From assembly GCA_017306155.1 (NCBI GenBank), contig JAFKJB010000018.1, positions 28,344 through 92,343 on the forward strand: a stretch of DNA of 64,000 bases, written 5' to 3'. The position numbers were made by a program, and so were the translations under genes. Of this stretch, positions 1 to 64,000 are shown one piece after another. The DNA comes from Nitrosospira multiformis (GTDB taxonomy: Bacteria; Pseudomonadota; Gammaproteobacteria; Burkholderiales; Nitrosomonadaceae). How positions within the stretch are numbered: the stretch's first letter is position 1; every line of letters begins with the position of its first letter. The notes beneath the pieces were generated by a model. The model worked only from the letters and a program-made list of their open reading frames with translations, was not told the origin of the DNA and made no database searches.

Positions 1-98
1 TTAACAGTGGTGACACCCGCAGCATTAAGCGCAGCAAAAACCAGCGCAACAGTCAGGCTCATAGAATAGAAAAGGCCAAGTGCTCTACCGTTAATCAT
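1..98 (-). CDS. 5' part of a small exported protein (runs off the window)
   Basis: About 32 codons of a minus-strand gene that continues beyond position 1. The N-terminus (MINGRALGLFYSMSLTVALVFAA) has a basic start and a long hydrophobic core, so it looks like a signal peptide or membrane anchor. A GGGAGGG ribosome-binding site at 103-109 gives good spacing to the ATG at 98; the ATG at 101 would be too close. It shares a direct-repeat promoter motif (169-201) with the exported protein gene at 587-1018. Function not recognised. Confidence 0.55.
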   Translation of the reverse strand, partial: MINGRALGLFYSMSLTVALVFAALNAAGVTTV

Positions 99-168
99 CA
101 TACCCTCCCGAAATCGATAGCGAAAAAAGGCTACTTTTAAAGCTACTTTTGCTACTTTCTACTACGTT

Positions 169-201
169 TGTGAAGCATATGTGAAGAATATGTGAGGAAT
201 T
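169..201 (-). promoter_or_regulatory. Three 11-bp direct repeats upstream of the exported-protein gene at 98
   Basis: Read on the plus strand the units are TGTGAAGCATA, TGTGAAGAATA and TGTGAGGAATT, head to tail with an exact 11-bp period, one helical turn. They lie 71-103 nt upstream of the start at 98. Two further copies occur at 1095-1116 at nearly the same distance from the next minus-strand gene. Direct repeats with 11-bp phasing are typical binding sites of OmpR/PhoB-family regulators; that assignment is inference. Confidence 0.55.
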
Positions 202-586
202 CACATTTGTAAAGTATTTTTTGACAGGAATCTGCTTTGATTGAGCTCTGTCAATCTTGCATTAATTTCCGTTTTTAGATCAGGTGAAGAATGATTTATC
301 CGGCATGAATCCTTCTGCTGGAAAGGTGCTTATTGCGACGTTGTTCCAGAGTGACGCAGGAACCAGTTTTATTGAGGGATGTGCAGCGAATTTTGTTACG
401 GGGTTTAGATTCCGCAGCAATTTAGAAAGAGAGGGGAAGTATCCTCGAATCCGGGAGGTGAACCGAGGGGTAAGATAGTCCGAAAGGTATGAAATATTGG
501 CAGCAATATACGGATGTTCATCCGTACATTGCCGTTTCTGATTACATTACTCTGAGATTAACTCAGACAAGAATAGATCCTGATTC
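202..586. other. Intergenic region without a recognised gene
   Basis: No convincing coding frame; one 64-codon frame at 284-478 has no plausible ribosome-binding site or family signature. A 7-bp inverted repeat, TTGACAG at 221-227 and CTGTCAA at 248-254, is the only notable structure and could be an operator. Confidence 0.4.
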
Positions 587-1018
587 CTAATGCAAATCGG
601 AAATCGTGCTCAGCTGTTGAAGGCTGTCACTGTGGGTGAAGTCGCTCTCTTCGATCTGCAAGGCCATTTGCCGGTGCAATGCCGCTTCCCTGGTATTGGC
701 TTGCGCCTCCTTCTCATACTTGCGTGCCAATGCGTAAGTATGGGCCAGCTTGTCCTGGGCTTCTCTGCCATAGAGGTAGCTTTTATTCTCGTACTGCTCA
801 AGCAGGCGTTTCTGCTCGTGTGCTTTTGCCTGCGTCTCCATGGCCGCGTTGTCGTAATACCTGGCGACGGCTTCATGATCACTTCTGGTCACTGCGTTAC
901 GCGACGCTGCATCGACATCAAAACCTTCCACCTCGGCCGCCTGGACAGGCAAGCTCATTGTTGCCATGAACATAAGGCTGAGCAGGGAAAATTTGGCGAT
1001 AATCTTATCGATCTTCAT
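587..1018 (-). CDS. Exported coiled-coil protein of unknown function
   Basis: About 143 residues. The N-terminus has lysines, a hydrophobic core and an Ala-x-Ala site (PVQAAEVEG), a classical Sec signal peptide. The mature part is very rich in Ala, Glu, Lys and Gln, with heptad-like spacing over roughly residues 55-125, so a periplasmic coiled coil is likely. The ATG at 1018 is preferred over the upstream GTG at 1024 because AGAGG sits 7 nt before it. No enzyme motif is visible. The promoter carries the same 11-bp repeat motif as the gene at 1-98, which suggests co-regulation of two exported proteins. Confidence 0.75.
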   Translation of the reverse strand: MKIDKIIAKFSLLSLMFMATMSLPVQAAEVEGFDVDAASRNAVTRSDHEAVARYYDNAAMETQAKAHEQKRLLEQYENKSYLYGREAQDKLAHTYALARKYEKEAQANTREAALHRQMALQIEESDFTHSDSLQQLSTISDLH

Positions 1019-1094
1019 TATCACACCTCTTCAGGCGCCATCATCATTCATGGAATAACTGGATCAATCGGGTTATCGGTATCCAGTTTCTACA

Positions 1095-1116
1095 TGTGAA
1101 GAATATGTGAACATCG
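1095..1116 (-). promoter_or_regulatory. Two 11-bp direct repeats upstream of the coiled-coil protein gene
   Basis: TGTGAAGAATA at 1095-1105 is followed directly by TGTGAACATCG at 1106-1116, again with 11-bp phasing. The motif ends 77 nt upstream of the start at 1018. The first unit is identical to the middle unit at 180-190. Same sequence, orientation and distance at two genes argues for a real operator. Confidence 0.55.
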
Positions 1117-1546
1117 GAACTTAGTCAACTTGTTTATGTTTTAAGTGTGATTAGGATGATGCTTGTCAATTTTTGTTGATTTATCGTTGTAGATTTCTGT
1201 GGACTTATCCTGTCTGGCTCGTTCAGTTCTTCGACAGGCATGTTCCGTGCTTGCAGAAAATACTTTGCTTCCAGCAGAGGGAGTGAAGGCTCCGAGGGAA
1301 TCGAGAGAGCTGAGGGGAAGGAAATGCTCACCCAGTCGTGAGGGGATGGACTGGATGAGAGAGGCGGGACGGCCAGGCTCGACAGGACGCCGAGCCTCAT
1401 ATCGAGGAGAGTGCGGACCTGCGGGCTTGAACATAGAGAGGCCGACTATTACGCAAGGAGCTAAACAGTCCACTTGCTGGAAACGGTACGCACCCTCCTT
1501 CCACGATTCAGGGATTTCGGGGATTTCAGGAATTTGAAAGGCGCAA
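1117..1546. other. Intergenic region without a recognised gene
   Basis: Overlapping frames on both strands exist at 1134-1537, but none has a recognisable product, a signal peptide or a good ribosome-binding site. I see no RNA gene or insertion sequence. Confidence 0.4.
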
Positions 1547-2452
1547 CTACTCCTTCTTTATCGCATGTCCGCCGAACTCGTTGCGCAGCGCGGACAGCAA
1601 TTTGTCGGAGAACGAATCGGAATCACGCGATCGCAATCGCTGCAACAATGACAAGGTAATGACAGGCGCGGCGACGTTCAGGTCTATCGCCTCGGCAACG
1701 GTCCAGCGTCCCTCCCCGGAATCGGCAACGTAGGGGGCAATGCCGTCGAGGCTCGGGTTTTTTTCCAGTGCAGCGGTGGTCAGATCGAGCAGCCAGGATT
1801 GAATCACGCTGCCATAACGCCAGATTTCCGCCACCTGGTGCAAGTCCAGCTTGAATTCCTTCTTATGGTGCATGATTGCAAAACCTTCGCCGTAAGCCTG
1901 CATTATTCCGTACTCGATACCATTGTGGACCATTTTGGTAAAATGACCTGCCCCGCATGGACCAACGTGGCCCCATCCTTTATTTGGGCCGGGAGCAAGT
2001 GTTTCAAAGAGGGGTCGCAGGTGCTCCACCACGGTATCTTCGCCACCCACCATCACACTGTAGCCGTTTTCAAGACCCCAGACACCCCCGCTGGTGCCCG
2101 CATCGACATAGTGAATCTTGTGTGTTTTAAGCATTTCTGCCCGGCGTTGGGTATCCTTGTAATCCGAGTTTCCGCCATCGATGATAATGTCATCCGCCTC
2201 CAGCAGCGGTATTAAAATGCCCAGAGTTTCATCCACCGGTTTTCCTGACGGAATCATCAGCCAGATGATGCGCTGCGGCTTCAGCTTGCTAACCAGGTCC
2301 TCCACCGAGGAGGCGGCGATGAGGCCTTTTGCTTCCAGCTGCTTCACCGTATTAGTACTGCGAGCGTAACCGGCCACCTGGTGTCCCGCCTGCATCAGCC
2401 GTTGCGACATCGCGCCTCCCATTTTTCCCAATCCAATCATTCCCAGTTCCAT
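1547..2452 (-). CDS. gnd: 6-phosphogluconate dehydrogenase, decarboxylating (short form)
   Basis: Oxidises and decarboxylates 6-phosphogluconate to ribulose 5-phosphate in the cytoplasmic oxidative pentose phosphate pathway. The 301 residues match the short YqeC/GntZ-type enzymes rather than the 470-residue E. coli form. An N-terminal Rossmann motif GLGKMG lies at residues 7-12, DGGNSD at 92-97, and the catalytic segment with Lys173, Asn177 and Glu180 (KMVHNGIEY) is intact. It lies 54 nt downstream of tal on the same strand, so the two are probably co-transcribed. Confidence 0.93.
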   Translation of the reverse strand: MELGMIGLGKMGGAMSQRLMQAGHQVAGYARSTNTVKQLEAKGLIAASSVEDLVSKLKPQRIIWLMIPSGKPVDETLGILIPLLEADDIIIDGGNSDYKDTQRRAEMLKTHKIHYVDAGTSGGVWGLENGYSVMVGGEDTVVEHLRPLFETLAPGPNKGWGHVGPCGAGHFTKMVHNGIEYGIMQAYGEGFAIMHHKKEFKLDLHQVAEIWRYGSVIQSWLLDLTTAALEKNPSLDGIAPYVADSGEGRWTVAEAIDLNVAAPVITLSLLQRLRSRDSDSFSDKLLSALRNEFGGHAIKKE

Positions 2453-2506
2453 GATCCCTCCCTTGCTGATTGTTTGTTCTCTGCTGAATAATAATCTTGA
2501 ACCGGT

Positions 2507-3640
2507 TCAGGCTGTCTGGTCGCTGGTGGCGAGAATCTCCTGGCGCTTTTTCTTCAGTGCGGCAAGCAGCTTGTCATAGGAGACAGCGAACGAATCCACC
2601 CCATCGTTTTGAAGTTTTTCGGTAGCTGCATTGAGATCGATCCCCAGCTTTTTAAGTTGCGCGACATCGGCTTCAGCTTGTGCGAGTCCTTTTCCAAGGG
2701 TTTCGCTAACTCGCCCATGATCCCGGAATGCTTCCAGCGTTTTGAGTGGCAGCGTATTGACGGTATCGGAGCCGATCAATTCCTCGACATACAGCACATC
2801 CGAATATGAGGGATTTTTGGTGCTGGTGCTGGCCCACAACGGCCGCTGGACGTGTACGCCTTTCTTGCGCCAGGAATCAAATGGCTCTCCGTAAAATGTC
2901 TCGCGGAAGCGTTGATAGGCAAGCTTGGCATTGGCAATGGCAATTTTCCCGCGTAAGGCGAGCGCTTCCGGGGTCCCGATCTTTTCCAGCATGGGATCGA
3001 TTACGTTATCCACCCGGCTGACGAAAAACGAGGCGACCGAAACAGGCCATGTCTTGTTTCCACCCGGTGAATAGGCCTCACGGCGCTCAAGTCCCGTGAG
3101 GTACGCGCGGGCCACGGCATCATAGTGGCGCAGAGAGAACATCAGGGTGACATTGACATTGATGCCTTCGCTTATCAGTTGCTCGATTGCTGGAATCCCC
3201 TCGTGGGTACCGGGAATTTTAATCATGAGGTTGGGCCGCTCCACGGCTTGCCACAGGCGTTTGGCTTCCGCAATACTGCCTCCGGTATCCCGTGCCAGAT
3301 GGGGTGATACCTCCAGGCTGACGTATCCGTCTCCACCATGAGTTTCATCATATACGGGCCGCAACACATCTGCGGCCATGCGAATATCTTCGATAGCCAG
3401 CGACTCGAACAGGGTCTTTTCGGTTTGTTTTTCATTGGCCCGCAATAGCTGGCGCAGCGTATCGTCGTAAGCATCGCTGTGCCCGATTGCCTGCTCGAAA
3501 ATGGTGGGATTGCTTGTCAGGCCATGCAGCTTATCGCCGGTTACCAGGCGCTGCAGTTGCCCGCTCTTGATGAGATCGCGGCTGATCGAATCCAGCCAGA
3601 CAGATTGTCCGCATTGCAATAGCTGTTCCAATGGGTTCAT
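2507..3640 (-). CDS. tal: Transaldolase
   Basis: Transfers a dihydroxyacetone unit between sugar phosphates in the non-oxidative pentose phosphate pathway. The 377-residue length fits the longer bacterial transaldolases. The N-terminal signature LTSNPTIFE is at residues 41-49 and the Schiff-base lysine is Lys141 in MIKIPGT. The segment INVNVTLMFS (160-169) is the usual strand after the active site. First gene of a tal-gnd pair. In an autotroph these enzymes supply pentoses and NADPH and share intermediates with the Calvin cycle. Confidence 0.93.
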   Translation of the reverse strand: MNPLEQLLQCGQSVWLDSISRDLIKSGQLQRLVTGDKLHGLTSNPTIFEQAIGHSDAYDDTLRQLLRANEKQTEKTLFESLAIEDIRMAADVLRPVYDETHGGDGYVSLEVSPHLARDTGGSIAEAKRLWQAVERPNLMIKIPGTHEGIPAIEQLISEGINVNVTLMFSLRHYDAVARAYLTGLERREAYSPGGNKTWPVSVASFFVSRVDNVIDPMLEKIGTPEALALRGKIAIANAKLAYQRFRETFYGEPFDSWRKKGVHVQRPLWASTSTKNPSYSDVLYVEELIGSDTVNTLPLKTLEAFRDHGRVSETLGKGLAQAEADVAQLKKLGIDLNAATEKLQNDGVDSFAVSYDKLLAALKKKRQEILATSDQTA

Positions 3641-3878
3641 GTGTTGTTCTCCGAAAACGTGGCGCCGCTGAGTGAGCGGCGGGGTGGATTAGGTCATGGA
3701 TTCAGAAATCCAGCCCTCCATGACCGGAGCGCACTAATCTTGCTATTTTTTGCGTGCGTACAGGGATTGTAATGAGTTCCCTAAGTAAAGCACAAAGCTA
3801 GGACAACGCAATTGCTTCACCATTCAAATTTATTTTCGGACAGGCTTTTGGAGAATCGGCTTGTAGAAAAAGGTGATG

Positions 3879-4673
3879 TCAAAAGTGATTTTTCCATTCC
3901 CGGATGGCGGCAAATACGCTGACACGATCGTTTAGCGGCTTTCCTGCATGGCTGCTGGCGCTTGCGATGATTTCCGCTTCAGTACAGCGCAGGAACGGAT
4001 TGGTCGCTTTTTCCAGCGCAATGGTGGAAGGCAGAGTGGGCAGGCCTTCATTACGCAATTCTTCGGCTTCCACTTCGCGCTTCGCCAATGCTTGATTGCC
4101 GGGTTCGATTGTTCTTGCGAAGCGGATATTGCTGAGCGTGTATTCATGGCCGCAATAAATCAGGGTGTCCTTGGGCAAATCCGCCAGTTTTTCCAGCGAG
4201 TCGACCATTTGCCGCGCTGTACCTTCGAACAGCCGTCCGCACCCGCAGCCAAACAGTGTATCCCCACAAAAGAGCATGTTTGCGCCATAATAGGCGATAT
4301 GTCCGGAGGTGTGACCCGGGATATCGAGAACCCGGAAGCTGAGTGAGAATTCTGGAAGATATACACTGCCTTCTTCGTTTTCTATATCACTGCATTCCTT
4401 GAGACGATGGGTGAGCATTGGAATCGATTCTTTCGCCGGACCAAAGACCGGTACGGCAAATTCCCTTAACAGTTCAGTATTTCCGCCCACGTGATCGGGA
4501 TGGTGATGAGTATTGAGAATAGCGATGAGCTTCAGCTTTTCGCGGTTCAGATAATCCAGAACAGGGGACGCATCGCCAGGGTCTATAACGGCAGCATGAT
4601 AATGATCGCGGATGAGCCAGATGTAATTGTCCTTGAAGGCATGAATCGGAACGATATTGGGAGTAGTAGTCAT
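3879..4673 (-). CDS. gloB: Hydroxyacylglutathione hydrolase (glyoxalase II)
   Basis: Hydrolyses S-lactoylglutathione to lactate and glutathione, the second step of methylglyoxal detoxification. A metallo-beta-lactamase fold enzyme: the metal motif THHHPDH gives His56, His58, Asp60 and His61, with GHTSGH, GDTLFGCGCGR and CGHEYT following in the expected order. I start at the ATG at 4673 (264 residues), since family members begin just before VPIHAFKDNY; the upstream frame to 4718 adds 15 unlikely residues. Divergent from the methyltransferase gene, the usual arrangement beside rnhA and dnaQ in proteobacteria. Confidence 0.93.
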   Translation of the reverse strand: MTTTPNIVPIHAFKDNYIWLIRDHYHAAVIDPGDASPVLDYLNREKLKLIAILNTHHHPDHVGGNTELLREFAVPVFGPAKESIPMLTHRLKECSDIENEEGSVYLPEFSLSFRVLDIPGHTSGHIAYYGANMLFCGDTLFGCGCGRLFEGTARQMVDSLEKLADLPKDTLIYCGHEYTLSNIRFARTIEPGNQALAKREVEAEELRNEGLPTLPSTIALEKATNPFLRCTEAEIIASASSHAGKPLNDRVSVFAAIREWKNHF

Positions 4674-4836
4674 GATGGCGCTATTCCGGTATTTTAGAGC
4701 GGCTGGCAGCAGGCACATATCCGAAGGGTGAATATAAGTCAGGCGTATATTTCTGCTGATTCATGAGTTGAGCGATTTTACGTAGTCGAGTCGAATCATA
4801 GGTATTCCTGATGATTGAACGCCAGTTGACGTAAAT

Positions 4837-5616
4837 ATGCAAACCAAAAGTATAGTCGAGTGGTTTGAAACCTGCCTGGGTCAGTATTTGCTGGAACGGG
4901 AGCAAAACTATTTCGATAGGGCGGTGGCAAACGTGTTCGGTTACAACGCCATGCAGATCGGGTTTCCGCAATACGATTTCCTGCACACAAGCCGCATCCC
5001 GCTCAAGTTTTGTGCGGCCCCTGAAAAAGGAGCTGACGTTCTTGCCGCTCCTGACTTTCTGCCGATCGAAACGAACAGCACTGATCTCGTGCTTATGCCC
5101 CATATGCTCGAATTCAGCTCCAATCCTCATCAGATACTCCGTGAGGTGCAGCGAATATTGATGCCGGAAGGCAACCTGATTGTTTCCGGTTTCAATCCCC
5201 GCAGCCTCTGGGGCATAAGAGGCCTGTTCGGCTCACCGCGAGAAGGGAGTTTTCCGTGGCGGGGTAATTTCATCGCATTGCCCCGGCTCAAGGATTGGCT
5301 GACATTACTGGATTTTGAAATTACGGAAGACCGCTTGTGCTGCTACGCACCCCCATTCAGCCAGGAGAAATGGCTGAAGCGTTTTCATTTCATGGAAGAG
5401 GCAGGAGACCGCTGGTGGCGCTTCTCCGGGGGTGTCTATTTCCTCACGGCGGTGAAGCGTGTTCATGGCATGCGTGTTATCAAGCCCGAGTGGAAAGAGG
5501 TGAGGGCCAGGAGGAGGGCAATGTCGCCGATTGCACGCAAAATCAAAGACACAGCCGCCGCGGATGAGCCGCGCAGGGCTGCGCGCAGTAGAGCTTTACC
5601 GCGAGACGGAAAGTGA
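4837..5616 (+). CDS. SAM-dependent methyltransferase of the gloB-rnhA cluster
   Basis: A 259-residue class I methyltransferase-like protein. The C-terminal half of the Rossmann fold is clear: [20 protein letters not shown] corresponds to motif IV, and [15 protein letters not shown] to motif VI. The N-terminal glycine motif is weak, which is normal for this family. Overlaps the start of rnhA by 4 nt, so the two are translationally coupled. The substrate is unknown. A lysine/arginine-rich tail (about residues 220-259) looks disordered. Confidence 0.8.
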
Positions 5617-6080
5617 AAGCGAAACGTGCCGAGGTAGTCGAAATATTTACCGATGGAGCCTGCAAGGGAAATCCGGGGGTGGGCGGGTGGGGCGCCTTGC
5701 TGCAATACAACGGGCATAGACGCGAGTTGTTCGGTGGAGAAAAAATGACCACCAATAATCGCATGGAGCTGCTCGCTGTCATTCGAGCACTGGAAGCGCT
5801 GACCAAGTCGTGTGAAGTACGCTTGCACACCGACTCATTGTATGTGCAGAAGGGCATCAGCGAGTGGATACACGCCTGGAAAAAGCGCGATTGGCGTACT
5901 GTCGACAAAAAGCCGGTAAAGAATAATGACTTATGGAGAGAGCTCGATCTGTTGACACAGCGCCACAGAATAGAATGGCTATGGGTGCGGGGGCATTCGG
6001 GCCATGATGGCAACGAATATGCCGATATGCTTGCCAACCGGGGCGTGCAGACGGCGCTGCAGGATGTTTCCGCAAATTAG
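5613..6080 (+). CDS. rnhA: Ribonuclease HI
   Basis: Degrades the RNA strand of RNA-DNA hybrids in the cytoplasm. The four carboxylates are at Asp14 ([11 protein letters not shown]), Glu52 (NRMELLAV), Asp74 (HTDSLYV) and Asp138 (EYADMLA), each four residues later than in the E. coli enzyme; His128 in VRGHSGH is the flexible-loop histidine. Length 155 matches the family. The GTG start overlaps the stop of the methyltransferase, so coupling is expected. dnaQ follows after 85 nt. Confidence 0.95.
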
Positions 6081-6165
6081 ACGGGTAGCAGCGATTTTCT
6101 GTAAGGCGAAGAGGGAAGAGAGTTAAACCGGGCGATTATCCGCAACAGAAGGGAAGGACTGGCTG

Positions 6166-6870
6166 ATGCGTCAGATTTTCATAGATACGGAAACGACGGG
6201 ACTCGAGCCTAAGCTCGGCCATCGAATCATAGAAATCGGAGCGGTGGAAATGATGAGCCGGCGATTGACAGGACGCCGCTTCCACCATTATCTCAATCCG
6301 GAACGCGAGATCGAGGAAGGCGCCTTGCAGGTGCATGGAATAACCACCGAATTTCTTCAGGACAAACGAAAATTCGCTGAGGTCGTGCACGAGCTGCTTG
6401 AATTCATCAATGGTGCCGAGCTGATCATGCACAATGCAGCGTTCGACGTCGCATTCCTTGATCATGAATTAGGGCGTGCCAGCTTGCCCGCTCTCTGCGA
6501 ATGCTGCCGTTCGGTTACCGATACGCTGAAAATGGCGAAAGAGCTGTTTCCCGGTAAAAGGAACAGCCTTGATGCACTATGTGAGCGGTACGAGGTGGAT
6601 AACTCGCGGCGCGCGCTGCACGGAGCGCTGCTGGATGCGGAATTGCTCGCGGAAGTTTATCTTGCGATGACACGGGGCCAGGAGAGCCTGCTCATGGAAC
6701 TCGAAGCGCCATCGCCGCTTGATCTCGAGATCAGCCTGCATGATTTGCAGCTGGTCGTTCTGCCTGCCAGCGCTGAAGAACTGGAAGCCCACGCACTCCA
6801 ACTGGAAATGATCGAAAAGGAAAGCAAGGGTAAATGCCTGTGGATGAGGCTTGATCCGGCGGAGGTTTAG
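6166..6870 (+). CDS. dnaQ: DNA polymerase III epsilon subunit (proofreading exonuclease)
   Basis: Provides 3'-5' proofreading for the replicative polymerase. DEDDh exonuclease motifs are complete: Asp7 and Glu9 in FIDTETTGLEP, HNAAFDVAFLDHE for ExoII, and HGALLDAELLAEVY with the catalytic His and Asp for ExoIII. The 234-residue length includes the C-terminal tail that binds the alpha subunit. Placed directly after rnhA on the same strand, a classic proteobacterial pairing. Confidence 0.94.
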   Translation: MRQIFIDTETTGLEPKLGHRIIEIGAVEMMSRRLTGRRFHHYLNPEREIEEGALQVHGITTEFLQDKRKFAEVVHELLEFINGAELIMHNAAFDVAFLDHELGRASLPALCECCRSVTDTLKMAKELFPGKRNSLDALCERYEVDNSRRALHGALLDAELLAEVYLAMTRGQESLLMELEAPSPLDLEISLHDLQLVVLPASAEELEAHALQLEMIEKESKGKCLWMRLDPAEV

Positions 6871-6998
6871 TGTCTTGGAGATACAAGGCAAGCGTGGCTA
6901 CGGCGAAACAAAAGAGAAGCAAGCCGAGGAAATAGGCTGAAGGAAAGTAAGTCAGTTCTGCCGAGCGATAAGTGTGTCGTCGGGCATAATCCGGCTTA

Positions 6999-7376
6999 TC
7001 AGCGTTGTTCTTCACATCTCTGAATTATTTTGCCTGTTGTGCCATCGCTTTCATGGCGAAAGAGCGTACCCGTCGAGCCTGGACCCGTGCCTTTCGTCCA
7101 CCATTCAAGGCCTCCGCCAATGTAGCGTGCACCGCTTGCCGAAATGCCGATGGTCATTTCGTGTGATTTGCCTGCGTACCTTACGATAGCGGTCGTAACA
7201 GAGCGATAGATGACGTCAACGTCATAACCGCTTTCACACCGGTAGGAAATGATTTTCTCGTCAGCAGCGGTTTCAGATGCGGTAAACGTGTTGGCTGGAG
7301 GAAAATGTGCGCAACCGAATATGACAATCGCCAAGAAAGGAATAATGCGCGGGAGCATTTTTTTACGTATGAACAT
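6999..7376 (-). CDS. MliC-family lysozyme inhibitor lipoprotein
   Basis: A 125-residue protein with a lipoprotein signal (IVIFGCAHF, lipid-modified Cys) and a compact MliC-like domain: YRCESGYDV near the start, WWTKG in the middle and IIQRCEE at the end, the two Cys forming the usual disulphide. Family members sit on the outer membrane facing the periplasm and block c-type lysozymes, so it may protect against eukaryotic grazers or competitors. The start at 7376 or the ATG at 7358 cannot be separated; neither has a strong ribosome-binding site. Confidence 0.75.
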   Translation of the reverse strand: MFIRKKMLPRIIPFLAIVIFGCAHFPPANTFTASETAADEKIISYRCESGYDVDVIYRSVTTAIVRYAGKSHEMTIGISASGARYIGGGLEWWTKGTGPGSTGTLFRHESDGTTGKIIQRCEEQR

Positions 7377-7525
7377 ATATACATACCGGAACAGGTTTCC
7401 ACAAATCCGCTTTCACATCGCGAGAATATAAAGGCAGTTACCTCATCGGATAATCCTTGCCATTTTGTTCCATCAGTAATTCACTTCGAACATCGGCCGA
7501 TTGCGTCATGTCAGGGAGCATTCCA

Positions 7526-8779
7526 TCAGAAAAGCTCAAGCTGCTCATCCGGTTTCCCTTTTTTCTTCTTCATTTTCCTATGCTTCTGTTCCGCCGTGGA
7601 TTTTTCGGTCGTGGGTGATTGGACGGCTACTGGACCGGCAGAAGGCGGTCGGAAACGCGAGCTATCCAGTCCCTTGAACCGGCTTGAATGGGCGCTGAGC
7701 CCAAGGCGATCCACCGTTTTGTCGAATCGCTGCCGAATCAGGTCGGCCCAGATGCCCTCGCCGCGCATGCGTTTGCCAAAGCTCGAATCGTAATCCTTGC
7801 CGCCCCGTAAGTCGCGCACCCGATTCATGACCCTGGCAGCGCGATCAGGAAAATGTGCTTCCAGCCACTGCCTGAACAGCGGGCTGATCTCCCGGGGCAG
7901 GCGCAGCATGACATAGCCTGCGTTGACCGCTCCAGCTTCCGCTGCTGCGGCCAGTATGCGTTCCAGATCGGGTTCGGTGACAAACGGAATCACTGGCGCA
8001 ACGCTGACGCCGACCGGAATTCCGGCATCGGTCAGTTTGCGAATTGTCTGCAGACGGCGTGCCGGAGCGGTTGCCCGGGGTTCGAGCGTACGCGCAATCG
8101 CAGGATCGAGAGTGGTGATTGTCACCGCAGCCACAGCCAGTCGCCTGGAAGCCATGTCGGAGAGCAGATCGATGTCACGCTCCATCAGCGATGACTTGGA
8201 AATCAGCGCGACCGGATGCTCGCACTCGCCCAGTACTTCCAGCACACGCCGTGTCAGCCGCAGATGGCGCTCGCAGGGCTGGTAGGCATCTGTATTGACG
8301 CCAAGCGCGATGGGTTCCGGCATATAGGATTGTTTTGCCAGCTCCCGTCTCAAAAGCTCCGGCGCATTGACTTTGGCGAATATTTTGCTTTCGAAATCCA
8401 GCCCGGGCGACAGGCCCAGGTAACTATGAGTGGGGCGCGCGAAGCAGTAGATGCAGCCATGCTCGCATCCGCGATAAGGATTGAGCGAAACGCCGAAAGG
8501 CACATCCGGCGACCGGTTGCGGCTCAGTATGGTTTTGGCATGCTCTTCGATGACCTGCGTCTTCCATGTCGAGCCTGCATCCGGCTCGTCATTTCCGGCT
8601 TTGTCTCTGCCGCCGGTTCCGATGATACCGCTGTTTCCCCAGCCATCATCAATGGCTTCGCGCGTCCATTGCTCGTACCGCCCCTGAAGATTGGATACTG
8701 CTCCTCTCCCTTTTTTTGCTTTCAAGGGCGGCTGCACCAATGGCGGCTCAGCTTCCCTGCGTGAACCAGAGTCGGACAT
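7526..8779 (-). CDS. PA0069-family radical SAM protein (SplB-like)
   Basis: A 417-residue radical SAM protein. The cluster-binding motif is a CX3CX2C arrangement at Cys105, Cys109 and Cys112 (GCEHGCIYCFARP), the spacing of the spore photoproduct lyase-like/PA0069 group. NPYRGCEHGC and the following HSYLGLSPGLDFES are typical of that group. The C-terminus is a Lys-rich tail. The substrate of this family is not known. It stands alone between unrelated genes. Confidence 0.85.
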   Translation of the reverse strand: MSDSGSRREAEPPLVQPPLKAKKGRGAVSNLQGRYEQWTREAIDDGWGNSGIIGTGGRDKAGNDEPDAGSTWKTQVIEEHAKTILSRNRSPDVPFGVSLNPYRGCEHGCIYCFARPTHSYLGLSPGLDFESKIFAKVNAPELLRRELAKQSYMPEPIALGVNTDAYQPCERHLRLTRRVLEVLGECEHPVALISKSSLMERDIDLLSDMASRRLAVAAVTITTLDPAIARTLEPRATAPARRLQTIRKLTDAGIPVGVSVAPVIPFVTEPDLERILAAAAEAGAVNAGYVMLRLPREISPLFRQWLEAHFPDRAARVMNRVRDLRGGKDYDSSFGKRMRGEGIWADLIRQRFDKTVDRLGLSAHSSRFKGLDSSRFRPPSAGPVAVQSPTTEKSTAEQKHRKMKKKKGKPDEQLELF

Positions 8780-8854
8780 GGGAATGCATTAGAAATAGAC
8801 GCTGTATGGCCATGATCAGGAGTCGATGAAACCAGGCTCGATCGCCAGCATATG

Positions 8855-9250
8855 CTATTCGCTTGCGTTTGGTTTATCGCTTCCATTTCCGAGGAGCATC
8901 GATTTCAGTCCGAGATAGCGCGGAGGCGGCTCGGGGATGGGCTCAGGGGTGAGTTTTGCCAGTTCTTCCTCGAGTTGCGTATTGCGCTGCTTCAGGGCAG
9001 CCTTGTCTTCCTCCAGCTTGCTCACCTGGCGGCGCAGACGCGTACTCACCCATTGATTCTTGATGACGCTGGGCCACGAGAGCAATACTGAAATGGTTGC
9101 TCCTATGCCCGCCGCAATCACCAGCATCATGGCGAGTGAACTGTCGAAGCTCCATATGCCAAACGCCACTGTCACACTCATATCGTTTTGCAGAGCGAAT
9201 GCTATGGAAATAATGGCGAGGGCTATGGCGAATATTAAATAATATTGCAT
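8855..9250 (-). CDS. LapA-domain inner membrane protein (DUF1049)
   Basis: A 131-residue membrane protein. Two hydrophobic segments at about residues 3-20 and 40-60 surround a short loop with ALQND, the typical LapA/DUF1049 layout, followed by a charged coiled coil (about 70-105, LEEDKAALKQRNTQLEEELAKL) and a Pro-rich end. In E. coli, LapA helps LapB control lipopolysaccharide assembly. No lapB is adjacent here, so the role is by family only. Confidence 0.75.
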   Translation of the reverse strand: MQYYLIFAIALAIISIAFALQNDMSVTVAFGIWSFDSSLAMMLVIAAGIGATISVLLSWPSVIKNQWVSTRLRRQVSKLEEDKAALKQRNTQLEEELAKLTPEPIPEPPPRYLGLKSMLLGNGSDKPNASE

Positions 9251-9609
9251 GATTTTTCCCGCAATGGTTGGTCAGTCAGGGGATCGGCGGAAACAGGAAT
9301 AAGCTTAACACTAAACATATTATGTCGAGACAGCCAATTCATCATTCATGGAGCTGCATCCCCGGACGGTCACCATATCAGGTTTATACATGCTATCTTT
9401 GTAGAAGAGCGGCAGTCAGTTGCTGCCGGGCTTTTTTTGCCTTTCCTGATTAAGCATAATGGATATGACGGCAGACAGCGAGAATGCCGGTCAGCGAACA
9501 GATGCCAGAAGAGTATCTGCAGGGGTTGCCATGCTGAAGACGCGATCTCAGGGTTTGCAGTAGTTCGCCGTAGTAGTTCGTAATAGTCAAGAGGAATTAT
9601 CCGGGCCAC
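9251..9609. other. Intergenic region without a recognised gene
   Basis: Promoter region shared by the divergent genes at 9250 (minus) and 9610 (plus). Frames crossing it have no recognisable product. A T-rich run follows GCCGGGC at about 9426-9440 but no clear hairpin forms. Confidence 0.35.
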
Positions 9610-10059
9610 ATGAAACCTATTATTCTTGCGCTGCTGCTGCTTTTTTCGGAAGCGACGGAGCCGGCACACGCTCAGGCTGTGCCAGATGCCACCAGGAAAT
9701 CGGATGTTAAACCTGATCCCCGGTTGGCGCAGCTTGAGATGGCTTTGAATCACCTGAGCCAGGAACAGCAGGCTGTTTACCAGCAATTCCAGATGATCCA
9801 GGAATTGCGGCGCAACGAAATACAGGATAGCCAGCCGCTCACCGCGCAGGGTTACCTGGCAATGGGCGGAGTGAAGGATGCGCCGCCGGCAAGTTATGAT
9901 GACAACATCCGCCTGCAGCGGGAGCGCACGGAACGCATTCAGCAATATACCCGTGACCTGAATCAGTTGTATGCGCGCTATGCCGAATTGGGAAATCAGA
10001 AGAGGGCGCTTCTGGACCAGCTCACAGAACTGGCGCAACAGGCCCAGGCTGGCCGCTAG
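9610..10059 (+). CDS. Exported coiled-coil protein of unknown function
   Basis: A 149-residue protein with a short Sec signal peptide (KPIILALLLLFSEA, likely cleavage after AHAQA). The mature chain is almost wholly Gln/Glu/Arg-rich helix in two blocks, about residues 40-75 and 95-145, and probably forms a periplasmic coiled coil. No catalytic motif is visible. It starts a run of three plus-strand genes leading into the PEP-synthase-like enzyme, with a 28-nt gap to the next one. Confidence 0.65.
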   Translation: MKPIILALLLLFSEATEPAHAQAVPDATRKSDVKPDPRLAQLEMALNHLSQEQQAVYQQFQMIQELRRNEIQDSQPLTAQGYLAMGGVKDAPPASYDDNIRLQRERTERIQQYTRDLNQLYARYAELGNQKRALLDQLTELAQQAQAGR

Positions 10060-10087
10060 GGTTCTTTCGGGAATCCCGCGCACAGCG

Positions 10088-10303
10088 ATGAAAGTACAAA
10101 TTGACGAGCATACCGCCAGCATAACAACAAGAGGACTGGACGAACTGGAAACGTACATGAACGGACGCCCGCTTGAAGCCGTGCGCCCTATCAGCGATGG
10201 AGCCTATCAACTGCCCCGGCCTGGTGGGGAAATAACCGGTTTTGTTGGTAGTTTGCTGGCTATGGCTATGGCAATGGCGAAATCTGTCAGCAGTGAAGGA
10301 TGA
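10088..10303 (+). CDS. Small conserved-looking protein upstream of the PEP-synthase-like gene
   Basis: 71 residues with ATG at 10088. It begins MKVQIDEHTASITTRGLDELETYMNG and ends in an Ala/Met-rich hydrophobic stretch, SLLAMAMAMAKS. The gap to the following large gene is only 6 nt, so they should be co-translated. Its N-terminal half looks like a small alpha/beta module. Not recognised; it may be an accessory to the downstream enzyme. Confidence 0.5.
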   Translation: MKVQIDEHTASITTRGLDELETYMNGRPLEAVRPISDGAYQLPRPGGEITGFVGSLLAMAMAMAKSVSSEG

Positions 10304-10309
10304 CGTTAA

Positions 10310-12934
10310 ATGACAGCTGAGTTGGCGTATCCTCAAGGAGGGATTGGAGAAGTTCTCGCAACCACCCAAACCACGCCACTGGAAATCCTCGACTGGCAGG
10401 GGGTTCTGGCCGCGGATCCGGCTACCGTAGGCGGCAAGGCATGGCACCTGGCACGATTGAAGCAGCTGGGCCTGCCGGTGCCGGAGGGAGTGGTTATCCC
10501 GGCTGGGTGGCAAACGCTGCATGACGATGAGGCCAATGAGGCGCTCGCTCCTGAATTGTCGGCTGCATTACATCAGGTTCTTGCTGCCCGTGGCTGGTTG
10601 AATCAGCCGTTGGCGGTACGCTCTTCAGCTGCCGGTGAAGATTCAGCCACGGCCTCGTTCGCGGGTATTTACCGCACCTGCCTGAATGTATGCGGGTTCG
10701 AACAGGTGCAACTCGCGGTGCGGGAGGTGTGGGCCTCGTTATCCTCTTCCACCGCTATTGCTTATCGTCAAAGGCTGGGTCAGGGCGCCCCCATGCCGGG
10801 CATGGCAGTAATCGTCATGCCGCTACTGCCTGCTGTTGCTTCCGGCATCGCCTTCACCTGCGACCCGATTACCGGACGTGACGACAGGCTTGTCATCCAT
10901 GCGCAATGGGGATTGGGCGAATCGCTGGTCGGAGGACAGGCAACTGGCGATGAATATGTTTTTGGCGAAGACTTGCTCGATGATCACTGGGTATTACTGC
11001 ACGAGCAGATCGGCAGCAAGGCGGCCAAGGCGGTCGCGCGACCGGAAGGCGGAACGGCAATGGTCGCGACATCCGCTGCCGAAGCAACGGGATCCGTTCT
11101 TTCGTCCGGTCAAGCGCTAGCCCTGGCTGAGCTGCTGCGCGACGCGGCGGTGGCTCTGGATTTCACCCATCCCTTCCATGATCTGGAATGGGTGTGGGAC
11201 GGCGAACGGTTCTGGCTGACCCAGGCCCGGCCAGTCACTGCACGGCCCCATTACACCTATCCCGCGCTGCAAACGCAGCCGACCTACTGGACGCGCGGCA
11301 ACACCTGTGAAGTAGTCCCCGAGCCGCTGTCACCGATAGACTGGTGCAATGCCCGAAAGCTGGTTAACGAACTGCTCACACAGGGTTACATTCTGGCCGG
11401 ATATCCATTGCTGCCAGGATTGCAGCGTACGGGACTGTTCCATGGCCGCCTTTATTTACAGCTTTCCCTGTTGCAGTGGGAAGTTTTCGATGCATTAGGA
11501 GTGATTCCCCAGCTGACAAATGCGCTGATTGGCGGCAGGCAGCCGGAAATCACCTTGCCGCCCGCAAGCCCTGCTGACAGCTTTGCACGTTTGCGAAGGG
11601 TGGTGCGTTATATGGTGCGCTCTCCAGGCCAGCGTCGCCGCGGCCAGCGCGCCGTAGCGCGTGCCATGGCTGAGGCGGCCCAATGGCGCAAGCAGCCGCT
11701 TCCTGAGGATGCGGCAGGGCTGCGCGCTGAAATTCTCCATCATTTTCATGTCGCCCGCAGTGCGGTCGATCTGTTTTTCCTGCAGGGCTCAGGCGGTGGA
11801 AGCCTTGCCATGCTGGTCGAGCAACTGGATAAGGGCTTTCCGGGTGAAGGATATGCATTGGCTACCGCTTTGCTCGCCGGTGGAGAGCCGAGCGTTACTG
11901 CCCGCCAGTCGTATGAGCTGATGGCCCTGGCGCGTTTGCGGCGGGAAAACAAGGAAAGCGTGGAAGCTTCCAGCCATCTTCCGCATACGGAGAACCCCAG
12001 GTTTCAGGACGCCTTCAATGAGTTTCTTGAGCGTTACGGGCATCGAGGATTGTATGAAAGTTACTTCCGGAACCCGAGATGGCGGGAGGCGCCGGAATAT
12101 TTACTATCGCAACTGAAGCAACTGGCCGAGGTGGATGAGGCGGCGTTGCAGGCTCGCCAGAAAGCAGCCGTGGCCGAAGCGCGGGCGCGCATCCGCTTTT
12201 GCGTACCGTTCTGGAAACGCGTATTTATCCTGAAATTGGCAAAAGCAGCGGCACAGGAATGCAACCAGCGTGAAGCTGCGCGCAGCGCCCTGATAGCACT
12301 GATGGAGCCCGGACGCGATCTTCTGCTCACAACCGGACGCTATCTGGTTGAACGTGGAGCGCTGGTGCAGGAAGCGGACATTTTCCAACTTATGCTCTCC
12401 GAGATATTGCGGGTGCTGGATGGCGATATTCCCGCGGATGGAGTAAAGGCTCGCGTGAGTGAACGGAAGAAGCTGTTCGAACAATGGTCGCGGGAAACCG
12501 CACCGGATATTCTGGTCGAGGCATCGAGGCAGTCAAGACGGAGATGGCAGGCACATGAGTCTGCCTCAGCCACAGCATCAGTTACAGCCCCGGATAACGC
12601 GCGTCGCTACCAGGGCATACCGACCGGCACAGGCCTGGCGAGAGGTAAAGCGCGTCTTTTGCTCCACCCGTCCGACGGCTACAAATTGCAGCAGGGCGAT
12701 ATTCTGGTCGCTCCCTCCACCGATCCCGGCTGGACGCCGCTCTTCCTGAGAGCGGCAGGACTGGTTGTAGAGACGGGCGGTTATCTTTCGCACGGAGCGA
12801 TCGTTGCCCGCGAGTTTGCCCTCCCTGCGGTCGTTAACCTGACAGGAGTGTTGGCCGAACTGAAGGATGGGGATATCGTGGAAGTCGATGGCATGAGTGG
12901 CGTGGTGACGTTGCTTGAACGTAATGGACAGTAA
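10310..12934 (+). CDS. PEP synthase-like/rifampin phosphotransferase-like enzyme
   Basis: 874 residues with a three-part layout. An N-terminal ATP-grasp domain like that of pyruvate phosphate dikinase (about 20-325) contains VGGKAWHL and VRSSAAGEDS. A helical middle region follows (about 330-760). A C-terminal swivelling domain carries the phospho-histidine motif TGGYLSHGAIVARE, catalytic His828. PEP synthase itself has a PEP/pyruvate TIM-barrel domain after the histidine domain; here the protein ends soon after it. The order and size match rifampin phosphotransferases (about 867 residues), which move phosphate from ATP to a small molecule. The true substrate is not readable. Confidence 0.75.
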   Translation: MTAELAYPQGGIGEVLATTQTTPLEILDWQGVLAADPATVGGKAWHLARLKQLGLPVPEGVVIPAGWQTLHDDEANEALAPELSAALHQVLAARGWLNQPLAVRSSAAGEDSATASFAGIYRTCLNVCGFEQVQLAVREVWASLSSSTAIAYRQRLGQGAPMPGMAVIVMPLLPAVASGIAFTCDPITGRDDRLVIHAQWGLGESLVGGQATGDEYVFGEDLLDDHWVLLHEQIGSKAAKAVARPEGGTAMVATSAAEATGSVLSSGQALALAELLRDAAVALDFTHPFHDLEWVWDGERFWLTQARPVTARPHYTYPALQTQPTYWTRGNTCEVVPEPLSPIDWCNARKLVNELLTQGYILAGYPLLPGLQRTGLFHGRLYLQLSLLQWEVFDALGVIPQLTNALIGGRQPEITLPPASPADSFARLRRVVRYMVRSPGQRRRGQRAVARAMAEAAQWRKQPLPEDAAGLRAEILHHFHVARSAVDLFFLQGSGGGSLAMLVEQLDKGFPGEGYALATALLAGGEPSVTARQSYELMALARLRRENKESVEASSHLPHTENPRFQDAFNEFLERYGHRGLYESYFRNPRWREAPEYLLSQLKQLAEVDEAALQARQKAAVAEARARIRFCVPFWKRVFILKLAKAAAQECNQREAARSALIALMEPGRDLLLTTGRYLVERGALVQEADIFQLMLSEILRVLDGDIPADGVKARVSERKKLFEQWSRETAPDILVEASRQSRRRWQAHESASATASVTAPDNARRYQGIPTGTGLARGKARLLLHPSDGYKLQQGDILVAPSTDPGWTPLFLRAAGLVVETGGYLSHGAIVAREFALPAVVNLTGVLAELKDGDIVEVDGMSGVVTLLERNGQ

Positions 12935-13105
12935 CAGGCCGCCTTGGCTAAAAGAGGAAAACAGGATGGATCGTCCATTTGCGCTTGTATCAGACCCGAT
13001 TCCTCATGAGGCGAGTGAGACGCTTAAAGGACGCTTATAAGACATGAACCGTGTGAGATAATCGGGGCGGTTTTCGTCACGACTGTTCAGACAGAGAATT
13101 TTATT

Positions 13106-14086
13106 ATGCCAAGGAAATCATCCAAGTTTGCCTTTGTCTTCATGCTGCTATGGTTTTTTTCTCAGTTTGCACAGGCTCAAGCAGGCAGTGAAGTTCACGA
13201 TAATAAAAAAGCAATCATTTCATTCGTAGAAATGCAATCAATCGATCTATCGAAACAACCCCCTGTCCCGTTAACTATTAAAGGCAAATTAAAGTTGCCG
13301 GTTAATTCCAGCTCACAGCAAAGCTATTTCACTCCCGCAAAAAAAGCGCCGGCTGTAGTCATACTTCACGGTTCGTCAGGCATAGATTCGCGTGGCGACT
13401 TTTATGCCCGTGCGCTCAATGCCGCAGGAATCGCCACACTGGAAATCGATATGTGGGAAGCACGTGGAGTGACCGGTGGCGGAGACCGTCCTCCGCTTCC
13501 AATATATACTTATCCCGATGCATTTGCTGCTCTGGCATTTCTTTCACAGCACAGCGCTATCAATCCGGACCGCATAGGGGTTCTAGGATTTTCGTGGGGC
13601 GGAGTTATTGCGCTGGCCTCGGCAGAAAAGCTTTATGCAAAACAATTTGGACAAGGACGTCGGTTCGCAGCGCATGTAGCCCATTATCCTGTTTGCTATG
13701 GGTACAATAATCCCGCTATCCCGCCTCTGAATCCGCCGGCTCAGCGAGGTACCCAGTTCCTCCACCTGACAGGTTCACCTGTTTTGATCCAGATTGGTAC
13801 GAAAGATGATTACGATAATGGTTCGAATAACTGCAAGGCTCTATTAGACGATCTGCCGAATCCTCTTGAGAGGCAGCTAGTAGAAGTAGTTGCCTATGAA
13901 GGTGCCTTTCATGCCTGGGACAGACTGGAGGTTCCCATTACTGTCCTTGATCCCTTCGGTGATGAGGGGAGTCTTTTTTCAACTGGTATCGTACCTAAAG
14001 TCAGGCTTGTACCGGATGTTGAGAAAGCATATGCTTCTCGCATGAAAGCTCTTCAATTTTTCTTAAGAAATCTATCGATCCACTAA
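13106..14086 (+). CDS. Exported dienelactone hydrolase-family protein
   Basis: 326 residues with a Sec signal peptide (FAFVFMLLWFFSQFAQAQA) and an alpha/beta hydrolase core. The oxyanion segment VVILHGSSG, the nucleophile elbow GFSWGG (Ser, where classical dienelactone hydrolases have Cys), an acid in GTKDDYDNG and the final histidine in GAFHAWDR are in order. A periplasmic esterase or lactonase is likely; the substrate is unknown. It lies alone, with about 170 nt of upstream sequence and a weak ribosome-binding site. Confidence 0.78.
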   Translation: MPRKSSKFAFVFMLLWFFSQFAQAQAGSEVHDNKKAIISFVEMQSIDLSKQPPVPLTIKGKLKLPVNSSSQQSYFTPAKKAPAVVILHGSSGIDSRGDFYARALNAAGIATLEIDMWEARGVTGGGDRPPLPIYTYPDAFAALAFLSQHSAINPDRIGVLGFSWGGVIALASAEKLYAKQFGQGRRFAAHVAHYPVCYGYNNPAIPPLNPPAQRGTQFLHLTGSPVLIQIGTKDDYDNGSNNCKALLDDLPNPLERQLVEVVAYEGAFHAWDRLEVPITVLDPFGDEGSLFSTGIVPKVRLVPDVEKAYASRMKALQFFLRNLSIH

Positions 14087-14245
14087 TCCGCTGGATAGCG
14101 CAGCGGGACGGCCTTTATGTCATGGGGTGATGTATGTCCGATCCACCTGAAACAGATGAGCGCGGTTGATCCATCAGTCGTTGCGCTGTGGCCTCCTGAC
14201 TGATTTTCGCGATAATGCCATTTTCACGCAAAAAATTGCAACTCC

Positions 14246-15403
14246 ATGATATCTGGCGCCGATTCAGAACTCCTGCTCTGGGATGCTTCTGATAATCCTC
14301 CACGATTGAATGTGCGTGGCAACTGGACACTCGAAAACTATGCCGTGCTGGGCGAGCAGATCGCCCTGCTCCGGCGCCGTTCAGGGGGTCTGGCCGCAGC
14401 ACGGCGCAACGTGGACCTGGACGGGCTTGCGGCGCTGGATACCGCGGGTGCCGCGCGCCTTTATGAACTGCTCGGCACGGAACTTGCCGGAGAGCTCGCC
14501 GCTTCCAGTCCGGCGTTGAGCCGCGAACGGAGCGCGCTGCTGCTGACGGTGGCCAATGCGATGGGTGCTGCCGGCGAGGCAGCCGGAAAGCGGCAGCGTG
14601 GCGCCTTTATCGATATATTCGGTCACGCCGGCGTTGCGCTGGATATCTTCCGGCTGGAAATACTGGCACTGCTGGGCTTCATGGGTTTCACGCTCGATGC
14701 GCTGGCCCGCAGCCTGCTGCATCCGGCACGCTGGCGCATCACATCGGTCGTGGCGCAAATCCACGAAACCGGCCTGAATGCCGTACCCATCATCGCCCTG
14801 CTCAATTTCATGGTGGGCGCTGTGATCGCCTTTCTGGGTGCAACCGTGCTGGCCAGTTTCGGAGCAAGCATCTACACCGTCAATCTCGTGACCTTCTCTT
14901 TCCTGCGAGAACTGGGCGTCCTGCTTACCGCCATCCTCATGGCCGGCCGCACCGCAAGCACGTTCACCGCTCAGCTCGGCTCCATGAAGATCAATGAGGA
15001 GATCGACGCAACCCGCGTGCTGGGCCTGAACCCCGCCAACCTGCTGGTGCTGCCGCGCGTGCTGGCATTGTTCGTATCCCTGCCTATCCTCACCTTCGTG
15101 GGGATGATCTCGGGAATCCTGGGCGGCGCGCTCGTCTGCGCTCTGCAACTGGATATTTCACTGGCGATGTTCCTCACCATTTTCCAGGATCAGATCGAGC
15201 TGCGGCATTTCCTGGTGGGCATGTCCAAGGCGCCCGTATTTGCCTTCGTGATCGGGGTCATCGGCTGTCTCGAAGGGCTCAAGGTCAGCGGCAGCGCATT
15301 GTCCGTGGGACAGCATACGACAGCCAGTGTGGTACATTCCATATTCGTCGTCATTTTTCTGGATGCAATGGCGGCCCTGTTCTTCATGGAGATGGGATGG
15401 TGA
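14246..15403 (+). CDS. MlaE-type lipid ABC transporter permease with N-terminal STAS domain
   Basis: 385 residues. Residues 1-100 form a STAS-like domain (LNVRGNWTLENY, then LDGLAALDTAGAARL), fused to a MlaE permease at about 130-385 with ETGLNAVPIIALLNFMVGA and the conserved EEIDATRVLGLNP. Such permeases move phospholipids between inner and outer membrane with an ATPase and an MCE protein. Overlaps the ATPase gene by 7 nt. The STAS domain is a separate protein (MlaB) in E. coli, so here it is built in. Confidence 0.88.
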   Translation: MISGADSELLLWDASDNPPRLNVRGNWTLENYAVLGEQIALLRRRSGGLAAARRNVDLDGLAALDTAGAARLYELLGTELAGELAASSPALSRERSALLLTVANAMGAAGEAAGKRQRGAFIDIFGHAGVALDIFRLEILALLGFMGFTLDALARSLLHPARWRITSVVAQIHETGLNAVPIIALLNFMVGAVIAFLGATVLASFGASIYTVNLVTFSFLRELGVLLTAILMAGRTASTFTAQLGSMKINEEIDATRVLGLNPANLLVLPRVLALFVSLPILTFVGMISGILGGALVCALQLDISLAMFLTIFQDQIELRHFLVGMSKAPVFAFVIGVIGCLEGLKVSGSALSVGQHTTASVVHSIFVVIFLDAMAALFFMEMGW

Positions 15404-16284
15404 CGGACGAGGCGCTGTTTCCGCGGAAAGCCGGGCAGGCGAATCCTGAGAGCCAGGCAGCCGGCACCCCGGCGTGGAGCGGTGAAGCGATTATCCAGGT
15501 GCGGGGCCTGACCAACCGTTTTGGCAACCAGCTCGTGCACGACAAGCTGGACCTCGACGTCTATCGCGGCGAGATTCTCGGCGTCATCGGCGGATCCGGC
15601 TCGGGCAAGTCTGTCCTGCTGCGCTCCATCGTCGGCCTGCAAACACCCGCTGCGGGCAGCGTGCACATTCTCGGCACGGATCTGCTCCAGCTCGCGCCCG
15701 AGCAGCGCGCGCCGCTGGAGCAGCGCTTCGGTGTGCTTTTCCAGCGCGGCGCATTGTTTTCCTCTCTGACCGTGGTGGAAAATATCGCGCTCCCGCTCAT
15801 CGAGAATGCCGGCCTCACCCGGGCCGATGCCGAACACCTGGCGATCGTGAAGCTGGCGCTCGCCGGCTTGCCGGCGAACGCAGCCACGAAATATCCATCC
15901 TCCCTCTCGGGCGGCATGATCAAACGGGCGGCATTGGCGCGCGCGCTTGCGCTGGACCCCGATATCCTCTTTCTCGACGAGCCCACCGCAGGGCTCGATC
16001 CCATCGGCGCGGCGGAATTCGACCAGCTCATCATCACCTTGCGCGATGCGCTGGGCCTCACGGTCTTTATCGTGACCCACGACCTCGATACGCTTTATAC
16101 GATCTGCGACCGCGTTGCGGTGTTGTCGCAGAAACGCGTTCTCGTGGCGGGTCCGCTCGAAACGGTCGAAGCTGTGGAGGACGAATGGGTGCAGGAGTAT
16201 TTTCACGGACCGCGCGGACGCGCCGCAAGCCATGCGGCGGAGACGAGCGACGCGATGGTCAGAGCCAGTGAGATAAGGAGATAA
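15397..16284 (+). CDS. MlaF-type ABC transporter ATP-binding protein
   Basis: 295-residue ABC ATPase. Walker A GGSGSGKS is at residues 65-72, the signature LSGGM at 170-174 and Walker B ILFLDEPTAG around 190-199; the D-loop GLD and switch His (VTHDLDTLY) follow. The first 30 residues are a Pro/Gly-rich extension. It powers the permease upstream. Only 3 nt separate it from the MCE gene, so this is a single operon. Confidence 0.9.
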   Translation: MVTDEALFPRKAGQANPESQAAGTPAWSGEAIIQVRGLTNRFGNQLVHDKLDLDVYRGEILGVIGGSGSGKSVLLRSIVGLQTPAAGSVHILGTDLLQLAPEQRAPLEQRFGVLFQRGALFSSLTVVENIALPLIENAGLTRADAEHLAIVKLALAGLPANAATKYPSSLSGGMIKRAALARALALDPDILFLDEPTAGLDPIGAAEFDQLIITLRDALGLTVFIVTHDLDTLYTICDRVAVLSQKRVLVAGPLETVEAVEDEWVQEYFHGPRGRAASHAAETSDAMVRASEIRR

Positions 16285-16287
16285 CCA

Positions 16288-17229
16288 ATGGAACCGCGCG
16301 CGCACCATGTACTGATCGGATTCTTTACCGTTATGACGGTAACGCTCGCACTGCTGTTCACCCTGTGGCTGAGCAAGGCCCCGGGCGACGCCCTGCAGCG
16401 CTATTACACCGTGGTCTTCAATGAGGCAGTCAGGGGCCTCTCCATAGGCAGCGCCGTTCAGTACAGCGGCATTACGGTCGGTGACGTGGTCAAGCTCGCG
16501 CTGGATCCGCAGGACCCCCGCAAAGTGATCGCGCGGGTGCGCGTGCAGGGCAGCACGCCGATCAAGGAGGATACCCAGGCGCGGCTTGCGTTGACTGGCA
16601 TCACCGGCAATTCGGTGATCGAATTCAGCGGCGGATCCCCCGACAGCCCCGATCTCGTGGCAAAGGATGACCACAAGGACCCGGTCATCATCGCCACCCC
16701 ATCGCCCATTGCCAAGCTACTGGAGCACAGCGACAACATGATGGCCGATGTCACCCAGCTGGTGATACGCGCCAAAGAGATTCTTTCCCCGGAAAATGCC
16801 CAGCAACTGAGCAGGACGCTGAAGAACCTGGAGCAGACGACCGGGGTGATCGCCAGCCAGAACGATAACGTACGGGGAATCGTGGGCGAATTGGCCGCCG
16901 CCAGCGCACAGGCGAATTCCGCCCTGCGGGAAGCTACGCAATTGATAGCGTCAACGAATACCCTGGTGAGCGAGAAGGGCGTTCCAACTCTTGGCAACCT
17001 CGATCGCGCCGCCGCTTCTTTGGCGCAAGTCAGCGCGTCGGCGGATCAGTTGCTGCTGGAGAACCAGGCCGCGCTGGCCGGAGGCATGCAGGGCATGAAC
17101 GAACTGGGACCTGCCTTGCAGGAACTACGCTACACCATGTCTGTACTGGCAAGAACCGTACGCCGGCTCGATGAGAATCCTGCCGCTTACCTCACGGGCC
17201 GGCAAAAAATCGAGGAGCTTGAGCCATGA
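16288..17229 (+). CDS. MCE-domain protein (MlaD-like)
   Basis: 313 residues. One N-terminal membrane helix (about residues 8-30, LIGFFTVMTVTLALLFTLWL) is followed by a single MCE domain (about 40-120) with VRGLSIGSAVQYSGITVGDV and ALTGITGNSVIEF. A long helical tail (about 150-300) is rich in Gln, Asn and Ala, typical of MCE proteins that form hexameric rings and tunnels in the periplasm. It binds lipid for the transporter encoded upstream. Overlaps the next gene by 4 nt. Confidence 0.88.
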   Translation: MEPRAHHVLIGFFTVMTVTLALLFTLWLSKAPGDALQRYYTVVFNEAVRGLSIGSAVQYSGITVGDVVKLALDPQDPRKVIARVRVQGSTPIKEDTQARLALTGITGNSVIEFSGGSPDSPDLVAKDDHKDPVIIATPSPIAKLLEHSDNMMADVTQLVIRAKEILSPENAQQLSRTLKNLEQTTGVIASQNDNVRGIVGELAAASAQANSALREATQLIASTNTLVSEKGVPTLGNLDRAAASLAQVSASADQLLLENQAALAGGMQGMNELGPALQELRYTMSVLARTVRRLDENPAAYLTGRQKIEELEP

Positions 17230-17891
17230 ACCCCACCTTGGGCGAAAGCTGCTTCCGTTTGCACCTGCTTCGTCGTTTCGGGATGGCGGTGGCGGTACTT
17301 CTCTTCGTGTCCGCCTGCTCGATACTGCCTGCGACCGAAAATCTGGAAATCTACCAACTGCCCGCGGCCGAGCCTCCCTCCCATTCTTCCGGCGATTCCC
17401 TGCCCTGGACACTGCGCCTTGCAACACCCTACAGCAGCTATATCACGGACAGCCCGCGCGTGCTGGCGCTGCGCCAGGGTAACCAGCTCAGTTCGTACAA
17501 GGGCATCCGCTGGAGCGACCCCGCGCCGGTTCTGCTGCGCAACCGGCTGGCAGCGGCTTTCCGGGCAGATGGCAGGTTCAATTCCGTCAGCAACGGCAGC
17601 AGCAACAATCTTGCTACCGACCTGGAACTTGGCGGCGACCTGAGCGCGTTCCAGGTGGAGTACACAAATGGCGGGCCGCAGGCCACCATCCGCTTTTACG
17701 CCACCCTGTCGCAGCCGCTGCGCAACCGCATCGTGGCAGCGCGCGGCTTCGAAGTCAGCGAACCCGTGCAAAGCCGGGGGACATCGGAAATCATTACGGC
17801 TTTCGGCCTGGGCGCCGACAGACTCGCCGCAGAGATCATCGACTGGACAGTGCAGCAGGGCAGGGCCCCGCAAACCGGGGCAAAAGAATGA
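17226..17891 (+). CDS. ABC-type transport auxiliary lipoprotein (PqiC-like, DUF330)
   Basis: 221 residues with a lipobox (FVSACSIL) and then a domain resembling PqiC/YmbA-like lipoproteins: IYQLPAAEP near the start and SYKGIRWSDPAPVLLRNRL at about residues 90-110. These lipoproteins sit at the outer membrane end of MCE transporters. Last gene of a four-gene operon of permease, ATPase, MCE and lipoprotein. The N-terminal extension before the lipobox is basic. Confidence 0.82.
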   Translation: MNPTLGESCFRLHLLRRFGMAVAVLLFVSACSILPATENLEIYQLPAAEPPSHSSGDSLPWTLRLATPYSSYITDSPRVLALRQGNQLSSYKGIRWSDPAPVLLRNRLAAAFRADGRFNSVSNGSSNNLATDLELGGDLSAFQVEYTNGGPQATIRFYATLSQPLRNRIVAARGFEVSEPVQSRGTSEIITAFGLGADRLAAEIIDWTVQQGRAPQTGAKE

Positions 17892-17952
17892 GTCTGTGAG
17901 CCAAATAGCTCGGGATCAGACAAGAATAACAATATCAGGCATTTCTACTGCA

Positions 17953-18840
17953 TCACCTGGAAACGTTCCCTGGATTTCCTGACGGAGCCCGTTTCACCTT
18001 GCTCATGGCCTTGAGGTACGCAATGATTTCAGTCGTAACCTGTTCCCTGTTCGAAATTTCTTCCGCAAGCGCCGGCATGTGCGTGTTGTACCGAATGGTC
18101 TGCGGCGCCAGTATCCAGCGCTTGAGGTATTCAGGCTTGATGTACTCCACGATGCTTTCCGGATAATTGAGCTCCGGCGCCTTGCCCCCGCCCTCCCCAT
18201 TTATCGTGTGGCACGCCGCACACTGCATTCGGAAATGATTAAACCCCCGCTGCACGTCTTCTGAGGACCCAGGGGGTGGAAGCATGTTCGGAAACCCTTC
18301 TTTCATCTTGAGGTCGATAGTCTTGATCTGGTAGGGCATATCAGATACCCATGTCTCCAGCAACTCCTTTGAGTTGGTATTATCCCAAACCAGGTAGAGC
18401 GGACCGAGCGTTACAGCTTCGTCGTTCTGCAGCTTGTTGGTCAATGTGAATGATCCGTTGTTCTCATTGGCAAAGGCGAAATAACCATCATGATGCAGGA
18501 ATCTTTTTACAGGTACGCTCGGCTGAAATCCATCGATCGCAGTAAAGACGATTTCCCGTGCTTTTTCCCAATCCTTGCCGAACACCTCAGCGAATACCGC
18601 TCGTGCCGGGAGTGCACGATAAACCCGGTTTTGCCGCTCATGCGGCTCGAACACCTCGAGCGATCGCTCGCGGGCGAGAGCGCGAAGATCGTTCACGGAG
18701 ATAGTCCTGACGGCTTTACCCTCTTTTTTGAACTCCACCTTCTCGAGATTTGCTGCAAACGATGCAGCAGGAAGGGAAGGCACAAGAAAACCTGCGGATA
18801 GCAGCAGATATTGCACAATCCTTTGAATACGCATATGCAT
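17953..18840 (-). CDS. Exported c-type cytochrome with an extra N-terminal domain
   Basis: About 295 residues. After the signal peptide (IVQYLLLSAGFLVPSLPAASFA) there is a domain of some 150 residues that I do not firmly recognise; FTAIDGFQPSVPV and TLGPLYLVWDN are faintly like molybdopterin-oxidoreductase folds. Then comes one heme c domain with CAACH, an axial Met probably in THMPALAEE, and the WILAPQTIRY segment. It lies downstream of the multicopper oxidase on the same strand (about 160 nt), so it could exchange electrons with it. The starts at 18840 and 18834 both lack a clear ribosome-binding site. Confidence 0.78.
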   Translation of the reverse strand: MHMRIQRIVQYLLLSAGFLVPSLPAASFAANLEKVEFKKEGKAVRTISVNDLRALARERSLEVFEPHERQNRVYRALPARAVFAEVFGKDWEKAREIVFTAIDGFQPSVPVKRFLHHDGYFAFANENNGSFTLTNKLQNDEAVTLGPLYLVWDNTNSKELLETWVSDMPYQIKTIDLKMKEGFPNMLPPPGSSEDVQRGFNHFRMQCAACHTINGEGGGKAPELNYPESIVEYIKPEYLKRWILAPQTIRYNTHMPALAEEISNREQVTTEIIAYLKAMSKVKRAPSGNPGNVSR

Positions 18841-19000
18841 GGCAGGGAGATGGACTGAAACTGTTATACCTCTTAACCAGTTGCCACGCAAACGCCTTTT
18901 TCCTCTTTTTCCTGTATCCGGATTCTTCTTGTCTGCAGAAATCCCTTAACCGGAACACCTGGCCGCCGCATGCCCGCGATTGTCTGTCGTCCGCGAGTCG

Positions 19001-21064
19001 CTAAGGTATTCGTTGTTTCGTCTGGTCGATGCGATACGGCAGCATCATTTGGTTGTCTTCGTGCTCGAGGACATGGCAATGCCAGACATATTGACCTTCT
19101 CTGACGAAGGTCATGCGCAAGCGCGTGACCTGGCCGGGGTAGGCAATAACCGTATCCTTGCGCCCCAGCTCCCAGGGTTCAGGGGATACAGGAGACGATC
19201 CCGCTTTCAGCTGCACTGTCCCATTTTCTTCATTTACAAGTATGGCCTGCCTGTTGACCAGTTCGAAGGACACGGCGTGGACATGCATGGGATGCGCATC
19301 TTCCGTCGTATTGTAGAGCTCCCAGATTTCCGTTGTCCCCACTACCGGGTTCTGGGTGACGGAATCCTTCCATTCACGGGCGATGCAGGGTGCCGGACCC
19401 GTTCCAGGGTCACCCTGAACGATACCTAAAAAGGCGGCGGCGGGGGACTCGTCAAAGCTTGAGGATTCCTTTTCCAGCAGCGCCAGGCGGCGGACAAATG
19501 TCTCCCGCGGGAGGGGAGGGGTATTCGGAAGCAGCAGATACTGTGGCGGCGTCGAATGGTCCCTGCCTTGAGCGGGAGTCACGTGAAACTGCATGATCAG
19601 TCCGCTGGAGCGAGGGTCCGCCATTTGAAAATCGGTGCCCGGCACTCCTCCGCCAAATGGTTCATCCGGACCGATATTTTTCAGTACATGTCGTCCGACG
19701 GGCACCCGGGTGAAATCCACGATCACATCCGCCCGCTCGGAAGGGCCCAGGAGAATGCGGTTTGCATTCACTGCCGTCATGTTTGCGGGCGCAGAAAGAA
19801 AGCCGCTGTCGCCCCCTATCATCCAGACCTCAATACCGGGAATGCCGTCAAAGTCGAGAATGAGAAAACGCGAGTTGCAGGCATTCAACAGCCGATACCG
19901 ATAACGGGCCTGCTCAACCGTCTGGAAGGGCCATGTATTGCCGTTTACCACCATCATGTTGGCGAAAAACTCCGGGTTCCAGATGGGTGGAATATCGGTG
20001 TCAGGAATGAACGGTCCCGGAATCCCGTCAAAAAAGGCCCGTGAATGAGGATAGAAGAGAGAGCCGTCGATATTGAATGACCGGTCCTGTATCACGAGGG
20101 GAATTTCACGGATATTCCTGTGCTGCGGAAGATGCGCTGGACCATGCGGGGGAGTGGAGCGCGGCAGGATGCCGCGCGTGCCGCTTCGGGCATCTCTTAT
20201 CGCACTATCTCCTTCGGGGCCGCCGCGGATGATATAGAAGCCTGCCAGGCCGGCATAGACGTTCGTGCGTGTCATCCCCAACGCGTGATCGTGGTACCAG
20301 AGTGTCGAAGTCTGCATGTTGGGATAAGTGAACGTAGCGCTGCCCGGCTCCCAGGCCTCCACATCGAGGCTCGCCTCGCGATTGAAGAATTGATACCAGG
20401 TTCCAAACATGGCGTATTCCGAAGGAATACCTGCCGCCGCCGGCAGGTACCACGCTTCAGGGTAGCCGTCGCTATGGCCGGCAACCCCAACCGCGCCATG
20501 CAGATGGGTGACAATCGGCACAGGTCCGCGATAGGAGGCGGGTGTAGTCTTGAAAGAGGGACTCATGTCGCGATGTGCCGTACCGCCTGGCGGGTTTGCC
20601 CAATGCAGCGTGGGATCGACCGGCAGCAAGGGCGGAAGGAAGCCAGCAGTGGCATCATCCTTGAGGCCATTGATCCATTTTACGATCACTGGTTCCTGCC
20701 ATTTTGCCTCAATAGTAAAACCTGGGGCGCGATGAGCAAAAGATCGCCGCTTTCCAGGAAAGGCCGGGCCGTATCCCCATACAGTTGTCGGAGGAAACCC
20801 GCGAGGCAATATCTGCTGGGAAAACTGTTTTACCGAAATTTCGTAATAATCCACATGGCGTCCATCCCCAATGACTTTTTTTCCAGCGGCAGGCATCGCC
20901 GGTGGAATGAATAGGGGTGTCCGGAATTTGTCGACAAGTTCCGGGTTGAGTGACCCGCCGGGAATCGCGGCAATCGCTCTGGAGATGCCGTTAAGCCGAT
21001 CAGATCCAAAAAGGGTTAGCAAGCCGCTGGCGGTATATTTAAGGAATCTACGTCGCGAAACCAT
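19001..21064 (-). CDS. Tat-exported multicopper oxidase (CotA/bilirubin oxidase-like)
   Basis: About 687 residues. The twin-arginine signal (SRRRFLKYTASGL) marks export as a folded copper protein. All four copper-binding clusters are present: HLHG, WYHDHALG, HPMHVH and WHCHVLEHEDNQMM near the C-terminus, the last with the type 1 Cys and a likely axial Met. Such enzymes oxidise phenols, bilirubin or metal ions (Mn, Fe, Cu) and reduce oxygen to water. The ATG at 21064 is chosen because AGAAGGAG precedes it at 6 nt and the Tat motif follows; the longer frame to 21118 adds 18 residues. Confidence 0.88.
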   Translation of the reverse strand: MVSRRRFLKYTASGLLTLFGSDRLNGISRAIAAIPGGSLNPELVDKFRTPLFIPPAMPAAGKKVIGDGRHVDYYEISVKQFSQQILPRGFPPTTVWGYGPAFPGKRRSFAHRAPGFTIEAKWQEPVIVKWINGLKDDATAGFLPPLLPVDPTLHWANPPGGTAHRDMSPSFKTTPASYRGPVPIVTHLHGAVGVAGHSDGYPEAWYLPAAAGIPSEYAMFGTWYQFFNREASLDVEAWEPGSATFTYPNMQTSTLWYHDHALGMTRTNVYAGLAGFYIIRGGPEGDSAIRDARSGTRGILPRSTPPHGPAHLPQHRNIREIPLVIQDRSFNIDGSLFYPHSRAFFDGIPGPFIPDTDIPPIWNPEFFANMMVVNGNTWPFQTVEQARYRYRLLNACNSRFLILDFDGIPGIEVWMIGGDSGFLSAPANMTAVNANRILLGPSERADVIVDFTRVPVGRHVLKNIGPDEPFGGGVPGTDFQMADPRSSGLIMQFHVTPAQGRDHSTPPQYLLLPNTPPLPRETFVRRLALLEKESSSFDESPAAAFLGIVQGDPGTGPAPCIAREWKDSVTQNPVVGTTEIWELYNTTEDAHPMHVHAVSFELVNRQAILVNEENGTVQLKAGSSPVSPEPWELGRKDTVIAYPGQVTRLRMTFVREGQYVWHCHVLEHEDNQMMLPYRIDQTKQRIP

Positions 21065-21385
21065 TAGAAGCTCCTTCTGATCCACGTATCCAGCAAAACG
21101 CCGAGCCATTCTTCTCAACCTGGACGCGCCAGCTTCGGAGATATTGGGAGTTATGCGGCATTTATATTGTTATAATAATACGAATGAGTCGCATTATAAT
21201 TTAGGAGCGCAATTATGCAACTTTTTTCTGGAATTCCGGTAGGGGCAGGGGTCCGTAACGGGGCAGGCGGGTGCGGTCGCCGGGAGCGATTGCAAATATT
21301 TATACTCAGAACGTCGGTTGTCGAACTGCTTACAGTCCGGTTTCATGCGTCCCGGGCAATCCGGGATTCGGGACGATGGAATGCT

Positions 21386-22162
21386 CTATGATGCCCGCTT
21401 CGGCTCCAGCTCCAGTCTTGTGATGTAACGCTGGATCAGCGACAGCGCATTTTCCCCTGTATCGACAAACTCGCAACTCACGCGCCGGGATTGGAGATCA
21501 TGCACCCGCCCGGTGCCAGCCGGTTCCACCCGGATTATCCGCATGGATACAATAACCGTACCGATATCCGGTAATGCAATGCGGCAATTTTCATAAACGC
21601 TTCCTTCCGCGAAATTGCCCCTGCCGTTCGAGTCGATGGCAGCCATGCCACCGCAACTAAGGTCCTGCAGGATAACTTCCACGGTGGAAGGCGACTTTTC
21701 CAGAAGTAGGGGAACCGCACATTTCACGGGCGCAATCGTCGGCGTGGCAACGCGATAATATTCCCGTTTTTGCATACGCAGCAGACTTTTGGGGATCTGT
21801 GCAAGGAAGGCATCGCGCCCCTCGAACCTTGTTTTCCCGATTTGCTGGCAGGAAAATTGAACCTTCACCTGGTTGGGAAATGCAACAACATTCCATTTTC
21901 CAGCCTGCAATGCCTGCTGATTGATCTCCTCATCCGGGCCATAATCGAGCACCATTTTCCCGTGCTGGCTGTCGAGATTCAAAAGGGCGGTCGGGAAAAA
22001 GCTGCCGGCATCACCAAAATAACAGGTGCTTTGCGAATTGTTCCGTACCATCAACCGCAGCACGGAGAGAATATCGTTTTTCGACGAAATGCGGTATTTC
22101 TTGTTGCTATCGGGAAGATCGGGTCTGCTGTCTGCCATGATGTCTGTGCAGGTTCTGCTCAT
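21386..22162 (-). CDS. YcgR-type flagellar brake protein with PilZ domain
   Basis: 258 residues. An N-terminal YcgR-like beta domain (about 25-130) is followed by a PilZ domain (about 133-250) with the c-di-GMP motif RxxxR in QKREYYRVA and the second motif DLSCGGMAA. Such proteins bind c-di-GMP and slow the flagellar motor. No flagellar genes are in the window. The start is uncertain: ATGs at 22162 and 22138 both lack a good ribosome-binding site. Confidence 0.85.
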   Translation of the reverse strand: MSRTCTDIMADSRPDLPDSNKKYRISSKNDILSVLRLMVRNNSQSTCYFGDAGSFFPTALLNLDSQHGKMVLDYGPDEEINQQALQAGKWNVVAFPNQVKVQFSCQQIGKTRFEGRDAFLAQIPKSLLRMQKREYYRVATPTIAPVKCAVPLLLEKSPSTVEVILQDLSCGGMAAIDSNGRGNFAEGSVYENCRIALPDIGTVIVSMRIIRVEPAGTGRVHDLQSRRVSCEFVDTGENALSLIQRYITRLELEPKRAS

Positions 22163-22789
22163 TCATGTTGGGTTTCGCAATGTGCGAATGATCGTTCTCC
22201 CTGAGGTGCTGTCACTGTAGGTGCTGTCACTGTGGGTCACTGTAACATCGACGCCGCATCCGGGAATTTTCCCGGCCATGTGCGGATGGCGCGACGAAGG
22301 ATCAAAGGCAGCGCGCAACAGGCCCAAGGGGTGACGACTATCCTCGTTATAACGACCACAAAACCGAGTACCGTAGCAAAACAGCTTTTTGTTGACAAAA
22401 AATCCTGGGCATTGAAAGCGCGCGAACTCTCAGAATCGAACCCAAAGCCAGGGGGCCTTATAAATCATTGATCACGTTTTCCTTGACATTTCGAAATAAT
22501 CCACATTTTTTGCCTGGGTTACATGCTCAATTCCAGTACTAGCTGTCAAAAGCCCATGGGGCTTGATTTTTATTCAAGTATTTGATAATAAATATATTTA
22601 AAAAAAGTTCAAAAAATAGCCGACTAAGAAAAAATGTTACAGAAAGATGACTTACCCATCGTTTACAGAGCTTATCAACAAACTTATCCACAGCAATTGT
22701 GGACAATCGAAAGGGGGATACCATTGACCGATTTTTCCGGAATCTTCCTGCATAGGGATGTATCTTCGGCTCCCGGATAGTGAAATCAT
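22163..22789. other. Gene-free, partly AT-rich region with DnaA-box-like sequences
   Basis: No convincing coding frame. Positions 22560-22640 are strikingly AT-rich (GATAATAAATATATTTAAAA). Four sequences matching the DnaA box within one base lie on the two sides of it; see the separate entry. Confidence 0.45.
22497..22706. other. Cluster of DnaA-box-like sequences beside an AT-rich stretch (origin-like)
   Basis: TTATCCACA at 22684-22692 is a perfect DnaA box. TTATCAACA at 22672-22680 differs by one base and is 12 bp away. TGTGGACAA at 22698-22706 reads TTGTCCACA on the other strand, one mismatch. TAATCCACA at 22497-22505 also has one mismatch. The AT-rich stretch at 22560-22640 could act as an unwinding element. 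No dnaA, parA or rep gene is nearby, so this may be a chromosomal origin, a DnaA-titrating site or a relic of a replicon. Confidence 0.4.
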
Positions 22790-23047
22790 CGAGAATCATC
22801 CAGCCTGTGCTTCGGCAAACGGGCGGAGGTGACACCCCGCGTAGCAGGTTGCTACAAGCGGGTTGTGGCAAACGTCAAGTGGGAGGACCTATAAATGTCA
22901 ACGCGGAGCAGGTCAGCCGGGGAATGGCCTGAATATACCGGAGATACGTCGACAGAAACTATCATTTCTATCTTCTGGAATTGAGTGCGAGGCTGGCGAA
23001 ACGCGGGCTTTGGGCTGATCCCAATCCTCTTGCACCTGGCAATGGCG
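22790..23047 (+). pseudogene. Decayed thermonuclease (SNase-family) gene fragment
   Basis: The translation can be pieced together as C-terminal thermonuclease sequence: CFGKRAEV, then YKRVVANV (22790-22891), a frame change near 22890, then NVNAEQVSRGMA, a stop TGA at 22930-22932 where intact genes usually have Trp, and IYRRYVDRNYHFYLLE followed by ARLAKRGLWADPNPLAP. That order and the motif VNAEQVRRGMAWxYRRY are typical of bacterial SNase homologues, which cut DNA and RNA. With one frameshift, one stop and no N-terminus, it cannot be functional. Confidence 0.7.
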
Positions 23048-23300
23048 AAATCACAGAAAACGGAAAGGGTGGCGCTTTGGGCGAGCGGGAACGCAGCAGT
23101 ACTACGTCGTCGTCCCTCGGTGCTTGACACAAGCAACAGCAGGGATTGGCAGGGAGACGAGGGGGATACAACGTTTATCCCACCCTTTATCCGTGGGATG
23201 ATCATGCTCCAGAAAGGGGAGATCTATTGTAAGGAGAACGTCAATCGGAGAGATGTAATATCTCGCAGAGTTAGCGCTTTCTTTTTTTAATTCTATACCG

Positions 23301-23981
23301 TCATTCCGGATTCAAACATGATAAAGAAATTATTTGCTTTGGATAATTCAGTGTTAAGGGGTGATTTTTTTCAAAGCCCAAATCTGCATCAGCAACTGGA
23401 TTTACACCGTAAAGCAAGGATTCACAGAGTTGAACGAAAGCGAGGGGTTGGGGAAAAAAGCCAGCTGGTAGTCGTAGATTGTGCACTCCGCTAAACTGTA
23501 GATGAGATGGCGTATGCGCCGTAGCGTCTCTATCATAATCAAAGCGAAGATGTGATGTATTTGTAGGATTCTGACCTTTCAATTCCATAAGTTCAATCCA
23601 GTTATACAAGTACTCGTAAATATCAAAATTATCTCTATCTACTGCATCCTCAGCTGCACAATAAATATCCTCCATCGACTCTCGGGTCCCCACGGGTTTC
23701 GGATAGAAAGCGAGCCTCGCTTTTACCAATCTATCCTCATCATCAAATTGGTAGAAAAATTGGAAAAATGATCCATCCGCGAGGAGAAGTGAGTACTGAT
23801 GAGAGTCTAATAAATGCTGATACTCTAAGGGATAAAATACTCTCTTTACAATTCCTGGCACACGTTCCTGCCAAGTGATTAAACGCTTTTCCCCGTGCAC
23901 TAACGTATTATTGACCTGCGTAATATTTGATAGATGTTGCACCACGTTGTTCAATCCCTGCTTGGCGTGCGCGAATCGCAT
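23301..23981 (-). CDS. DUF2290-family protein, partner of the helicase
   Basis: 226 residues that resemble the DUF2290 family: a helical N-terminus, then a beta-rich core with SLLLADGSFFQFFYQFD and ARLAFYPKP, and a C-terminal HLRFDYD segment. The function of the family is not established. It starts 18 nt downstream of the helicase gene on the same strand, so both belong to one operon. Base composition is clearly richer in A and T than in the genes on either side, as expected for acquired DNA. Confidence 0.7.
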   Translation of the reverse strand: MRFAHAKQGLNNVVQHLSNITQVNNTLVHGEKRLITWQERVPGIVKRVFYPLEYQHLLDSHQYSLLLADGSFFQFFYQFDDEDRLVKARLAFYPKPVGTRESMEDIYCAAEDAVDRDNFDIYEYLYNWIELMELKGQNPTNTSHLRFDYDRDATAHTPSHLQFSGVHNLRLPAGFFPQPLAFVQLCESLLYGVNPVADADLGFEKNHPLTLNYPKQIISLSCLNPE

Positions 23982-23999
23982 AAAGTTACCACTCTCGGG

Positions 24000-26204
24000 C
24001 TACTGATCCAATCTTTGATCTAGGAGCAATTGACGTATCTCTGGGTTTTTTTCTACGAGTTCAATAAGTTCTTGGATCTTGTCGAGTTCTTTGTCTGATT
24101 TATTCAGAAAAGATTTACTCTTTCGCACGGACTCTTTGCTAGGACAAGTGAAGCAAAACTTTGGAAAATCCTTTTTAATTGCGTCAATTTCTTTGACTAG
24201 TTGCGCCATCGGTTCTCCGTGACCGCTTATATAACACCAGCCACGTGATCGTGTTACGGCAACAAAGAAAGTGTTTCGGGCGCGTAAAGTGAAGTCGTTA
24301 GTTACATACTGCGCATTCATGACAAACACGATATTCGCTTCGTTCCCTTTAGACCTAAAAGGAGTTGTAATGGTTACGAAGCCTTTAGGTTTAAACACAT
24401 CCGCACTTTCCACATATCCCGGTATCACCGAACGAACCCCTACTGACGTAAGAATTCGCTGCACCGCAAACATTGATTCCTTATTGTTCCCTCCCTTTAA
24501 GTTGATTATGATAATTTCTTCTGGAGCGACTCCTTGAGTAGATACCAGGTCCATCAACTTGTTTTTTATGAAATCCAATTGCTCGCTATTGTCGTTACAG
24601 TTCTGTACCTGAACAAGATTGAGTGGTTTTTTGTTGTTTGCACGTAAGATACGTTCCAAAAGATTTTTACTATTTTCGTCAGGTCGCTCGATCTCGACCC
24701 GGTCATTTTCCTCGATCATCAAAGCGCGCGGTTCATTCACCCGGTAACCAATTGCCTCCCATTCTGCAGGGTGATAAAACATTTCAGTTGGCCTATTCGA
24801 ATATAGGCCCATTGCAACACCATGCGCTGTCATCAGGACTGGTCTCGGTGTTCTATAGCAGTTGGGAAGTACGAAGTCTTTGGGAATATCTCCTGCATAT
24901 TTCCCTACGAGTACGCTGTCCGGAAGATTAGGACCGCCATCTGGCTTTAGTCCAAACAGCTCCGACGGGCCTTTGATTTCTATATCTCGTAAGGACTGAA
25001 ATTCATCATAAGCCCAAATAATCCTTTTATCTGCTTCCTCCTGTTTCGCTAGCTTATATACGACGTGAAAGACCTCGTTCGGAAAATCTTGAGCCTCATC
25101 AATGAGAATCAGATCATAATCCTGTTGGAGAGAATCACCTGCTCGATTCAGAAGATCCCCATAGACGTATGCAAGAGGGTCCCCCCTCCCTCTAGCATCT
25201 GAAAGCGTAAGCGGAGTTATGCCCAATTTCTGGCACAGAGTGGAATATAACCCCGGTTTTTGCTTACCACCCCAAGCATGAAAAACGTGTACTTTATCCT
25301 CAAAATCGGGAGCACGCTTTGCCTCAAGTGTGTAGTACTTTGATATCAGATTTTGAACATGTTGATACAGGCTTTGGGTGTTAAACAGATAGAGTATTTT
25401 AAAGTCCGGAAATCGCTTATGAGTGATTGCTGCCTTCAGACATAGGACGATTGTTTTTCCCGTACCTGCCAGCCCACGGATGCGCTGTGGTCCTGGAGGC
25501 AATTGCATCGCCGCGAGTCGTTGGGCATTATCTTGTCGGAATGTTGCGTGTAAGGACTTTTGTATATAGTCATTTACCGTTTTTAGAGGACCTTCTTCAA
25601 TGCCACTCTTTTTTGACTCATAGATAAATGTTCCCTCAAGCAAGGCATAGATACGATCCAGAGATTCAGAATTACACTGATAGTCGGTAGGCAATCCACG
25701 AAGCCAACCCTCTAAGCAATCAATAGAAAAGGATTCGATCGAGAACTCTTCCTGATCTACAAGTTTAGAGATTTCGTTCTGCGAATTGGCGCAGAAAACA
25801 ATAGCGCTTTTAATTGGGACTTTTGACCGCCGTGTTTTTCTGTCGTACAAGAATCGATCATTCTTCAGTCTGCTTTGAACTTCTTCTTCATATATATCTA
25901 AAATCAGACTCCGGGGTGGTATGGCGGCTCCGGAATCCATCTTCCAATACTCGAGTTCATCTACCTCAATTACACCTGCTACACGTTCCTCAACTACATC
26001 AACTAAGATAATTCCTAGCTCTTGAGAGACGACGATAAAGGATGGTACATCCTCGTCCGACGCTCGACCTAGTGTTGTTAGCTTATATCCGACATAACCG
26101 TTATAGTCTGCATACACACGGCGAATTACGTTCGCAACTCGAAGTTGAAACGGTTTATTCTCAAGCGCGAGAGAGCCTGAAAGGAAAGAGAAAGTTTCAC
26201 TCAT
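24000..26204 (-). CDS. UvrD/Rep-like superfamily 1 helicase with NERD-like N-terminus
   Basis: 734 residues. Residues about 1-110 look like a NERD (nuclease-related) domain (SFIVVSQELGIILVDVVEE), but the usual catalytic E-x-K is D-V-V, so nuclease activity is doubtful. The helicase core has Walker A GLAGTGKTIVL, Walker B LILIDEAQDF, and the C-terminal motifs TPFRSKGNEANIV and FFVAVTRSRGW. The end is a Lys/Glu-rich tail. It is the first gene of a two-gene operon with the DUF2290 protein and lies next to a tRNA gene. Low-GC compared with its neighbours. A role in phage defence or DNA repair is inference. Confidence 0.82.
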   Translation of the reverse strand: MSETFSFLSGSLALENKPFQLRVANVIRRVYADYNGYVGYKLTTLGRASDEDVPSFIVVSQELGIILVDVVEERVAGVIEVDELEYWKMDSGAAIPPRSLILDIYEEEVQSRLKNDRFLYDRKTRRSKVPIKSAIVFCANSQNEISKLVDQEEFSIESFSIDCLEGWLRGLPTDYQCNSESLDRIYALLEGTFIYESKKSGIEEGPLKTVNDYIQKSLHATFRQDNAQRLAAMQLPPGPQRIRGLAGTGKTIVLCLKAAITHKRFPDFKILYLFNTQSLYQHVQNLISKYYTLEAKRAPDFEDKVHVFHAWGGKQKPGLYSTLCQKLGITPLTLSDARGRGDPLAYVYGDLLNRAGDSLQQDYDLILIDEAQDFPNEVFHVVYKLAKQEEADKRIIWAYDEFQSLRDIEIKGPSELFGLKPDGGPNLPDSVLVGKYAGDIPKDFVLPNCYRTPRPVLMTAHGVAMGLYSNRPTEMFYHPAEWEAIGYRVNEPRALMIEENDRVEIERPDENSKNLLERILRANNKKPLNLVQVQNCNDNSEQLDFIKNKLMDLVSTQGVAPEEIIIINLKGGNNKESMFAVQRILTSVGVRSVIPGYVESADVFKPKGFVTITTPFRSKGNEANIVFVMNAQYVTNDFTLRARNTFFVAVTRSRGWCYISGHGEPMAQLVKEIDAIKKDFPKFCFTCPSKESVRKSKSFLNKSDKELDKIQELIELVEKNPEIRQLLLDQRLDQ

Positions 26205-26331
26205 GATTTATCTAACTTCAATGCAATTCGCAAGGCCTATTTGATTACCGGCTAGTGCGCGCCAGATATGGCCGAGACAACATGCTACCCGATTTACTCG
26301 GAGCCTTCATGACTTCCATGAGTTGTTTTTT

Positions 26332-26406
26332 TGGTGGGCGGTACTGGGATCGAACCAGTGGCTTCCACCGTGTGAAGGTGGCACTCTACCGCTGAGTTAA
26401 CCGCCC
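26332..26406 (-). tRNA. tRNA-Val (CAC)
   Basis: Reads on the minus strand from GGGCGGT to a genome-encoded CCA. The anticodon stem CCACC/GGTGG encloses the loop TTCACAC, giving anticodon CAC for GUG codons. The T arm contains GGTTCGATCC. Its 3' end faces the helicase/DUF2290 operon, the usual side for island insertion. Confidence 0.95.
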
Positions 26407-26606
26407 ATTGCTTGACGTTATCTGAAATCGATAACGGTTGAGGGAGGCGCAATTAGAGCATAAATCGAGGATTTTGGTCAACGCGCACAAACGTATGGGG
26501 TTACGGGATATGTGTATACAAATGTTAAGTCACGCTGACTTGGCATTAACGTAAAATAACGGATTCTCATATTCCACAGTTGGGTTTGCAACCTGACTTC
26601 CACTTC

Positions 26607-28004
26607 ATGATCCGCACCCGTTTCGCTCCCAGTCCCACTGGTTATCTTCACATTGGTGGCGCCCGCACAGCGCTGTTTTCCTGGGCTTATGCCCGCAAGC
26701 ACGGCGGTAAATTCATCCTTCGGATCGAGAATACCGATCTGGAACGTTCCACTGCCCAGTCCACGCAGGCGATTCTGGATGGGATGGCATGGCTGGGGCT
26801 GGATTACGACGAGGGGCCGTTTTACCAGATGCAGCGGCTGGCGCGCTATCATGAGGTGGCGGAGCAGTTGCTGCGCACGGGCCATGCCTATTACTGCTAT
26901 TGCAGCAGGGAAGAGCTGGACGCCATGCGCGAGCAGCAGCGCGCGGCGGGTTTGAAGCCCCGCTATGATGGCCGGTGGCGCGATTCCAGGGAGACGCCGC
27001 CTGCCGGTGTGAAGCCCGTGGTGCGGTTGAAAAACCCGCTGGATGGAGAGGTAACGTTCAAGGATCTCATAAAGGGTGAGATAACCGTTGCCAACAGCGA
27101 ACTGGATGATCTCGTGCTGCTGCGCGGGGATGGCGTGCCGACTTATAACTTTGGCGTAGTGATCGATGATCTCGATATGAACATCACGCACGTGATTCGG
27201 GGTGACGATCACGTGAACAACACGCCGCGGCAGATCAACATACTGAAGGCACTGGGTGCGCCTCTGCCGCAATACGCGCATGTGCCGATGATTCTCGGGG
27301 CGGATGGCGAGCGCTTGTCGAAGCGGCATGGCGCGGTTTCGGTGATGCAATACCGGGAAGATGGTTATCTGCCGGAGGCGCTGGTGAATTATCTGGCGCG
27401 GCTGGGTTGGTCGCATGGTGATGAGGAAATATTCAGCCGGGAGCAGCTGGTCGAGTGGTTCGATTTATCCAGCATCAACCGCTCACCGGCGAAATTCAAT
27501 CCGGAAAAGTTGCAATGGCTCAACCAGCAATACCTGAAAACGGCGGATAACGAGCGGCTGGCAGAATTGGTGAAACCTTTTCTTTCAGTGAATGACTGTG
27601 ATGTTACTGGCGGAGATGTCCCCGATTTGCGCAAGGTCGTGAATCTGCTCAAGGAGCGCGTCAATACCGTTGCGGAACTGGCGGATGCGGCTGTTTATTT
27701 CTTCCGTCCGCTGGAGCCTGCGGAAGAACTGAGGGCGCAGTATTTCGTCGCCGAGGCTAAAGCTCCGATTCTCGATTTGCGGACAAAACTTGCAAAGGTC
27801 GAATGGGAAGGCCATGCCATCAACGACATAATCAAGGCCAGCGCTACGGCACACGGCGTGAAGATGCCGAAGGTGGCAATGCCGCTGCGTGTCATGGTTA
27901 CAGGAGAGGCGCAGACTCCGGCGATCAATGTCGTGCTGGAATTGCTGGGCAGGGAGGAAACGCTGCGGAGGATGGACAGCCAGCTTGAGTATTTTCCCGG
28001 CTGA
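26607..28004 (+). CDS. gltX: Glutamyl-tRNA synthetase
   Basis: 465 residues; charges tRNA-Glu. Class I signature HIGG in SPTGYLHIGGARTAL (residues 9-23) and the KMSKS-like loop SKRHG (in GERLSKRHGAV) are present. I start at the ATG at 26607 because family members begin IRTRFAPSPTG; the nine extra upstream residues are unlikely. Its cognate tRNA-Glu lies at 28376, with only tRNA-Ala between. Confidence 0.95.
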   Translation: MIRTRFAPSPTGYLHIGGARTALFSWAYARKHGGKFILRIENTDLERSTAQSTQAILDGMAWLGLDYDEGPFYQMQRLARYHEVAEQLLRTGHAYYCYCSREELDAMREQQRAAGLKPRYDGRWRDSRETPPAGVKPVVRLKNPLDGEVTFKDLIKGEITVANSELDDLVLLRGDGVPTYNFGVVIDDLDMNITHVIRGDDHVNNTPRQINILKALGAPLPQYAHVPMILGADGERLSKRHGAVSVMQYREDGYLPEALVNYLARLGWSHGDEEIFSREQLVEWFDLSSINRSPAKFNPEKLQWLNQQYLKTADNERLAELVKPFLSVNDCDVTGGDVPDLRKVVNLLKERVNTVAELADAAVYFFRPLEPAEELRAQYFVAEAKAPILDLRTKLAKVEWEGHAINDIIKASATAHGVKMPKVAMPLRVMVTGEAQTPAINVVLELLGREETLRRMDSQLEYFPG

Positions 28005-28069
28005 TATAGGGGGGCAAGTTTCAGCTTCGGCATAGATAAGGCTAAACGTGGTCGGCGATTCAGTGTTCT

Positions 28070-28097
28070 CTCTCCCTTTCAGGGAGAGGGAGTTTTA
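28070..28097 (+). terminator. Likely rho-independent terminator of gltX
   Basis: CTCTCCCT at 28070-28077, loop TTC, AGGGAGAG at 28081-28088, then GGAGTTTTATT. A perfect 8-bp stem and a short T-run, 66 nt after the gltX stop codon. Confidence 0.5.
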
Positions 28098-28197
28098 TTC
28101 GGATGAAAGAGGGACAAAGGGTTCAGGCCGTTCAGCAGGCTCAGACGGACGAGAGCCTGTCAGGGGATGATGAGGATGATATACTTCCACCTGTGCA

Positions 28198-28226
28198 TTG
28201 ACGGGAAAAATCGCGCTCAGTATAAT
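28198..28226 (+). promoter_or_regulatory. Sigma70-like promoter of the tRNA-Ala/tRNA-Glu genes
   Basis: TTGACG at 28198-28203 and TATAAT at 28221-28226 are separated by exactly 17 bp. The first tRNA starts 15 nt after the -10 box. This is one of the best sigma70 matches in the window, as expected for stable RNA genes. Confidence 0.8.
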
Positions 28227-28241
28227 TCGCCTTCTTTTGCC

Positions 28242-28317
<76 letters not shown>

Positions 28318-28375
28318 GTTTATGGCAATACACAAACTGACGGCAAACGGCTTTTAAGCATTTCAAAGTCCTCTG

Positions 28376-28451
28376 GTCCCCATCGTCTAGAGGCCTAGGA
28401 CATCACCCTTTCACGGTGAGTACGGGGGTTCGAATCCCCCTGGGGACGCCA
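28376..28451 (+). tRNA. tRNA-Glu (TTC)
   Basis: 76 nt from GTCCCCATCGTCTAG to an encoded CCA. The anticodon loop contains TTC (TCACC/GGTGA stem), and the T arm reads GGGGGTTCGAATCCCCC. It follows tRNA-Ala by 58 nt and should share its promoter. Confidence 0.96.
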
Positions 28452-28548
28452 CAAAATCCCCAGTTTTAGCTTTATTTGTAATAAATACAATAAGCTATAC
28501 TGGAGAGTTTCAAAGTGATGCGGTCTATCAGGCCGGGCAGCATGCCTT

Positions 28549-28968
28549 TTAACGATTCCCTGTCACGTCCTCATAAGAGGGAGGAGGCGGTGGCAGCCAG
28601 TCATCCATCAGCAGATCCACGGAAACTTCCAGGGCAGAGGCAATAGAGGACAGTATCTTTATTGTCCCCACGCGCTTTCTGTTTTCGATCTGACTGAGGA
28701 AGGCCTTACTGATCCCAGCTTTTTCTGCAAGTGCCTGTACAGTCAGGCCCCGATAATTTCTCCACGCCTGGATAGGATGAATGCCATCAAGGATCGGATG
28801 CAATACCTCTGCTGGAATTCTTGCCCCGTCATCCGCTTCCTTGGCAGCTTTGTAAAGGGCAATATCCTCTATGTCCTCTATCGCATCCACCAGGTGATCA
28901 AAAATCTGGATAGGCACGATCGCATATTCTTTCTTGCCGTCTTTTTCAATAAACTGAATTTTGCTCAT
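28549..28968 (-). CDS. HTH antitoxin of a RelE-type toxin-antitoxin pair
   Basis: 139 residues. The N-terminal half (IQFIEKDGKKEYAIVPIQIFDHLVDAIEDIED) is like the short antitoxin arms that wrap a RelE/ParE toxin. An XRE helix-turn-helix at about residues 70-125 (LTVQALAEKAGISKAFLSQIEN) is the DNA-binding part, and the tail is Pro-rich. It overlaps the stop codon of a truncated toxin gene just upstream, so the toxin-first order of HigBA-type loci is conserved. With the toxin broken this is probably an orphan antitoxin. Confidence 0.8.
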   Translation of the reverse strand: MSKIQFIEKDGKKEYAIVPIQIFDHLVDAIEDIEDIALYKAAKEADDGARIPAEVLHPILDGIHPIQAWRNYRGLTVQALAEKAGISKAFLSQIENRKRVGTIKILSSIASALEVSVDLLMDDWLPPPPPSYEDVTGNR

Positions 28969-29081
28969 TTGTAAACACCTCCACGCGGAGCCACCGCTAT
29001 AACCAATATCACAAGGCGGTCATCGTATATTTCATAGATTATTCTCCAATCTCCCATGCCGCTAACATAATAGCAAACATT
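28965..29081 (-). pseudogene. C-terminal remnant of a RelE/ParE-type toxin
   Basis: A 38-codon open stretch that ends in the ATG of the antitoxin gene. It reads GMGDWRIIYEIYDDRLVILV and then APRGGVYK, the usual C-terminal strands of RelE/ParE toxins (WRIxYEI, then RxxVYR). A stop at 29082-29084 precedes it, and the first half of a normal toxin (about 90 residues) is absent. The pair seems to have lost its toxin by truncation. Confidence 0.65.
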
Positions 29082-29084
29082 TTA

Positions 29085-29649
29085 TGCTGGGGTGGGGCGT
29101 GCAATTACTGCAAAATTTGCATCGGTTCAAAATTATGAATTTCGGACAACAAAACCCGCTGGGAGCAGGTTGGTGAAGAGAGGGCAGGCCAATGTGCTGC
29201 TGGTCTGGAGGAGATTATCAATGTTGGCAGGCATCTTCGAGCTTGCTGGAGTGCAGTCGCCACAAAATCGCAAATTGATGTGCCGGACTGTGTGATAAAT
29301 ACAACAGTTCGGGATTTGCCGGTTAAATCCGAATCAAACTTGTTTCGGTCTTTCTGATATGCGGGTTTCTTTACTGAAGTCGTGGTAAGAAATGCGGAAA
29401 CCGGAAAACAATAAACCCAAGCTGCTGATTAATAGCTGGTTCTATTTCCTTTTCCTGGTATTTTCCTGGTAATGAGGTGACAAGGGAGATTTCGGATAAT
29501 CATGATTGCGTTGAAACGAGGATGAGAATTTTTTCACCAAGTCAGGAGTTGATGAAAAAGTGGCTCTTGACATTCGACGTCATCCCATCCAAAGTATTGG
29601 TTCAGAAATGCCATCTAATTAAAACCAACTAAACTCTGAAAGGAAACTA
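29085..29649. other. Intergenic region before nitrosocyanin, no gene recognised
   Basis: No frame has a plausible product; a 67-codon plus-strand frame at 29092-29295 has no supporting signal. The stretch probably holds the nitrosocyanin promoter, since that gene starts at 29650 after AAAGGAAACTA. Confidence 0.4.
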
Positions 29650-30063
29650 ATGATGAAAATAAACAAGGCAATGTTTGCAGGTCTGGCTTTTGGCATGCTG
29701 TTGACGGGAGCGGTGCATGCAGCAGAACAGAAATTCACGGTCGTTATCAATGCCTATGACACGACGATTCCTGAGCTCAACGTTGAAGGGGTTACGGTCA
29801 AGAACATCCGGGCTTTCAATGTTCTCAACGAGCCTGAGGCACTGGTTGTCAAGAAAAACACGACAGTGAAGATTACGATCGAGAACAAGTCCCCCATCAG
29901 CGAAGGATTTTCCATCGATGCATTCAAAGTCTCGGAAGTAATCAAGGCGGGCGAAACCAAGACCATCAGCTTTAAAGCGGACAAGGCCGGGGCCTTCACC
30001 ATCTGGTGTCAGCTTCACCCCAAGAACATCCACCTGCCCGGTTCTCTGAACGTCGTCGATTAA
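29650..30063 (+). CDS. ncyA: Nitrosocyanin, red copper protein of ammonia oxidisers
   Basis: 137 residues with a 25-residue Sec signal peptide ending in HAA, then a cupredoxin domain. The red-copper ligands are all present: Glu85, Cys120, His123 and His128, which become Glu60, Cys95, His98 and His103 after cleavage, the numbering of the Nitrosomonas europaea protein. The segments [14 protein letters not shown] and [13 protein letters not shown] closely match what I recall of that protein. Nitrosocyanin is periplasmic and abundant in ammonia-oxidising bacteria; its exact reaction is unsettled. It is monocistronic, with a clear terminator after it. A good ribosome-binding site (AAAGGAAA) lies upstream. 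Confidence 0.93.
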
Positions 30064-30100
30064 TTCGATTGACCTGAAAGACGGCCAGTTGCAGTTAATT

Positions 30101-30125
30101 AAAAACCCGCCGAATGGCGGGTTTT
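30101..30125. terminator. Bidirectional rho-independent terminator after nitrosocyanin
   Basis: CCCGCC at 30106-30111, loop GAAT, GGCGGG at 30116-30121, flanked by AAAAA on the left and TTTTT on the right. It can stop transcription in both directions between the convergent genes at 30063 and 30247. Confidence 0.85.
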
Positions 30126-30246
30126 TAATTTATGCCTTCAGCACAAAGTGAAGTATTTTTAACGGTGGATGCAAGCCCGTAAGACACGTAGGGAAACGAA
30201 AAGCCGAATTGCTTTCAGCACGCCACGTTTCCCCAAATGTCTTTCA

Positions 30247-30687
30247 TTACTTGGCTACACATATTCCTTTGCAGTCAAGCCCATCCCTGGTGGGGTCGCA
30301 GTTATCCGATGGGTCGTCGATGCAAATCATCCCGCCTGCGCATTTGATCCTGCTGGGGCCGGCGCAAGGTTGCTTGATTTTTGTTTCTTCGCTCCCGCCC
30401 CCGCCCGCCATGCACTTGCCCGGACAGTTCAGACCGTCTTTGGTGGGATCGCACTTGTCAGACGGATCATCCACGCAGGCCATACCCCTGGGGCATTTAA
30501 TTACGCTGGGTCCGCCGCAGGGCAGTTCCTTTTTATCCATATGACGGGATTTCGAATCGGATTCATGGCCTTCATGCATCCCATCCTGTGCCTGGACATT
30601 TCCTCCCAAACCTATAGACAAGCCCAGAGTCAACGCAAGCAATATGGTGAATCTGGCAGCCACGCTAAAAACAGAATAAGTTTTCAT
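30247..30687 (-). CDS. Exported protein with two six-cysteine repeats
   Basis: About 146 residues. A Sec signal peptide ends near NVQAQ. After a His/Met-containing linker (GMHEGHE, RHMDKK) come two copies of a motif of about 40 residues, each with six Cys: PCGGPSVIKCPRGMACVDDP and PCAGPSRIKCAGGMICIDDP, each continuing with SDxCDP, DGLxC and a final Cys. The start at 30687 has GGGGAG 5 nt upstream. The repeats may be disulphide-rich (Kazal-like) or metal-binding; I do not assign a function. Its place beside nitrosocyanin could be chance. Confidence 0.75.
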   Translation of the reverse strand: MKTYSVFSVAARFTILLALTLGLSIGLGGNVQAQDGMHEGHESDSKSRHMDKKELPCGGPSVIKCPRGMACVDDPSDKCDPTKDGLNCPGKCMAGGGGSEETKIKQPCAGPSRIKCAGGMICIDDPSDNCDPTRDGLDCKGICVAK

Positions 30688-30930
30688 GTCAACTCCCCTT
30701 GAAATGAAGAAAAAACAAATGACCGAGAACTCCCTCTTGTTGACGCTATTGCTTATCATTGATGATCCCGTTTCTTATAAAAGAAATGAAGCGCAAAAAA
30801 TCATGACAATTTTAGGAATGGAAAATTGCTTCGTTCTGTACGGTGACACACTTATTACAGAGGTTGAATTTGCACAGGTGTGAGTGCCGCGTCATAATCC
30901 TGTCTATGGTTGATTAACTGGCAGAAAAGT

Positions 30931-31611
30931 ATGAATAACGTTTCCTGGAGCGATGAAGAGCTGAAGGCCTCCGTTGAAGCTTACGTTGAGATGCAGCACA
31001 ATGAGCGCACGGGACAGCTCATTGTAAAGAAACAGTATTACAAAAAGCTGGTGGAAATGTTCGGCCGCAGCGAGCAGGCTTTTGAATCCCACATGCAGAA
31101 TATTTCCTATGTCCTTTCGCTGATGGGACGCGGATGGATGGCCGGGCTGAAGCCGGCAAAAGATATCGAGCCTCTGGTTGCTGCGCGGATCGAACAATTA
31201 CTGGAGCAGAGCAGTGGACAAAAAGTGGCTCCAGTAGCCGCCTTTGAAATTGCGGTGCGCGAGGCAGCAGAACAGAAAGATCTTCCCAGACCCAGCGGTA
31301 ATGCCCGTCCTAAACATAGACGCATATCCGTGGGGCAATTGCAGCGTGATCCCGGCGTGAAGGCATGGGTGTTGCAGCAGGCGGCAGGCATATGCGAATC
31401 ATGCGAAAAACCTGCTCCATTCCAGGGGCTGGATGGATTACCTTATCTCGAATTGCATTATGTTCAGGGCCTGGCTGATGGCGGAGCCGATGCTGTTTCC
31501 AACGCAGTGGCGCTATGCCCCAATTGTCATCGCGAGATACATCACGGCGCTAATGCTCACGCGGTGGAAGCGTGGCTGTATGACAGCGTCCAGAGACTGG
31601 AGCAGGATTAA
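30931..31611 (+). CDS. HNH-endonuclease-like protein with altered active site
   Basis: About 226 residues. The N-terminal 80 residues are helical (WSDEELKASVEAYVEM, QYYKKLVEMFGRSEQAFESHM). The C-terminus has the zinc-binding halves of an HNH domain, CESCEKPAPF and ALCPNCHREIHHG, but the catalytic HH is HY (LELHYVQGLADGG), so the general-base His appears replaced by Tyr. It may be inactive or altered. I take the ATG at 30931; a TTG at 30910 is possible. Stands alone ahead of the UbiB-like gene. Confidence 0.72.
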   Translation: MNNVSWSDEELKASVEAYVEMQHNERTGQLIVKKQYYKKLVEMFGRSEQAFESHMQNISYVLSLMGRGWMAGLKPAKDIEPLVAARIEQLLEQSSGQKVAPVAAFEIAVREAAEQKDLPRPSGNARPKHRRISVGQLQRDPGVKAWVLQQAAGICESCEKPAPFQGLDGLPYLELHYVQGLADGGADAVSNAVALCPNCHREIHHGANAHAVEAWLYDSVQRLEQD

Positions 31612-31651
31612 ATAAAGGTCCGGTCGAAATCATGAACTCGGGGAATAGCTG

Positions 31652-33430
31652 ATGCTCTGGCAGGCCATGACTGCGGCGCGCGATCTCGGGCGCCTGCACG
31701 AGATCGCCTCGATCCTAATCCGGCACGGCTTTGGGGATGTGGTGCGCCGGCTTGGGTTTGCTCATGTGCTGGAGCGTGCCGGACGCGCGTTGCACTGGAG
31801 CGAGGCCACCGAACTGGCGCAGCTTGAGCCTCAAGCGAGTGTGCGGCGCGCGATGGAGGAGATGGGCTCCACCTTCGTCAAGCTCGGCCAGGTTCTGGCA
31901 ACACGTGTCGATCTTTTCGACCCTGACTGGATCGCTGAATTCAGCAAACTGCAGGATAGTACACCCGCCTCCCCCTATTCTGAAGTTCATCAGCAGCTCA
32001 CTGAAGATCTGGGCGCTCCACCTGAGGAAATATTTGCCGCCTTCGAGCCGGAGCCGTTTGCCGCGGGGTCTATTGCCCAGGTGCATCTCGCACGCCTGGA
32101 AGATGGTACCGAAGTTGTAGTCAAGGTGCGGCGACCCGGCATTCGAGCGGTGATTGAAGCTGATTTGCGCTGGCTCTCAAGGCTTGCGGAACTCATCGAA
32201 ACCAGCAACTCCGAACTGCGCCATTTCCACTGGCAGGAAGTAGTTGCGCAATTTACCCAGTCGCTCCGGCGTGAGCTCGATTTCGGCGCCGAGTGCCGCA
32301 ATGCGGAACGTGTTGCCTTGAATTTCGCCGGCTATTCTGACGACGCATCGCCCGTTTTGCCTCTGGCACGCCCTCCTGCCGGCGAGGATGAATTTTCTTC
32401 GTTACTTCCAATCATCGTCATTCCCAAGGTTTATTGGCAATGGACGGGTGAACGCGTGTGTGTGCAGGAGTATATCCGCGGCATCCCTGGTCGCGATGTT
32501 GCGGCTCTCGATCAGGCTGGGCTCGACCGCAAGGTTATCGCGCGCCGCGGGGTGGCGGCAGTGATAAAAATGATTGTGGTGGACGGACTGTTCCACGCAG
32601 ACCCGCATCCCGGCAACTTGTTTTATCTTCCGGGCAACCGCATTGCCTTCATCGATTTTGGCATGGTCGGTATGCTCGGGCAAGAACGGCGCGGTGAACT
32701 GATCCATCTTTTACTCGGGTTGGTCCAGCATGACTCCGTCGCGGTGGCCGATGTGTTGCTCGACTGGACCGGGGAGGATGATGTCAATGAAGAAGCGCTT
32801 AAGACCGAAATCCAGTTGTTTGTCGACCAATATCTGGGGGTCCCCCTAAAGCAGCTCAAGCTTGGCTCCATGCTTGCGGATCTTGTCGCCATTCTGCGTG
32901 GACATCGGCTGCATCTTCCGCCTGATCTTGCACTTTTTTTCAAGGCATTCATCACGCTTGAAGGTATGGGAAGAGAGCTCGATCCGGATCTGGATATTGC
33001 AGGCGAGGCACTGCCTCTGTTGCGGGATGCAATGGCAATCCGTTACGCGCCGGCCGCGATGGCAAAGCGCGGATGGCGCGCAGCTATCGAGCTGGCAAGT
33101 CTGCTAAGCAGTCTGCCTCGCGATCTCTCGCGATTGTTGCGTTCTGCCCGTCGGGGCAAAGTGGATATTCATATCGAGGTGGCGCATCTCAAGCACGTAG
33201 GTGATCAACTGGATGGTGCGGTCAATCGTCTGGTCGTGGGTATCGTGGTTGCTGCTGTCATCGTGGGTTCCTCGGTCGTGATGGCGGTCTCCACCGGGCC
33301 CACTCTATGGGGTCTCCCTTTTTTCAGTCTGCTAGGGTTTGCCTGTGCAACAATTGGCACAATATGGCTGTTTTCGGCGATTTCCCGTGCCAATAAGGCC
33401 GATCGCGAGAGAAAGCCGCGAGGCGACTGA
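31652..33430 (+). CDS. ABC1/UbiB (AarF)-family atypical kinase
   Basis: 592 residues. The kinase-like core includes the family's Ala-rich loop and Lys ([22 protein letters not shown]), the catalytic HADPHPGN and metal-binding IDFGM segments. Two hydrophobic helices at the C-terminus (about residues 525-585) anchor it in the inner membrane. UbiB-family members support ubiquinone synthesis, probably by moving or exposing lipid precursors. No other ubi gene is beside it. Confidence 0.88.
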
Positions 33431-33500
33431 TCGCAAAATTGCGCCTTGTATTCATATGCCGTCTATTTTATTCTTATTTCCAGAAATAATGGGTATAAAA

Positions 33501-34151
33501 ATGAATACAATCAATTACTTACAAACCATCTCTTTGGCAGCCGTCATCGTGCTGGCGGCCGGTTGCACGACTACTCAGCGCAACACTCAATCATCAAGAA
33601 CAGCTGTCGAACAGCTCCTCCTGAGTGAGGCAGTAAAAAGAAGCTTTCCCAGTGATCCAGGTGAATTTCTGCCCATTCCCCGCGGAGCGGGTGTTGCGAT
33701 CAACACGGTAGGGATGACGGCTGATCAGGCTTTTCTGCAGCAGGTCTTAGCCGGATGGCTGGGACAGCAAGGCTACCTGGTGCAGAAAGACGGCAAGGAC
33801 GCCACGCACCGGGTCGATGTGGTCGTAGAGGCGCTGGGAACAGAATTGTCGGGGACATTCATGGGAATGCCCCCGATCCAGAGTCAGTTCATTCCATTTG
33901 CGCTGCCCGAACTGGCACTCTATAAATCCCAGTATCAGACGGGATATGCCAAATTTCACCTGAATGTCTTTGGCTTGCCGGCCGGAAATTTTCTTGGATC
34001 GACCTCTGCTTTCCTGGCGGATGCCTACTACAACGACTACACGTTTCTTTTCGTGTTGTCGCATACTTTCACAGACCTTCCATCCGTTCCGGAAATGGGT
34101 TCCTTCAACCGCAAACCCGCCGGTCCCCGAATGGAGAACCAGGCAGAGTAG
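33501..34151 (+). CDS. Lipoprotein of unknown function
   Basis: About 216 residues. The lipobox is LAAGC after a hydrophobic run (ISLAAVIVLAAGC), so the protein is lipid-anchored. The mature part contains FLPIPRGAGVAINTVGMTADQ and LVQKDGKDATHRVDVVVEALG; the latter resembles small-domain lipoproteins that bind partners at the outer membrane. No enzyme motif. Its 3' end overlaps the convergent acetyltransferase-like gene by 47 nt. Starts at 33489 and 33501 are both possible; I take the second. Confidence 0.65.
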   Translation: MNTINYLQTISLAAVIVLAAGCTTTQRNTQSSRTAVEQLLLSEAVKRSFPSDPGEFLPIPRGAGVAINTVGMTADQAFLQQVLAGWLGQQGYLVQKDGKDATHRVDVVVEALGTELSGTFMGMPPIQSQFIPFALPELALYKSQYQTGYAKFHLNVFGLPAGNFLGSTSAFLADAYYNDYTFLFVLSHTFTDLPSVPEMGSFNRKPAGPRMENQAE

Positions 34152-34881
34152 GCAGGGGCATTGCGCGCAGTTCTTGTGCAATCTCATGCAGCGCATTCCG
34201 GAAGTCGGCATCAAGCAGGTGGCGAATTTTCAAAGCCACGATAAGCTCATGCCCGTTTCGCGTTCGGCTCCAATTTTCCATCCGCAGGCTTTTTTCGATG
34301 GCTTCCGCGCGTCTGGCGTCGGACAGATAGAAAAAATCGCAGCAGCACTTCCGTTCTGAGTCCGGAGCGGGAGGTGTCCGGCAGGAAGCGCAGGCGTTGA
34401 ACAGTGCCGGTGGGGGTGCCAGGAGAGATTCGAAGCCAAGCTGTTCCGTATTGGCAGCAGAATGCTCATTGGCCGGCTTTACCCCGGTAATCAATGCCGC
34501 AAAGCTTTTTGTGGCGGCGTCGTTTCCGTTTTTATCCGGAACCTGACCGAGTGTCGCAGCGCAAATTCTGATTTGCAAAAGAAGGGCCTGCAATCCGTAG
34601 CCTCTCCATTCTTTCTTTACGTAACACATCCCCAGTTCTTTTTCGGCCGAATCCGGCAGGTCGAACACGCCAGCGCCTGCCATGAAACTACCCACGGCAT
34701 TTTCTATGACAAAAAACAGACCGTTCTCGACTGCGGTCTTGAATTCATCATAAGGGCGCCACAGAAGGTTTGCGGATTCTTTCAGTGGCAGTTCTGTGAC
34801 GGCTTGCCGATATTCCGCCAATATGTGCTCAACATCCCCAAGGCCTGCTGCCCGTATGGTTGCATGAGTAATACCTGACAT
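34105..34881 (-). CDS. GNAT-like acetyltransferase family protein
   Basis: About 258 residues. The N-terminal part fits a GNAT fold (THATIRAAGLGDVEHILAEYR) with the acetyl-CoA loop in VKKEWRGYGLQALLLQ. The C-terminal third is Cys-rich (ACASCRTPP, KCCCDFFYL), which is not usual for the family. The ATG at 34881 has AGGAGAG 4 nt before it and is preferred to the longer frame to 34965. The substrate cannot be inferred. Confidence 0.65.
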   Translation of the reverse strand: MSGITHATIRAAGLGDVEHILAEYRQAVTELPLKESANLLWRPYDEFKTAVENGLFFVIENAVGSFMAGAGVFDLPDSAEKELGMCYVKKEWRGYGLQALLLQIRICAATLGQVPDKNGNDAATKSFAALITGVKPANEHSAANTEQLGFESLLAPPPALFNACASCRTPPAPDSERKCCCDFFYLSDARRAEAIEKSLRMENWSRTRNGHELIVALKIRHLLDADFRNALHEIAQELRAMPLPTLPGSPFGDRRVCG

Positions 34882-35081
34882 CTCGCTCTCCTGTCGCGCT
34901 TGTGAATTCCCGATGACGAAAAGGAAAAAAGGAGGCGTTGCGGTAGATACGGCACACCGGAACACATCTCCTGGAATAGCGGCTGTTAGATGGGAGCTAT
35001 TCCACAGAATTCAACCTGATAATCAAATCCATGGACATCGGCCTGTTTTTGAACAGCCATTGCATGTCTCAAGATAATGAC

Positions 35082-35110
35082 TTGACACAAAACAGAAAAG
35101 AATATATAAA
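35082..35110 (+). promoter_or_regulatory. Strong sigma70-like promoter for the HTH gene and astB
   Basis: TTGACA at 35082-35087 and TATAAA at 35105-35110 are 17 bp apart. The predicted start of transcription, about 35117, lies 50 nt ahead of the HTH gene at 35167, which astB follows closely on the same strand. Confidence 0.7.
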
Positions 35111-35166
35111 TAATTGCATAATGCACGAGTGGTGCTTTGGATTTTTGGTAAGGGATACAGAAAGTG

Positions 35167-35475
35167 ATGGTTACGGTAGAACAGTATCGGCAGCTTTGCG
35201 CGGAATGGAGGGGGGATGCAGCCGAATTTTCCTGGCTGGTCCAGCATGGCGATATTGCGGGAGTCTCGCAGCGCGCCATTGCAGCCGAGTTCGAATTTGC
35301 TCCGTCCACGGTTTCGCGATGGGCAGCGGGTGAGGCGCTTCCTCACAGGCGTGTCCAGAAGCTGGTAGTGGGCGCGCTGGAAAAAAAGGCGCGGCGGCTC
35401 GAACAGGCTTGCGCCAGTGCTTTTCTTCCGGTTAAAAAAGATGTAGGCACCCCGCAATCCCGCCCGCGGGCTTAA
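35167..35475 (+). CDS. Small HTH DNA-binding protein
   Basis: 102 residues. A helix-turn-helix is visible at about residues 33-58: VSQRAIAAEFEFAPSTVSRWAAGE, followed by a basic helix. The start is the ATG at 35167 or the GTG at 35164. It is 43 nt upstream of astB on the same strand, so it may regulate that gene or simply share the promoter. Confidence 0.65.
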   Translation: MVTVEQYRQLCAEWRGDAAEFSWLVQHGDIAGVSQRAIAAEFEFAPSTVSRWAAGEALPHRRVQKLVVGALEKKARRLEQACASAFLPVKKDVGTPQSRPRA

Positions 35476-35518
35476 TCTTCGGGCGATAATGTGCGCCCAG
35501 ACACTCGATTGCAAAGCG

Positions 35519-36862
35519 ATGAACGCTTACGAAGTCAATTTTGACGGATTGGTAGGCCCCACGCACAATTATGGTGGACTGGCGGTAGGAAACATCGCCT
35601 CTGCGGAAAGTGCGCTGACAGTTTCCAACCCTCGGGAAGCTGCATTACAGGGGCTGGAAAAAATGAAACGGCTTTCTGATCTCGGCATCAGGCAGGGCGT
35701 TTTGCCGCCACAGGACCGTCCAGCTGTCTCAACACTCCGAAAGCTGGGATTCGTCGGGGAGGATGCTGTCGTCCTCCGGTACGCGGCAACGGTTGCCCCT
35801 GGGCTTCTGCGCGCGTGCTCGTCGGCCTCCAGCATGTGGGTGGCCAATGCCGCCACTATTTCGCCGAGCGCCGATACCGAGGATGGCAAGGTGCATTTTA
35901 CGGCTGCCAATCTGCCCTCGCAACTTCATCGAAGCATTGAGGCGCCTGTTACGAGTAGCGTTTTGAAGCGGGTGTTCGGCGATGAGCGCTATTTCGTGCA
36001 CCACGATCCCTTGCCGTCCAATCTTTATTTTGGCGATGAGGGCGCTGCCAACCATATGCGCTTCTGTCCGCATCACGGTGAAGCCGGCGTCGAGGTTTTT
36101 GTCTTTGGCCGCTCTGCCAGCCGCGATATTCCCAAGCCCCTGCGATTTCCTGCACGCCAGTCGCTGGAGGCCAGCGAAGCGATTGCAAGACTGCACCGAA
36201 TCAAGCATCGAAAGGAACTGTTCGTGCAGCAAAACCCTGCGGCCATCGATGCGGGAGCGTTTCATAACGACGTGCTGGCGGTGACAAACTGCAATGTCCT
36301 GTTTTATCATCATGCGGCATACCCGGGGTGGGAAGAGGCCGAGGCTAGAATTACAAAAGCATGTGATTGGCCGATTCACTTCATCAGGGCCAGGGAAGAA
36401 GATATTACGCTTGCGGAGGCGGTCAGGACTTATCTCTTTAACAGCCAACTCCTTACTCTGCGCGGTAACGAGATGATGATCCTCGCGCCTGCGGAATGCC
36501 AGGAATCCGACTCCGCCCGGGCCTTTCTCGAACGAGTCGTACAGGATGCGGCTAATCCCGTCGCGCATGTCGAGTACGTAAATTTGCGCCAAAGCATGAA
36601 AAACGGGGGAGGGCCTGCCTGCCTGCGACTTCGTGTCGTGCTGACCGAACCGGAACTCGAAGCCGTGCAAAAAAACAGTCGTGTAGTTCTTGACGAGCGT
36701 CTCTACAATGAACTCAAGGGGTGGGTCGAGAAATATTATCGCGAACGCCTTTTGCCAGCCGATCTGGGGGATCCCGCTCTCCTGCGGGAAAGTCGCGCTG
36801 CGCTGGATGAACTGACGACTATACTGGCATTAGGTCCGCTGTACGATTTCCAGAGGCCTTAA
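35519..36862 (+). CDS. astB: N-succinylarginine dihydrolase
   Basis: Removes two ammonia and carbon dioxide from succinylarginine in the arginine succinyltransferase (AST) pathway. 447 residues, matching the family; NFDGLVGPTHNYGGLA is the family N-terminus, and the Cys-type active site is supported by the C-terminal NGGGPACLRLRVVL. No astA, astC, astD or astE is in the window, so the gene stands outside the usual operon. It follows a small HTH gene. The start at 35519 fits the conserved N-terminus. Confidence 0.9.
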   Translation: MNAYEVNFDGLVGPTHNYGGLAVGNIASAESALTVSNPREAALQGLEKMKRLSDLGIRQGVLPPQDRPAVSTLRKLGFVGEDAVVLRYAATVAPGLLRACSSASSMWVANAATISPSADTEDGKVHFTAANLPSQLHRSIEAPVTSSVLKRVFGDERYFVHHDPLPSNLYFGDEGAANHMRFCPHHGEAGVEVFVFGRSASRDIPKPLRFPARQSLEASEAIARLHRIKHRKELFVQQNPAAIDAGAFHNDVLAVTNCNVLFYHHAAYPGWEEAEARITKACDWPIHFIRAREEDITLAEAVRTYLFNSQLLTLRGNEMMILAPAECQESDSARAFLERVVQDAANPVAHVEYVNLRQSMKNGGGPACLRLRVVLTEPELEAVQKNSRVVLDERLYNELKGWVEKYYRERLLPADLGDPALLRESRAALDELTTILALGPLYDFQRP

Positions 36863-36957
36863 ACTTTGTCAGCATTTTTAGCAGCAATCGACAGTGGAGC
36901 TCCGAAGCGCTGCCGAATTGAACAAACAACCGCTGCCAATCATTCCCGGAGAAATTC

Positions 36958-37335
36958 ATGGCTATCACGCTCAATCACACCATCGTACCCGCGCGCGACA
37001 AGGAGGAATCCGCGCAGTTCTATTCGAGAATATTCGGTTTCCGGTATGTTGGCCCTTTTTCCCGCTTCATCGTGGTAAAAGTGAATGACACACTTTCTCT
37101 GGATTTCGATAGCAGGGAAAAATTCGATTCGAACCATTATGCATTCAAGGTAACCGGGCAAGAGTTCGACGAGATCTTCGCCAGGTTGAAAGCGGAGAAT
37201 GTCAAATATGGCAACGGTCCCTTCGATCCGGAAAACATGAGCATCAATCACAACGATGGTGGGCGCGGCGTCTATTTCCGCGATCCGGCAGGCCACCTGC
37301 TGGAAATGCTGACGGTGGATTACAAGATTTCTTGA
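36958..37335 (+). CDS. VOC-family protein (glyoxalase/bleomycin resistance fold)
   Basis: 125 residues with two beta-alpha-beta-beta-beta halves of the vicinal oxygen chelate fold. The start (LNHTIVPARDKEESAQFYSRIFGF) gives the first metal-ligand His, HYAFKV and the terminal FRDPAGHLLEMLT the others. Such proteins bind a divalent metal and act as dioxygenases, isomerases or resistance proteins; the reaction is not readable here. ATG at 36958 follows GGAGAAATTC. Confidence 0.82.
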   Translation: MAITLNHTIVPARDKEESAQFYSRIFGFRYVGPFSRFIVVKVNDTLSLDFDSREKFDSNHYAFKVTGQEFDEIFARLKAENVKYGNGPFDPENMSINHNDGGRGVYFRDPAGHLLEMLTVDYKIS

Positions 37336-37540
37336 AGCATAAGTGTCCTGATATCCCGCCTTGCCGATATCTTTTGATGGCAGGAGAAGCGGTTAATCTT
37401 CCATATTGGTGAGCTTGCGAACGATGGCTTGGAAATCCATGCCTGAGGAGCATCGGATCGGTCTCGTGCTGCTGCCCGTCATGTTTGCCAACCTTGCGGA
37501 ATATCGCATGGGAAAACAACAACCTGAAATTGGGGGTACT

Positions 37541-38068
37541 ATGAAAAAAAGCATCTGGTTGATGGTTGTTCCTCTAATCATCGGATTGGTCGGATGCAGC
37601 AGCATACCGGAAAAGAGTACAAAAAAGAGTGCAAAAGCTACTCATGCACCCGGAGTTACTCATGCACCCGGAGCCAAGGTAAACCTGGAAAATACTTCAC
37701 TGGTGAAGAAAATGCTGTATGAGCAGTACAGTCAGTGGAAACATACCCGATATCGGATTGGCGGCATGAGCAGGAGTGGCGTCGACTGCTCCGGTTTTAT
37801 TCAATTGACATTCAAGACCAAGCTGGGTGTGATATTGCCGCGCTCGACCGAGTTCCAGGTGCAACTGGGAGAGAGTGTCAGTAAAAGCGAACTGAAGGCG
37901 GGAGATCTTGTTTTTTTCAAGACCCGCTGGAGCGGGCGTCATGTAGGTGTCTATATCGAGGACGGCAGATTTCTCCATGCTTCGAGCACCTACGGCGTGA
38001 CCATTTCAAAATTGAACGAGAGCTACTGGAAATCCGCCTACTGGAAAGCGAAGCGGCTGGATATGTAA
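37541..38068 (+). CDS. NlpC/P60-family cell-wall peptidase lipoprotein
   Basis: 175 residues. The lipobox is LVGC after a hydrophobic signal. A Thr/Lys/His-rich linker with a repeated THAPG unit (about residues 30-50) leads to the NlpC/P60 domain: catalytic Cys in VDCSGFIQ, catalytic His in GRHVGVYI and a third polar residue from HASS. It should cleave peptidoglycan stem peptides from the outer membrane side. The start at 37541 is preceded by GGGGG. Confidence 0.88.
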   Translation: MKKSIWLMVVPLIIGLVGCSSIPEKSTKKSAKATHAPGVTHAPGAKVNLENTSLVKKMLYEQYSQWKHTRYRIGGMSRSGVDCSGFIQLTFKTKLGVILPRSTEFQVQLGESVSKSELKAGDLVFFKTRWSGRHVGVYIEDGRFLHASSTYGVTISKLNESYWKSAYWKAKRLDM

Positions 38069-38561
38069 GAAACTCTTCCTGTCGTTTCCGCTGTTATATT
38101 GCGGCTGCATTATTGTCCCTGGAAAATCCAGGGTCGCGAGATAGAGGCAGGTGGAAGCACCGGCCTTATTTTTAGTATCGATCCAGCCCAAACCAGTAAT
38201 GGCGCGCTTGAACGCCACTGGATACCAGCTTTCGCCAGCGTGACGTTTATACTGTCTGCTTACCGAATCAATAACAAATACAAATCGTCAAAAGATTCTA
38301 TCCGATGGTATTATTCAAGCAGGCAGTCTGATACGTGCCTGAGTTCTATCTGCACTTGAGCATTTTCTTAATAGTTCTCCCCTTGGGCATGAGGATAAGG
38401 CCTTTGCCCGATCTATCCGTATCTCACCTTGAGAACTTCCGGACAGCTCCTTACAGGGTGTGCACCGGAGGCTCCTGGCTGGTCGCGCTCTTGTATCTTT
38501 CTTCGGAAAGTGCCGATCGGCACGGGTGGGACTTGTTCGCAGCAAATCATATCAATAGTCC
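38069..38561. other. Intergenic region before the Mrp operon
   Basis: No convincing gene; a plus-strand frame at 38335-38571 (78 codons) overlaps the start of mrpA and has no recognised product. A short hairpin, CCCTGGA (38117-38123) and TCCAGGG (38127-38133), lies 48 nt after the NlpC gene but lacks a T-run. The promoter of the Mrp operon must lie here. Confidence 0.4.
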
Positions 38562-41500
38562 ATGTCGTTGATCTGGATAGTTATCCTGCCCTTCATCGGT
38601 AGCCTTTGTGCCGCATTTCTGCCATCCCATGCGCGCAATGTCGCCGCCTGGCTTGCAGGTACGGTTGCAGTGGCGTGCGTCGTTCTCACTGTCCGGTTGT
38701 ATCCACCAATAGCTGAAGGAGAGGTGATACGGGAAGCGGTGCACTGGATTCCTCAATTGGGCCTCGACTTCACGTTTCGCCTGGATGGCTTTGCCTGGCT
38801 GTTTGCAATGCTGGTGACAGTGATGGGAGCCCTGGTTGTACTGTATGCGCGCTATTACATGGCAGCGCAAGACCCGGTTCCCCGTTTTTTCTCGTTCTTT
38901 CTTGCCTTCATGGGCGCGATGCTGGGGGTCGTGCTGTCCGGCAACCTGATTCAACTGGCGGTGTTCTGGGAGTTGACCAGTCTGACATCTTTCATGTTGA
39001 TAGCATACTGGTATCACCGGCCGGATGCCCGCCATGGCGCACGCATGGCATTGACCGTGACGGCGGCCGGGGGTCTTTGCCTGCTTGCAGGAGTCCTGAT
39101 GCTCGGATGGGTGGTGGGGAGCTACGATCTGGATCATGTGCTTGCCTCGGGCGATCTGATCCGCGCACATTCCTGGTATGTGCCCATGCTGATCCTGATC
39201 GGATTGGGAGCGTTGACTAAAAGCGCGCAATTTCCATTTCATTTCTGGCTGCCCCACGCCATGGCGGCGCCTACACCCGTATCTGTCTATCTCCATTCGG
39301 CAACGATGGTCAAAGCCGGTGTTTTCCTGCTCGTCCGGCTCTGGCCTGTGCTTGCGGGTACCGACGAATGGTTCTGGATGATCGGCACGGCAGGTCTTCT
39401 TTCGCTCGTGCTAGGGGCATACGCAGCGGTGTTTCAGCAGGATATGAAGGGTGTGCTGGCCTATTCCACTATCAGCCATTTGGGTCTGATTACGCTGCTG
39501 CTTGGGTTGAACAGTCCCCTCGCGCTGATAGCCGCGATTTTTCATATCATGAACCACGCTACGTTCAAGGCATCGCTTTTCATGGCGGCAGGCATGGTCG
39601 ACCACGAGACTGGCACGCGTGATTTATCGCGCTTGAGCGGTTTGCGGCGTGCCATGCCCATCACCGCCACACTGGCTGCCGTCGGTGCCGCCTCCATGGC
39701 GGGGGTGCCGTTGTTCAACGGTTTTCTTTCAAAAGAGATGTTTTTTGCCGAGACTGTGTTTGTCAGCGGGCACCCGCTCACACGGATCGGCCTGCCGGTA
39801 ATGGCTGTGGTTTGGGGAATATTGAGTGTCGCCTATTCGCTGCGTTTTATTCTGCAAGTGTTTTTCGGGCCTCCGGCGGAAGACCTGCCGAAAAAGCCTC
39901 ATGAGCCGCCCCGCTGGATGCTGTTTCCGAGTGCGCTGCTGGTCACGGCTTGCCTGGTAGTCGGAATGTTTCCCGCCAAGACCGTCGGGTCGTATCTGAA
40001 CATGGCCGCGCGGTCCGTACTCGGAGAAAATACGCCGCTCCATAGCCTCGCAGTATGGCATGGCTTCAATCTCCCTCTCATGATGAGCCTGGCTGCGATG
40101 GTAGGCGGGATCCTCCTGTATCGGGCGCTGGGAGAATATCAGCAGGGCACGACAGTAGTACCGCTGATCGAGCATTTCGACAGCAAGCGTATTTTCGAAT
40201 TCATGCTCGAAAAGCTTGACAGGCTGGCAATGCGCCTTTTGCGATGGTTTTCCACTGAGCATCTGCAAGTCCAGATGCTGCTGCTTATCATCGCCGTGTT
40301 TGCCAGCGCGCTGATACCGCTCTCCAGGGGCGGCCTGCCCGAGGGCGATAAAACGCCGCTTCCGGTTGAACCGGCTTTTGCGATGCTGTGGCTGATCGGG
40401 GCGGTCTGTGCAATCGCGGCCGCTGCCCAGGCAAAGTATCACCGGCTTGCTGCATTGACTCTGTCAGGCGTGGCGGGGTTGGCAACCTGCATGACTTTCA
40501 TCTGGTTTTCCGCGCCTGACCTGGCGCTGACGCAGTTTATCGTAGAGGTCGTCACACTTGTCCTGCTTCTGCTGGGTCTGCGCTGGCTGCCGCCGCGCGA
40601 TAAATCGCTGGACCATGAAACAATGCCGCTGCCGGTGCGTATGCGCGCCGAGGGTCGCCGGTCGCGGGATCTGGTGATCGCGGTTTGTGCGGGTATCGGC
40701 ATCACCGGATTGAGTTACGCAATTCTGACCCGGTCTGCCGGGGAAGGCATCTCGCCTTTTTTTATCGAGAACTCACTGCCTCTGGCAGGTGGATCGAACG
40801 TCATCAATGTGATCCTGGTTGATTTTCGCGGTTTCGATACGATGGGCGAGATTACCGTGCTGGGCATCGTGGCATTGACTGTGTTCGCTTTATTGCGGAG
40901 ATTCCGCCCGGCTGCCGAGGCCATGACGGTGCCTGTAAAACAGCAGGAGCAGGATGCGCAGAGCGGAGCATTGCCGCCGGATCCGCATGCGTTGTTGCCC
41001 GCTGGGCCAATGATGGTGCCGGCGGTGTTCGTGCAGTTGCTGCTGCCGGCTTCGGGCATGGTGGCGATTTATTTTTTATTGCGCGGGCACAACGAACCGG
41101 GTGGGGGCTTCGTGGCGGGGTTGATCGTTACGACAGCGGTCATTCTGCAATACCTCGTGGGAGGCACTGCCTGGGCAGAATCCCGTACTCGTATTTTTCC
41201 CCAGTACTGGCTTGCAGGGGGGTTATTGTGTGCTGCCGGCGCAGGTATGTCGGCGTGGCTGGCGGGGCGTCCATTTCTTTCCGCATTGGCGTGGCATGGC
41301 ACTTTGCCAATAATCGGCGAGATGCACCTTTCAACGGTGTTGCTGTTCGATCTGGGAGTCTTTTTTCTGGTGATTGGCGCAGCAGTATTGATCCTGGTGG
41401 CGCTTGCCCACCAGTCACGGCGCGCGCACCGCAAGCAGGAGGTTGCAGAAGTCGAGACGCCGGTGGAGGTGCCGGGTTCGCCGGCAGGGCAAGGCGCCAG

Positions 41501-41579
41501 CGGTCATGGCTATCCGCCTGTGGAAGCCGAAAGACAAGGACTTCCCCATGTTTTGCCCCTGAAGGAAAGGGAGGATTGA
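38562..41579 (+). CDS. mrpA: Mrp Na+/H+ antiporter subunit A fused to subunit B
   Basis: 1005 residues, about 20 membrane helices. Residues 1-480 resemble NuoL/MrpA proton channels (ELTSLTSFMLIAYW, HFWLPHAMAAPTPVSVYLHSATMVKAGVF). The C-terminal part contains the MrpB-like region (HNEPGGGFVAGLIVTTAVIL at about residues 845-864). First gene of the operon. The complex exports Na+ for H+ at the inner membrane, keeping pH and sodium balanced; this matters in ammonia oxidisers, which acidify their surroundings. Ends in an Arg/Gln-rich tail. The stop overlaps the start of mrpC by one base. Confidence 0.9.
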   Translation: MSLIWIVILPFIGSLCAAFLPSHARNVAAWLAGTVAVACVVLTVRLYPPIAEGEVIREAVHWIPQLGLDFTFRLDGFAWLFAMLVTVMGALVVLYARYYMAAQDPVPRFFSFFLAFMGAMLGVVLSGNLIQLAVFWELTSLTSFMLIAYWYHRPDARHGARMALTVTAAGGLCLLAGVLMLGWVVGSYDLDHVLASGDLIRAHSWYVPMLILIGLGALTKSAQFPFHFWLPHAMAAPTPVSVYLHSATMVKAGVFLLVRLWPVLAGTDEWFWMIGTAGLLSLVLGAYAAVFQQDMKGVLAYSTISHLGLITLLLGLNSPLALIAAIFHIMNHATFKASLFMAAGMVDHETGTRDLSRLSGLRRAMPITATLAAVGAASMAGVPLFNGFLSKEMFFAETVFVSGHPLTRIGLPVMAVVWGILSVAYSLRFILQVFFGPPAEDLPKKPHEPPRWMLFPSALLVTACLVVGMFPAKTVGSYLNMAARSVLGENTPLHSLAVWHGFNLPLMMSLAAMVGGILLYRALGEYQQGTTVVPLIEHFDSKRIFEFMLEKLDRLAMRLLRWFSTEHLQVQMLLLIIAVFASALIPLSRGGLPEGDKTPLPVEPAFAMLWLIGAVCAIAAAAQAKYHRLAALTLSGVAGLATCMTFIWFSAPDLALTQFIVEVVTLVLLLLGLRWLPPRDKSLDHETMPLPVRMRAEGRRSRDLVIAVCAGIGITGLSYAILTRSAGEGISPFFIENSLPLAGGSNVINVILVDFRGFDTMGEITVLGIVALTVFALLRRFRPAAEAMTVPVKQQEQDAQSGALPPDPHALLPAGPMMVPAVFVQLLLPASGMVAIYFLLRGHNEPGGGFVAGLIVTTAVILQYLVGGTAWAESRTRIFPQYWLAGGLLCAAGAGMSAWLAGRPFLSALAWHGTLPIIGEMHLSTVLLFDLGVFFLVIGAAVLILVALAHQSRRAHRKQEVAEVETPVEVPGSPAGQGASGHGYPPVEAERQGLPHVLPLKERED

Positions 41580-41920
41580 TGGAGGCAATCTATGCGCTTG
41601 CTATCGGCGTTCTGACCGCCTCGGGTGTGTGGCTGGTGCTGCGCCCCCGCACCTTCCAGGTCATCATGGGACTTTCTCTGCTGTCTTACGCGGTCAATCT
41701 GTTCATCTTCGGAATGGGGCGGCTGATGATAGGAGGTGCGCCAATCATTGAAACCGTGGCACAGGCAGATCCTGCCTTGTATGACGACCCCGTGCCGCAG
41801 GCGCTTGTGCTTACCGCAATCGTCATTGGCTTTGCCATGACCGCGCTTTTTCTGGTTGTGCTGCTGGCTTCACGTGGTTTGACGGGCAATGATCACGTCG
41901 ACGGGGATCCGGAAGCATGA
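41579..41920 (+). CDS. mrpC: Mrp antiporter subunit C
   Basis: 113 residues, three membrane helices, homologous to NuoK: AIGVLTASGVWLVLRP, GLSLLSYAVNLFIFGMG and ALVLTAIVIGFAMTALFLVVL. I place the start at 41579, overlapping the mrpA stop by one base (TGATG), since the longer upstream frame crosses mrpA. Overlaps mrpD by 4 nt. Confidence 0.88.
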   Translation: MEAIYALAIGVLTASGVWLVLRPRTFQVIMGLSLLSYAVNLFIFGMGRLMIGGAPIIETVAQADPALYDDPVPQALVLTAIVIGFAMTALFLVVLLASRGLTGNDHVDGDPEA

Positions 41921-43581
41921 ATGGATGGGTGAATCATCTTCCGATATTTCCGATAGTGATCCCATTGGTTGCGGGAGCAGTCATGCTGCTGTTCACCGAA
42001 GCCCGGCGTGCTGCGCGTACCATTATCGCTCTTGTCGCCACCCTGGCGAATTTACTCGTGGCACTCGCGCTCGCTTATATTGCAAGCGATGCTGTCCCGA
42101 GCATCTGGCCGGACGGAATCGCGGTATATCCGCTCGGCGGCTGGCAGGCGCCCTTCGGCATCGTGCTGGTGCTGGATCGGTTGTCTGCTCTGATGCTGGT
42201 GCTCAACGCGGTGCTGGCATTGACTTCCCTGATTTACGCCCTGGCGCGCTGGCGCAAGGCCGGTCCTCATTTCCAGTCGCTGTTCCAGTTCCTGATCATG
42301 GGGGTAAACGGCGCTTTCCTGACCGGCGATCTCTTCAACCTATTTGTATTTGTGGAAGTGCTGCTGGCAGCTTCGTACGGTCTCCTGCTGCACGGCCTGG
42401 GCGAACCTCGGGTCAAGGCCGGCCTGCACTACATCGCGATCAATCTTGCAGGTTCGTTTGTCTTTCTGATCGGTGTTTCGCTGATCTATGGAGTAACCGG
42501 AACGCTCAATATGGCGGACGTGGCTGCGCGCGCCTCATTGCTCACCGAGGACGAGCGCATACTTTTCGAAACCGGTATCGCCATTCTCGGCAGCGCATTT
42601 CTGCTCAAGGCGGGGGCATGGCCCCTGAATTTCTGGCTCCCGCCTGCTTATGGCACTGCCGCCCCCCCAGTGGCCGCGATTTTTTCGATTATGACCAAAG
42701 TTGGGATTTATGCGCTGCTGCGGCTGGGGTCACTGCTGGCCGGCGCTTCGGGGGCGAGTGTTCCGGCGCCATTCAATGACGGCTGGCTGTTTGGCATCGG
42801 CATCGTTACACTTGTGCTGGGGACAGCGGGCATACTCACTGCCAGCCAGCCACAGCGGCTGGTTGCGTATTGCGTCATCGCTTCTGCCGGCACGCTGCTT
42901 GCGGCGCTCGGGTTTGGTGGTACGGCAATGAAAGGGGCGGCCCTGTATTACTTGACAAGTTCAGTGTTGGCGACAGGTGCTTTTTTCATGCTTTGTGAGA
43001 TGATCGACCGCACACGGCAAACCGGCGAGGATATACCGCTGGAGATGATGGAGCCCGTCGGGCAGGAGCCGGTTGATGCCGATTTTACAGATGACGTGGT
43101 AGGTATCGTCATTCCCGCGGCGATGGCATTTCTGGGTATGGGCTTTCTCGCGTGTGCCTTGCTCGTGGCGGGATTGCCGCCACTATCGGGTTTTATCGCC
43201 AAATTCCTGATCCTCTCCGCCACACTGACCGATACCGCACCGGGGCCGGTGCCCGTTACGGTATGGGTACTATGGACAAGTGTACTCGGTTCGAGTCTGA
43301 TTGCGATCATTGCCCTCTGCCGGATGGGAATACTTTTGTTCTGGAGTTCGGATGAGATCATGATCCCAAGGTTGCACCTCGTGGAAGCGGCTCCAGTCGC
43401 GGTGCTGCTGCTGCTCAGCGTTGCGCTCGCGATAGAGACGGGTCCGGCAATGGATTACTTGAATCTTGCCGGTAACTCGCTATCTTCACCGCAGATATAT
43501 ATCGATGCGGTATTATCGGGCAACCGGCCGTCCGGGCCTTTGCCGGCGCCTTCAATCCCAATGGAAGGAATCAGGCAGTGA
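41917..43581 (+). CDS. mrpD: Mrp antiporter subunit D
   Basis: 554 residues, 14 or so helices, a second NuoL/M/N-type proton channel with ELLLAASYGLLLH-like and FWLPPAYGTAAPPVAAIFS segments. Essential to the antiporter. The N-terminus WVNHLPIFPIVIPLVAGA fits the family. Overlaps mrpC and mrpE by 4 nt each. Confidence 0.9.
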   Translation: MNGWVNHLPIFPIVIPLVAGAVMLLFTEARRAARTIIALVATLANLLVALALAYIASDAVPSIWPDGIAVYPLGGWQAPFGIVLVLDRLSALMLVLNAVLALTSLIYALARWRKAGPHFQSLFQFLIMGVNGAFLTGDLFNLFVFVEVLLAASYGLLLHGLGEPRVKAGLHYIAINLAGSFVFLIGVSLIYGVTGTLNMADVAARASLLTEDERILFETGIAILGSAFLLKAGAWPLNFWLPPAYGTAAPPVAAIFSIMTKVGIYALLRLGSLLAGASGASVPAPFNDGWLFGIGIVTLVLGTAGILTASQPQRLVAYCVIASAGTLLAALGFGGTAMKGAALYYLTSSVLATGAFFMLCEMIDRTRQTGEDIPLEMMEPVGQEPVDADFTDDVVGIVIPAAMAFLGMGFLACALLVAGLPPLSGFIAKFLILSATLTDTAPGPVPVTVWVLWTSVLGSSLIAIIALCRMGILLFWSSDEIMIPRLHLVEAAPVAVLLLLSVALAIETGPAMDYLNLAGNSLSSPQIYIDAVLSGNRPSGPLPAPSIPMEGIRQ

Positions 43582-44066
43582 AACGCTGGCCGTCGCTGAC
43601 ATTATTTACTGTCATTCTGTTCGCCTTGTGGCTTCTGCTGAATGATTCCTTGGCGCCCGGCCAGCTTTTGCTGGGTCTGATCCTCACAGTGGTTATTACC
43701 GCATCGACCGCGGCAATACGCCCGCTGCGTGCGCACCCGCACCACCTGCTTACCGCATTGGGGCTGTTTTTTGTAGTATTGATCGATATTATCCGCTCCA
43801 ACATCGCCGTGGCCGGAATCATTCTCGGTCCGGCGAAGAGACGTTTCAGTTCGGGTTTCATGAAAATTCCGCTGGACCTGCGTGACCCGTATGGCCTTGC
43901 CGCGCTCGCCTGTATAATCACGGCCACGCCTGGTACCGTCTGGGCCGGCCTTTCGCCTGATGGAGGCACGCTCACGATTCACGTCCTGGATCTACAGGAC
44001 GAGGGGGCGTGGGTTCGCACCATCAAGCAGCGTTACGAGCGGCGACTGATGGAGATATTCGAATGA
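43578..44066 (+). CDS. mrpE: Mrp antiporter subunit E
   Basis: 162 residues with three predicted helices near the N-terminus (TLFTVILFALWLLLN, LLLGLILTVVITAST, ALGLFFVVLIDIIRSN) and a soluble C-terminal half with LITATPGTVWAGLSPDG-like sequence, typical for MrpE. Starts with GTG and overlaps both neighbours by 4 nt, as elsewhere in this operon. Confidence 0.88.
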   Translation: MKRWPSLTLFTVILFALWLLLNDSLAPGQLLLGLILTVVITASTAAIRPLRAHPHHLLTALGLFFVVLIDIIRSNIAVAGIILGPAKRRFSSGFMKIPLDLRDPYGLAALACIITATPGTVWAGLSPDGGTLTIHVLDLQDEGAWVRTIKQRYERRLMEIFE

Positions 44067-44344
44067 ATGGAATGCTGCCATGGGCAATATCCTTTGCCCT
44101 GATTGCTGTCGCGCTTGCCATGATTTTTGCGGCGATTCGTCTTCTGCGCGGGCCTGCCGCGGAAGACCGCGTACTGGCGCTGGATACCCTGTATGTAAAC
44201 AGCATGATCATGGTGCTCACGCTGGGAATTCAGTTCGGATCCCGGTTTTATTTCGACATCGCTCTGTTGATTGCGTTATTCGGGTTTGTGGGTTCAGCCG
44301 CCATAGCTAAATTCCTTTTGCGTGGCGAGGTGATCGAGCCATGA
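44063..44344 (+). CDS. mrpF: Mrp antiporter subunit F
   Basis: 93 residues, three helices. The family motif LRGPAAEDRVLALD lies between helix 1 and helix 2. The start at 44063 overlaps the mrpE stop (ATGA); the longer frame from 44009 runs inside mrpE and is rejected. Confidence 0.88.
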   Translation: MNGMLPWAISFALIAVALAMIFAAIRLLRGPAAEDRVLALDTLYVNSMIMVLTLGIQFGSRFYFDIALLIALFGFVGSAAIAKFLLRGEVIEP

Positions 44345-44691
44345 CAATGGATGAGATTCCCTTTTGGGCTGATCTGCTTGGCTCGCTGCTGCTGATCTCG
44401 GGCAGTCTGTTGACGCTGATCGGATCCCTCGGTCTGCTTCGGCTGCCCAATCTGTTTTCACGCATGCATGGCATAACACTGGGAAACACACTCGGCCTTG
44501 GGTGTGTGCTGCTGGCATCAATACTGATTGCTTCGATATACGCTGAGCGGTTCGTGTTTCAGGAGGTGCTGATCACACTGTTCATGATATCGACCTCCCC
44601 CGTCACCACGATTCTGCTCATGCGCTCCGGGATATATCGCAAGCGCGCGGATACCGGAAAAAAACCAGAGGCTGGCCAGGATACGAACTGA
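44341..44691 (+). CDS. mrpG: Mrp antiporter subunit G
   Basis: 116 residues, three helices; the family motif GLLRLPNLFSRMHG is at about residues 30-43. Last gene of the mrpABCDEFG set, so the complex is complete. Overlaps mrpF by 4 nt. Tail is Lys/Arg-rich. Confidence 0.88.
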   Translation: MTMDEIPFWADLLGSLLLISGSLLTLIGSLGLLRLPNLFSRMHGITLGNTLGLGCVLLASILIASIYAERFVFQEVLITLFMISTSPVTTILLMRSGIYRKRADTGKKPEAGQDTN

Positions 44692-44792
44692 GCCTGATTC
44701 ACTCTCTCATCTGTCCATCTGTTTTACCACTTCCCTTTTTTCCATTGTTACCGCTCCCCTTTTTCCATTGCAACTGAATAGGTCCGTCAATC

Positions 44793-47165
44793 ATGCTGCC
44801 ATCCATTGAACAACGTCTTTCCCTTGAACTCGGCGCGAAGCCTGCACAGGTTAATGCTGCCATTGCCTTGCTGGATGAAGGTGCCACCGTGCCCTTTATT
44901 GCACGTTACCGCAAGGAAGTGACTGGCGGGCTGGACGATATCCAATTGCGCCTGCTGGAAGAACGGCTGCGTTATCTGCGTGAACTGGAAGACAGGCGTG
45001 CTGCGATCATCGCATCGATAGAAGAGCAGGGGAAAATGACGCCCGCGCTGCTTGCTTCCATCCTGCAGGCTGAGGACAAGACACGGCTGGAAGATCTGTA
45101 TCTTCCCTTCAAGAAAAAGCGGCGCACCAAGGCGCAGATCGCGCTGGAAGCGGGACTGGAGCCGCTGGCGGACGCGCTGCTTGCCAACCCGATGCTGCAA
45201 CCCGAGGAAGAGGCCATCAAGTACTTGAAACCGCCCTTCACCACCGAGCAGGGAGATAATCCCGGGGTGCCGGATGTGAAAGCCGCACTCGAGGGAGCAC
45301 GCCAGATACTGATGGAACGCTTCGCGGAAGACGCGGAATTACTTCAGTGGCTGCGGGAGTATCTGCTGGACCATGGGGTGGTGGAATCGAAAGTTGCGAG
45401 CGACAGGAATGGTGGTAAGGGTAAGGAAGAGGAGGGCAACAAGTATTCCGATTATTTCGATTATTCCGAACCACTCAGCGCTATTCCTTCACACCGGGCG
45501 CTGGCGCTTTTTCGGGGGCGGCGTGAAGAAATTTTGCGTGTTGCCCTGCGTCTGGATTCCGAGGCGGAAAAACCGAAATGGGATGCACCGCACAACCCGT
45601 GCGAGGCGCGCATCGCGGTCCGGTTCGGCATTGTGGACAAAGAGCGGCCTGCCGACGCGTGGCTGATGGATACGGTGCGCTGGACCTGGCGCGTAAAGAG
45701 CTTTCCGCATCTGGAAATCGATCTTATGGGCGCGTTGCGCACGCGTGCCGAGACTGAAGCGATCCAGGTCTTTGCCCGTAACCTTAAAGCCTTGCTCCTG
45801 GCGGCCCCCGCCGGTCCTCGTGTGACGATAGGGCTCGATCCCGGCCTGCGTACCGGCGTGAAGGTTGCAGTAGTGGATGCGACGGGACGAGTCATGGAAA
45901 CGGCCACCATTTATCCACACCAGCCCAGGAATGACTGGGAGGGGTCGCTTCATGTTCTCGGCGCGCTTGCGGAAAAATACCGGGTGTCGCTGATAGCGAT
46001 AGGCAATGGCACCGCTTCGCGCGAGACCGACAAGCTGGCAAAAGACCTGATCAAGCGTCGCCCCGATCTCAAACTCACCTCTATCGTGGTTTCGGAAGCG
46101 GGAGCTTCCGTTTATTCCGCCTCCGATCTGGCATCCAGAGAGTTCCCTGATATGGATGTGTCGCTGAGAGGCGCGGTTTCCATTGCGCGCCGTCTGCAGG
46201 ATCCGCTGGCGGAACTGGTCAAAGTCGATCCGAAATCGATTGGGGTCGGTCAATACCAGCATGATGTCGGGCAAACCCAGCTTGCGCGCTCGCTCGACGC
46301 CGTAGTCGAAGACTGTGTGAACGCGGTAGGCGTAGATGTCAATACCGCCTCCGCGCCATTGCTCGAACGCGTTTCCGGGCTAAACGCAGCTGTGGCGCAC
46401 AGCATTGTTGTCTATCGTGAGGCAAACGGAACGTTCACTTCGCGCGAAGCTTTGCACCAGGTGCCGCGCCTGGGTGAGAAAACCTTCGAGCAGGCGGCGG
46501 GTTTCCTGCGTGTGATGAATGGCGAGAACCCGCTCGACGCCTCGGCGGTGCATCCTGAGTCGTATCCTGTAGTGCAAAGGATACTTTCCGACTTGAAGCA
46601 GGAAATCAGGTCCGTCATCGGCAACGGCAAATTATTGAAGTCGCTCAATCCAGGGCGGTATGCGGATGAGCGATTCGGCGTGCCGACCGTAACCGACATC
46701 GTGAGGGAACTGGAAAAGCCGGGCCGTGATCCCCGGCCGGAATTCATCACTGCTGCCTTCAAGGAAGGCGTGAACGAGATTTCCGATCTGCAGCCGGGAA
46801 TGCTGCTGGAAGGCGTGGTGACTAACGTGGCCGCCTTTGGCGCATTCATTGATATCGGTGTGCATCAGGATGGATTGGTGCACATCTCCGCGCTCGCTGA
46901 CAAATTCGTGAAAGACCCGCACACGGTAGTCAAGGTGGGACAGGTGGTCAAGGTCAAGGTATTGGAAGTCGATGAAAAGCGCAAGCGGATTGCGCTGACC
47001 ATGAGACTGACAGATGCACCGGCACAACAAGCACAGGAGGCGCAGGGCACCGGCAAGCGTGAGCAGTCAGGAGATCGAAAAAACCGCTCAGCCAGGCCTC
47101 AGCAGAAACAGGAAGCCAAGCCTGATACGGCGATGGCGGCGGCTTTTGCGAGGTTGAAGGGTTAA
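44793..47165 (+). CDS. tex: Tex-family RNA-binding transcription accessory protein
   Basis: 790 residues. Order of domains: N-terminal Tex helical domain (about 1-190), a YqgF/RNase H-like domain near 330-460 ([18 protein letters not shown]), helix-hairpin-helix motifs near 500-570 ([25 protein letters not shown]) and an S1 RNA-binding domain near 660-735 ([20 protein letters not shown]). The tail is basic and disordered. Tex proteins act in transcription and RNA metabolism. A second, decayed copy of its 3' end lies about 1.1 kb downstream (48271-48555). Confidence 0.94.
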
Positions 47166-47347
47166 ATGAAGTTTTGATGCTCTTATTTGAATGCAGGGTG
47201 CTCGCTCCTCTGCCGGAACTGCCTCCTCGGGCAATGAAAGCACATTGTCCGGAAAGGCAGCATGCAGTCCAATCTTTTTCCACCAGCCGCCGCCGTGACA
47301 GTGGAAAGGGAAGTCAGGAGAGCGTTTTGCATGAAGAGGAGATCAGT

Positions 47348-48067
47348 TCATTTCTTGCAACGCGTAATGGAGCCTGCCAAAAGACCAAGCCCTAGAAGAA
47401 CCAGTGTCCCTGGTTCGGGAATCTCCTGAATCTCCTGGCTTGAAGCTCCGACGTCAACCAAGGCCACGTTATCGAATTCAAAGGAATATCGCGAGCTTGA
47501 GGCTATCACCCTGTTAAACCTGACATCCGAAGTAATGTTTACATAAAAAGTGCCGTCTACTCCCCGATCGCCATTTGGCAGACGGGTAACATCAAGGCCC
47601 GTGAAGTCGAAAAGGAGCGTATTGCCGTCGTAGAAAGACAACGTGTTGTAGCTGTCCACTGATCCCCACAGAAGACCAAAGTATTGATGATATGCGTTCA
47701 GGTCGAGCGTAACCGAACCGATGCCGGTGACCAGATATTGTGTAAGATCTGGCCCGTCTTCCTGAGGAATATCATTGAACAGATGATCGCTGGCACTGGC
47801 CACGTAAGGGGCGGCGTATTTTCCAGAAACGTCTGGGAGGGCTGCCGTACCCGAGTCTATCCCGCTGAACGTAACGTAAATACCCTTACTGGAAAGCCCC
47901 CCCGAGGAGGAGAGGTTGTTGAAATTTTCATAAACTGCACCACCGATGATGGGAACTCCCCCAACGGAAGCGCTGATAAGAGCCGCAACGCTGACGGAAG
48001 AGGTCAGGCTCATGGCAGTGAAAAAAAATCCTGTCGTTACACGGATCATGGTTTTTTTTGTTGGCAT
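47348..48067 (-). CDS. PEP-CTERM exported protein
   Basis: About 239 residues. A Sec signal peptide is followed by a beta-rich middle part with FNNLSSSGG and FEFDNVALVD. The C-terminus is a classical PEP-CTERM signal: IPEPGTLVLLGLGLLAG then a basic end (RCKK). Such proteins are sorted by exosortase and usually belong to the matrix or surface. No exosortase is in the window. The start at 48067 is preceded by GAGGAAG at 5 nt; the longer frame to 48184 is unlikely. Confidence 0.85.
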   Translation of the reverse strand: MPTKKTMIRVTTGFFFTAMSLTSSVSVAALISASVGGVPIIGGAVYENFNNLSSSGGLSSKGIYVTFSGIDSGTAALPDVSGKYAAPYVASASDHLFNDIPQEDGPDLTQYLVTGIGSVTLDLNAYHQYFGLLWGSVDSYNTLSFYDGNTLLFDFTGLDVTRLPNGDRGVDGTFYVNITSDVRFNRVIASSSRYSFEFDNVALVDVGASSQEIQEIPEPGTLVLLGLGLLAGSITRCKK

Positions 48068-48270
48068 TTTTGCTTCCTCTTGTTTGTTCATTACGAATAT
48101 AAACAAGCTGATTGGCAACGGCCTCACAACTCTATTTAATGGTAAGCAAAAGCCATGCCTATTTTTAAAAGACTTTATTTTCAAATGCTTGACAGATGAC
48201 CTTCTTTCTTCATTCGATTATGTGAAAAGTCTTCCGACATCAAAGGGAAAACAACAGCCTCCTGCAGAAA

Positions 48271-48555
48271 CGACATCCCGCATGGGCTGACAGGTTTTTG
48301 AAAAGCCCACACACGGTTTCCAAGGCGGGACAGGTGGTCAAGGTCAAAGTGCTGGAAGCCGATGAAAAGGGCAGCACATTGCCCTTACAATGAGGCGTGG
48401 ATAACGCGTCTCAAGAAACCCGGTGATAGCAAGCCTGCACAAGGCGGAGATCGGAAGAGGTTTTTATCTGAGGTTCAACAGAAACGAAAATAAAAACAGG
48501 AACTGAAAGCTGATACTGCAATAGCTACGGCTTTTGCGAGGTTAGGGAGGAAATA
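48271..48555 (+). pseudogene. Decayed copy of the 3' end of tex
   Basis: The plus strand here reads ADRFLKSPHTVSKAGQ and then [12 protein letters not shown], nearly the same as tex ([28 protein letters not shown]), followed by a stop, several frame changes and a last match TAFARLGRK against AAAFARLKG. The nucleotide match also holds in the Gln/Lys-rich tail (CAGAAACG, AAACAGGAA). No N-terminus is present. It is a fragment of a duplicated or foreign tex. Confidence 0.7.
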
Positions 48556-48677
48556 GGGAATTGATTACGGTGACTACAGTTTTGTTAGATTCTATTCGGT
48601 ATATTAAGGAAGGTTCGAAAATTATAGCTATTTCCCCTCTTATTCTTATTCTTGACTAGCTTAATCTTTCGTATTAA

Positions 48678-48708
48678 CCTCCTCCTTTCTTAATAAGAAA
48701 GGAGGAGG
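48678..48708 (+). promoter_or_regulatory. Perfect 15-bp inverted repeat covering a ribosome-binding site
   Basis: CCTCCTCCTTTCTTA at 48678-48692 and its exact complement TAAGAAAGGAGGAGG at 48694-48708 are one base apart. The right arm contains AAGGAGGAGG, the ribosome-binding site of the gene starting at 48711. In RNA this would fold into a stable hairpin that hides the site; as DNA it could also be an operator for the encoded DNA-binding-like protein. Confidence 0.75.
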
Positions 48709-48710
48709 CA

Positions 48711-49283
48711 ATGCAGTTCATCGAAGTCGACAACGACGTTTTTGCATATTTGCAGAAACATGCGCAACCCTTTATTGATACACCCAGTTCGACTCTTCGC
48801 CGTTTGTTGGGTATCGATAGTATTAATCCGCAGATTGCTACAACTCACAAAGAGTTTGTGGAAGATAGTGATTCCCAAATAAAACAAAAGCTGACTGAGT
48901 TTTCTGATGCTAATGGAATATCAGGCAAGTTTAAGGAATCATTGACGGAAAGCTCTCGAATTGCTTGGCGGCTGAAAAAGCCGAAGACCGATTTAAGTAA
49001 ATTGATTCAAGCGAATTTTCTTCGGGACGGGCAGAAGTTATATCTAGTCGACTACCAAGGAAATCGAGTTCGACAATTCTCTGCCACTCTTTCTGTTAAT
49101 AGTTTGATCTACAACAATCGCAAATATTCCATGAGCAATCTTGCTCAGAAGCTACTTACTGAGGTGGGCTTTCAGAGCTCTTCCGTATGTGGTACAGCTC
49201 GTTGGGTAACGGAGGAGGGAAAGGCTATCCAAGATCTTTGGAAACGATATCTTGAGGTAAATCAGTCAAATCGAGACTTATAA
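48711..49283 (+). CDS. SeqA-N-like protein with a C-terminal RAMA-like region
   Basis: 190 residues. The N-terminus (IEVDNDVFAYLQKHAQPF, then TLRRLLGI) closely follows the pattern of the SeqA N-terminal oligomerisation domain (IEVDxxLYxYI...LRRML). The C-terminal half (about 105-180) starts LIQANFLRDGQKLYLVD and ends with ARWVTEEGKAIQDLWKRYLE, like RAMA-type domains of restriction and modification proteins. The central part is a charged helix. It is not a true SeqA C-terminus, so a modified-DNA reader is inference. Richer in A and T than its neighbours. Confidence 0.6.
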   Translation: MQFIEVDNDVFAYLQKHAQPFIDTPSSTLRRLLGIDSINPQIATTHKEFVEDSDSQIKQKLTEFSDANGISGKFKESLTESSRIAWRLKKPKTDLSKLIQANFLRDGQKLYLVDYQGNRVRQFSATLSVNSLIYNNRKYSMSNLAQKLLTEVGFQSSSVCGTARWVTEEGKAIQDLWKRYLEVNQSNRDL

Positions 49284-49368
49284 TTGTAATGGTTAAATGT
49301 TAAAGGGATAAATGTCTAGTTGGTGCAACCATTATCGAATGATTCAGGGCAGATTAAGTGGGATTTAA

Positions 49369-49443
49369 CAATAGGGTCAATTTCGACTGATCATCAAAAA
49401 GAGCTGGCAGGACCGTTTTGATCAATCGAGTCTGACCCTATTG
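49369..49443. repeat. 75-bp palindromic element (REP/MITE-like)
   Basis: CAATAGGGTCA at 49369-49379 and TGACCCTATTG at 49433-49443 are perfect 11-bp inverted ends. Inner arms TCGACTGATCATCAAAA and TTTTGATCAATCGA pair imperfectly, giving one long hairpin around AGAGCTGGCAGGACCG. This layout is typical of REP/MITE elements moved by IS200-like or RAYT transposases. No transposase lies within it. Confidence 0.65.
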
Positions 49444-49447
49444 GTTC

Positions 49448-50533
49448 CTACGGCCGGCCCATTAGGTTGCTAAACCACTGGAACCGGGACTGCGCTACCT
49501 GCTGCCCCGCTTCATCATCCGGTGTATGCCGATCCATTGCGATACGAAGTCCGGCAAGATTTTCCCGTGTTATCCGCGCGGTAGGGTGATCGGCGCCAAG
49601 AGACTTTTCACAGATCGACAGGGCCCGCTTGTAAAGCGGTTCCGCCTGTGCATATTGCCCCTGCTTGTGATGGATGAATGCGAGGTTGTTCAGGATAGTG
49701 GCAACATCAAGGTGCCTTCCCGCAACTTTTTCCAGGATTCCCAGTGAACGTTCATAAAGGGGCTGCGCCAGTGCATAACGGTCTTGCGTGCGATAAAGTT
49801 CTGCAAGAATGCTCAAATCCTGCGCCACGTCGGGATGATTCCGGCCCAAGGTCTTCTCCCGGATAGCCAGCACACGCTTGTAGATCGGTTCCGCCTGTTC
49901 ATATCTGCCTTCATTCTGATGGATCAATGCAAGATTGTGCAGACCTGCCGCCAGGCCGGGATGGTCAGAACCGAGTGCTTTTTCCCGTATCGGAAGCAGG
50001 CGCTCGTAAAGCGCTTTAGCCGGTGCGTACCGTTCCTGGACGCAATACAGTTCCGCGAGATTGTTCAGCGTCTGCGTGACATCCGGATGGTCTGACTTAT
50101 GGGATTTTTCCCGGATGGCCAGCGCCCGCTTGTAGAGCGGCTCGGCGTCCCCGAAACGGCTCTGGGCGCGGTAGAGCTCAGCCTGCCCATTCAGGGTTCT
50201 TGCAAGCAGGGAATGATCCGGTCCAAAGTGCTTCTCCCGGATTGCCGCAGCACGCTTATACAGCGGCTCCGCCTGGGTAAACTTTTTATGGTCGCGGTAC
50301 AGCTCCGCAAGATTGTTCAGGCTCGTCGCAGTATCGGGATGATGAGGACCGTACTCTTTTTCAGCCACCGCGAGCGATTTCTTGACAGCATCTACCGCTT
50401 TGTCATACTCGCCCTTCTTGTAAAGCGATATCGCCTCCTGACTGAATGTCCGCCATCTGGTTTCCTGCGCGCGGGCAACGTGGGATATATCGAACAGGAG
50501 GAATATAAAGAAAGCGGTCGAGAGCCTTTTCAT
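49448..50533 (-). CDS. Exported tetratricopeptide-repeat protein
   Basis: About 361 residues: a Sec signal peptide (TAFFIFLLFDISHVARAQ), then seven or so 42-residue TPRs of the kinesin-light-chain type, each with LNNLAELY and a PLYKRALAIREK helix. Such arrays form protein-binding scaffolds. The 126-nt period is visible in the DNA too, so gene conversion between repeats is likely. Start at 50533, with AGGAGGA 5 nt before it. Partner unknown. Confidence 0.85.
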   Translation of the reverse strand: MKRLSTAFFIFLLFDISHVARAQETRWRTFSQEAISLYKKGEYDKAVDAVKKSLAVAEKEYGPHHPDTATSLNNLAELYRDHKKFTQAEPLYKRAAAIREKHFGPDHSLLARTLNGQAELYRAQSRFGDAEPLYKRALAIREKSHKSDHPDVTQTLNNLAELYCVQERYAPAKALYERLLPIREKALGSDHPGLAAGLHNLALIHQNEGRYEQAEPIYKRVLAIREKTLGRNHPDVAQDLSILAELYRTQDRYALAQPLYERSLGILEKVAGRHLDVATILNNLAFIHHKQGQYAQAEPLYKRALSICEKSLGADHPTARITRENLAGLRIAMDRHTPDDEAGQQVAQSRFQWFSNLMGRP

Positions 50534-51119
50534 GCGATTCCTCCTCGGCATCGGGTCCCGGTCAGGGATTGGGTCAGGGTTAAAGAATCAAAGGATTGAA
50601 GAGTCAAAGGTCAAGTGACTTGCAGGAATAGATGTTAAACCAGTATCTCCATTATGATTCAAACATTTTTTCCATCTTTTTTCCATCTTTTCAGTTCAGA
50701 CAAGCCAATGAAGAATTCTTCATGCGTTGCCATGAATGGAGCGTGGATCAAATCCCTTTCGGCATCGCGCTAACTGGCCACCGCTCGCTGGTCCCGGCTG
50801 AAATCCGTCACCGTCGCGGTACGAAAAAGCGTTAGCAAGCGCTGAGTCGATCGTACCATCATATTTTCACTTTCGAATAACACGTTTGTCATCTGTGCCC
50901 TTTAGAGTTGCCAGGTAATCTGGCTCTGGAGCCTGCGGAGATTCGCACCTGCGCGTGGAAGGCAACTGTCGACCGGGCGCAGCAGATTGCGGCAAATTCG
51001 AGCTCAATGGAAACAAATCTGGAATATCGCATGGGCAGCCTTCACCGCGACGCATTCTGGAACTCCTGGCATCCCGATAATTATTAAATATTTGATTTTT
51101 TCTCATTAAGGAATTTCAG
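50534..51119. other. Intergenic region upstream of alkaline phosphatase
   Basis: Divergent promoter region of about 586 bp. A 67-codon frame at 50632-50835 has no recognised product. A short repeat of TTTTTTCCATC at about 50666-50686 is the only pattern. I see no clear Pho box. Confidence 0.35.
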
Positions 51120-52754
51120 ATGAAAGTTTTTGCAAGGAAAGCGATTTCGCTATCGGTGGCACTCGCTGTGGGGGTTGCTCCCATGACGCCGGCCTTGGGC
51201 GCGGGTCCCACAACCGGTGGGGCAGAATCGGTGCAGGATTGGTTCATCGCCGGCCAGAGGTTTATCGCGGAGGGCGAGGGTCTGCAATCACACGAGGGTC
51301 GCGCCAAGAACGTGATTCTGTTCATCGGTGACGGCATGGGCATTTCGACCGTAACCGCAGCACGCATACTCGAAGGGCAGATGCATGGCAAAACGGGCGA
51401 GGAAAACAGCCTGTCCTTCGAAACGCTGCCCTACGTCGCACTGTCGAAAACCTATTCCTGGGATCAGCAAACTCCCGACTCGGCACCGACCATGACCGCG
51501 ATGGTCACCGGTTACAAGGCGCGCGAAGGCATGTTGTCGGTCAATCACACAACCGCGCGCGGTGAGTGCAGCACCGCAGTGATCGCCTCCAAGTCTCTGC
51601 CCACCATTCTGGAGCAGGCGGCGTCCATGGGCAAGGACACCGGCATCGTTTCAACCGCCCGCGTGACGCACGCCACTCCTGCGGCGACTTATGCGCATAC
51701 TGCCGTTCGCGACTGGGAAGCCGATTCCAACATCTCGACCTGCGGCGCTAATCCCGCCGCAAACCCGGCCGTGGTCAAGGATATTGCGCGCCAGCTCATC
51801 GAAGTGTCTCCCAAGGTCAAAGCGAGTCTCAAGGTGGCTCTGGGTGGCGGACGGACCTACTTTCTTCCGAAAACACAGTTCGATCCGGAATATGGATCTA
51901 CCAAAGGCCGGCGTAGCGACGGGCGCGACCTTACGGCGGAATGGGTGAGCAGCCGGGGTTCCGACGCGGTCTTCGCATGGAACAAGGCGCAGTTCGATGC
52001 CGCGAACCCGGCCACGACCAGATATCTCCTGGGCCTGTTCGAACCTTCGCATGTGCAATATGAAGCTGACCGTGCCAATGATCCGGCAGGTGAACCTTCG
52101 CTGACGGACATGACCGAGAAAGCGATCAGGATGCTGGAAAAGAACAGTAAAGGTTTTTTCCTGCACGTCGAAGCCGGCCGTATCGATCATGCGCATCATG
52201 CCGGCAACGCCAAGCGCGCCTTGATCGATACGATCGAATTTTCGAATCCGATCAGGAAAGCGATGGAACTGACCGATCCGCGCGAGACACTGATCATCGT
52301 TTCAGCCGATCACAGTCATGTGTTCACTATCGCTGGTTACCCGCACCGTGGCAACCCGATCCTGGGTCTGGTCAAGGAAGTACCGATGGTGGATGGCCAG
52401 AGCGCCGTTCCGGCCAAAGATACTCTCGGGCTGCCGTATACCACTCTCGGCTACCAGAACGGTCCCGGCTGGCGTAACGCGATTACCGCCGGCATCGCAC
52501 GTCCCAACCTGGCGGCGGTGGATACAACGGATGTAAATTTCCTGCAGGAAGCAGCGGTTCCACTCGATTCCGAAACCCACGCGGGTGAAGATGTCGGTAT
52601 CTGGGCAAAGGGTCCGAAAGCCCACCTGGTCCATGGTTCCATGGAGCAAAACTGGATCTACCACGTCATGAGAGAAGCATTCGGAAAGAGTGATGACCAG
52701 CAGGGTGATCAACAGGACGGCAACGATCGGAACGACCGGAACGACCGCGACTGA
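51120..52754 (+). CDS. phoA: Alkaline phosphatase
   Basis: 544 residues, exported by a Sec signal peptide (residues 1-28). The metal and active-site segments are present: NVILFIGDGMG, the nucleophile Ser in DSAPTMTAM, HVEAGRIDHAHHAGN and VSADHSHVF. It hydrolyses phosphate esters in the periplasm to release phosphate. The tail is unusual: a Gln/Asp/Asn/Arg-rich run at 528-544 (GDQQDGNDRNDRNDRD) from a short tandem repeat in the DNA. A strong hairpin ends the gene. Confidence 0.9.
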   Translation: MKVFARKAISLSVALAVGVAPMTPALGAGPTTGGAESVQDWFIAGQRFIAEGEGLQSHEGRAKNVILFIGDGMGISTVTAARILEGQMHGKTGEENSLSFETLPYVALSKTYSWDQQTPDSAPTMTAMVTGYKAREGMLSVNHTTARGECSTAVIASKSLPTILEQAASMGKDTGIVSTARVTHATPAATYAHTAVRDWEADSNISTCGANPAANPAVVKDIARQLIEVSPKVKASLKVALGGGRTYFLPKTQFDPEYGSTKGRRSDGRDLTAEWVSSRGSDAVFAWNKAQFDAANPATTRYLLGLFEPSHVQYEADRANDPAGEPSLTDMTEKAIRMLEKNSKGFFLHVEAGRIDHAHHAGNAKRALIDTIEFSNPIRKAMELTDPRETLIIVSADHSHVFTIAGYPHRGNPILGLVKEVPMVDGQSAVPAKDTLGLPYTTLGYQNGPGWRNAITAGIARPNLAAVDTTDVNFLQEAAVPLDSETHAGEDVGIWAKGPKAHLVHGSMEQNWIYHVMREAFGKSDDQQGDQQDGNDRNDRNDRD

Positions 52755-52766
52755 TACCAGTCATGA

Positions 52767-52799
52767 GGCTTGAGGCGCATGCGCACCTCAAGCCATTTT
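52767..52799 (+). terminator. Rho-independent terminator after alkaline phosphatase
   Basis: GGCTTGAGG at 52767-52775 and CCTCAAGCC at 52786-52794 form a perfect 9-bp stem around CGCATGCGCA, which itself can pair; ATTTTCTT follows. It lies just 12 nt before the start of the next gene, so that gene may depend on read-through or on its own promoter inside phoA. Confidence 0.7.
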
Positions 52800-52810
52800 C
52801 TTGAAAGCTT

Positions 52811-53566
52811 ATGAAAAATACATTACATTTTCTTGCCGGGCTTGCCTGCGCCCTACCACTACAGGTATTCGCCCATGGTCCGTCCATGCATCACGGACAA
52901 CCCGATGCCCCCAGACAGGTCAGCGCGACAGTTCCTGCCGATGCGCCGCTCGAACCTGTCGCAGCACGCTATACCGAACGCCGGATCGATAGCAAGACCC
53001 GCAGCACACATACCGCTGCCTGGTATTTCTGGCGTGACCCGACGCGGATAGAAACGGCAAGCCCTGAAGGCAGGATCGCCGAGGCGTGGGCGCGTGACGC
53101 GCATGGCCGCATCAGCCATGCGCGCTATTTTCATGAGGACCGTCGTGTGATCGAAGCTACCACCGGTGAATTGAAGGCGCGCGGTATCGAACCTGACTGG
53201 CAGGAACTGGGCAAGATACTGGACCCACGTGATTTTCCGGGCATGCGCCGGGTCGGAGCGACGTCGGTGCTAGGACAGCGTGCCAGCATCTATCGCGGTA
53301 AATCCGGCAGTGACGATCTGGAAGTGGTGTGGCTCGATGCGGTGCGCCTGCCCGCGCGCATCACGCGCTACACGAAGGCGAGCCGCATGATCCTGCGCCT
53401 CGAAGAATTTCATCGTGAAAATCCGCCCGGCTGGCAGCGCGTCGACACGCATGTGACGGAAGATTATCAGCGTATCGACCTCGCCGACCTCGGCGACATG
53501 GAAAACGATCCGTTCGTACGCAAGGTATTGCGTACAAGCAGCGGGCAGGGCGGTCATCAGCACTGA
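52811..53566 (+). CDS. Exported protein of unknown function behind alkaline phosphatase
   Basis: 251 residues with a Sec signal peptide (HFLAGLACALPLQVFAHG) and His-rich ends (HGPSMHHG; GGHQH). The middle contains many Trp, Arg and Asp residues (AAWYFWRDPTRIE, DPRDFPGMRRVG), with no recognised fold. It follows phoA on the same strand, 56 nt apart, with a terminator between them. The His-rich termini could bind metal, but that is inference. Confidence 0.65.
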   Translation: MKNTLHFLAGLACALPLQVFAHGPSMHHGQPDAPRQVSATVPADAPLEPVAARYTERRIDSKTRSTHTAAWYFWRDPTRIETASPEGRIAEAWARDAHGRISHARYFHEDRRVIEATTGELKARGIEPDWQELGKILDPRDFPGMRRVGATSVLGQRASIYRGKSGSDDLEVVWLDAVRLPARITRYTKASRMILRLEEFHRENPPGWQRVDTHVTEDYQRIDLADLGDMENDPFVRKVLRTSSGQGGHQH

Positions 53567-53670
53567 CGGGCGAGTGGAACATCGCGTTTATTCCGCTAAT
53601 AAACGCCAGGAAACGTCAGGGTTATTTCAAAGCGCAGCGAAGCTGAGTCTAGGTCCCTGAATGGGTATTC

Positions 53671-53764
53671 AGAACCCCAGAACCCCGGAACCCCGGAACC
53701 CCAGAACCTCAGAACCTCAGAACCTCAGAACCTCAGAACCTCAGAACCTCAGAACCTCAGAACT
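53671..53764. repeat. Tandem array of an 8-bp unit (AGAACCTC)
   Basis: Eleven full copies of an 8-bp unit, seven AGAACCTC preceded by two AGAACCCC and two GGAACCCC, plus a partial unit. It fills the gap between the convergent genes ending at 53566 and 53767. Such short arrays vary by slippage. Confidence 0.85.
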
Positions 53765-53766
53765 AT

Positions 53767-54828
53767 TCATCCACAGCCACCGAGCTGGGGCAGCACTGCT
53801 TCATTCAGTATATGATTGAACCTTGCCGGTTCCTCGAAGGGCGGGTTATGCGCAGAGTTCTCAAACCACACCAGCCGCTTGCAGGGTGCTTCGATCTTTT
53901 CAAAATATCGCTCTGCCAGTATCGCAGGAACATGCTTGTCATAACGCCCAAGCAGGAAGAATATGGGCACCTTGAATGAGCGGTAGTGATCGCTCAGATT
54001 GAGCCTGGAGATTTCATCCTCCAGTTGCACGAGAGAAAAGCGGTTGCCCTGACCAAACCTGATAAGGTCAAGCAGGTTCGCCTCATCGGTATTGAGTGCC
54101 GCCCCTATCAGCTTGCCGGTCGATAGATTGGCATGGAACATGCCGCCGAACCGCTCTACCCATTTGCCGGTTGTCAATCTTTCATCGACAGAGGCGTAGG
54201 GCGGCGGACCGACGGCTTCCAGCTCTGAAACCGCCTTGGCATTTCCCCTGTTTTTCGCTTCGGACAGGGCAAAATCGTAGGATAAGCGGCGACCTTCCGG
54301 TACATCGACCACCTGGGCAATGCCCACATAAGCGGAGATTTTTTCGGGGTGCTGTGAAGCATGGATTATCCCTGGCACTGTGCCCCATGAATGTCCTGCC
54401 AATACTACCTTTTCCTTGTTGAACCGGTGCCTGACGTATTCCACGACCTCGTCCAGATCGTGCACGAACTGCGCAATGGACATGGATTCAGGAGGTATAT
54501 CGGAATGGAATGATCGGCCCGTTCCTCGCTGCTCCCAATACACCACCGTGAAATGCTGTTCAAGCTCCGAATTATAATGGCGAAAGAGCGCCGACTCGCT
54601 TGCGCCGGGCCCGCCATGCAGGAGAATCAGGGGAGGATTGGAAGTGGATACTCCGCGAAACCAGATGCTTTGAGGAATCCCGCCGATGGTGATCTTTTCC
54701 ATGCTGGCGATACTGCCGGGAATGACATTTCCGGTTGCGTCCCGGAATGGCATGGTATGGACGCAGCCGCTGCATAAGAGGAACAACGCCGCGGCAGCAG
54801 TATGACGAAGAAAAGCGGGGTCTGGCAC
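53767..54828 (-). CDS. Alpha/beta hydrolase lipoprotein, proline iminopeptidase-like
   Basis: 353 residues. The lipobox is LCSGC, so the enzyme is lipid-anchored. Core motifs: oxyanion segment LLHGGPGAS, WEQRGTGRS, nucleophile elbow GHSWGT, acid in LGRYDKHVP and His in NSAHNPPFEE. That order matches proline iminopeptidase-type hydrolases (S33). The substrate is unknown; the C-terminus is Cys/Gly. Confidence 0.82.
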   Translation of the reverse strand: MPDPAFLRHTAAAALFLLCSGCVHTMPFRDATGNVIPGSIASMEKITIGGIPQSIWFRGVSTSNPPLILLHGGPGASESALFRHYNSELEQHFTVVYWEQRGTGRSFHSDIPPESMSIAQFVHDLDEVVEYVRHRFNKEKVVLAGHSWGTVPGIIHASQHPEKISAYVGIAQVVDVPEGRRLSYDFALSEAKNRGNAKAVSELEAVGPPPYASVDERLTTGKWVERFGGMFHANLSTGKLIGAALNTDEANLLDLIRFGQGNRFSLVQLEDEISRLNLSDHYRSFKVPIFFLLGRYDKHVPAILAERYFEKIEAPCKRLVWFENSAHNPPFEEPARFNHILNEAVLPQLGGCG

Positions 54829-54976
54829 CGATGTCTCTCTTCAGAGCATTGTTCCGTCGATATGATGTGGTATATGTTAGCTTAAAAACAGCCGGTGCTC
54901 AGTCGTGGGTGAAATCTGCCTGGAAAAGCGGGGGATAAGGCCTGGAGCCGGATGAATAACAAGAGAGGGGATAATC

Positions 54977-55405
54977 ATGCCAAAAGTATACAACTCCATT
55001 GTCGTCGATGCTCCAATCGAGCAGGTCTGGTCCAGGATACGGAACTTCCACGACTTCTCCTGGGCGCCTTCACTGATCAGGTCGTGCAAAAAGGTAGGCG
55101 GGGGTGGTGGCTATTCGGTGGGGGCAAGGAGGTTGTTAAACGGAGAATTCCTGGATACGCTGATCGCCTACAGCGAGATCGAGCGTCGGATGATGTATTC
55201 CATGGACGAAGGGCCTTCCCCGGTTTCATCAGGAGAAATTTACGATTACGTGGGTCATCTGCATCTGCTCCCGGTGACGACTGAGGGCAGGACCTTCGTG
55301 GAATGGTCCGGGTCATGGGAATCCGCGAGCACGGAAGCAGTGGAATACATGAACAAGGTGTACCGTTCCCTTCTCGCCGACCTGGCGGCGGAGTTTCGCC
55401 GGTGA
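54977..55405 (+). CDS. SRPBCC-family (START-like) protein
   Basis: 142 residues. Starts VYNSIVVDAPIEQVWSRIRNF, the typical first strand and helix of a SRPBCC fold, and ends in a long helix (TEAVEYMNKVYRSLLADLAAEF). Such proteins bind hydrophobic ligands. GAGAGGGGATAATC lies ahead of the start. Monocistronic; ligand unknown. Confidence 0.8.
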   Translation: MPKVYNSIVVDAPIEQVWSRIRNFHDFSWAPSLIRSCKKVGGGGGYSVGARRLLNGEFLDTLIAYSEIERRMMYSMDEGPSPVSSGEIYDYVGHLHLLPVTTEGRTFVEWSGSWESASTEAVEYMNKVYRSLLADLAAEFRR

Positions 55406-55514
55406 CTTCGGCCACGATTGAACGAGCGGGCCAAGGTGAGAGCTACAATTTTCTCACAGATCAGGAGGCGCGCAGCAAAGGATCCGTGCTGCCGGAAGTG
55501 TCACCGCGGTCAAA

Positions 55515-55925
55515 TTATGCATACCAGCGCAAGAATGCGGCGGCGGACAGCGCCGTTACACCCAGCAGGCTGAGCAGCCCCCAGGCATTACGGCGTCGTT
55601 TAGGCGTCCAGGCGGCCGACTGACGCAAATACTTTACTGCAATGACTACCCCGCTGGTAGCACAGAGAATCTTGACCAGCAATGCAGCAAAGGCGATGCC
55701 ATGCAGATCGGGGAATGTCTGGTAATAGTAGTAACTCACTGCACCAAATCCTGCACCACTTATCGCCTGAACTGTCCAACTCAACCCGACTATCCAGGCA
55801 AACTTGCGCAGCACAGGGCTGGCCTGCCCCGAGATGTACCACCCAAGGACTGGAAAGCCCACCACGGCAGCGGCGCCGAAATTATGCACCAGCTGCACTA
55901 TGGCATAGTTGAGATTTTCAAACAC
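55515..55925 (-). CDS. Small inner membrane protein of unknown function
   Basis: 136 residues with four hydrophobic helices (about 12-30, 42-62, 72-97, 112-130). The GTG start follows directly after the stop of the preceding gene, so both are co-translated. His14 and other polar residues in helix 1 might bind a cofactor, but no family is recognised. Confidence 0.65.
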   Translation of the reverse strand: MFENLNYAIVQLVHNFGAAAVVGFPVLGWYISGQASPVLRKFAWIVGLSWTVQAISGAGFGAVSYYYYQTFPDLHGIAFAALLVKILCATSGVVIAVKYLRQSAAWTPKRRRNAWGLLSLLGVTALSAAAFLRWYA

Positions 55926-56270
55926 TTATGCTTCTACATTGACGTTGACGCACTTTTGCGGACCGATGGGCGTATGCGCCTTGTTTACCACCTTGACGCA
56001 TATTTCGTGTTTTCCCGCTGCCAGCGTTCCGAGGGACTGGCTTCCCTTCAGATTACGCAGCGTCAGGATTTCCTTTTCATCGATATAGAGATGGGTGTGA
56101 TCGCCCTTGTCTCCCAGTGAGATGTCATAGATCAGCTCGACGTCCGTCTTCGGGCTGATTTTGGCGCCTTCCGCGGGTGAAGAAATTGCAACGGTTCCTT
56201 CGGCGGCAAGTGCCAGCGGAATGGAGCAGGTGAAAGCGAGTGAAACTGCAAGGGCCTGGAATTTACGCAT
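55926..56270 (-). CDS. Exported DUF4399-like protein
   Basis: 114 residues: a Sec signal peptide (AVSLAFTCSIPLALAAEG) and a beta-sandwich domain with VAISSPAEGAKISPKTDVE, DHTHLYIDEKE and AAGKHEICVKVVN. This fits the DUF4399 family of small periplasmic proteins, several of which neighbour copper or respiratory genes. First gene of a two-gene unit. Confidence 0.75.
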   Translation of the reverse strand: MRKFQALAVSLAFTCSIPLALAAEGTVAISSPAEGAKISPKTDVELIYDISLGDKGDHTHLYIDEKEILTLRNLKGSQSLGTLAAGKHEICVKVVNKAHTPIGPQKCVNVNVEA

Positions 56271-56437
56271 TAATCGTTCTCCTTGATATTTGTTGGTATC
56301 AATATTCTTTAATAAAACATAAGGGAATGGAAGATTCAGCGTTACTGAACCTGAGTTCGTAAAATCACAAATAGGCAGTCTTCTGGACTTTACCGCTCAA
56401 TTATATCTCAACCTTGCTTCTTAGGACGCGCCAGCAT

Positions 56438-57208
56438 ATTGTAGCTCTCCTCACCCTGGATGAACTACAATGTCTAGGAAATGGCTCTTCTATTCTGATT
56501 GGTTGTAGCTCCCTCTCTCACCCCGGATGAACTACAATGAACCCAGCGCGATAGCCGCATTGCCGTAAGTTGTAGCTCCCTCTCTCACCCCGGATGAACT
56601 ACAATCTACCTTCAATGAAAACTTCATACGGGCGTGTTGTAGCTCCCTCTCTCACCCCGGATGAACTACAATAGCTTTTCGGATGCAAGCTGCTCGAAGT
56701 ACGTTGTAGCTCCCTCTCTCACCCCGGATGAACTACAATTGGCCGATTTCCTCTGCGAAACGCATGGTTGTTGTAGCTCCCTCTCTCACCCCGGATGAAC
56801 TACAATCTGGCCGCTGAAATGGCCGGATATGAGAGCGTTGTAGCTCCCTCTCTCACCCCGGATGAACTACAATTTCCGGGTCGGCCTGCATGCGTTGTTT
56901 ATAGTTGTAGCTCCCTCTCTCACCCCGGATGAACTACAATAAGGTGGCTGAGGAATAGTTGGCGACTTCTGTTGTAGCTCCCTCTCTCACCCCGGATGAA
57001 CTACAATTCAAAAGACTTGTTGACGTTCTTGCTGATGGTTGTAGCTCCCTCTCTCACCCCGGATGAACTACAATGTCTGAATTTTGCGGACGTGCGGGGA
57101 CTCAGTTGTAGCTCCCTCTCTCACCCCGGATGAACTACAATGTCGGAATAACGCTCTTGATCTCGATTCCGGTTGTAGCTCCCTCCCTCACCCCGGATGA
57201 ACTACAAT
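56438..57208 (+). CRISPR. Type II-C CRISPR array, 12 repeats and 11 spacers
   Basis: Eleven 37-nt repeats start at 56502 and recur every 67 nt up to 57172, separated by spacers of exactly 30 nt. A twelfth, decayed 34-nt repeat is at 56438-56471. The repeat begins GTTGTAGCTCCCTCTC and ends ATGAACTACAAT; it resembles the Neisseria repeat at both ends. The last copy has one change (CCCTCCCTC). The plus strand is the crRNA strand, since it pairs with the tracrRNA anti-repeat at 61838. The final TACAAT of each repeat could be a -10 box. Spacer targets cannot be identified here. Confidence 0.97.
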
Positions 57209-57215
57209 AGTCCTC

Positions 57216-57258
57216 AAGCAAACACCCGTCCAGCCTAAGTCTGGCGGGTGTCGTGCTT
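57216..57258. terminator. Hairpin between the CRISPR array and cas2
   Basis: AAGCAAACACCCGTCCAG at 57216-57233 pairs with CTGGCGGGTGTCGTGCTT at 57241-57258, with a few mismatches. It lies between the plus-strand array and the minus-strand cas operon and could end both transcripts. Confidence 0.5.
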
Positions 57259-57270
57259 GAAAAATATTTA

Positions 57271-57603
57271 TCAGAACAGCAGCATTTGGTTAGCTTTAAT
57301 CGTTTTTTCCTGGAAAAGCGGCAGACCGACGAGGAGCTTCATGCTTGCAAACTGTTTTTCTGTCACGCTTAGGCACCGCACGGAGCCTTCCGGCGGTAAA
57401 TTATCGATCAGCCGCTTAAAGTGTTTCTCCAACGCATCACTCCCGTTGAGGATCCGGCCGTATACCGAAAATTGGATCATGTCGTAGCCGTCGTTAATGA
57501 GAAAACGGCGGAACAGCGTATAGGCCCGACGTTCGGCTTTGGTTACAACCGGCAGATCGAAGAACACGAGCAAGCGCATATATCTTCGTGTCTCTGCACT
57601 CAT
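57271..57603 (-). CDS. cas2: CRISPR-associated Cas2
   Basis: 110 residues. Cas2 bridges two Cas1 dimers during spacer integration. The ferredoxin-like start MRLLVFFDLPV at residues 9-19 has the usual acidic residue after FF. The length and the ending (ASMKLLVGLPLFQEKTIKANQMLLF, read in two parts) fit type II-C Cas2. It begins 3 nt after the cas1 stop and is the last gene of the cas9-cas1-cas2 operon, beside the array. Confidence 0.93.
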   Translation of the reverse strand: MSAETRRYMRLLVFFDLPVVTKAERRAYTLFRRFLINDGYDMIQFSVYGRILNGSDALEKHFKRLIDNLPPEGSVRCLSVTEKQFASMKLLVGLPLFQEKTIKANQMLLF

Positions 57604-57606
57604 GGT

Positions 57607-58512
57607 TCAGCACTCTAAGCGGTGCTGGTCTGTCCTAATGAGGCTGGGTAGTTCGAGGAAGGTTTCATTGCCGCCTTCATAAACTCGGGCAAGACTCTCC
57701 ACCGTTTGCTCAATCGCTGATATTACGGACATTTTGCCGCGCGGCATTTGTACATCTATATTGAGTATTCCGACCAAAGCTGCTTTGTCTTGCGGGCGCA
57801 ATTGGTCATCGAGCGGTGTGGCTAATTTCTTCACAAACAGGTCAATCACCGGGCGAAATGGCTCAATTAAATCGTCGGCCAAGTTGAAGGCATTCTGTTC
57901 ACTTGCGTGGAACAAGCCTAGCGATGGCATGAGGCCATGTGCTACCAATCCGCGCGCAATGGTTCCACGTAAAACCGCATAACCGTAATCCAATGCCGCA
58001 TTTGGGAAGCAGGCTTGACCGCGATAAAAGTCTTTGCCGAAAAGACGCGAAAAATAGAAAGCTGCCGCTTGCCCTTCCAGGTTGCCACCATCACCGGAAC
58101 GCACCCGTCGTGAATAGGACTCCAACCGATCCGCGCCCTCGCAGCCGGCGAGTCGTAGACAGGCTGCTTGATTGGCGATTTTCTTCCGTACAACCTTTGC
58201 CCACGATTGCTTAGCCACAGGTCTTGGTAAATCCAGTTGCAGACGTAACCAGCGTGTTGCACGAGAGTGGGATAGGAAGGACAGAAAAATTCCGCTGGGG
58301 TGGTGGGTATCGCCGGTAGCGAACAGACCGATGCCATATTCGCCGCAGGCCGACAGCACCGGATGCGTGAGTGTAATCTCGCGATGATTGAGTACGATTA
58401 CTGCGATGTCCTCCAAGGGAACAAATGCTGTGTTCTCCTGCTCGATAGCTAGCGAATAATGTTCTCGCCTGAGCTTCGCGGGACGCGAGATGACTATACT
58501 ACGCCAAGTCAC
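57607..58512 (-). CDS. cas1: CRISPR-associated Cas1 integrase
   Basis: 301 residues from the GTG at 58512 (MTWRSIVISRPAKL), as in other type II-C Cas1 proteins; the frame runs open further to 58638 but inside cas9. The C-terminal helical domain carries Cas1 metal ligands: a Glu in NLEGQAAAFYF, the His in GLMPSLGLFHASEQNAFNLADD, and the Asp in LADDLIEPFRP. It overlaps the end of cas9 by 14 nt. With Cas2 it adds spacers to the array. Confidence 0.93.
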   Translation of the reverse strand: MTWRSIVISRPAKLRREHYSLAIEQENTAFVPLEDIAVIVLNHREITLTHPVLSACGEYGIGLFATGDTHHPSGIFLSFLSHSRATRWLRLQLDLPRPVAKQSWAKVVRKKIANQAACLRLAGCEGADRLESYSRRVRSGDGGNLEGQAAAFYFSRLFGKDFYRGQACFPNAALDYGYAVLRGTIARGLVAHGLMPSLGLFHASEQNAFNLADDLIEPFRPVIDLFVKKLATPLDDQLRPQDKAALVGILNIDVQMPRGKMSVISAIEQTVESLARVYEGGNETFLELPSLIRTDQHRLEC

Positions 58513-61500
58513 GGCGCTTCTCTGGGGCAGCAGGATAAACGCGGCCAAGGATGTCAACATGGAACTTAACAATCGACTTTGCGCTCGCAATCGATTTTCG
58601 AAAGAAATACTTCTCAAGCTGTGGTTGGTCGTGCGCACGTAATCTCATCCGACCATCGCTTTCATACAGGACGAAATAACCCCGAACAATTTCGCTGTCA
58701 ATGTTGATTTCAACAAAATCATTTTTTGTGAGGCTAAAACAAAAGGTGTATCCAGCCCGATTTCCTGAAGCTCCCCGTATCTTGTCGACACCTGCTTGAT
58801 ACCAGGGTACTGCTGAATATCCCTGTGTTTCATGTCGAAAGATATCCACCCACATCATGTTGCCGAGATCGGCAATTCCTCCCCGAAGCATTAGCCCCGA
58901 ATTTTGTGTCACTTCCACCCGAATCGAACGAATTTCCGGAGCCTTGTCTCCAACCTTACTGGGTTTAAGCAGTTTTGGTTGTTGTGACCCGAATGCTTTA
59001 TCCGGATCGTTGTCGAAGCTATTCAGCCGGTCTTTCAAGACCTCATACAATGCCTTATTCCGTGGATCATGCTTGCCCACCATTCTTTCCAGCTTGGCTA
59101 AAGTAAGAGAGCGCAGCGGAACTCTTTCGAGTGCTTTGGTAGAATTATTATTTTTTACTGAGAATATCTGGGCTTTATGAATTTCCCCGCCCCCGCGCCG
59201 ACTGATGGCACGTGAGACGAACAGTGGACGCAATGCGTCGATCGCATCTGGCGAGTAGGTGCCAAACTGTTCCATTTTTTCACGCAGCAATCCTGGATCA
59301 TTTATTTGCAAGCGCGCGAGCAGTTCATCTCGAAAATGGGACCAGGGCTGGGGAAAATGTTCACGTAATTGTTGAAGCATTGCAGGATTAGTGGGCTCGC
59401 CTGTTGCAGGATCAATGAAGCCTTCTTTGACGTAAGCAAGTTCTTTCCGGCGCGAATAGTCAGATAATCGTTTAACCATACCATGGCTACATGCAGCCAC
59501 AATTGTGGCGTCCAGCGCATGATGCCGATCACTTTCTTCTCGTGATTTGGAGAATCCCCATCGGGCGCGCAGGAAAGACGTCAGTTGGCCGCTGAGCACG
59601 ACGCAGCGTTTTTCCTTACTACCGGTAGCCAACTGGAGATATTGTTCAATGTAATTTTTGAAAAAGCGGCAGATATAACGGGTATCGTTGAGATTCCGGT
59701 TTCGAAATTCCTCAGCCTCCTTTTCTCCAAAGTTCTTGCGCAGTAACCCGTTACGTTTTGCAATGCGGTAGGATTTGTTCGATTCGACAAAGGTAACATA
59801 TCGCCGCCAGCGTTCACTGTTCTCTGCCCCGCCCAGATATTCATAAGGGGTGCGATTACCCTTGTTTTGGTTTTCCTTGGCAAGTACCAGAACTTTGTTA
59901 TTCTTGCTGTAATCAAAGCTCCGGGAGCGGGGCAGGGCATGGTCTATTTCTACATACCCTTGTTCAAACAGGCGATTAATATCAAGCGGCTCTATGGAAT
60001 AAGCGCACTTGCATTGCTGTTCACGATAGAATTGCCATTTTTCGAGGTTTTTGCCGTTAAGAGCGGCAACAGAGTCAAACTCCTTCGCGAAGCGAGCCCT
60101 ATCATTTTCATTGCGATTCCGAAACTCCTCTTGTGCTTTTTGAATCTTTTTGCGTTCATCCAGAGGACGCGATAAGTCGCGTGCCATTTCAATGTGTACT
60201 GCGTGAGGGGAACCGTACTTTCGGATGAGAGCATTCACCAATTTCCGCGCCTGGTTGAGCGCACGCAAAACGACTGGATTGCGAGGAATATCGAGATCGT
60301 CATTAGGAACCATGCAGCCGTTCTCATCGCGGCCGGCATAAAGCGGCGGTAAATATTTGTCTGCTTTGTCTACTTTTTGCAATTGGCTATGGTGGTAACC
60401 TGCTCGTACACAAGCTTCGTCGTAGCGTAAGCCTGATTCCATATGCGGTACGATCTGGTAGAGGACTTTTAATGAAAGCGCGTGAAATTTATCGAAACGG
60501 ATATCGAGGAGAGCATTTATCATCCTCTCCGGATCGGGTAGAGGTAACTTGCGCAACTGCTCAGCTACCTCATCATCTTCCTTATAGATGCTTAGCACGC
60601 AGGTTATTTGATCGAGCAACTGCGGCTTTCCTTCTACCGCAGCTGCTGCCATGCTTTGCCACTCCGTTTCCATTCCGGCCTTTTTTAGTGCTGCACGCAA
60701 TTGTTGCCAGGCTGGAAGCTTTACCAAAGCGGCAGTTTCCGGATTTTTTGCTTTTCCTTCAGCTTCCTGCTTCCCGCCAGGAGATGTCAGGCCAATAAAA
60801 AGAAACGAATCTGACAAGCAATCCGATTTCACTAGCGCGGCTCGTAACTGCTTGTAGCTCAGATCCCCAGCTTGCTGATAGGGAAGGGGTAACGCAATTT
60901 GCCGCTCCTGCTCGTTTAGGCCTCGAACGATGCCTTTGTCAATAATCCTTAAGTTATTGAGCCGCGTCAGCCAGACATGACGTTCAGCAGTGAAGCTGGC
61001 TTTGGGTGCACGATATTCCGTCTTATCTAAAGTGCATTTTCCCAGCATTTTCAACAAATCTTTTCCTGCCAGAGCGGGTTTCTGTTCCCAGAACAAACCA
61101 GTTTTCTTGTCACCGTTGCCAAGAATTTTCTCTTCCATTGCCTTAGAAGCAAAAACATTGCCCAGCTCACGCTGATGCTGGAAAAGCAACGCCAACTCCT
61201 TTGCGAGTAATGTCCGAGAGAGTGCCTTGCTGTAGCCTCCTTGTTTGTTCCTTTGAGCCTTGGGAAACTCCGCTAATACCATTTCGGCAGCCGTACGATA
61301 GTTCTTTTCCCGCATTAGTTTTTCTGTTCCGGCAAGGCCATCCTTGACCTTGCCACCTTCGCCCTTGCTATCACTTTCAGCAGCTTTTTCCTCCGCACGA
61401 CTAGTCCAGTGGAAGCCGCGATGTTTACAAAGATGGTATATAACTCTTGCCCACTCTTCCGCATCCAGCCTACGGTTTAATCCTTCCACTCGCAGTTGCC

Positions 61501-61828
61501 ACAACGATTTATGGAAGGTTTTTTGTTCTTTGAACAGGCGGGCGTTGTCAATTAAGCTTTCATGCTTCAGTAATTTGGCAAGCTCAAGGAGTCGCGAGGC
61601 GCGACGACGCAGCCGGCGTCGTGCCAGCCGAGCTGTTCGTCTTGCAAGGTTGAGCGGCTTGCCGTCTGTCGTTTCAGCCTTGTCGAAAGCGCGCACCCCC
61701 AAATCTATAATCCGCTCGGGCGAAAGTACTGCCCATCCAACGGAAGCAATCCCTATATCCAGCCCGAAAGTTAGCGGCTCTGCACTCTTCTGTTTTTTCG
61801 ACTTGCTCGGCAAAATTTTATCCCTCAT
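58499..61828 (-). CDS. cas9: Compact type II-C Cas9 endonuclease
   Basis: 1109 residues from the ATG at 61828, similar in size to Neisseria Cas9. RuvC residues: Asp24 (FGLDIGIASVGW), Glu547 (HIEMARD), His770 and Asp773 (RHHALDATI). HNH residues: His630 (VEIDHALPRSRSF) and Asn653 (AKENQNKG). An arginine-rich bridge helix at about 60-85 (ARRTARLARRRLRRRASR) binds guide RNA. All catalytic residues are intact, so it should cut both DNA strands. The C-terminus holds the PAM-interacting part; the PAM is not readable. A start at 61849 is possible but lies in the tracrRNA anti-repeat. No csn2 or cas4, hence II-C. Confidence 0.95.
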   Translation of the reverse strand: MRDKILPSKSKKQKSAEPLTFGLDIGIASVGWAVLSPERIIDLGVRAFDKAETTDGKPLNLARRTARLARRRLRRRASRLLELAKLLKHESLIDNARLFKEQKTFHKSLWQLRVEGLNRRLDAEEWARVIYHLCKHRGFHWTSRAEEKAAESDSKGEGGKVKDGLAGTEKLMREKNYRTAAEMVLAEFPKAQRNKQGGYSKALSRTLLAKELALLFQHQRELGNVFASKAMEEKILGNGDKKTGLFWEQKPALAGKDLLKMLGKCTLDKTEYRAPKASFTAERHVWLTRLNNLRIIDKGIVRGLNEQERQIALPLPYQQAGDLSYKQLRAALVKSDCLSDSFLFIGLTSPGGKQEAEGKAKNPETAALVKLPAWQQLRAALKKAGMETEWQSMAAAAVEGKPQLLDQITCVLSIYKEDDEVAEQLRKLPLPDPERMINALLDIRFDKFHALSLKVLYQIVPHMESGLRYDEACVRAGYHHSQLQKVDKADKYLPPLYAGRDENGCMVPNDDLDIPRNPVVLRALNQARKLVNALIRKYGSPHAVHIEMARDLSRPLDERKKIQKAQEEFRNRNENDRARFAKEFDSVAALNGKNLEKWQFYREQQCKCAYSIEPLDINRLFEQGYVEIDHALPRSRSFDYSKNNKVLVLAKENQNKGNRTPYEYLGGAENSERWRRYVTFVESNKSYRIAKRNGLLRKNFGEKEAEEFRNRNLNDTRYICRFFKNYIEQYLQLATGSKEKRCVVLSGQLTSFLRARWGFSKSREESDRHHALDATIVAACSHGMVKRLSDYSRRKELAYVKEGFIDPATGEPTNPAMLQQLREHFPQPWSHFRDELLARLQINDPGLLREKMEQFGTYSPDAIDALRPLFVSRAISRRGGGEIHKAQIFSVKNNNSTKALERVPLRSLTLAKLERMVGKHDPRNKALYEVLKDRLNSFDNDPDKAFGSQQPKLLKPSKVGDKAPEIRSIRVEVTQNSGLMLRGGIADLGNMMWVDIFRHETQGYSAVPWYQAGVDKIRGASGNRAGYTFCFSLTKNDFVEINIDSEIVRGYFVLYESDGRMRLRAHDQPQLEKYFFRKSIASAKSIVKFHVDILGRVYPAAPEKRRDLA

Positions 61829-61831
61829 AAT
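61803..61831 (+). promoter_or_regulatory. Sigma70-like promoter of the tracrRNA, inside the cas9 start
   Basis: TTGCTC at 61803-61808 and CATAAT at 61826-61831, 17 bp apart. The expected start of transcription, 6-7 nt after the -10 box, is the first base of the anti-repeat at 61838. The -10 box overlaps the cas9 start codon at 61826-61828 (opposite strand). Confidence 0.65.
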
Positions 61832-61837
61832 GTCGTG

Positions 61838-61936
61838 GTTGTAGCTCATCCGGGGTGAGAGCCGTTGCTACAATAAGTAAAGGTCGAAAGACCCGAACGT
61901 ACCCGCCCGGCGGCCACCCGCCGGGCTTTTACTTTT
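61838..61936 (+). ncRNA. tracrRNA
   Basis: Begins with an anti-repeat (GTTGTAGCTCATCCGGGG, then GAGAGCCGTTGCTACAAT) that pairs with the CRISPR repeat, ending in the same GTTGCTACAAT as the Neisseria tracrRNA. A small GGTC-GAAA-GACC hairpin follows at 61882-61893. The 3' end is a 9-bp terminator, GCCCGGCGG (61905-61913) and CCGCCGGGC (61918-61926), then TTTTACTTTTTT. It guides crRNA maturation and loading into Cas9. It is divergent from cas9. Confidence 0.92.
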
Positions 61937-62072
61937 TTGCTTATTGCTATTACCTTCTCAAAAATCGATTCCTTATCAGGAGGCGGTTTGAACTGTACCG
62001 TCCTCTGTCAAGATCTGCCTCATCCCTAGTTTACTAATATCTTTAAGGATTCTGCCCACATTTTCCATTGGA

Positions 62073-62339
62073 CTAAAGTGCACTGGTTCTGACATCACAT
62101 CCCAATGGCGTTGTCCGCAATTCCTCTTGATAGAACAAGTTTCCATCCCGAAAATTACCCAAGATCGTACAAATCACAATACGGATAAAGCGCACGCGCA
62201 ATTCGATTGATTCTATCTGCTGTTTTCCTTGCTTGTATTTTCTTATCTCTTGATTGCATAGCTTATCAATAGCTAACCCCACGTCCATCGCGGGCAATAC
62301 ATCCATTACCTCAACAGAACTGATATGATATTGGGTCAA
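62073..62339 (-). CDS. Possible small protein, function unknown
   Basis: Up to 88 residues from a TTG at 62339, or 77 from the ATG at 62306. The middle is Lys/Gln/Glu-rich (EIRKYKQGKQQIESIELR) and the rest partly hydrophobic. It lies alone between the tracrRNA and the next gene. There is no good ribosome-binding site and no recognised family, so it may be spurious. Confidence 0.3.
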   Translation of the reverse strand: MTQYHISSVEVMDVLPAMDVGLAIDKLCNQEIRKYKQGKQQIESIELRVRFIRIVICTILGNFRDGNLFYQEELRTTPLGCDVRTSAL

Positions 62340-62363
62340 CTAAAATCGGAAGGAATCGTCTGA

Positions 62364-63749
62364 ATGGAGCTTAGTCGGAAAAGAGGGAATCGCTTGAGAG
62401 CGCGTTTAGTCCCCATTGCATTGGCGTTGAGCGTCGCCGCATGCGGTAATGGAAGCGGGCCGGCAACAGGCGGCAGCGGCAGCGGTGGGGAAAAAACCGC
62501 AACGGGCCCGGCTACCGGCAGGCTGCTTGACTCCGCGGTAAGCGGTGTAGGTTATGCCGCATCTTCGGGTGCTGCCGCCAGTACGGATGAAAACGGAATC
62601 TTCAAATACAGCCATGGTGATACGGTGGAATTCAAGCTGGGCGGCCTGGATCTGGGGAAAGTGAAGGGAGCAGGCATTATCACTCCCATGGAGCTGGCGG
62701 GAGAAAGTGCGAATAAACTGCAAAACCTGCTTATTCTGCTGCAATCGCTCGATATCGATGGCAATCCCGATAATGGTATCTCCATTCCTCCCAGTGCCGC
62801 GGCTGCTGTCCCCGCTTCCATCAGCCTGGATAGCGATCCGGCCGCGTTTGCAGCTTCTGCTGAATTGCAGAAGGCCAGGGAGGCGGGGGGGGTGAGTGGT
62901 GCCGTGAAGACGGCGGATCAGGCCAGGGCACATTTCCTTTCCCAAGGCATTCCCATGCTGAGTTCCAATATCTGGGTCAAGCATGACGGGACATCCGCCT
63001 CTGTAATTCGTATCTCCACCAGCGGAGGGGGTGAGTACCTGAACGGTGAAGCCACGCCGGATGATTCCTGCGATGCCAACCGCGTCTGCGGCGGTAAGCT
63101 GGTCAGCAAGGCGGGGGTGGAGTACGGTGTGGCAGGTGTATCGGAATTTGATACCAGGGGATTCAAATTCGTGAGCAAACCGGCGATCGATACCAACCTT
63201 CAGGCCGGTTTGTCCAATCCCCGGCCGACAGTGCGGGTACGCACGGACGGTTCCGACCTGATTAATTCGGATATCGTGACGGTTCAAAGAGAAAAGAAGC
63301 AGGCGAGCCTGTTTGGGGAGCTTTTTCACATTGCGGGAACCCTGGAGATCAGTTCGGACAAAGAGCCGATCAAGACGGAGATCAAGGAGAGCCGCTATTC
63401 AGCCATGGAAAATGAACCGAAGGGCATCGTGGGGACGTGGGCGGCGGACCGGACGAATATCAAGACCCAGACCTACTTTTTCTTTTCCAACGGAAAGTTC
63501 ATGATGGTCGATCCTATCGGCAACCCGGAGCACGCTGAAAATTGTGGACCCGGTATCGAGTTCGCCTCGTACACGTACGATGCCGGAAGCAAGGCTTTGA
63601 GCATCAAAGGGTTTACCTATGATACCAACGGATGTGCCGGCTTCTCGGAAACTGGCGCGAGCTCCTTTAGCCTGAATGCCGATGGCAATACGGCTACCCT
63701 GGAAAAACAGGATAAAAGCAAGATTTCTCTGTACCGCGTATCGAAATAG
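62364..63749 (+). CDS. Large lipoprotein, adhesin-like, of unknown function
   Basis: 461 residues. A lipobox LSVAACGN follows a basic N-terminus. After a Gly/Ser/Thr-rich linker (about 30-50) there is a stretch like the first domain of extracellular beta-sandwich lipoproteins (GRLLDSAVSGVGYAASSG, then DENGIFKYSHGDTVEFKLGG). Residues 340-461 form a lipocalin-like region (GIVGTWAADRTNIKTQTYFFF, then GKFMMVD). It probably sits on the outer membrane. No partner gene is adjacent. Confidence 0.7.
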   Translation: MELSRKRGNRLRARLVPIALALSVAACGNGSGPATGGSGSGGEKTATGPATGRLLDSAVSGVGYAASSGAAASTDENGIFKYSHGDTVEFKLGGLDLGKVKGAGIITPMELAGESANKLQNLLILLQSLDIDGNPDNGISIPPSAAAAVPASISLDSDPAAFAASAELQKAREAGGVSGAVKTADQARAHFLSQGIPMLSSNIWVKHDGTSASVIRISTSGGGEYLNGEATPDDSCDANRVCGGKLVSKAGVEYGVAGVSEFDTRGFKFVSKPAIDTNLQAGLSNPRPTVRVRTDGSDLINSDIVTVQREKKQASLFGELFHIAGTLEISSDKEPIKTEIKESRYSAMENEPKGIVGTWAADRTNIKTQTYFFFSNGKFMMVDPIGNPEHAENCGPGIEFASYTYDAGSKALSIKGFTYDTNGCAGFSETGASSFSLNADGNTATLEKQDKSKISLYRVSK

Positions 63750-63978
63750 CGAGGCTCGACAAGAGGGATAGGAAACCGGTTTCCCGAATAAGGGTTGAGT
63801 TCCGCAAACCGGGAGAATGCCGGGCAGGAGCGTGTCTCGCCGGTTCACCCTAGCTAGTCGGCTCTGAATAATCCAATAACTTACTGATTTTATTGTATAG
63901 ATCGATGAATTCGCGTGGTTGAACTTGCCGGTTTTTGGTAAAATTACTGCAATTTCCTTGCAAATTTAGGGGGTTGTG

Positions 63979-64000
63979 GTGGGACCAAAGCCAAGCACAC
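63979..64000 (+). CDS. Possible first codons of a gene running off the window
   Basis: GTG at 63979 (or 63976) after AGGGGG at 63969-63974 reads MGPKPST and continues past the end. An upstream TTGCCG...TAAAAT pair around 63925-63953 could be a promoter. Too short to identify. Confidence 0.25.

Follow-up and report, generated by a model that had tools for sequence, protein, structure and literature searches.

A helicase gene and a DUF2290 gene of a named system

A helicase gene and a DUF2290 gene lie beside a tRNA gene in the 64,000-nucleotide stretch of Nitrosospira multiformis DNA analysed here (the window). Do these genes form a phage defence system, and how might such a pair work? The helicase gene (24000..26204, minus strand) is a full-length ORF of 734 aa encoding an SF1/UvrD-like protein. 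The DUF2290 gene (23301..23981, minus strand; 226 aa) is second of the pair, on the same strand and 18 nt away, exactly as the initial annotation described. PADLOC model PDLC03002 ('Helicase') matches the helicase at 8.7e-104 over residues 108-711, and UvrD_C_2 matches it at 8.3e-10. The second protein is matched by PADLOC model PDLC02998 ('DUF2290') at 8.7e-16 and by Pfam PF10053 (DUF2290) at 3.9e-12, above the family cut-off. Because PADLOC models match both genes, the pair is assigned to the Helicase+DUF2290 system, although identity to relatives is only 18-30%. The pair is almost certainly a divergent, apparently full-length member of this anti-phage system.

The combination had been described as one that could not be named, a remark that does not hold: the system was tested against phages in 2022 and is modelled in PADLOC. 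In Rousset et al. 2022 (PMC9122126) it inhibits phage T7. The window pair shares with that system (PDLC03002 + PDLC02998/02999) the same two families, near-contiguous genes, the helicase in first position and a setting in mobile hotspots. The published hotspots are P4 elements and prophages, whereas the window copy sits at a chromosomal tRNA-Val site and has a helicase of 25-30% identity.

The pair is AT-rich, as first noted, with 43.1% GC compared to 53.3% for the whole window. GC as low as this was observed in 2/611 windows of the same size, both overlapping the module. Scans for promoters (4 sites, shuffle mean 5.5) and terminators (1 site, shuffle mean 3.3) gave no excess.

Linkage and distribution of the pair

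Co-occurrence of the two genes was examined from both sides. DUF2290 loci were collected with a six-row alignment (A3), a closer set than the first, too diverse alignment. In 25/25 loci found in this way a helicase gene lies directly upstream, and 8/8 genomes found with the helicase (E<=1e-30, 398 genomes, the window's own included) have DUF2290. The helicase comes first in all 25 and all 8 places. The helicase and DUF2290 stay together across distant bacteria. Two family loci (L065, L069) are without a DUF2290 protein, and in a third (L072) the helicase is broken into two separated pieces.

The pair is rare near its host. It was absent from the 22 other genomes of the genus that were searched, one of them only about 80% complete, and present in 1/61 relatives and 4/369 genomes of the class, the window's own genome counted in both. 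On plasmids it was found in 8/8 records examined, of 49 with a helicase match. A complete pair is present in 4/5 family loci on viral contigs; the fifth runs off the end of its contig. Scanning viral sequences with each window protein singly confirmed no relative, and a search of phage records with the window helicase found nothing. Occurrence in defence islands had been proposed as a check. Among the surroundings observed, one pair is embedded in the BREX cluster of a Thioflavicoccus plasmid, another is beside a SIR2/AAA group, and in each of two E. coli chromosomes the pair borders an integrase/Trb island.

This distribution bears on whether the genes are a housekeeping DNA-repair pair. The best structural matches of the window helicase (single-chain fold) include UvrD, PcrA and Dna2, as might be expected of a repair protein. 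Rarity within the genus and the class, low GC and mobile settings such as plasmids and E. coli island edges argue the other way. A repair role, already disfavoured, is thus very improbable.

A variable segment at tRNA-Val

The neighbouring tRNA gene is tRNA-Val(CAC) (26332..26406, minus strand), 127 nt from the helicase start, confirming its reported proximity. It forms the right edge of a variable segment (22757..26328) that carries the module. Relative G007 has both flanks of this segment, 18904-22756 and 26329-27995, but they enclose different DNA there, a GGDEF-EAL gene. A conserved tRNA-gltX block was found in 18/19 relatives' loci. We infer that the pair was acquired as a cassette at the tRNA-Val site, replacing unrelated DNA. 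At the end of the segment away from the tRNA (22201-23400), no repeat of the tRNA 3' end was found down to 9 nt, and tblastn for relics of relatives' cargo genes in the gap gave only weak, scattered matches.

In 6 of the 19 relatives' loci at this site, 10 cargo-looking ORFs were assigned to families where possible. Near the tRNA, G003 has an integrase, a C5 methylase, an AspBHI-like nuclease and Vsr; G006 has a GajB-like gene (7.7e-223) about 3.3 kb from the tRNA; G019 has an AAA/OLD-like gene; and G002 has a PLD-Snf2 protein (PLD-helicase, 9.2e-130). The G007 cargo gave no defence-type match and the G014 cargo no PADLOC match. Because the scanned ORFs were chosen as cargo-like, no rate of defence genes is given for the site. 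The proposal that the pair is a candidate defence system is supported in that both proteins match PADLOC models, the two genes are strictly linked, their settings are mobile, and some relatives carry defence-type genes of other kinds at the tRNA site.

On the other side of the module lies the remnant of a decayed nuclease gene (22805..23050, plus strand), which we take to be of a staphylococcal-nuclease-like family. Its pieces have about 69% DNA identity to ORFs of the genus. Those counterparts are open, whereas in the window a stop breaks the frame, and no 5' part of the gene was found there. The dead gene of the initial annotation is therefore real. An AT-rich, origin-like element had also been described there. 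The stretch is indeed AT-rich and contains three DnaA-box-like 9-mers, but it is chromosomal DNA common to the window and G007. Its distance from dnaA in G007 is about 1.84 Mb along a contig of 3.18 Mb; were that contig circular, the distance would still be at least 1.3 Mb. This distance shows that the stretch is not oriC in G007, and together with its conservation with the chromosome it leads us to reject the oriC reading of the element.

The helicase keeps its motor motifs and has a presumed degenerate nuclease motif

A family alignment of 23 helicases (A5) was used to examine the protein; the helicases of L065, L069, L072, L074, L076, L077, L078, L087 and L093, each either cut, weak, broken or near-duplicate, were omitted. 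Nothing else in the system is as well conserved as the SF1 ATPase/helicase motifs. They are intact in the window helicase, where sequence and alignment place Walker A (GLAGTGKT, residues 244-251; 25452..25475, minus strand) and Walker B/motif II (DEAQD, residues 369-373; 25086..25100, minus strand). All 23 helicases match the PADLOC 'Helicase' model at E<=1e-20, and 1/23 also matches the NERD+UvrD model at that threshold.

An N-terminal NERD-like domain had been proposed. This label was given by eye and is without profile support, as NERD in Pfam matches 0/23 family helicases at E<=0.1. The catalytic motif of NERD-type nucleases is D ... E-x-K. Because there is no NERD profile match, the segment GIILVDVVE (residues 64-72; 25989..26015, minus strand) is only presumed, from the alignment, to be the degenerate E-x-K of a NERD/PD-(D/E)XK-like domain. 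The window helicase has S in the Asp column followed by D-V-V at residues 69-71, the letters originally read there. The preceding Asp is kept in 21/23 family helicases, though not in this one, and the lysine is absent from 22/23. The E-x-K letters are D-L-[IV] in nine, D-V-V in the window, D-L-K in L064 and others in the remaining 12. From these letters it is plausible, as had been suggested, that the N-terminal domain of the window copy does not cut DNA. The loss is not family-wide, because L064 keeps D ... D-L-K and is the sole member of the 23 to keep the lysine. In some members, of which L064 is the example, the domain may still cut.

A candidate active site in DUF2290

Alignment of 26 DUF2290 proteins (A4) excluded the partial L094 and also L077, L078 and L093, which were called near-duplicates from scores and coordinates. 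R146, H156, H160 and R170 are identical in 26/26 proteins, and the window protein is only 18-27% identical to the others. R146, H156 and H160 belong to an R-x-D ... H-x-x-x-H cluster (residues 146-160; 23502..23546, minus strand), a candidate active site in which D148 is present in 25/26. Charged residues conserved at such low identity point to an active site more than to a scaffold. A Pfam scan of the 26 proteins and a fold search gave no family or fold match that would supply a catalytic chemistry, and neither family nor fold searches found a relation to known nucleases.

These results bear on whether the helicase is itself the weapon, unwinding or stripping replicating foreign DNA with DUF2290 as a non-catalytic loading or specificity subunit. 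The strong conservation of the SF1 motifs and the lack of a detectable enzyme relative for DUF2290 would fit such a division of labour, but the four invariant, active-site-like residues count against it. We regard this arrangement as possible but rather doubtful.

Four near-invariant positions of the family are altered in the window DUF2290 protein: T replaces P157, L replaces both I171 and F185, and the C-terminal His present in 25/26 proteins is absent. Might this copy be a decaying, non-functional passenger? It is divergent and lies next to a dead gene, no integrase is found among the neighbouring ORFs, and the split helicase of L072 indicates that another member is broken. Conversely, neither frame is truncated and the helicase has retained its motifs, suggesting that decay is an unlikely explanation.

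DUF2290 was also compared with TumE (DUF6516), a toxin that targets translation. Were the two related, the helicase would restrain a toxin in a DNA-triggered toxin-antitoxin-like pair. The idea was prompted by motif order: by eye, both have D-G, E/Q, R-L-x-[YF], R-[YF]-D, H-(x)-H and a C-terminal helix in the same order. With an insertion excised from DUF2290 and default settings, the score of the TumE profile (26/28 rows kept, two short pieces dropped) beat 200/200 shuffled and 102/102 reversed-and-rotated profiles, an outcome of 0/200 shuffles reached with an excision chosen once the motifs were known. The fairer version, in which decoys were also given a choice of cut, had 11/100 shuffles doing as well as the real profile. 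The full TumE and DUF2290 profiles gave no signal, 23/200 shuffles and 79/102 reversed profiles scoring at least as high as the real one, and at low gap costs 47/102 reversed profiles did as well even for the excised version. TumE in Pfam matched 0/26 DUF2290 proteins at E<=1, a search in which HMMER filters drop most weak hits. By these decoy tests the homology is not significant, and a TumE-like toxin is improbable.

Related systems and a possible mechanism

Gabija (PMC10952713) also invites comparison, as GajB is a UvrD-like helicase too. GajB models match the window helicase weakly (best 2.9e-06), far below the PADLOC 'Helicase' model. Of the ORFs beside the pair, the two scanned with profiles encode PilZ and HTH proteins, respectively; no GajA was seen, the other neighbours being judged from translations. 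The NERD+UvrD system (PADLOC C3a187) matches the helicase core at 5.2e-09 over residues 225-405, stopping short of the N-terminal domain, which has no NERD profile match. Hachiman (HamAB), described in PMC12278908 as a helicase sensor with a small partner of once unknown function, offers a comparison for how the window pair may work; no Hachiman model was among the PADLOC matches of the pair at E<=1.

A further comparison is with PA1372-PA1371 of Pseudomonas aeruginosa PAO1, which PMC11637435 assigns to the Helicase+DUF2290 system. According to PMC4410645, the PA1372 helicase is needed for high rep expression and for the fitness cost of plasmid pNUK73, a cost accompanied by SOS induction. Inactivation of PA1372 restores rep expression and fitness, and two kinases outside the system have the same effect as PA1372. 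Like the window pair, PA1372-PA1371 combines a helicase with a UvrD-like C-terminal domain, a second protein (PA1371) and low GC. The likeness is one of description in these two papers and concerns plasmid cost, not phage assays. The PAO1 plasmid cost speaks for the explanation favoured here. A helicase that raises rep expression counts against a sensor-effector plan, in that a regulatory or helper role fits as well as a toxic one.

A sensor-effector plan, with the helicase as sensor and DUF2290 as effector, has in our estimate an even chance of being correct. Modelled on Hachiman, in which a helicase sensor restrains a small effector, and on Gabija, it would have the helicase load as an ATP-driven sensor on abnormal replicating DNA, either of a phage or from Rep-driven plasmid replication. 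The N-terminal domain of the window copy, too degenerate to cut, would bind DNA or serve for docking. ATP-driven movement would then release or activate DUF2290, a putative catalytic effector that would stop the infected cell. A far more specific version is a long shot: DUF2290 would be a new effector enzyme, possibly TumE-like and translation-stopping, docked on a helicase that tracks along DNA and in nearly every member has a dead nuclease-like domain. Abnormal replication of DNA would in this way be turned into an arrest of growth. A former cutter, the N-terminal domain would now be a sensor or dock, and its older state would survive in a few members, for example L064 with D-L-K.

Implications

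We consider it probable that the overall explanation is a divergent Helicase+DUF2290 member, carried as a cassette at a tRNA-Val site, for which a sensor-effector plan is proposed. The naming of the system in 2022 and the tested phage effect of a relative were already known (PMC9122126), and no paper on the mechanism was found in the open-access literature searched. The window copy adds one divergent member, placed by this analysis at a tRNA-Val site that in some species of the genus carries defence-type genes of other kinds. The DUF2290 alignment yields a short list of residues for mutation. With this list, the strict pairing and the tRNA-Val placement in hand, the question of which protein senses and which acts is directly testable.

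The module belongs to a known defense system

In the window the DUF2290 gene (23301–23981) and the helicase gene (24000–26204) are open reading frames on the minus strand, separated by 18 nt. The helicase is preceded, at a distance of 127 nt, by a tRNA-Val(CAC) gene. The GC content of the module is 43.1% versus 53.3% for the window, and equally low values occur in 2/611 equal-size windows, both of which overlap the module. The two-gene layout, gap, composition and tRNA adjacency reported in the initial annotation are correct. Pfam identifies the helicase by UvrD_C_2 (8.3e-10) and its partner by DUF2290 (3.9e-12), both above the curated cut-off. The initial annotation could not name the combination, but the proteins match the PADLOC models 'Helicase' (8.7e-104) and 'DUF2290' (8.7e-16). 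The window pair is a divergent further member of the already known, partly tested Helicase+DUF2290 system. Rousset et al. also report this system from prophage hotspots of Vibrio and Bacillus, and they searched with the DUF2290 protein of K. pneumoniae SB5961 (PMC9122126).

Helicase and DUF2290 genes are linked

The genome, class, phylum, plasmid and viral-contig sets searched for the pair may overlap. A DUF2290-first profile scan of genome contigs returned 42 pattern matches, and 25 of these proved to be relatives. The helicase is directly upstream of DUF2290 in 25/25 confirmed loci, including L072, where the helicase is split into two separated pieces. Within the class, 369 genomes were searched with PF10053; four matched, the window's own among them, and all four have the pair. 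When 398 genomes of the phylum were searched helicase-first (E≤1e-30), DUF2290 adjoined the helicase in 8/8 matches, again including the window's own. Forty-nine plasmid records matched the helicase, and all eight that were opened carry both genes, although the DUF2290 annotation of one is in two pieces. On L063, a small Acinetobacter plasmid, DUF2290 is annotated as two overlapping ORFs (2950–3619), possibly a decayed copy. Among six viral-contig loci four are paired, one is truncated by the contig boundary where the helicase ends, and the sixth lacks DUF2290 and has a weakly matching helicase that is probably unrelated. In these sets the genes co-occur and were not found mostly apart or in core loci.

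A Thioflavicoccus plasmid carries the pair (L061, 4422–7275) within a BREX cluster, with the methyltransferase on one side and PglZ on the other. Elsewhere it adjoins a SIR2/AAA group or lies three genes before an AbiEii-type gene, and in two E. coli chromosomes it is at the edge of integrase/Trb islands.

The tRNA-Val site is variable in the genus

No copy of the pair turned up in the 22 other genus genomes searched, one of which is only ~80% complete. The tRNA-Val block beside the ORF at 26580, presumably the glutamyl-tRNA synthetase gene gltX, is conserved; 18 of the 19 relatives compared gave a tRNA-side DNA match, and for each of these 18 ARAGORN predicted the tRNA as well. Because both flanks (18904–22756 and 26329–27995) are present in relative G007 and enclose a GGDEF-EAL gene instead of the module, 22757–26328 is a variable segment. 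Among other relatives, G003 carries near this tRNA an integrase, a C5 methylase, an AspBHI-like nuclease and Vsr, while G006 has a GajB-like helicase ~3.3 kb away from it, G019 an AAA/OLD-like ATPase and G002 a PLD-Snf2 protein. The family scan covered 10 chosen ORFs from 6/19 loci, so it shows that defense-type genes use the site, not how frequently. Across the tRNA-Val-side loci (L036–L054) gene content varies among species, with defense-type genes in several. No integrase was found among the ORFs neighboring the window module, and a second copy of the tRNA end was not detected in 22201–23400.

Other features are found nearby. A decayed gene at 22805–23050, which we take to be staphylococcal-nuclease-like, has open homologues at L096 (1358–1807, minus strand) and L100 (1183–1680, plus strand). 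An AT-rich stretch (22560–22720) contains three DnaA-box-like 9-mers (22672, 22684 and 22698) and is also present in G007, there far from dnaA. A 22-nt repeat (91% identity) has one copy at 20835–20856, inside and near the start of a long ORF (19001–21118) that we assume to be multicopper-oxidase-like, and another at 22485–22506, upstream of a PilZ/YcgR-like gene.

Conserved residues of the two proteins

SF1 motifs are kept across 23 aligned helicases, including that of the window. The predicted structure (mean pLDDT 73.7) has Schlafen-11/14, Dna2, UvrD, PcrA and Upf1 among its best 50 listed matches, with global TM-scores of 0.25–0.39 normalized by model length. Within the N-terminal 160 residues the model has elements in the order alpha-beta-beta-beta-alpha-beta, partly at low confidence. 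In the columns taken to correspond to the NERD motif (Asp, E-x-K), 21/23 helicases retain the Asp, which is S in the window. The E-x-K position reads D-L-[IV] in nine, D-V-V in the window, D-L-K in L064 and other letters in 12. Since the Lys is present in 1/23 and Pfam lists NERD for 0/23, the window domain appears NERD-like only by eye. The D-V-V letters described initially are there, and the domain is probably degenerate in this copy; the NERD assignment found no profile match. The viral-contig helicase L064 (5452–7530) is the sole member of the 23 with D ... D-L-K in the nuclease-like domain. Judged from these residues it may still be able to cut, and the domain is perhaps not degenerate in every family member.

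D69, P96, R146, H156, H160, R170, F182 and Y191 (window numbering) are invariant in 26 aligned DUF2290 proteins, and D148 is kept in 25/26. The window protein lacks the family residues P157, I171 and F185 as well as the C-terminal His. Strands and helices alternate in its model (mean pLDDT 72.8, best ten-residue blocks at least 90). The model had no match at E≤0.001 in the PDB (best 0.66) or among viral models (best 0.33), and the best E of the sequence against solved chains was 0.36. Given the moderate quality of the model and an alignment of 26 rows, these nulls leave a new fold unproven.

The DUF2290 motif order (D-G, E/Q, R-L-x-[YF], R-[YF]-D, H-(x)-H, helix) resembles TumE (DUF6516), described in PMC10584680 as a translation-targeting toxin family. 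Full profiles of the two gave no signal. With the DUF2290 insertion cut out and default settings, the score was reached by 0/200 shuffles and 0/102 reversed-and-rotated profiles. At low gap costs 47/102 reversed profiles reached the score of the cut profile. When decoys could choose their own cut, 11/100 did as well. Kinship with TumE stays a lead.

Proposed roles of helicase and DUF2290

Two papers on P. aeruginosa PAO1 report that mutations in the PA1372 helicase abolish the cost of plasmid pNUK73, that this cost arises from rep expression and is accompanied by SOS induction, and that two kinases outside the system have the same effect (PMC4410645, PMC4208098). A 2024 paper attributes PA1372/PA1371 to the Helicase+DUF2290 system (PMC11637435). 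A search of open-access papers found no published mechanism for the system.

A helicase sensor and a DUF2290 executor are suggested by motif conservation, by the plasmid phenotype in PAO1 and, by analogy, by the plan of Hachiman and Gabija. The helicase would sense abnormal replicating DNA and DUF2290 would be the executor. Less likely, the helicase is itself the weapon and DUF2290 a helper. Sensing by the helicase and execution by DUF2290 is the best supported reading. With the conserved sites of DUF2290 listed, the residues for mutational work on the system are now clear.
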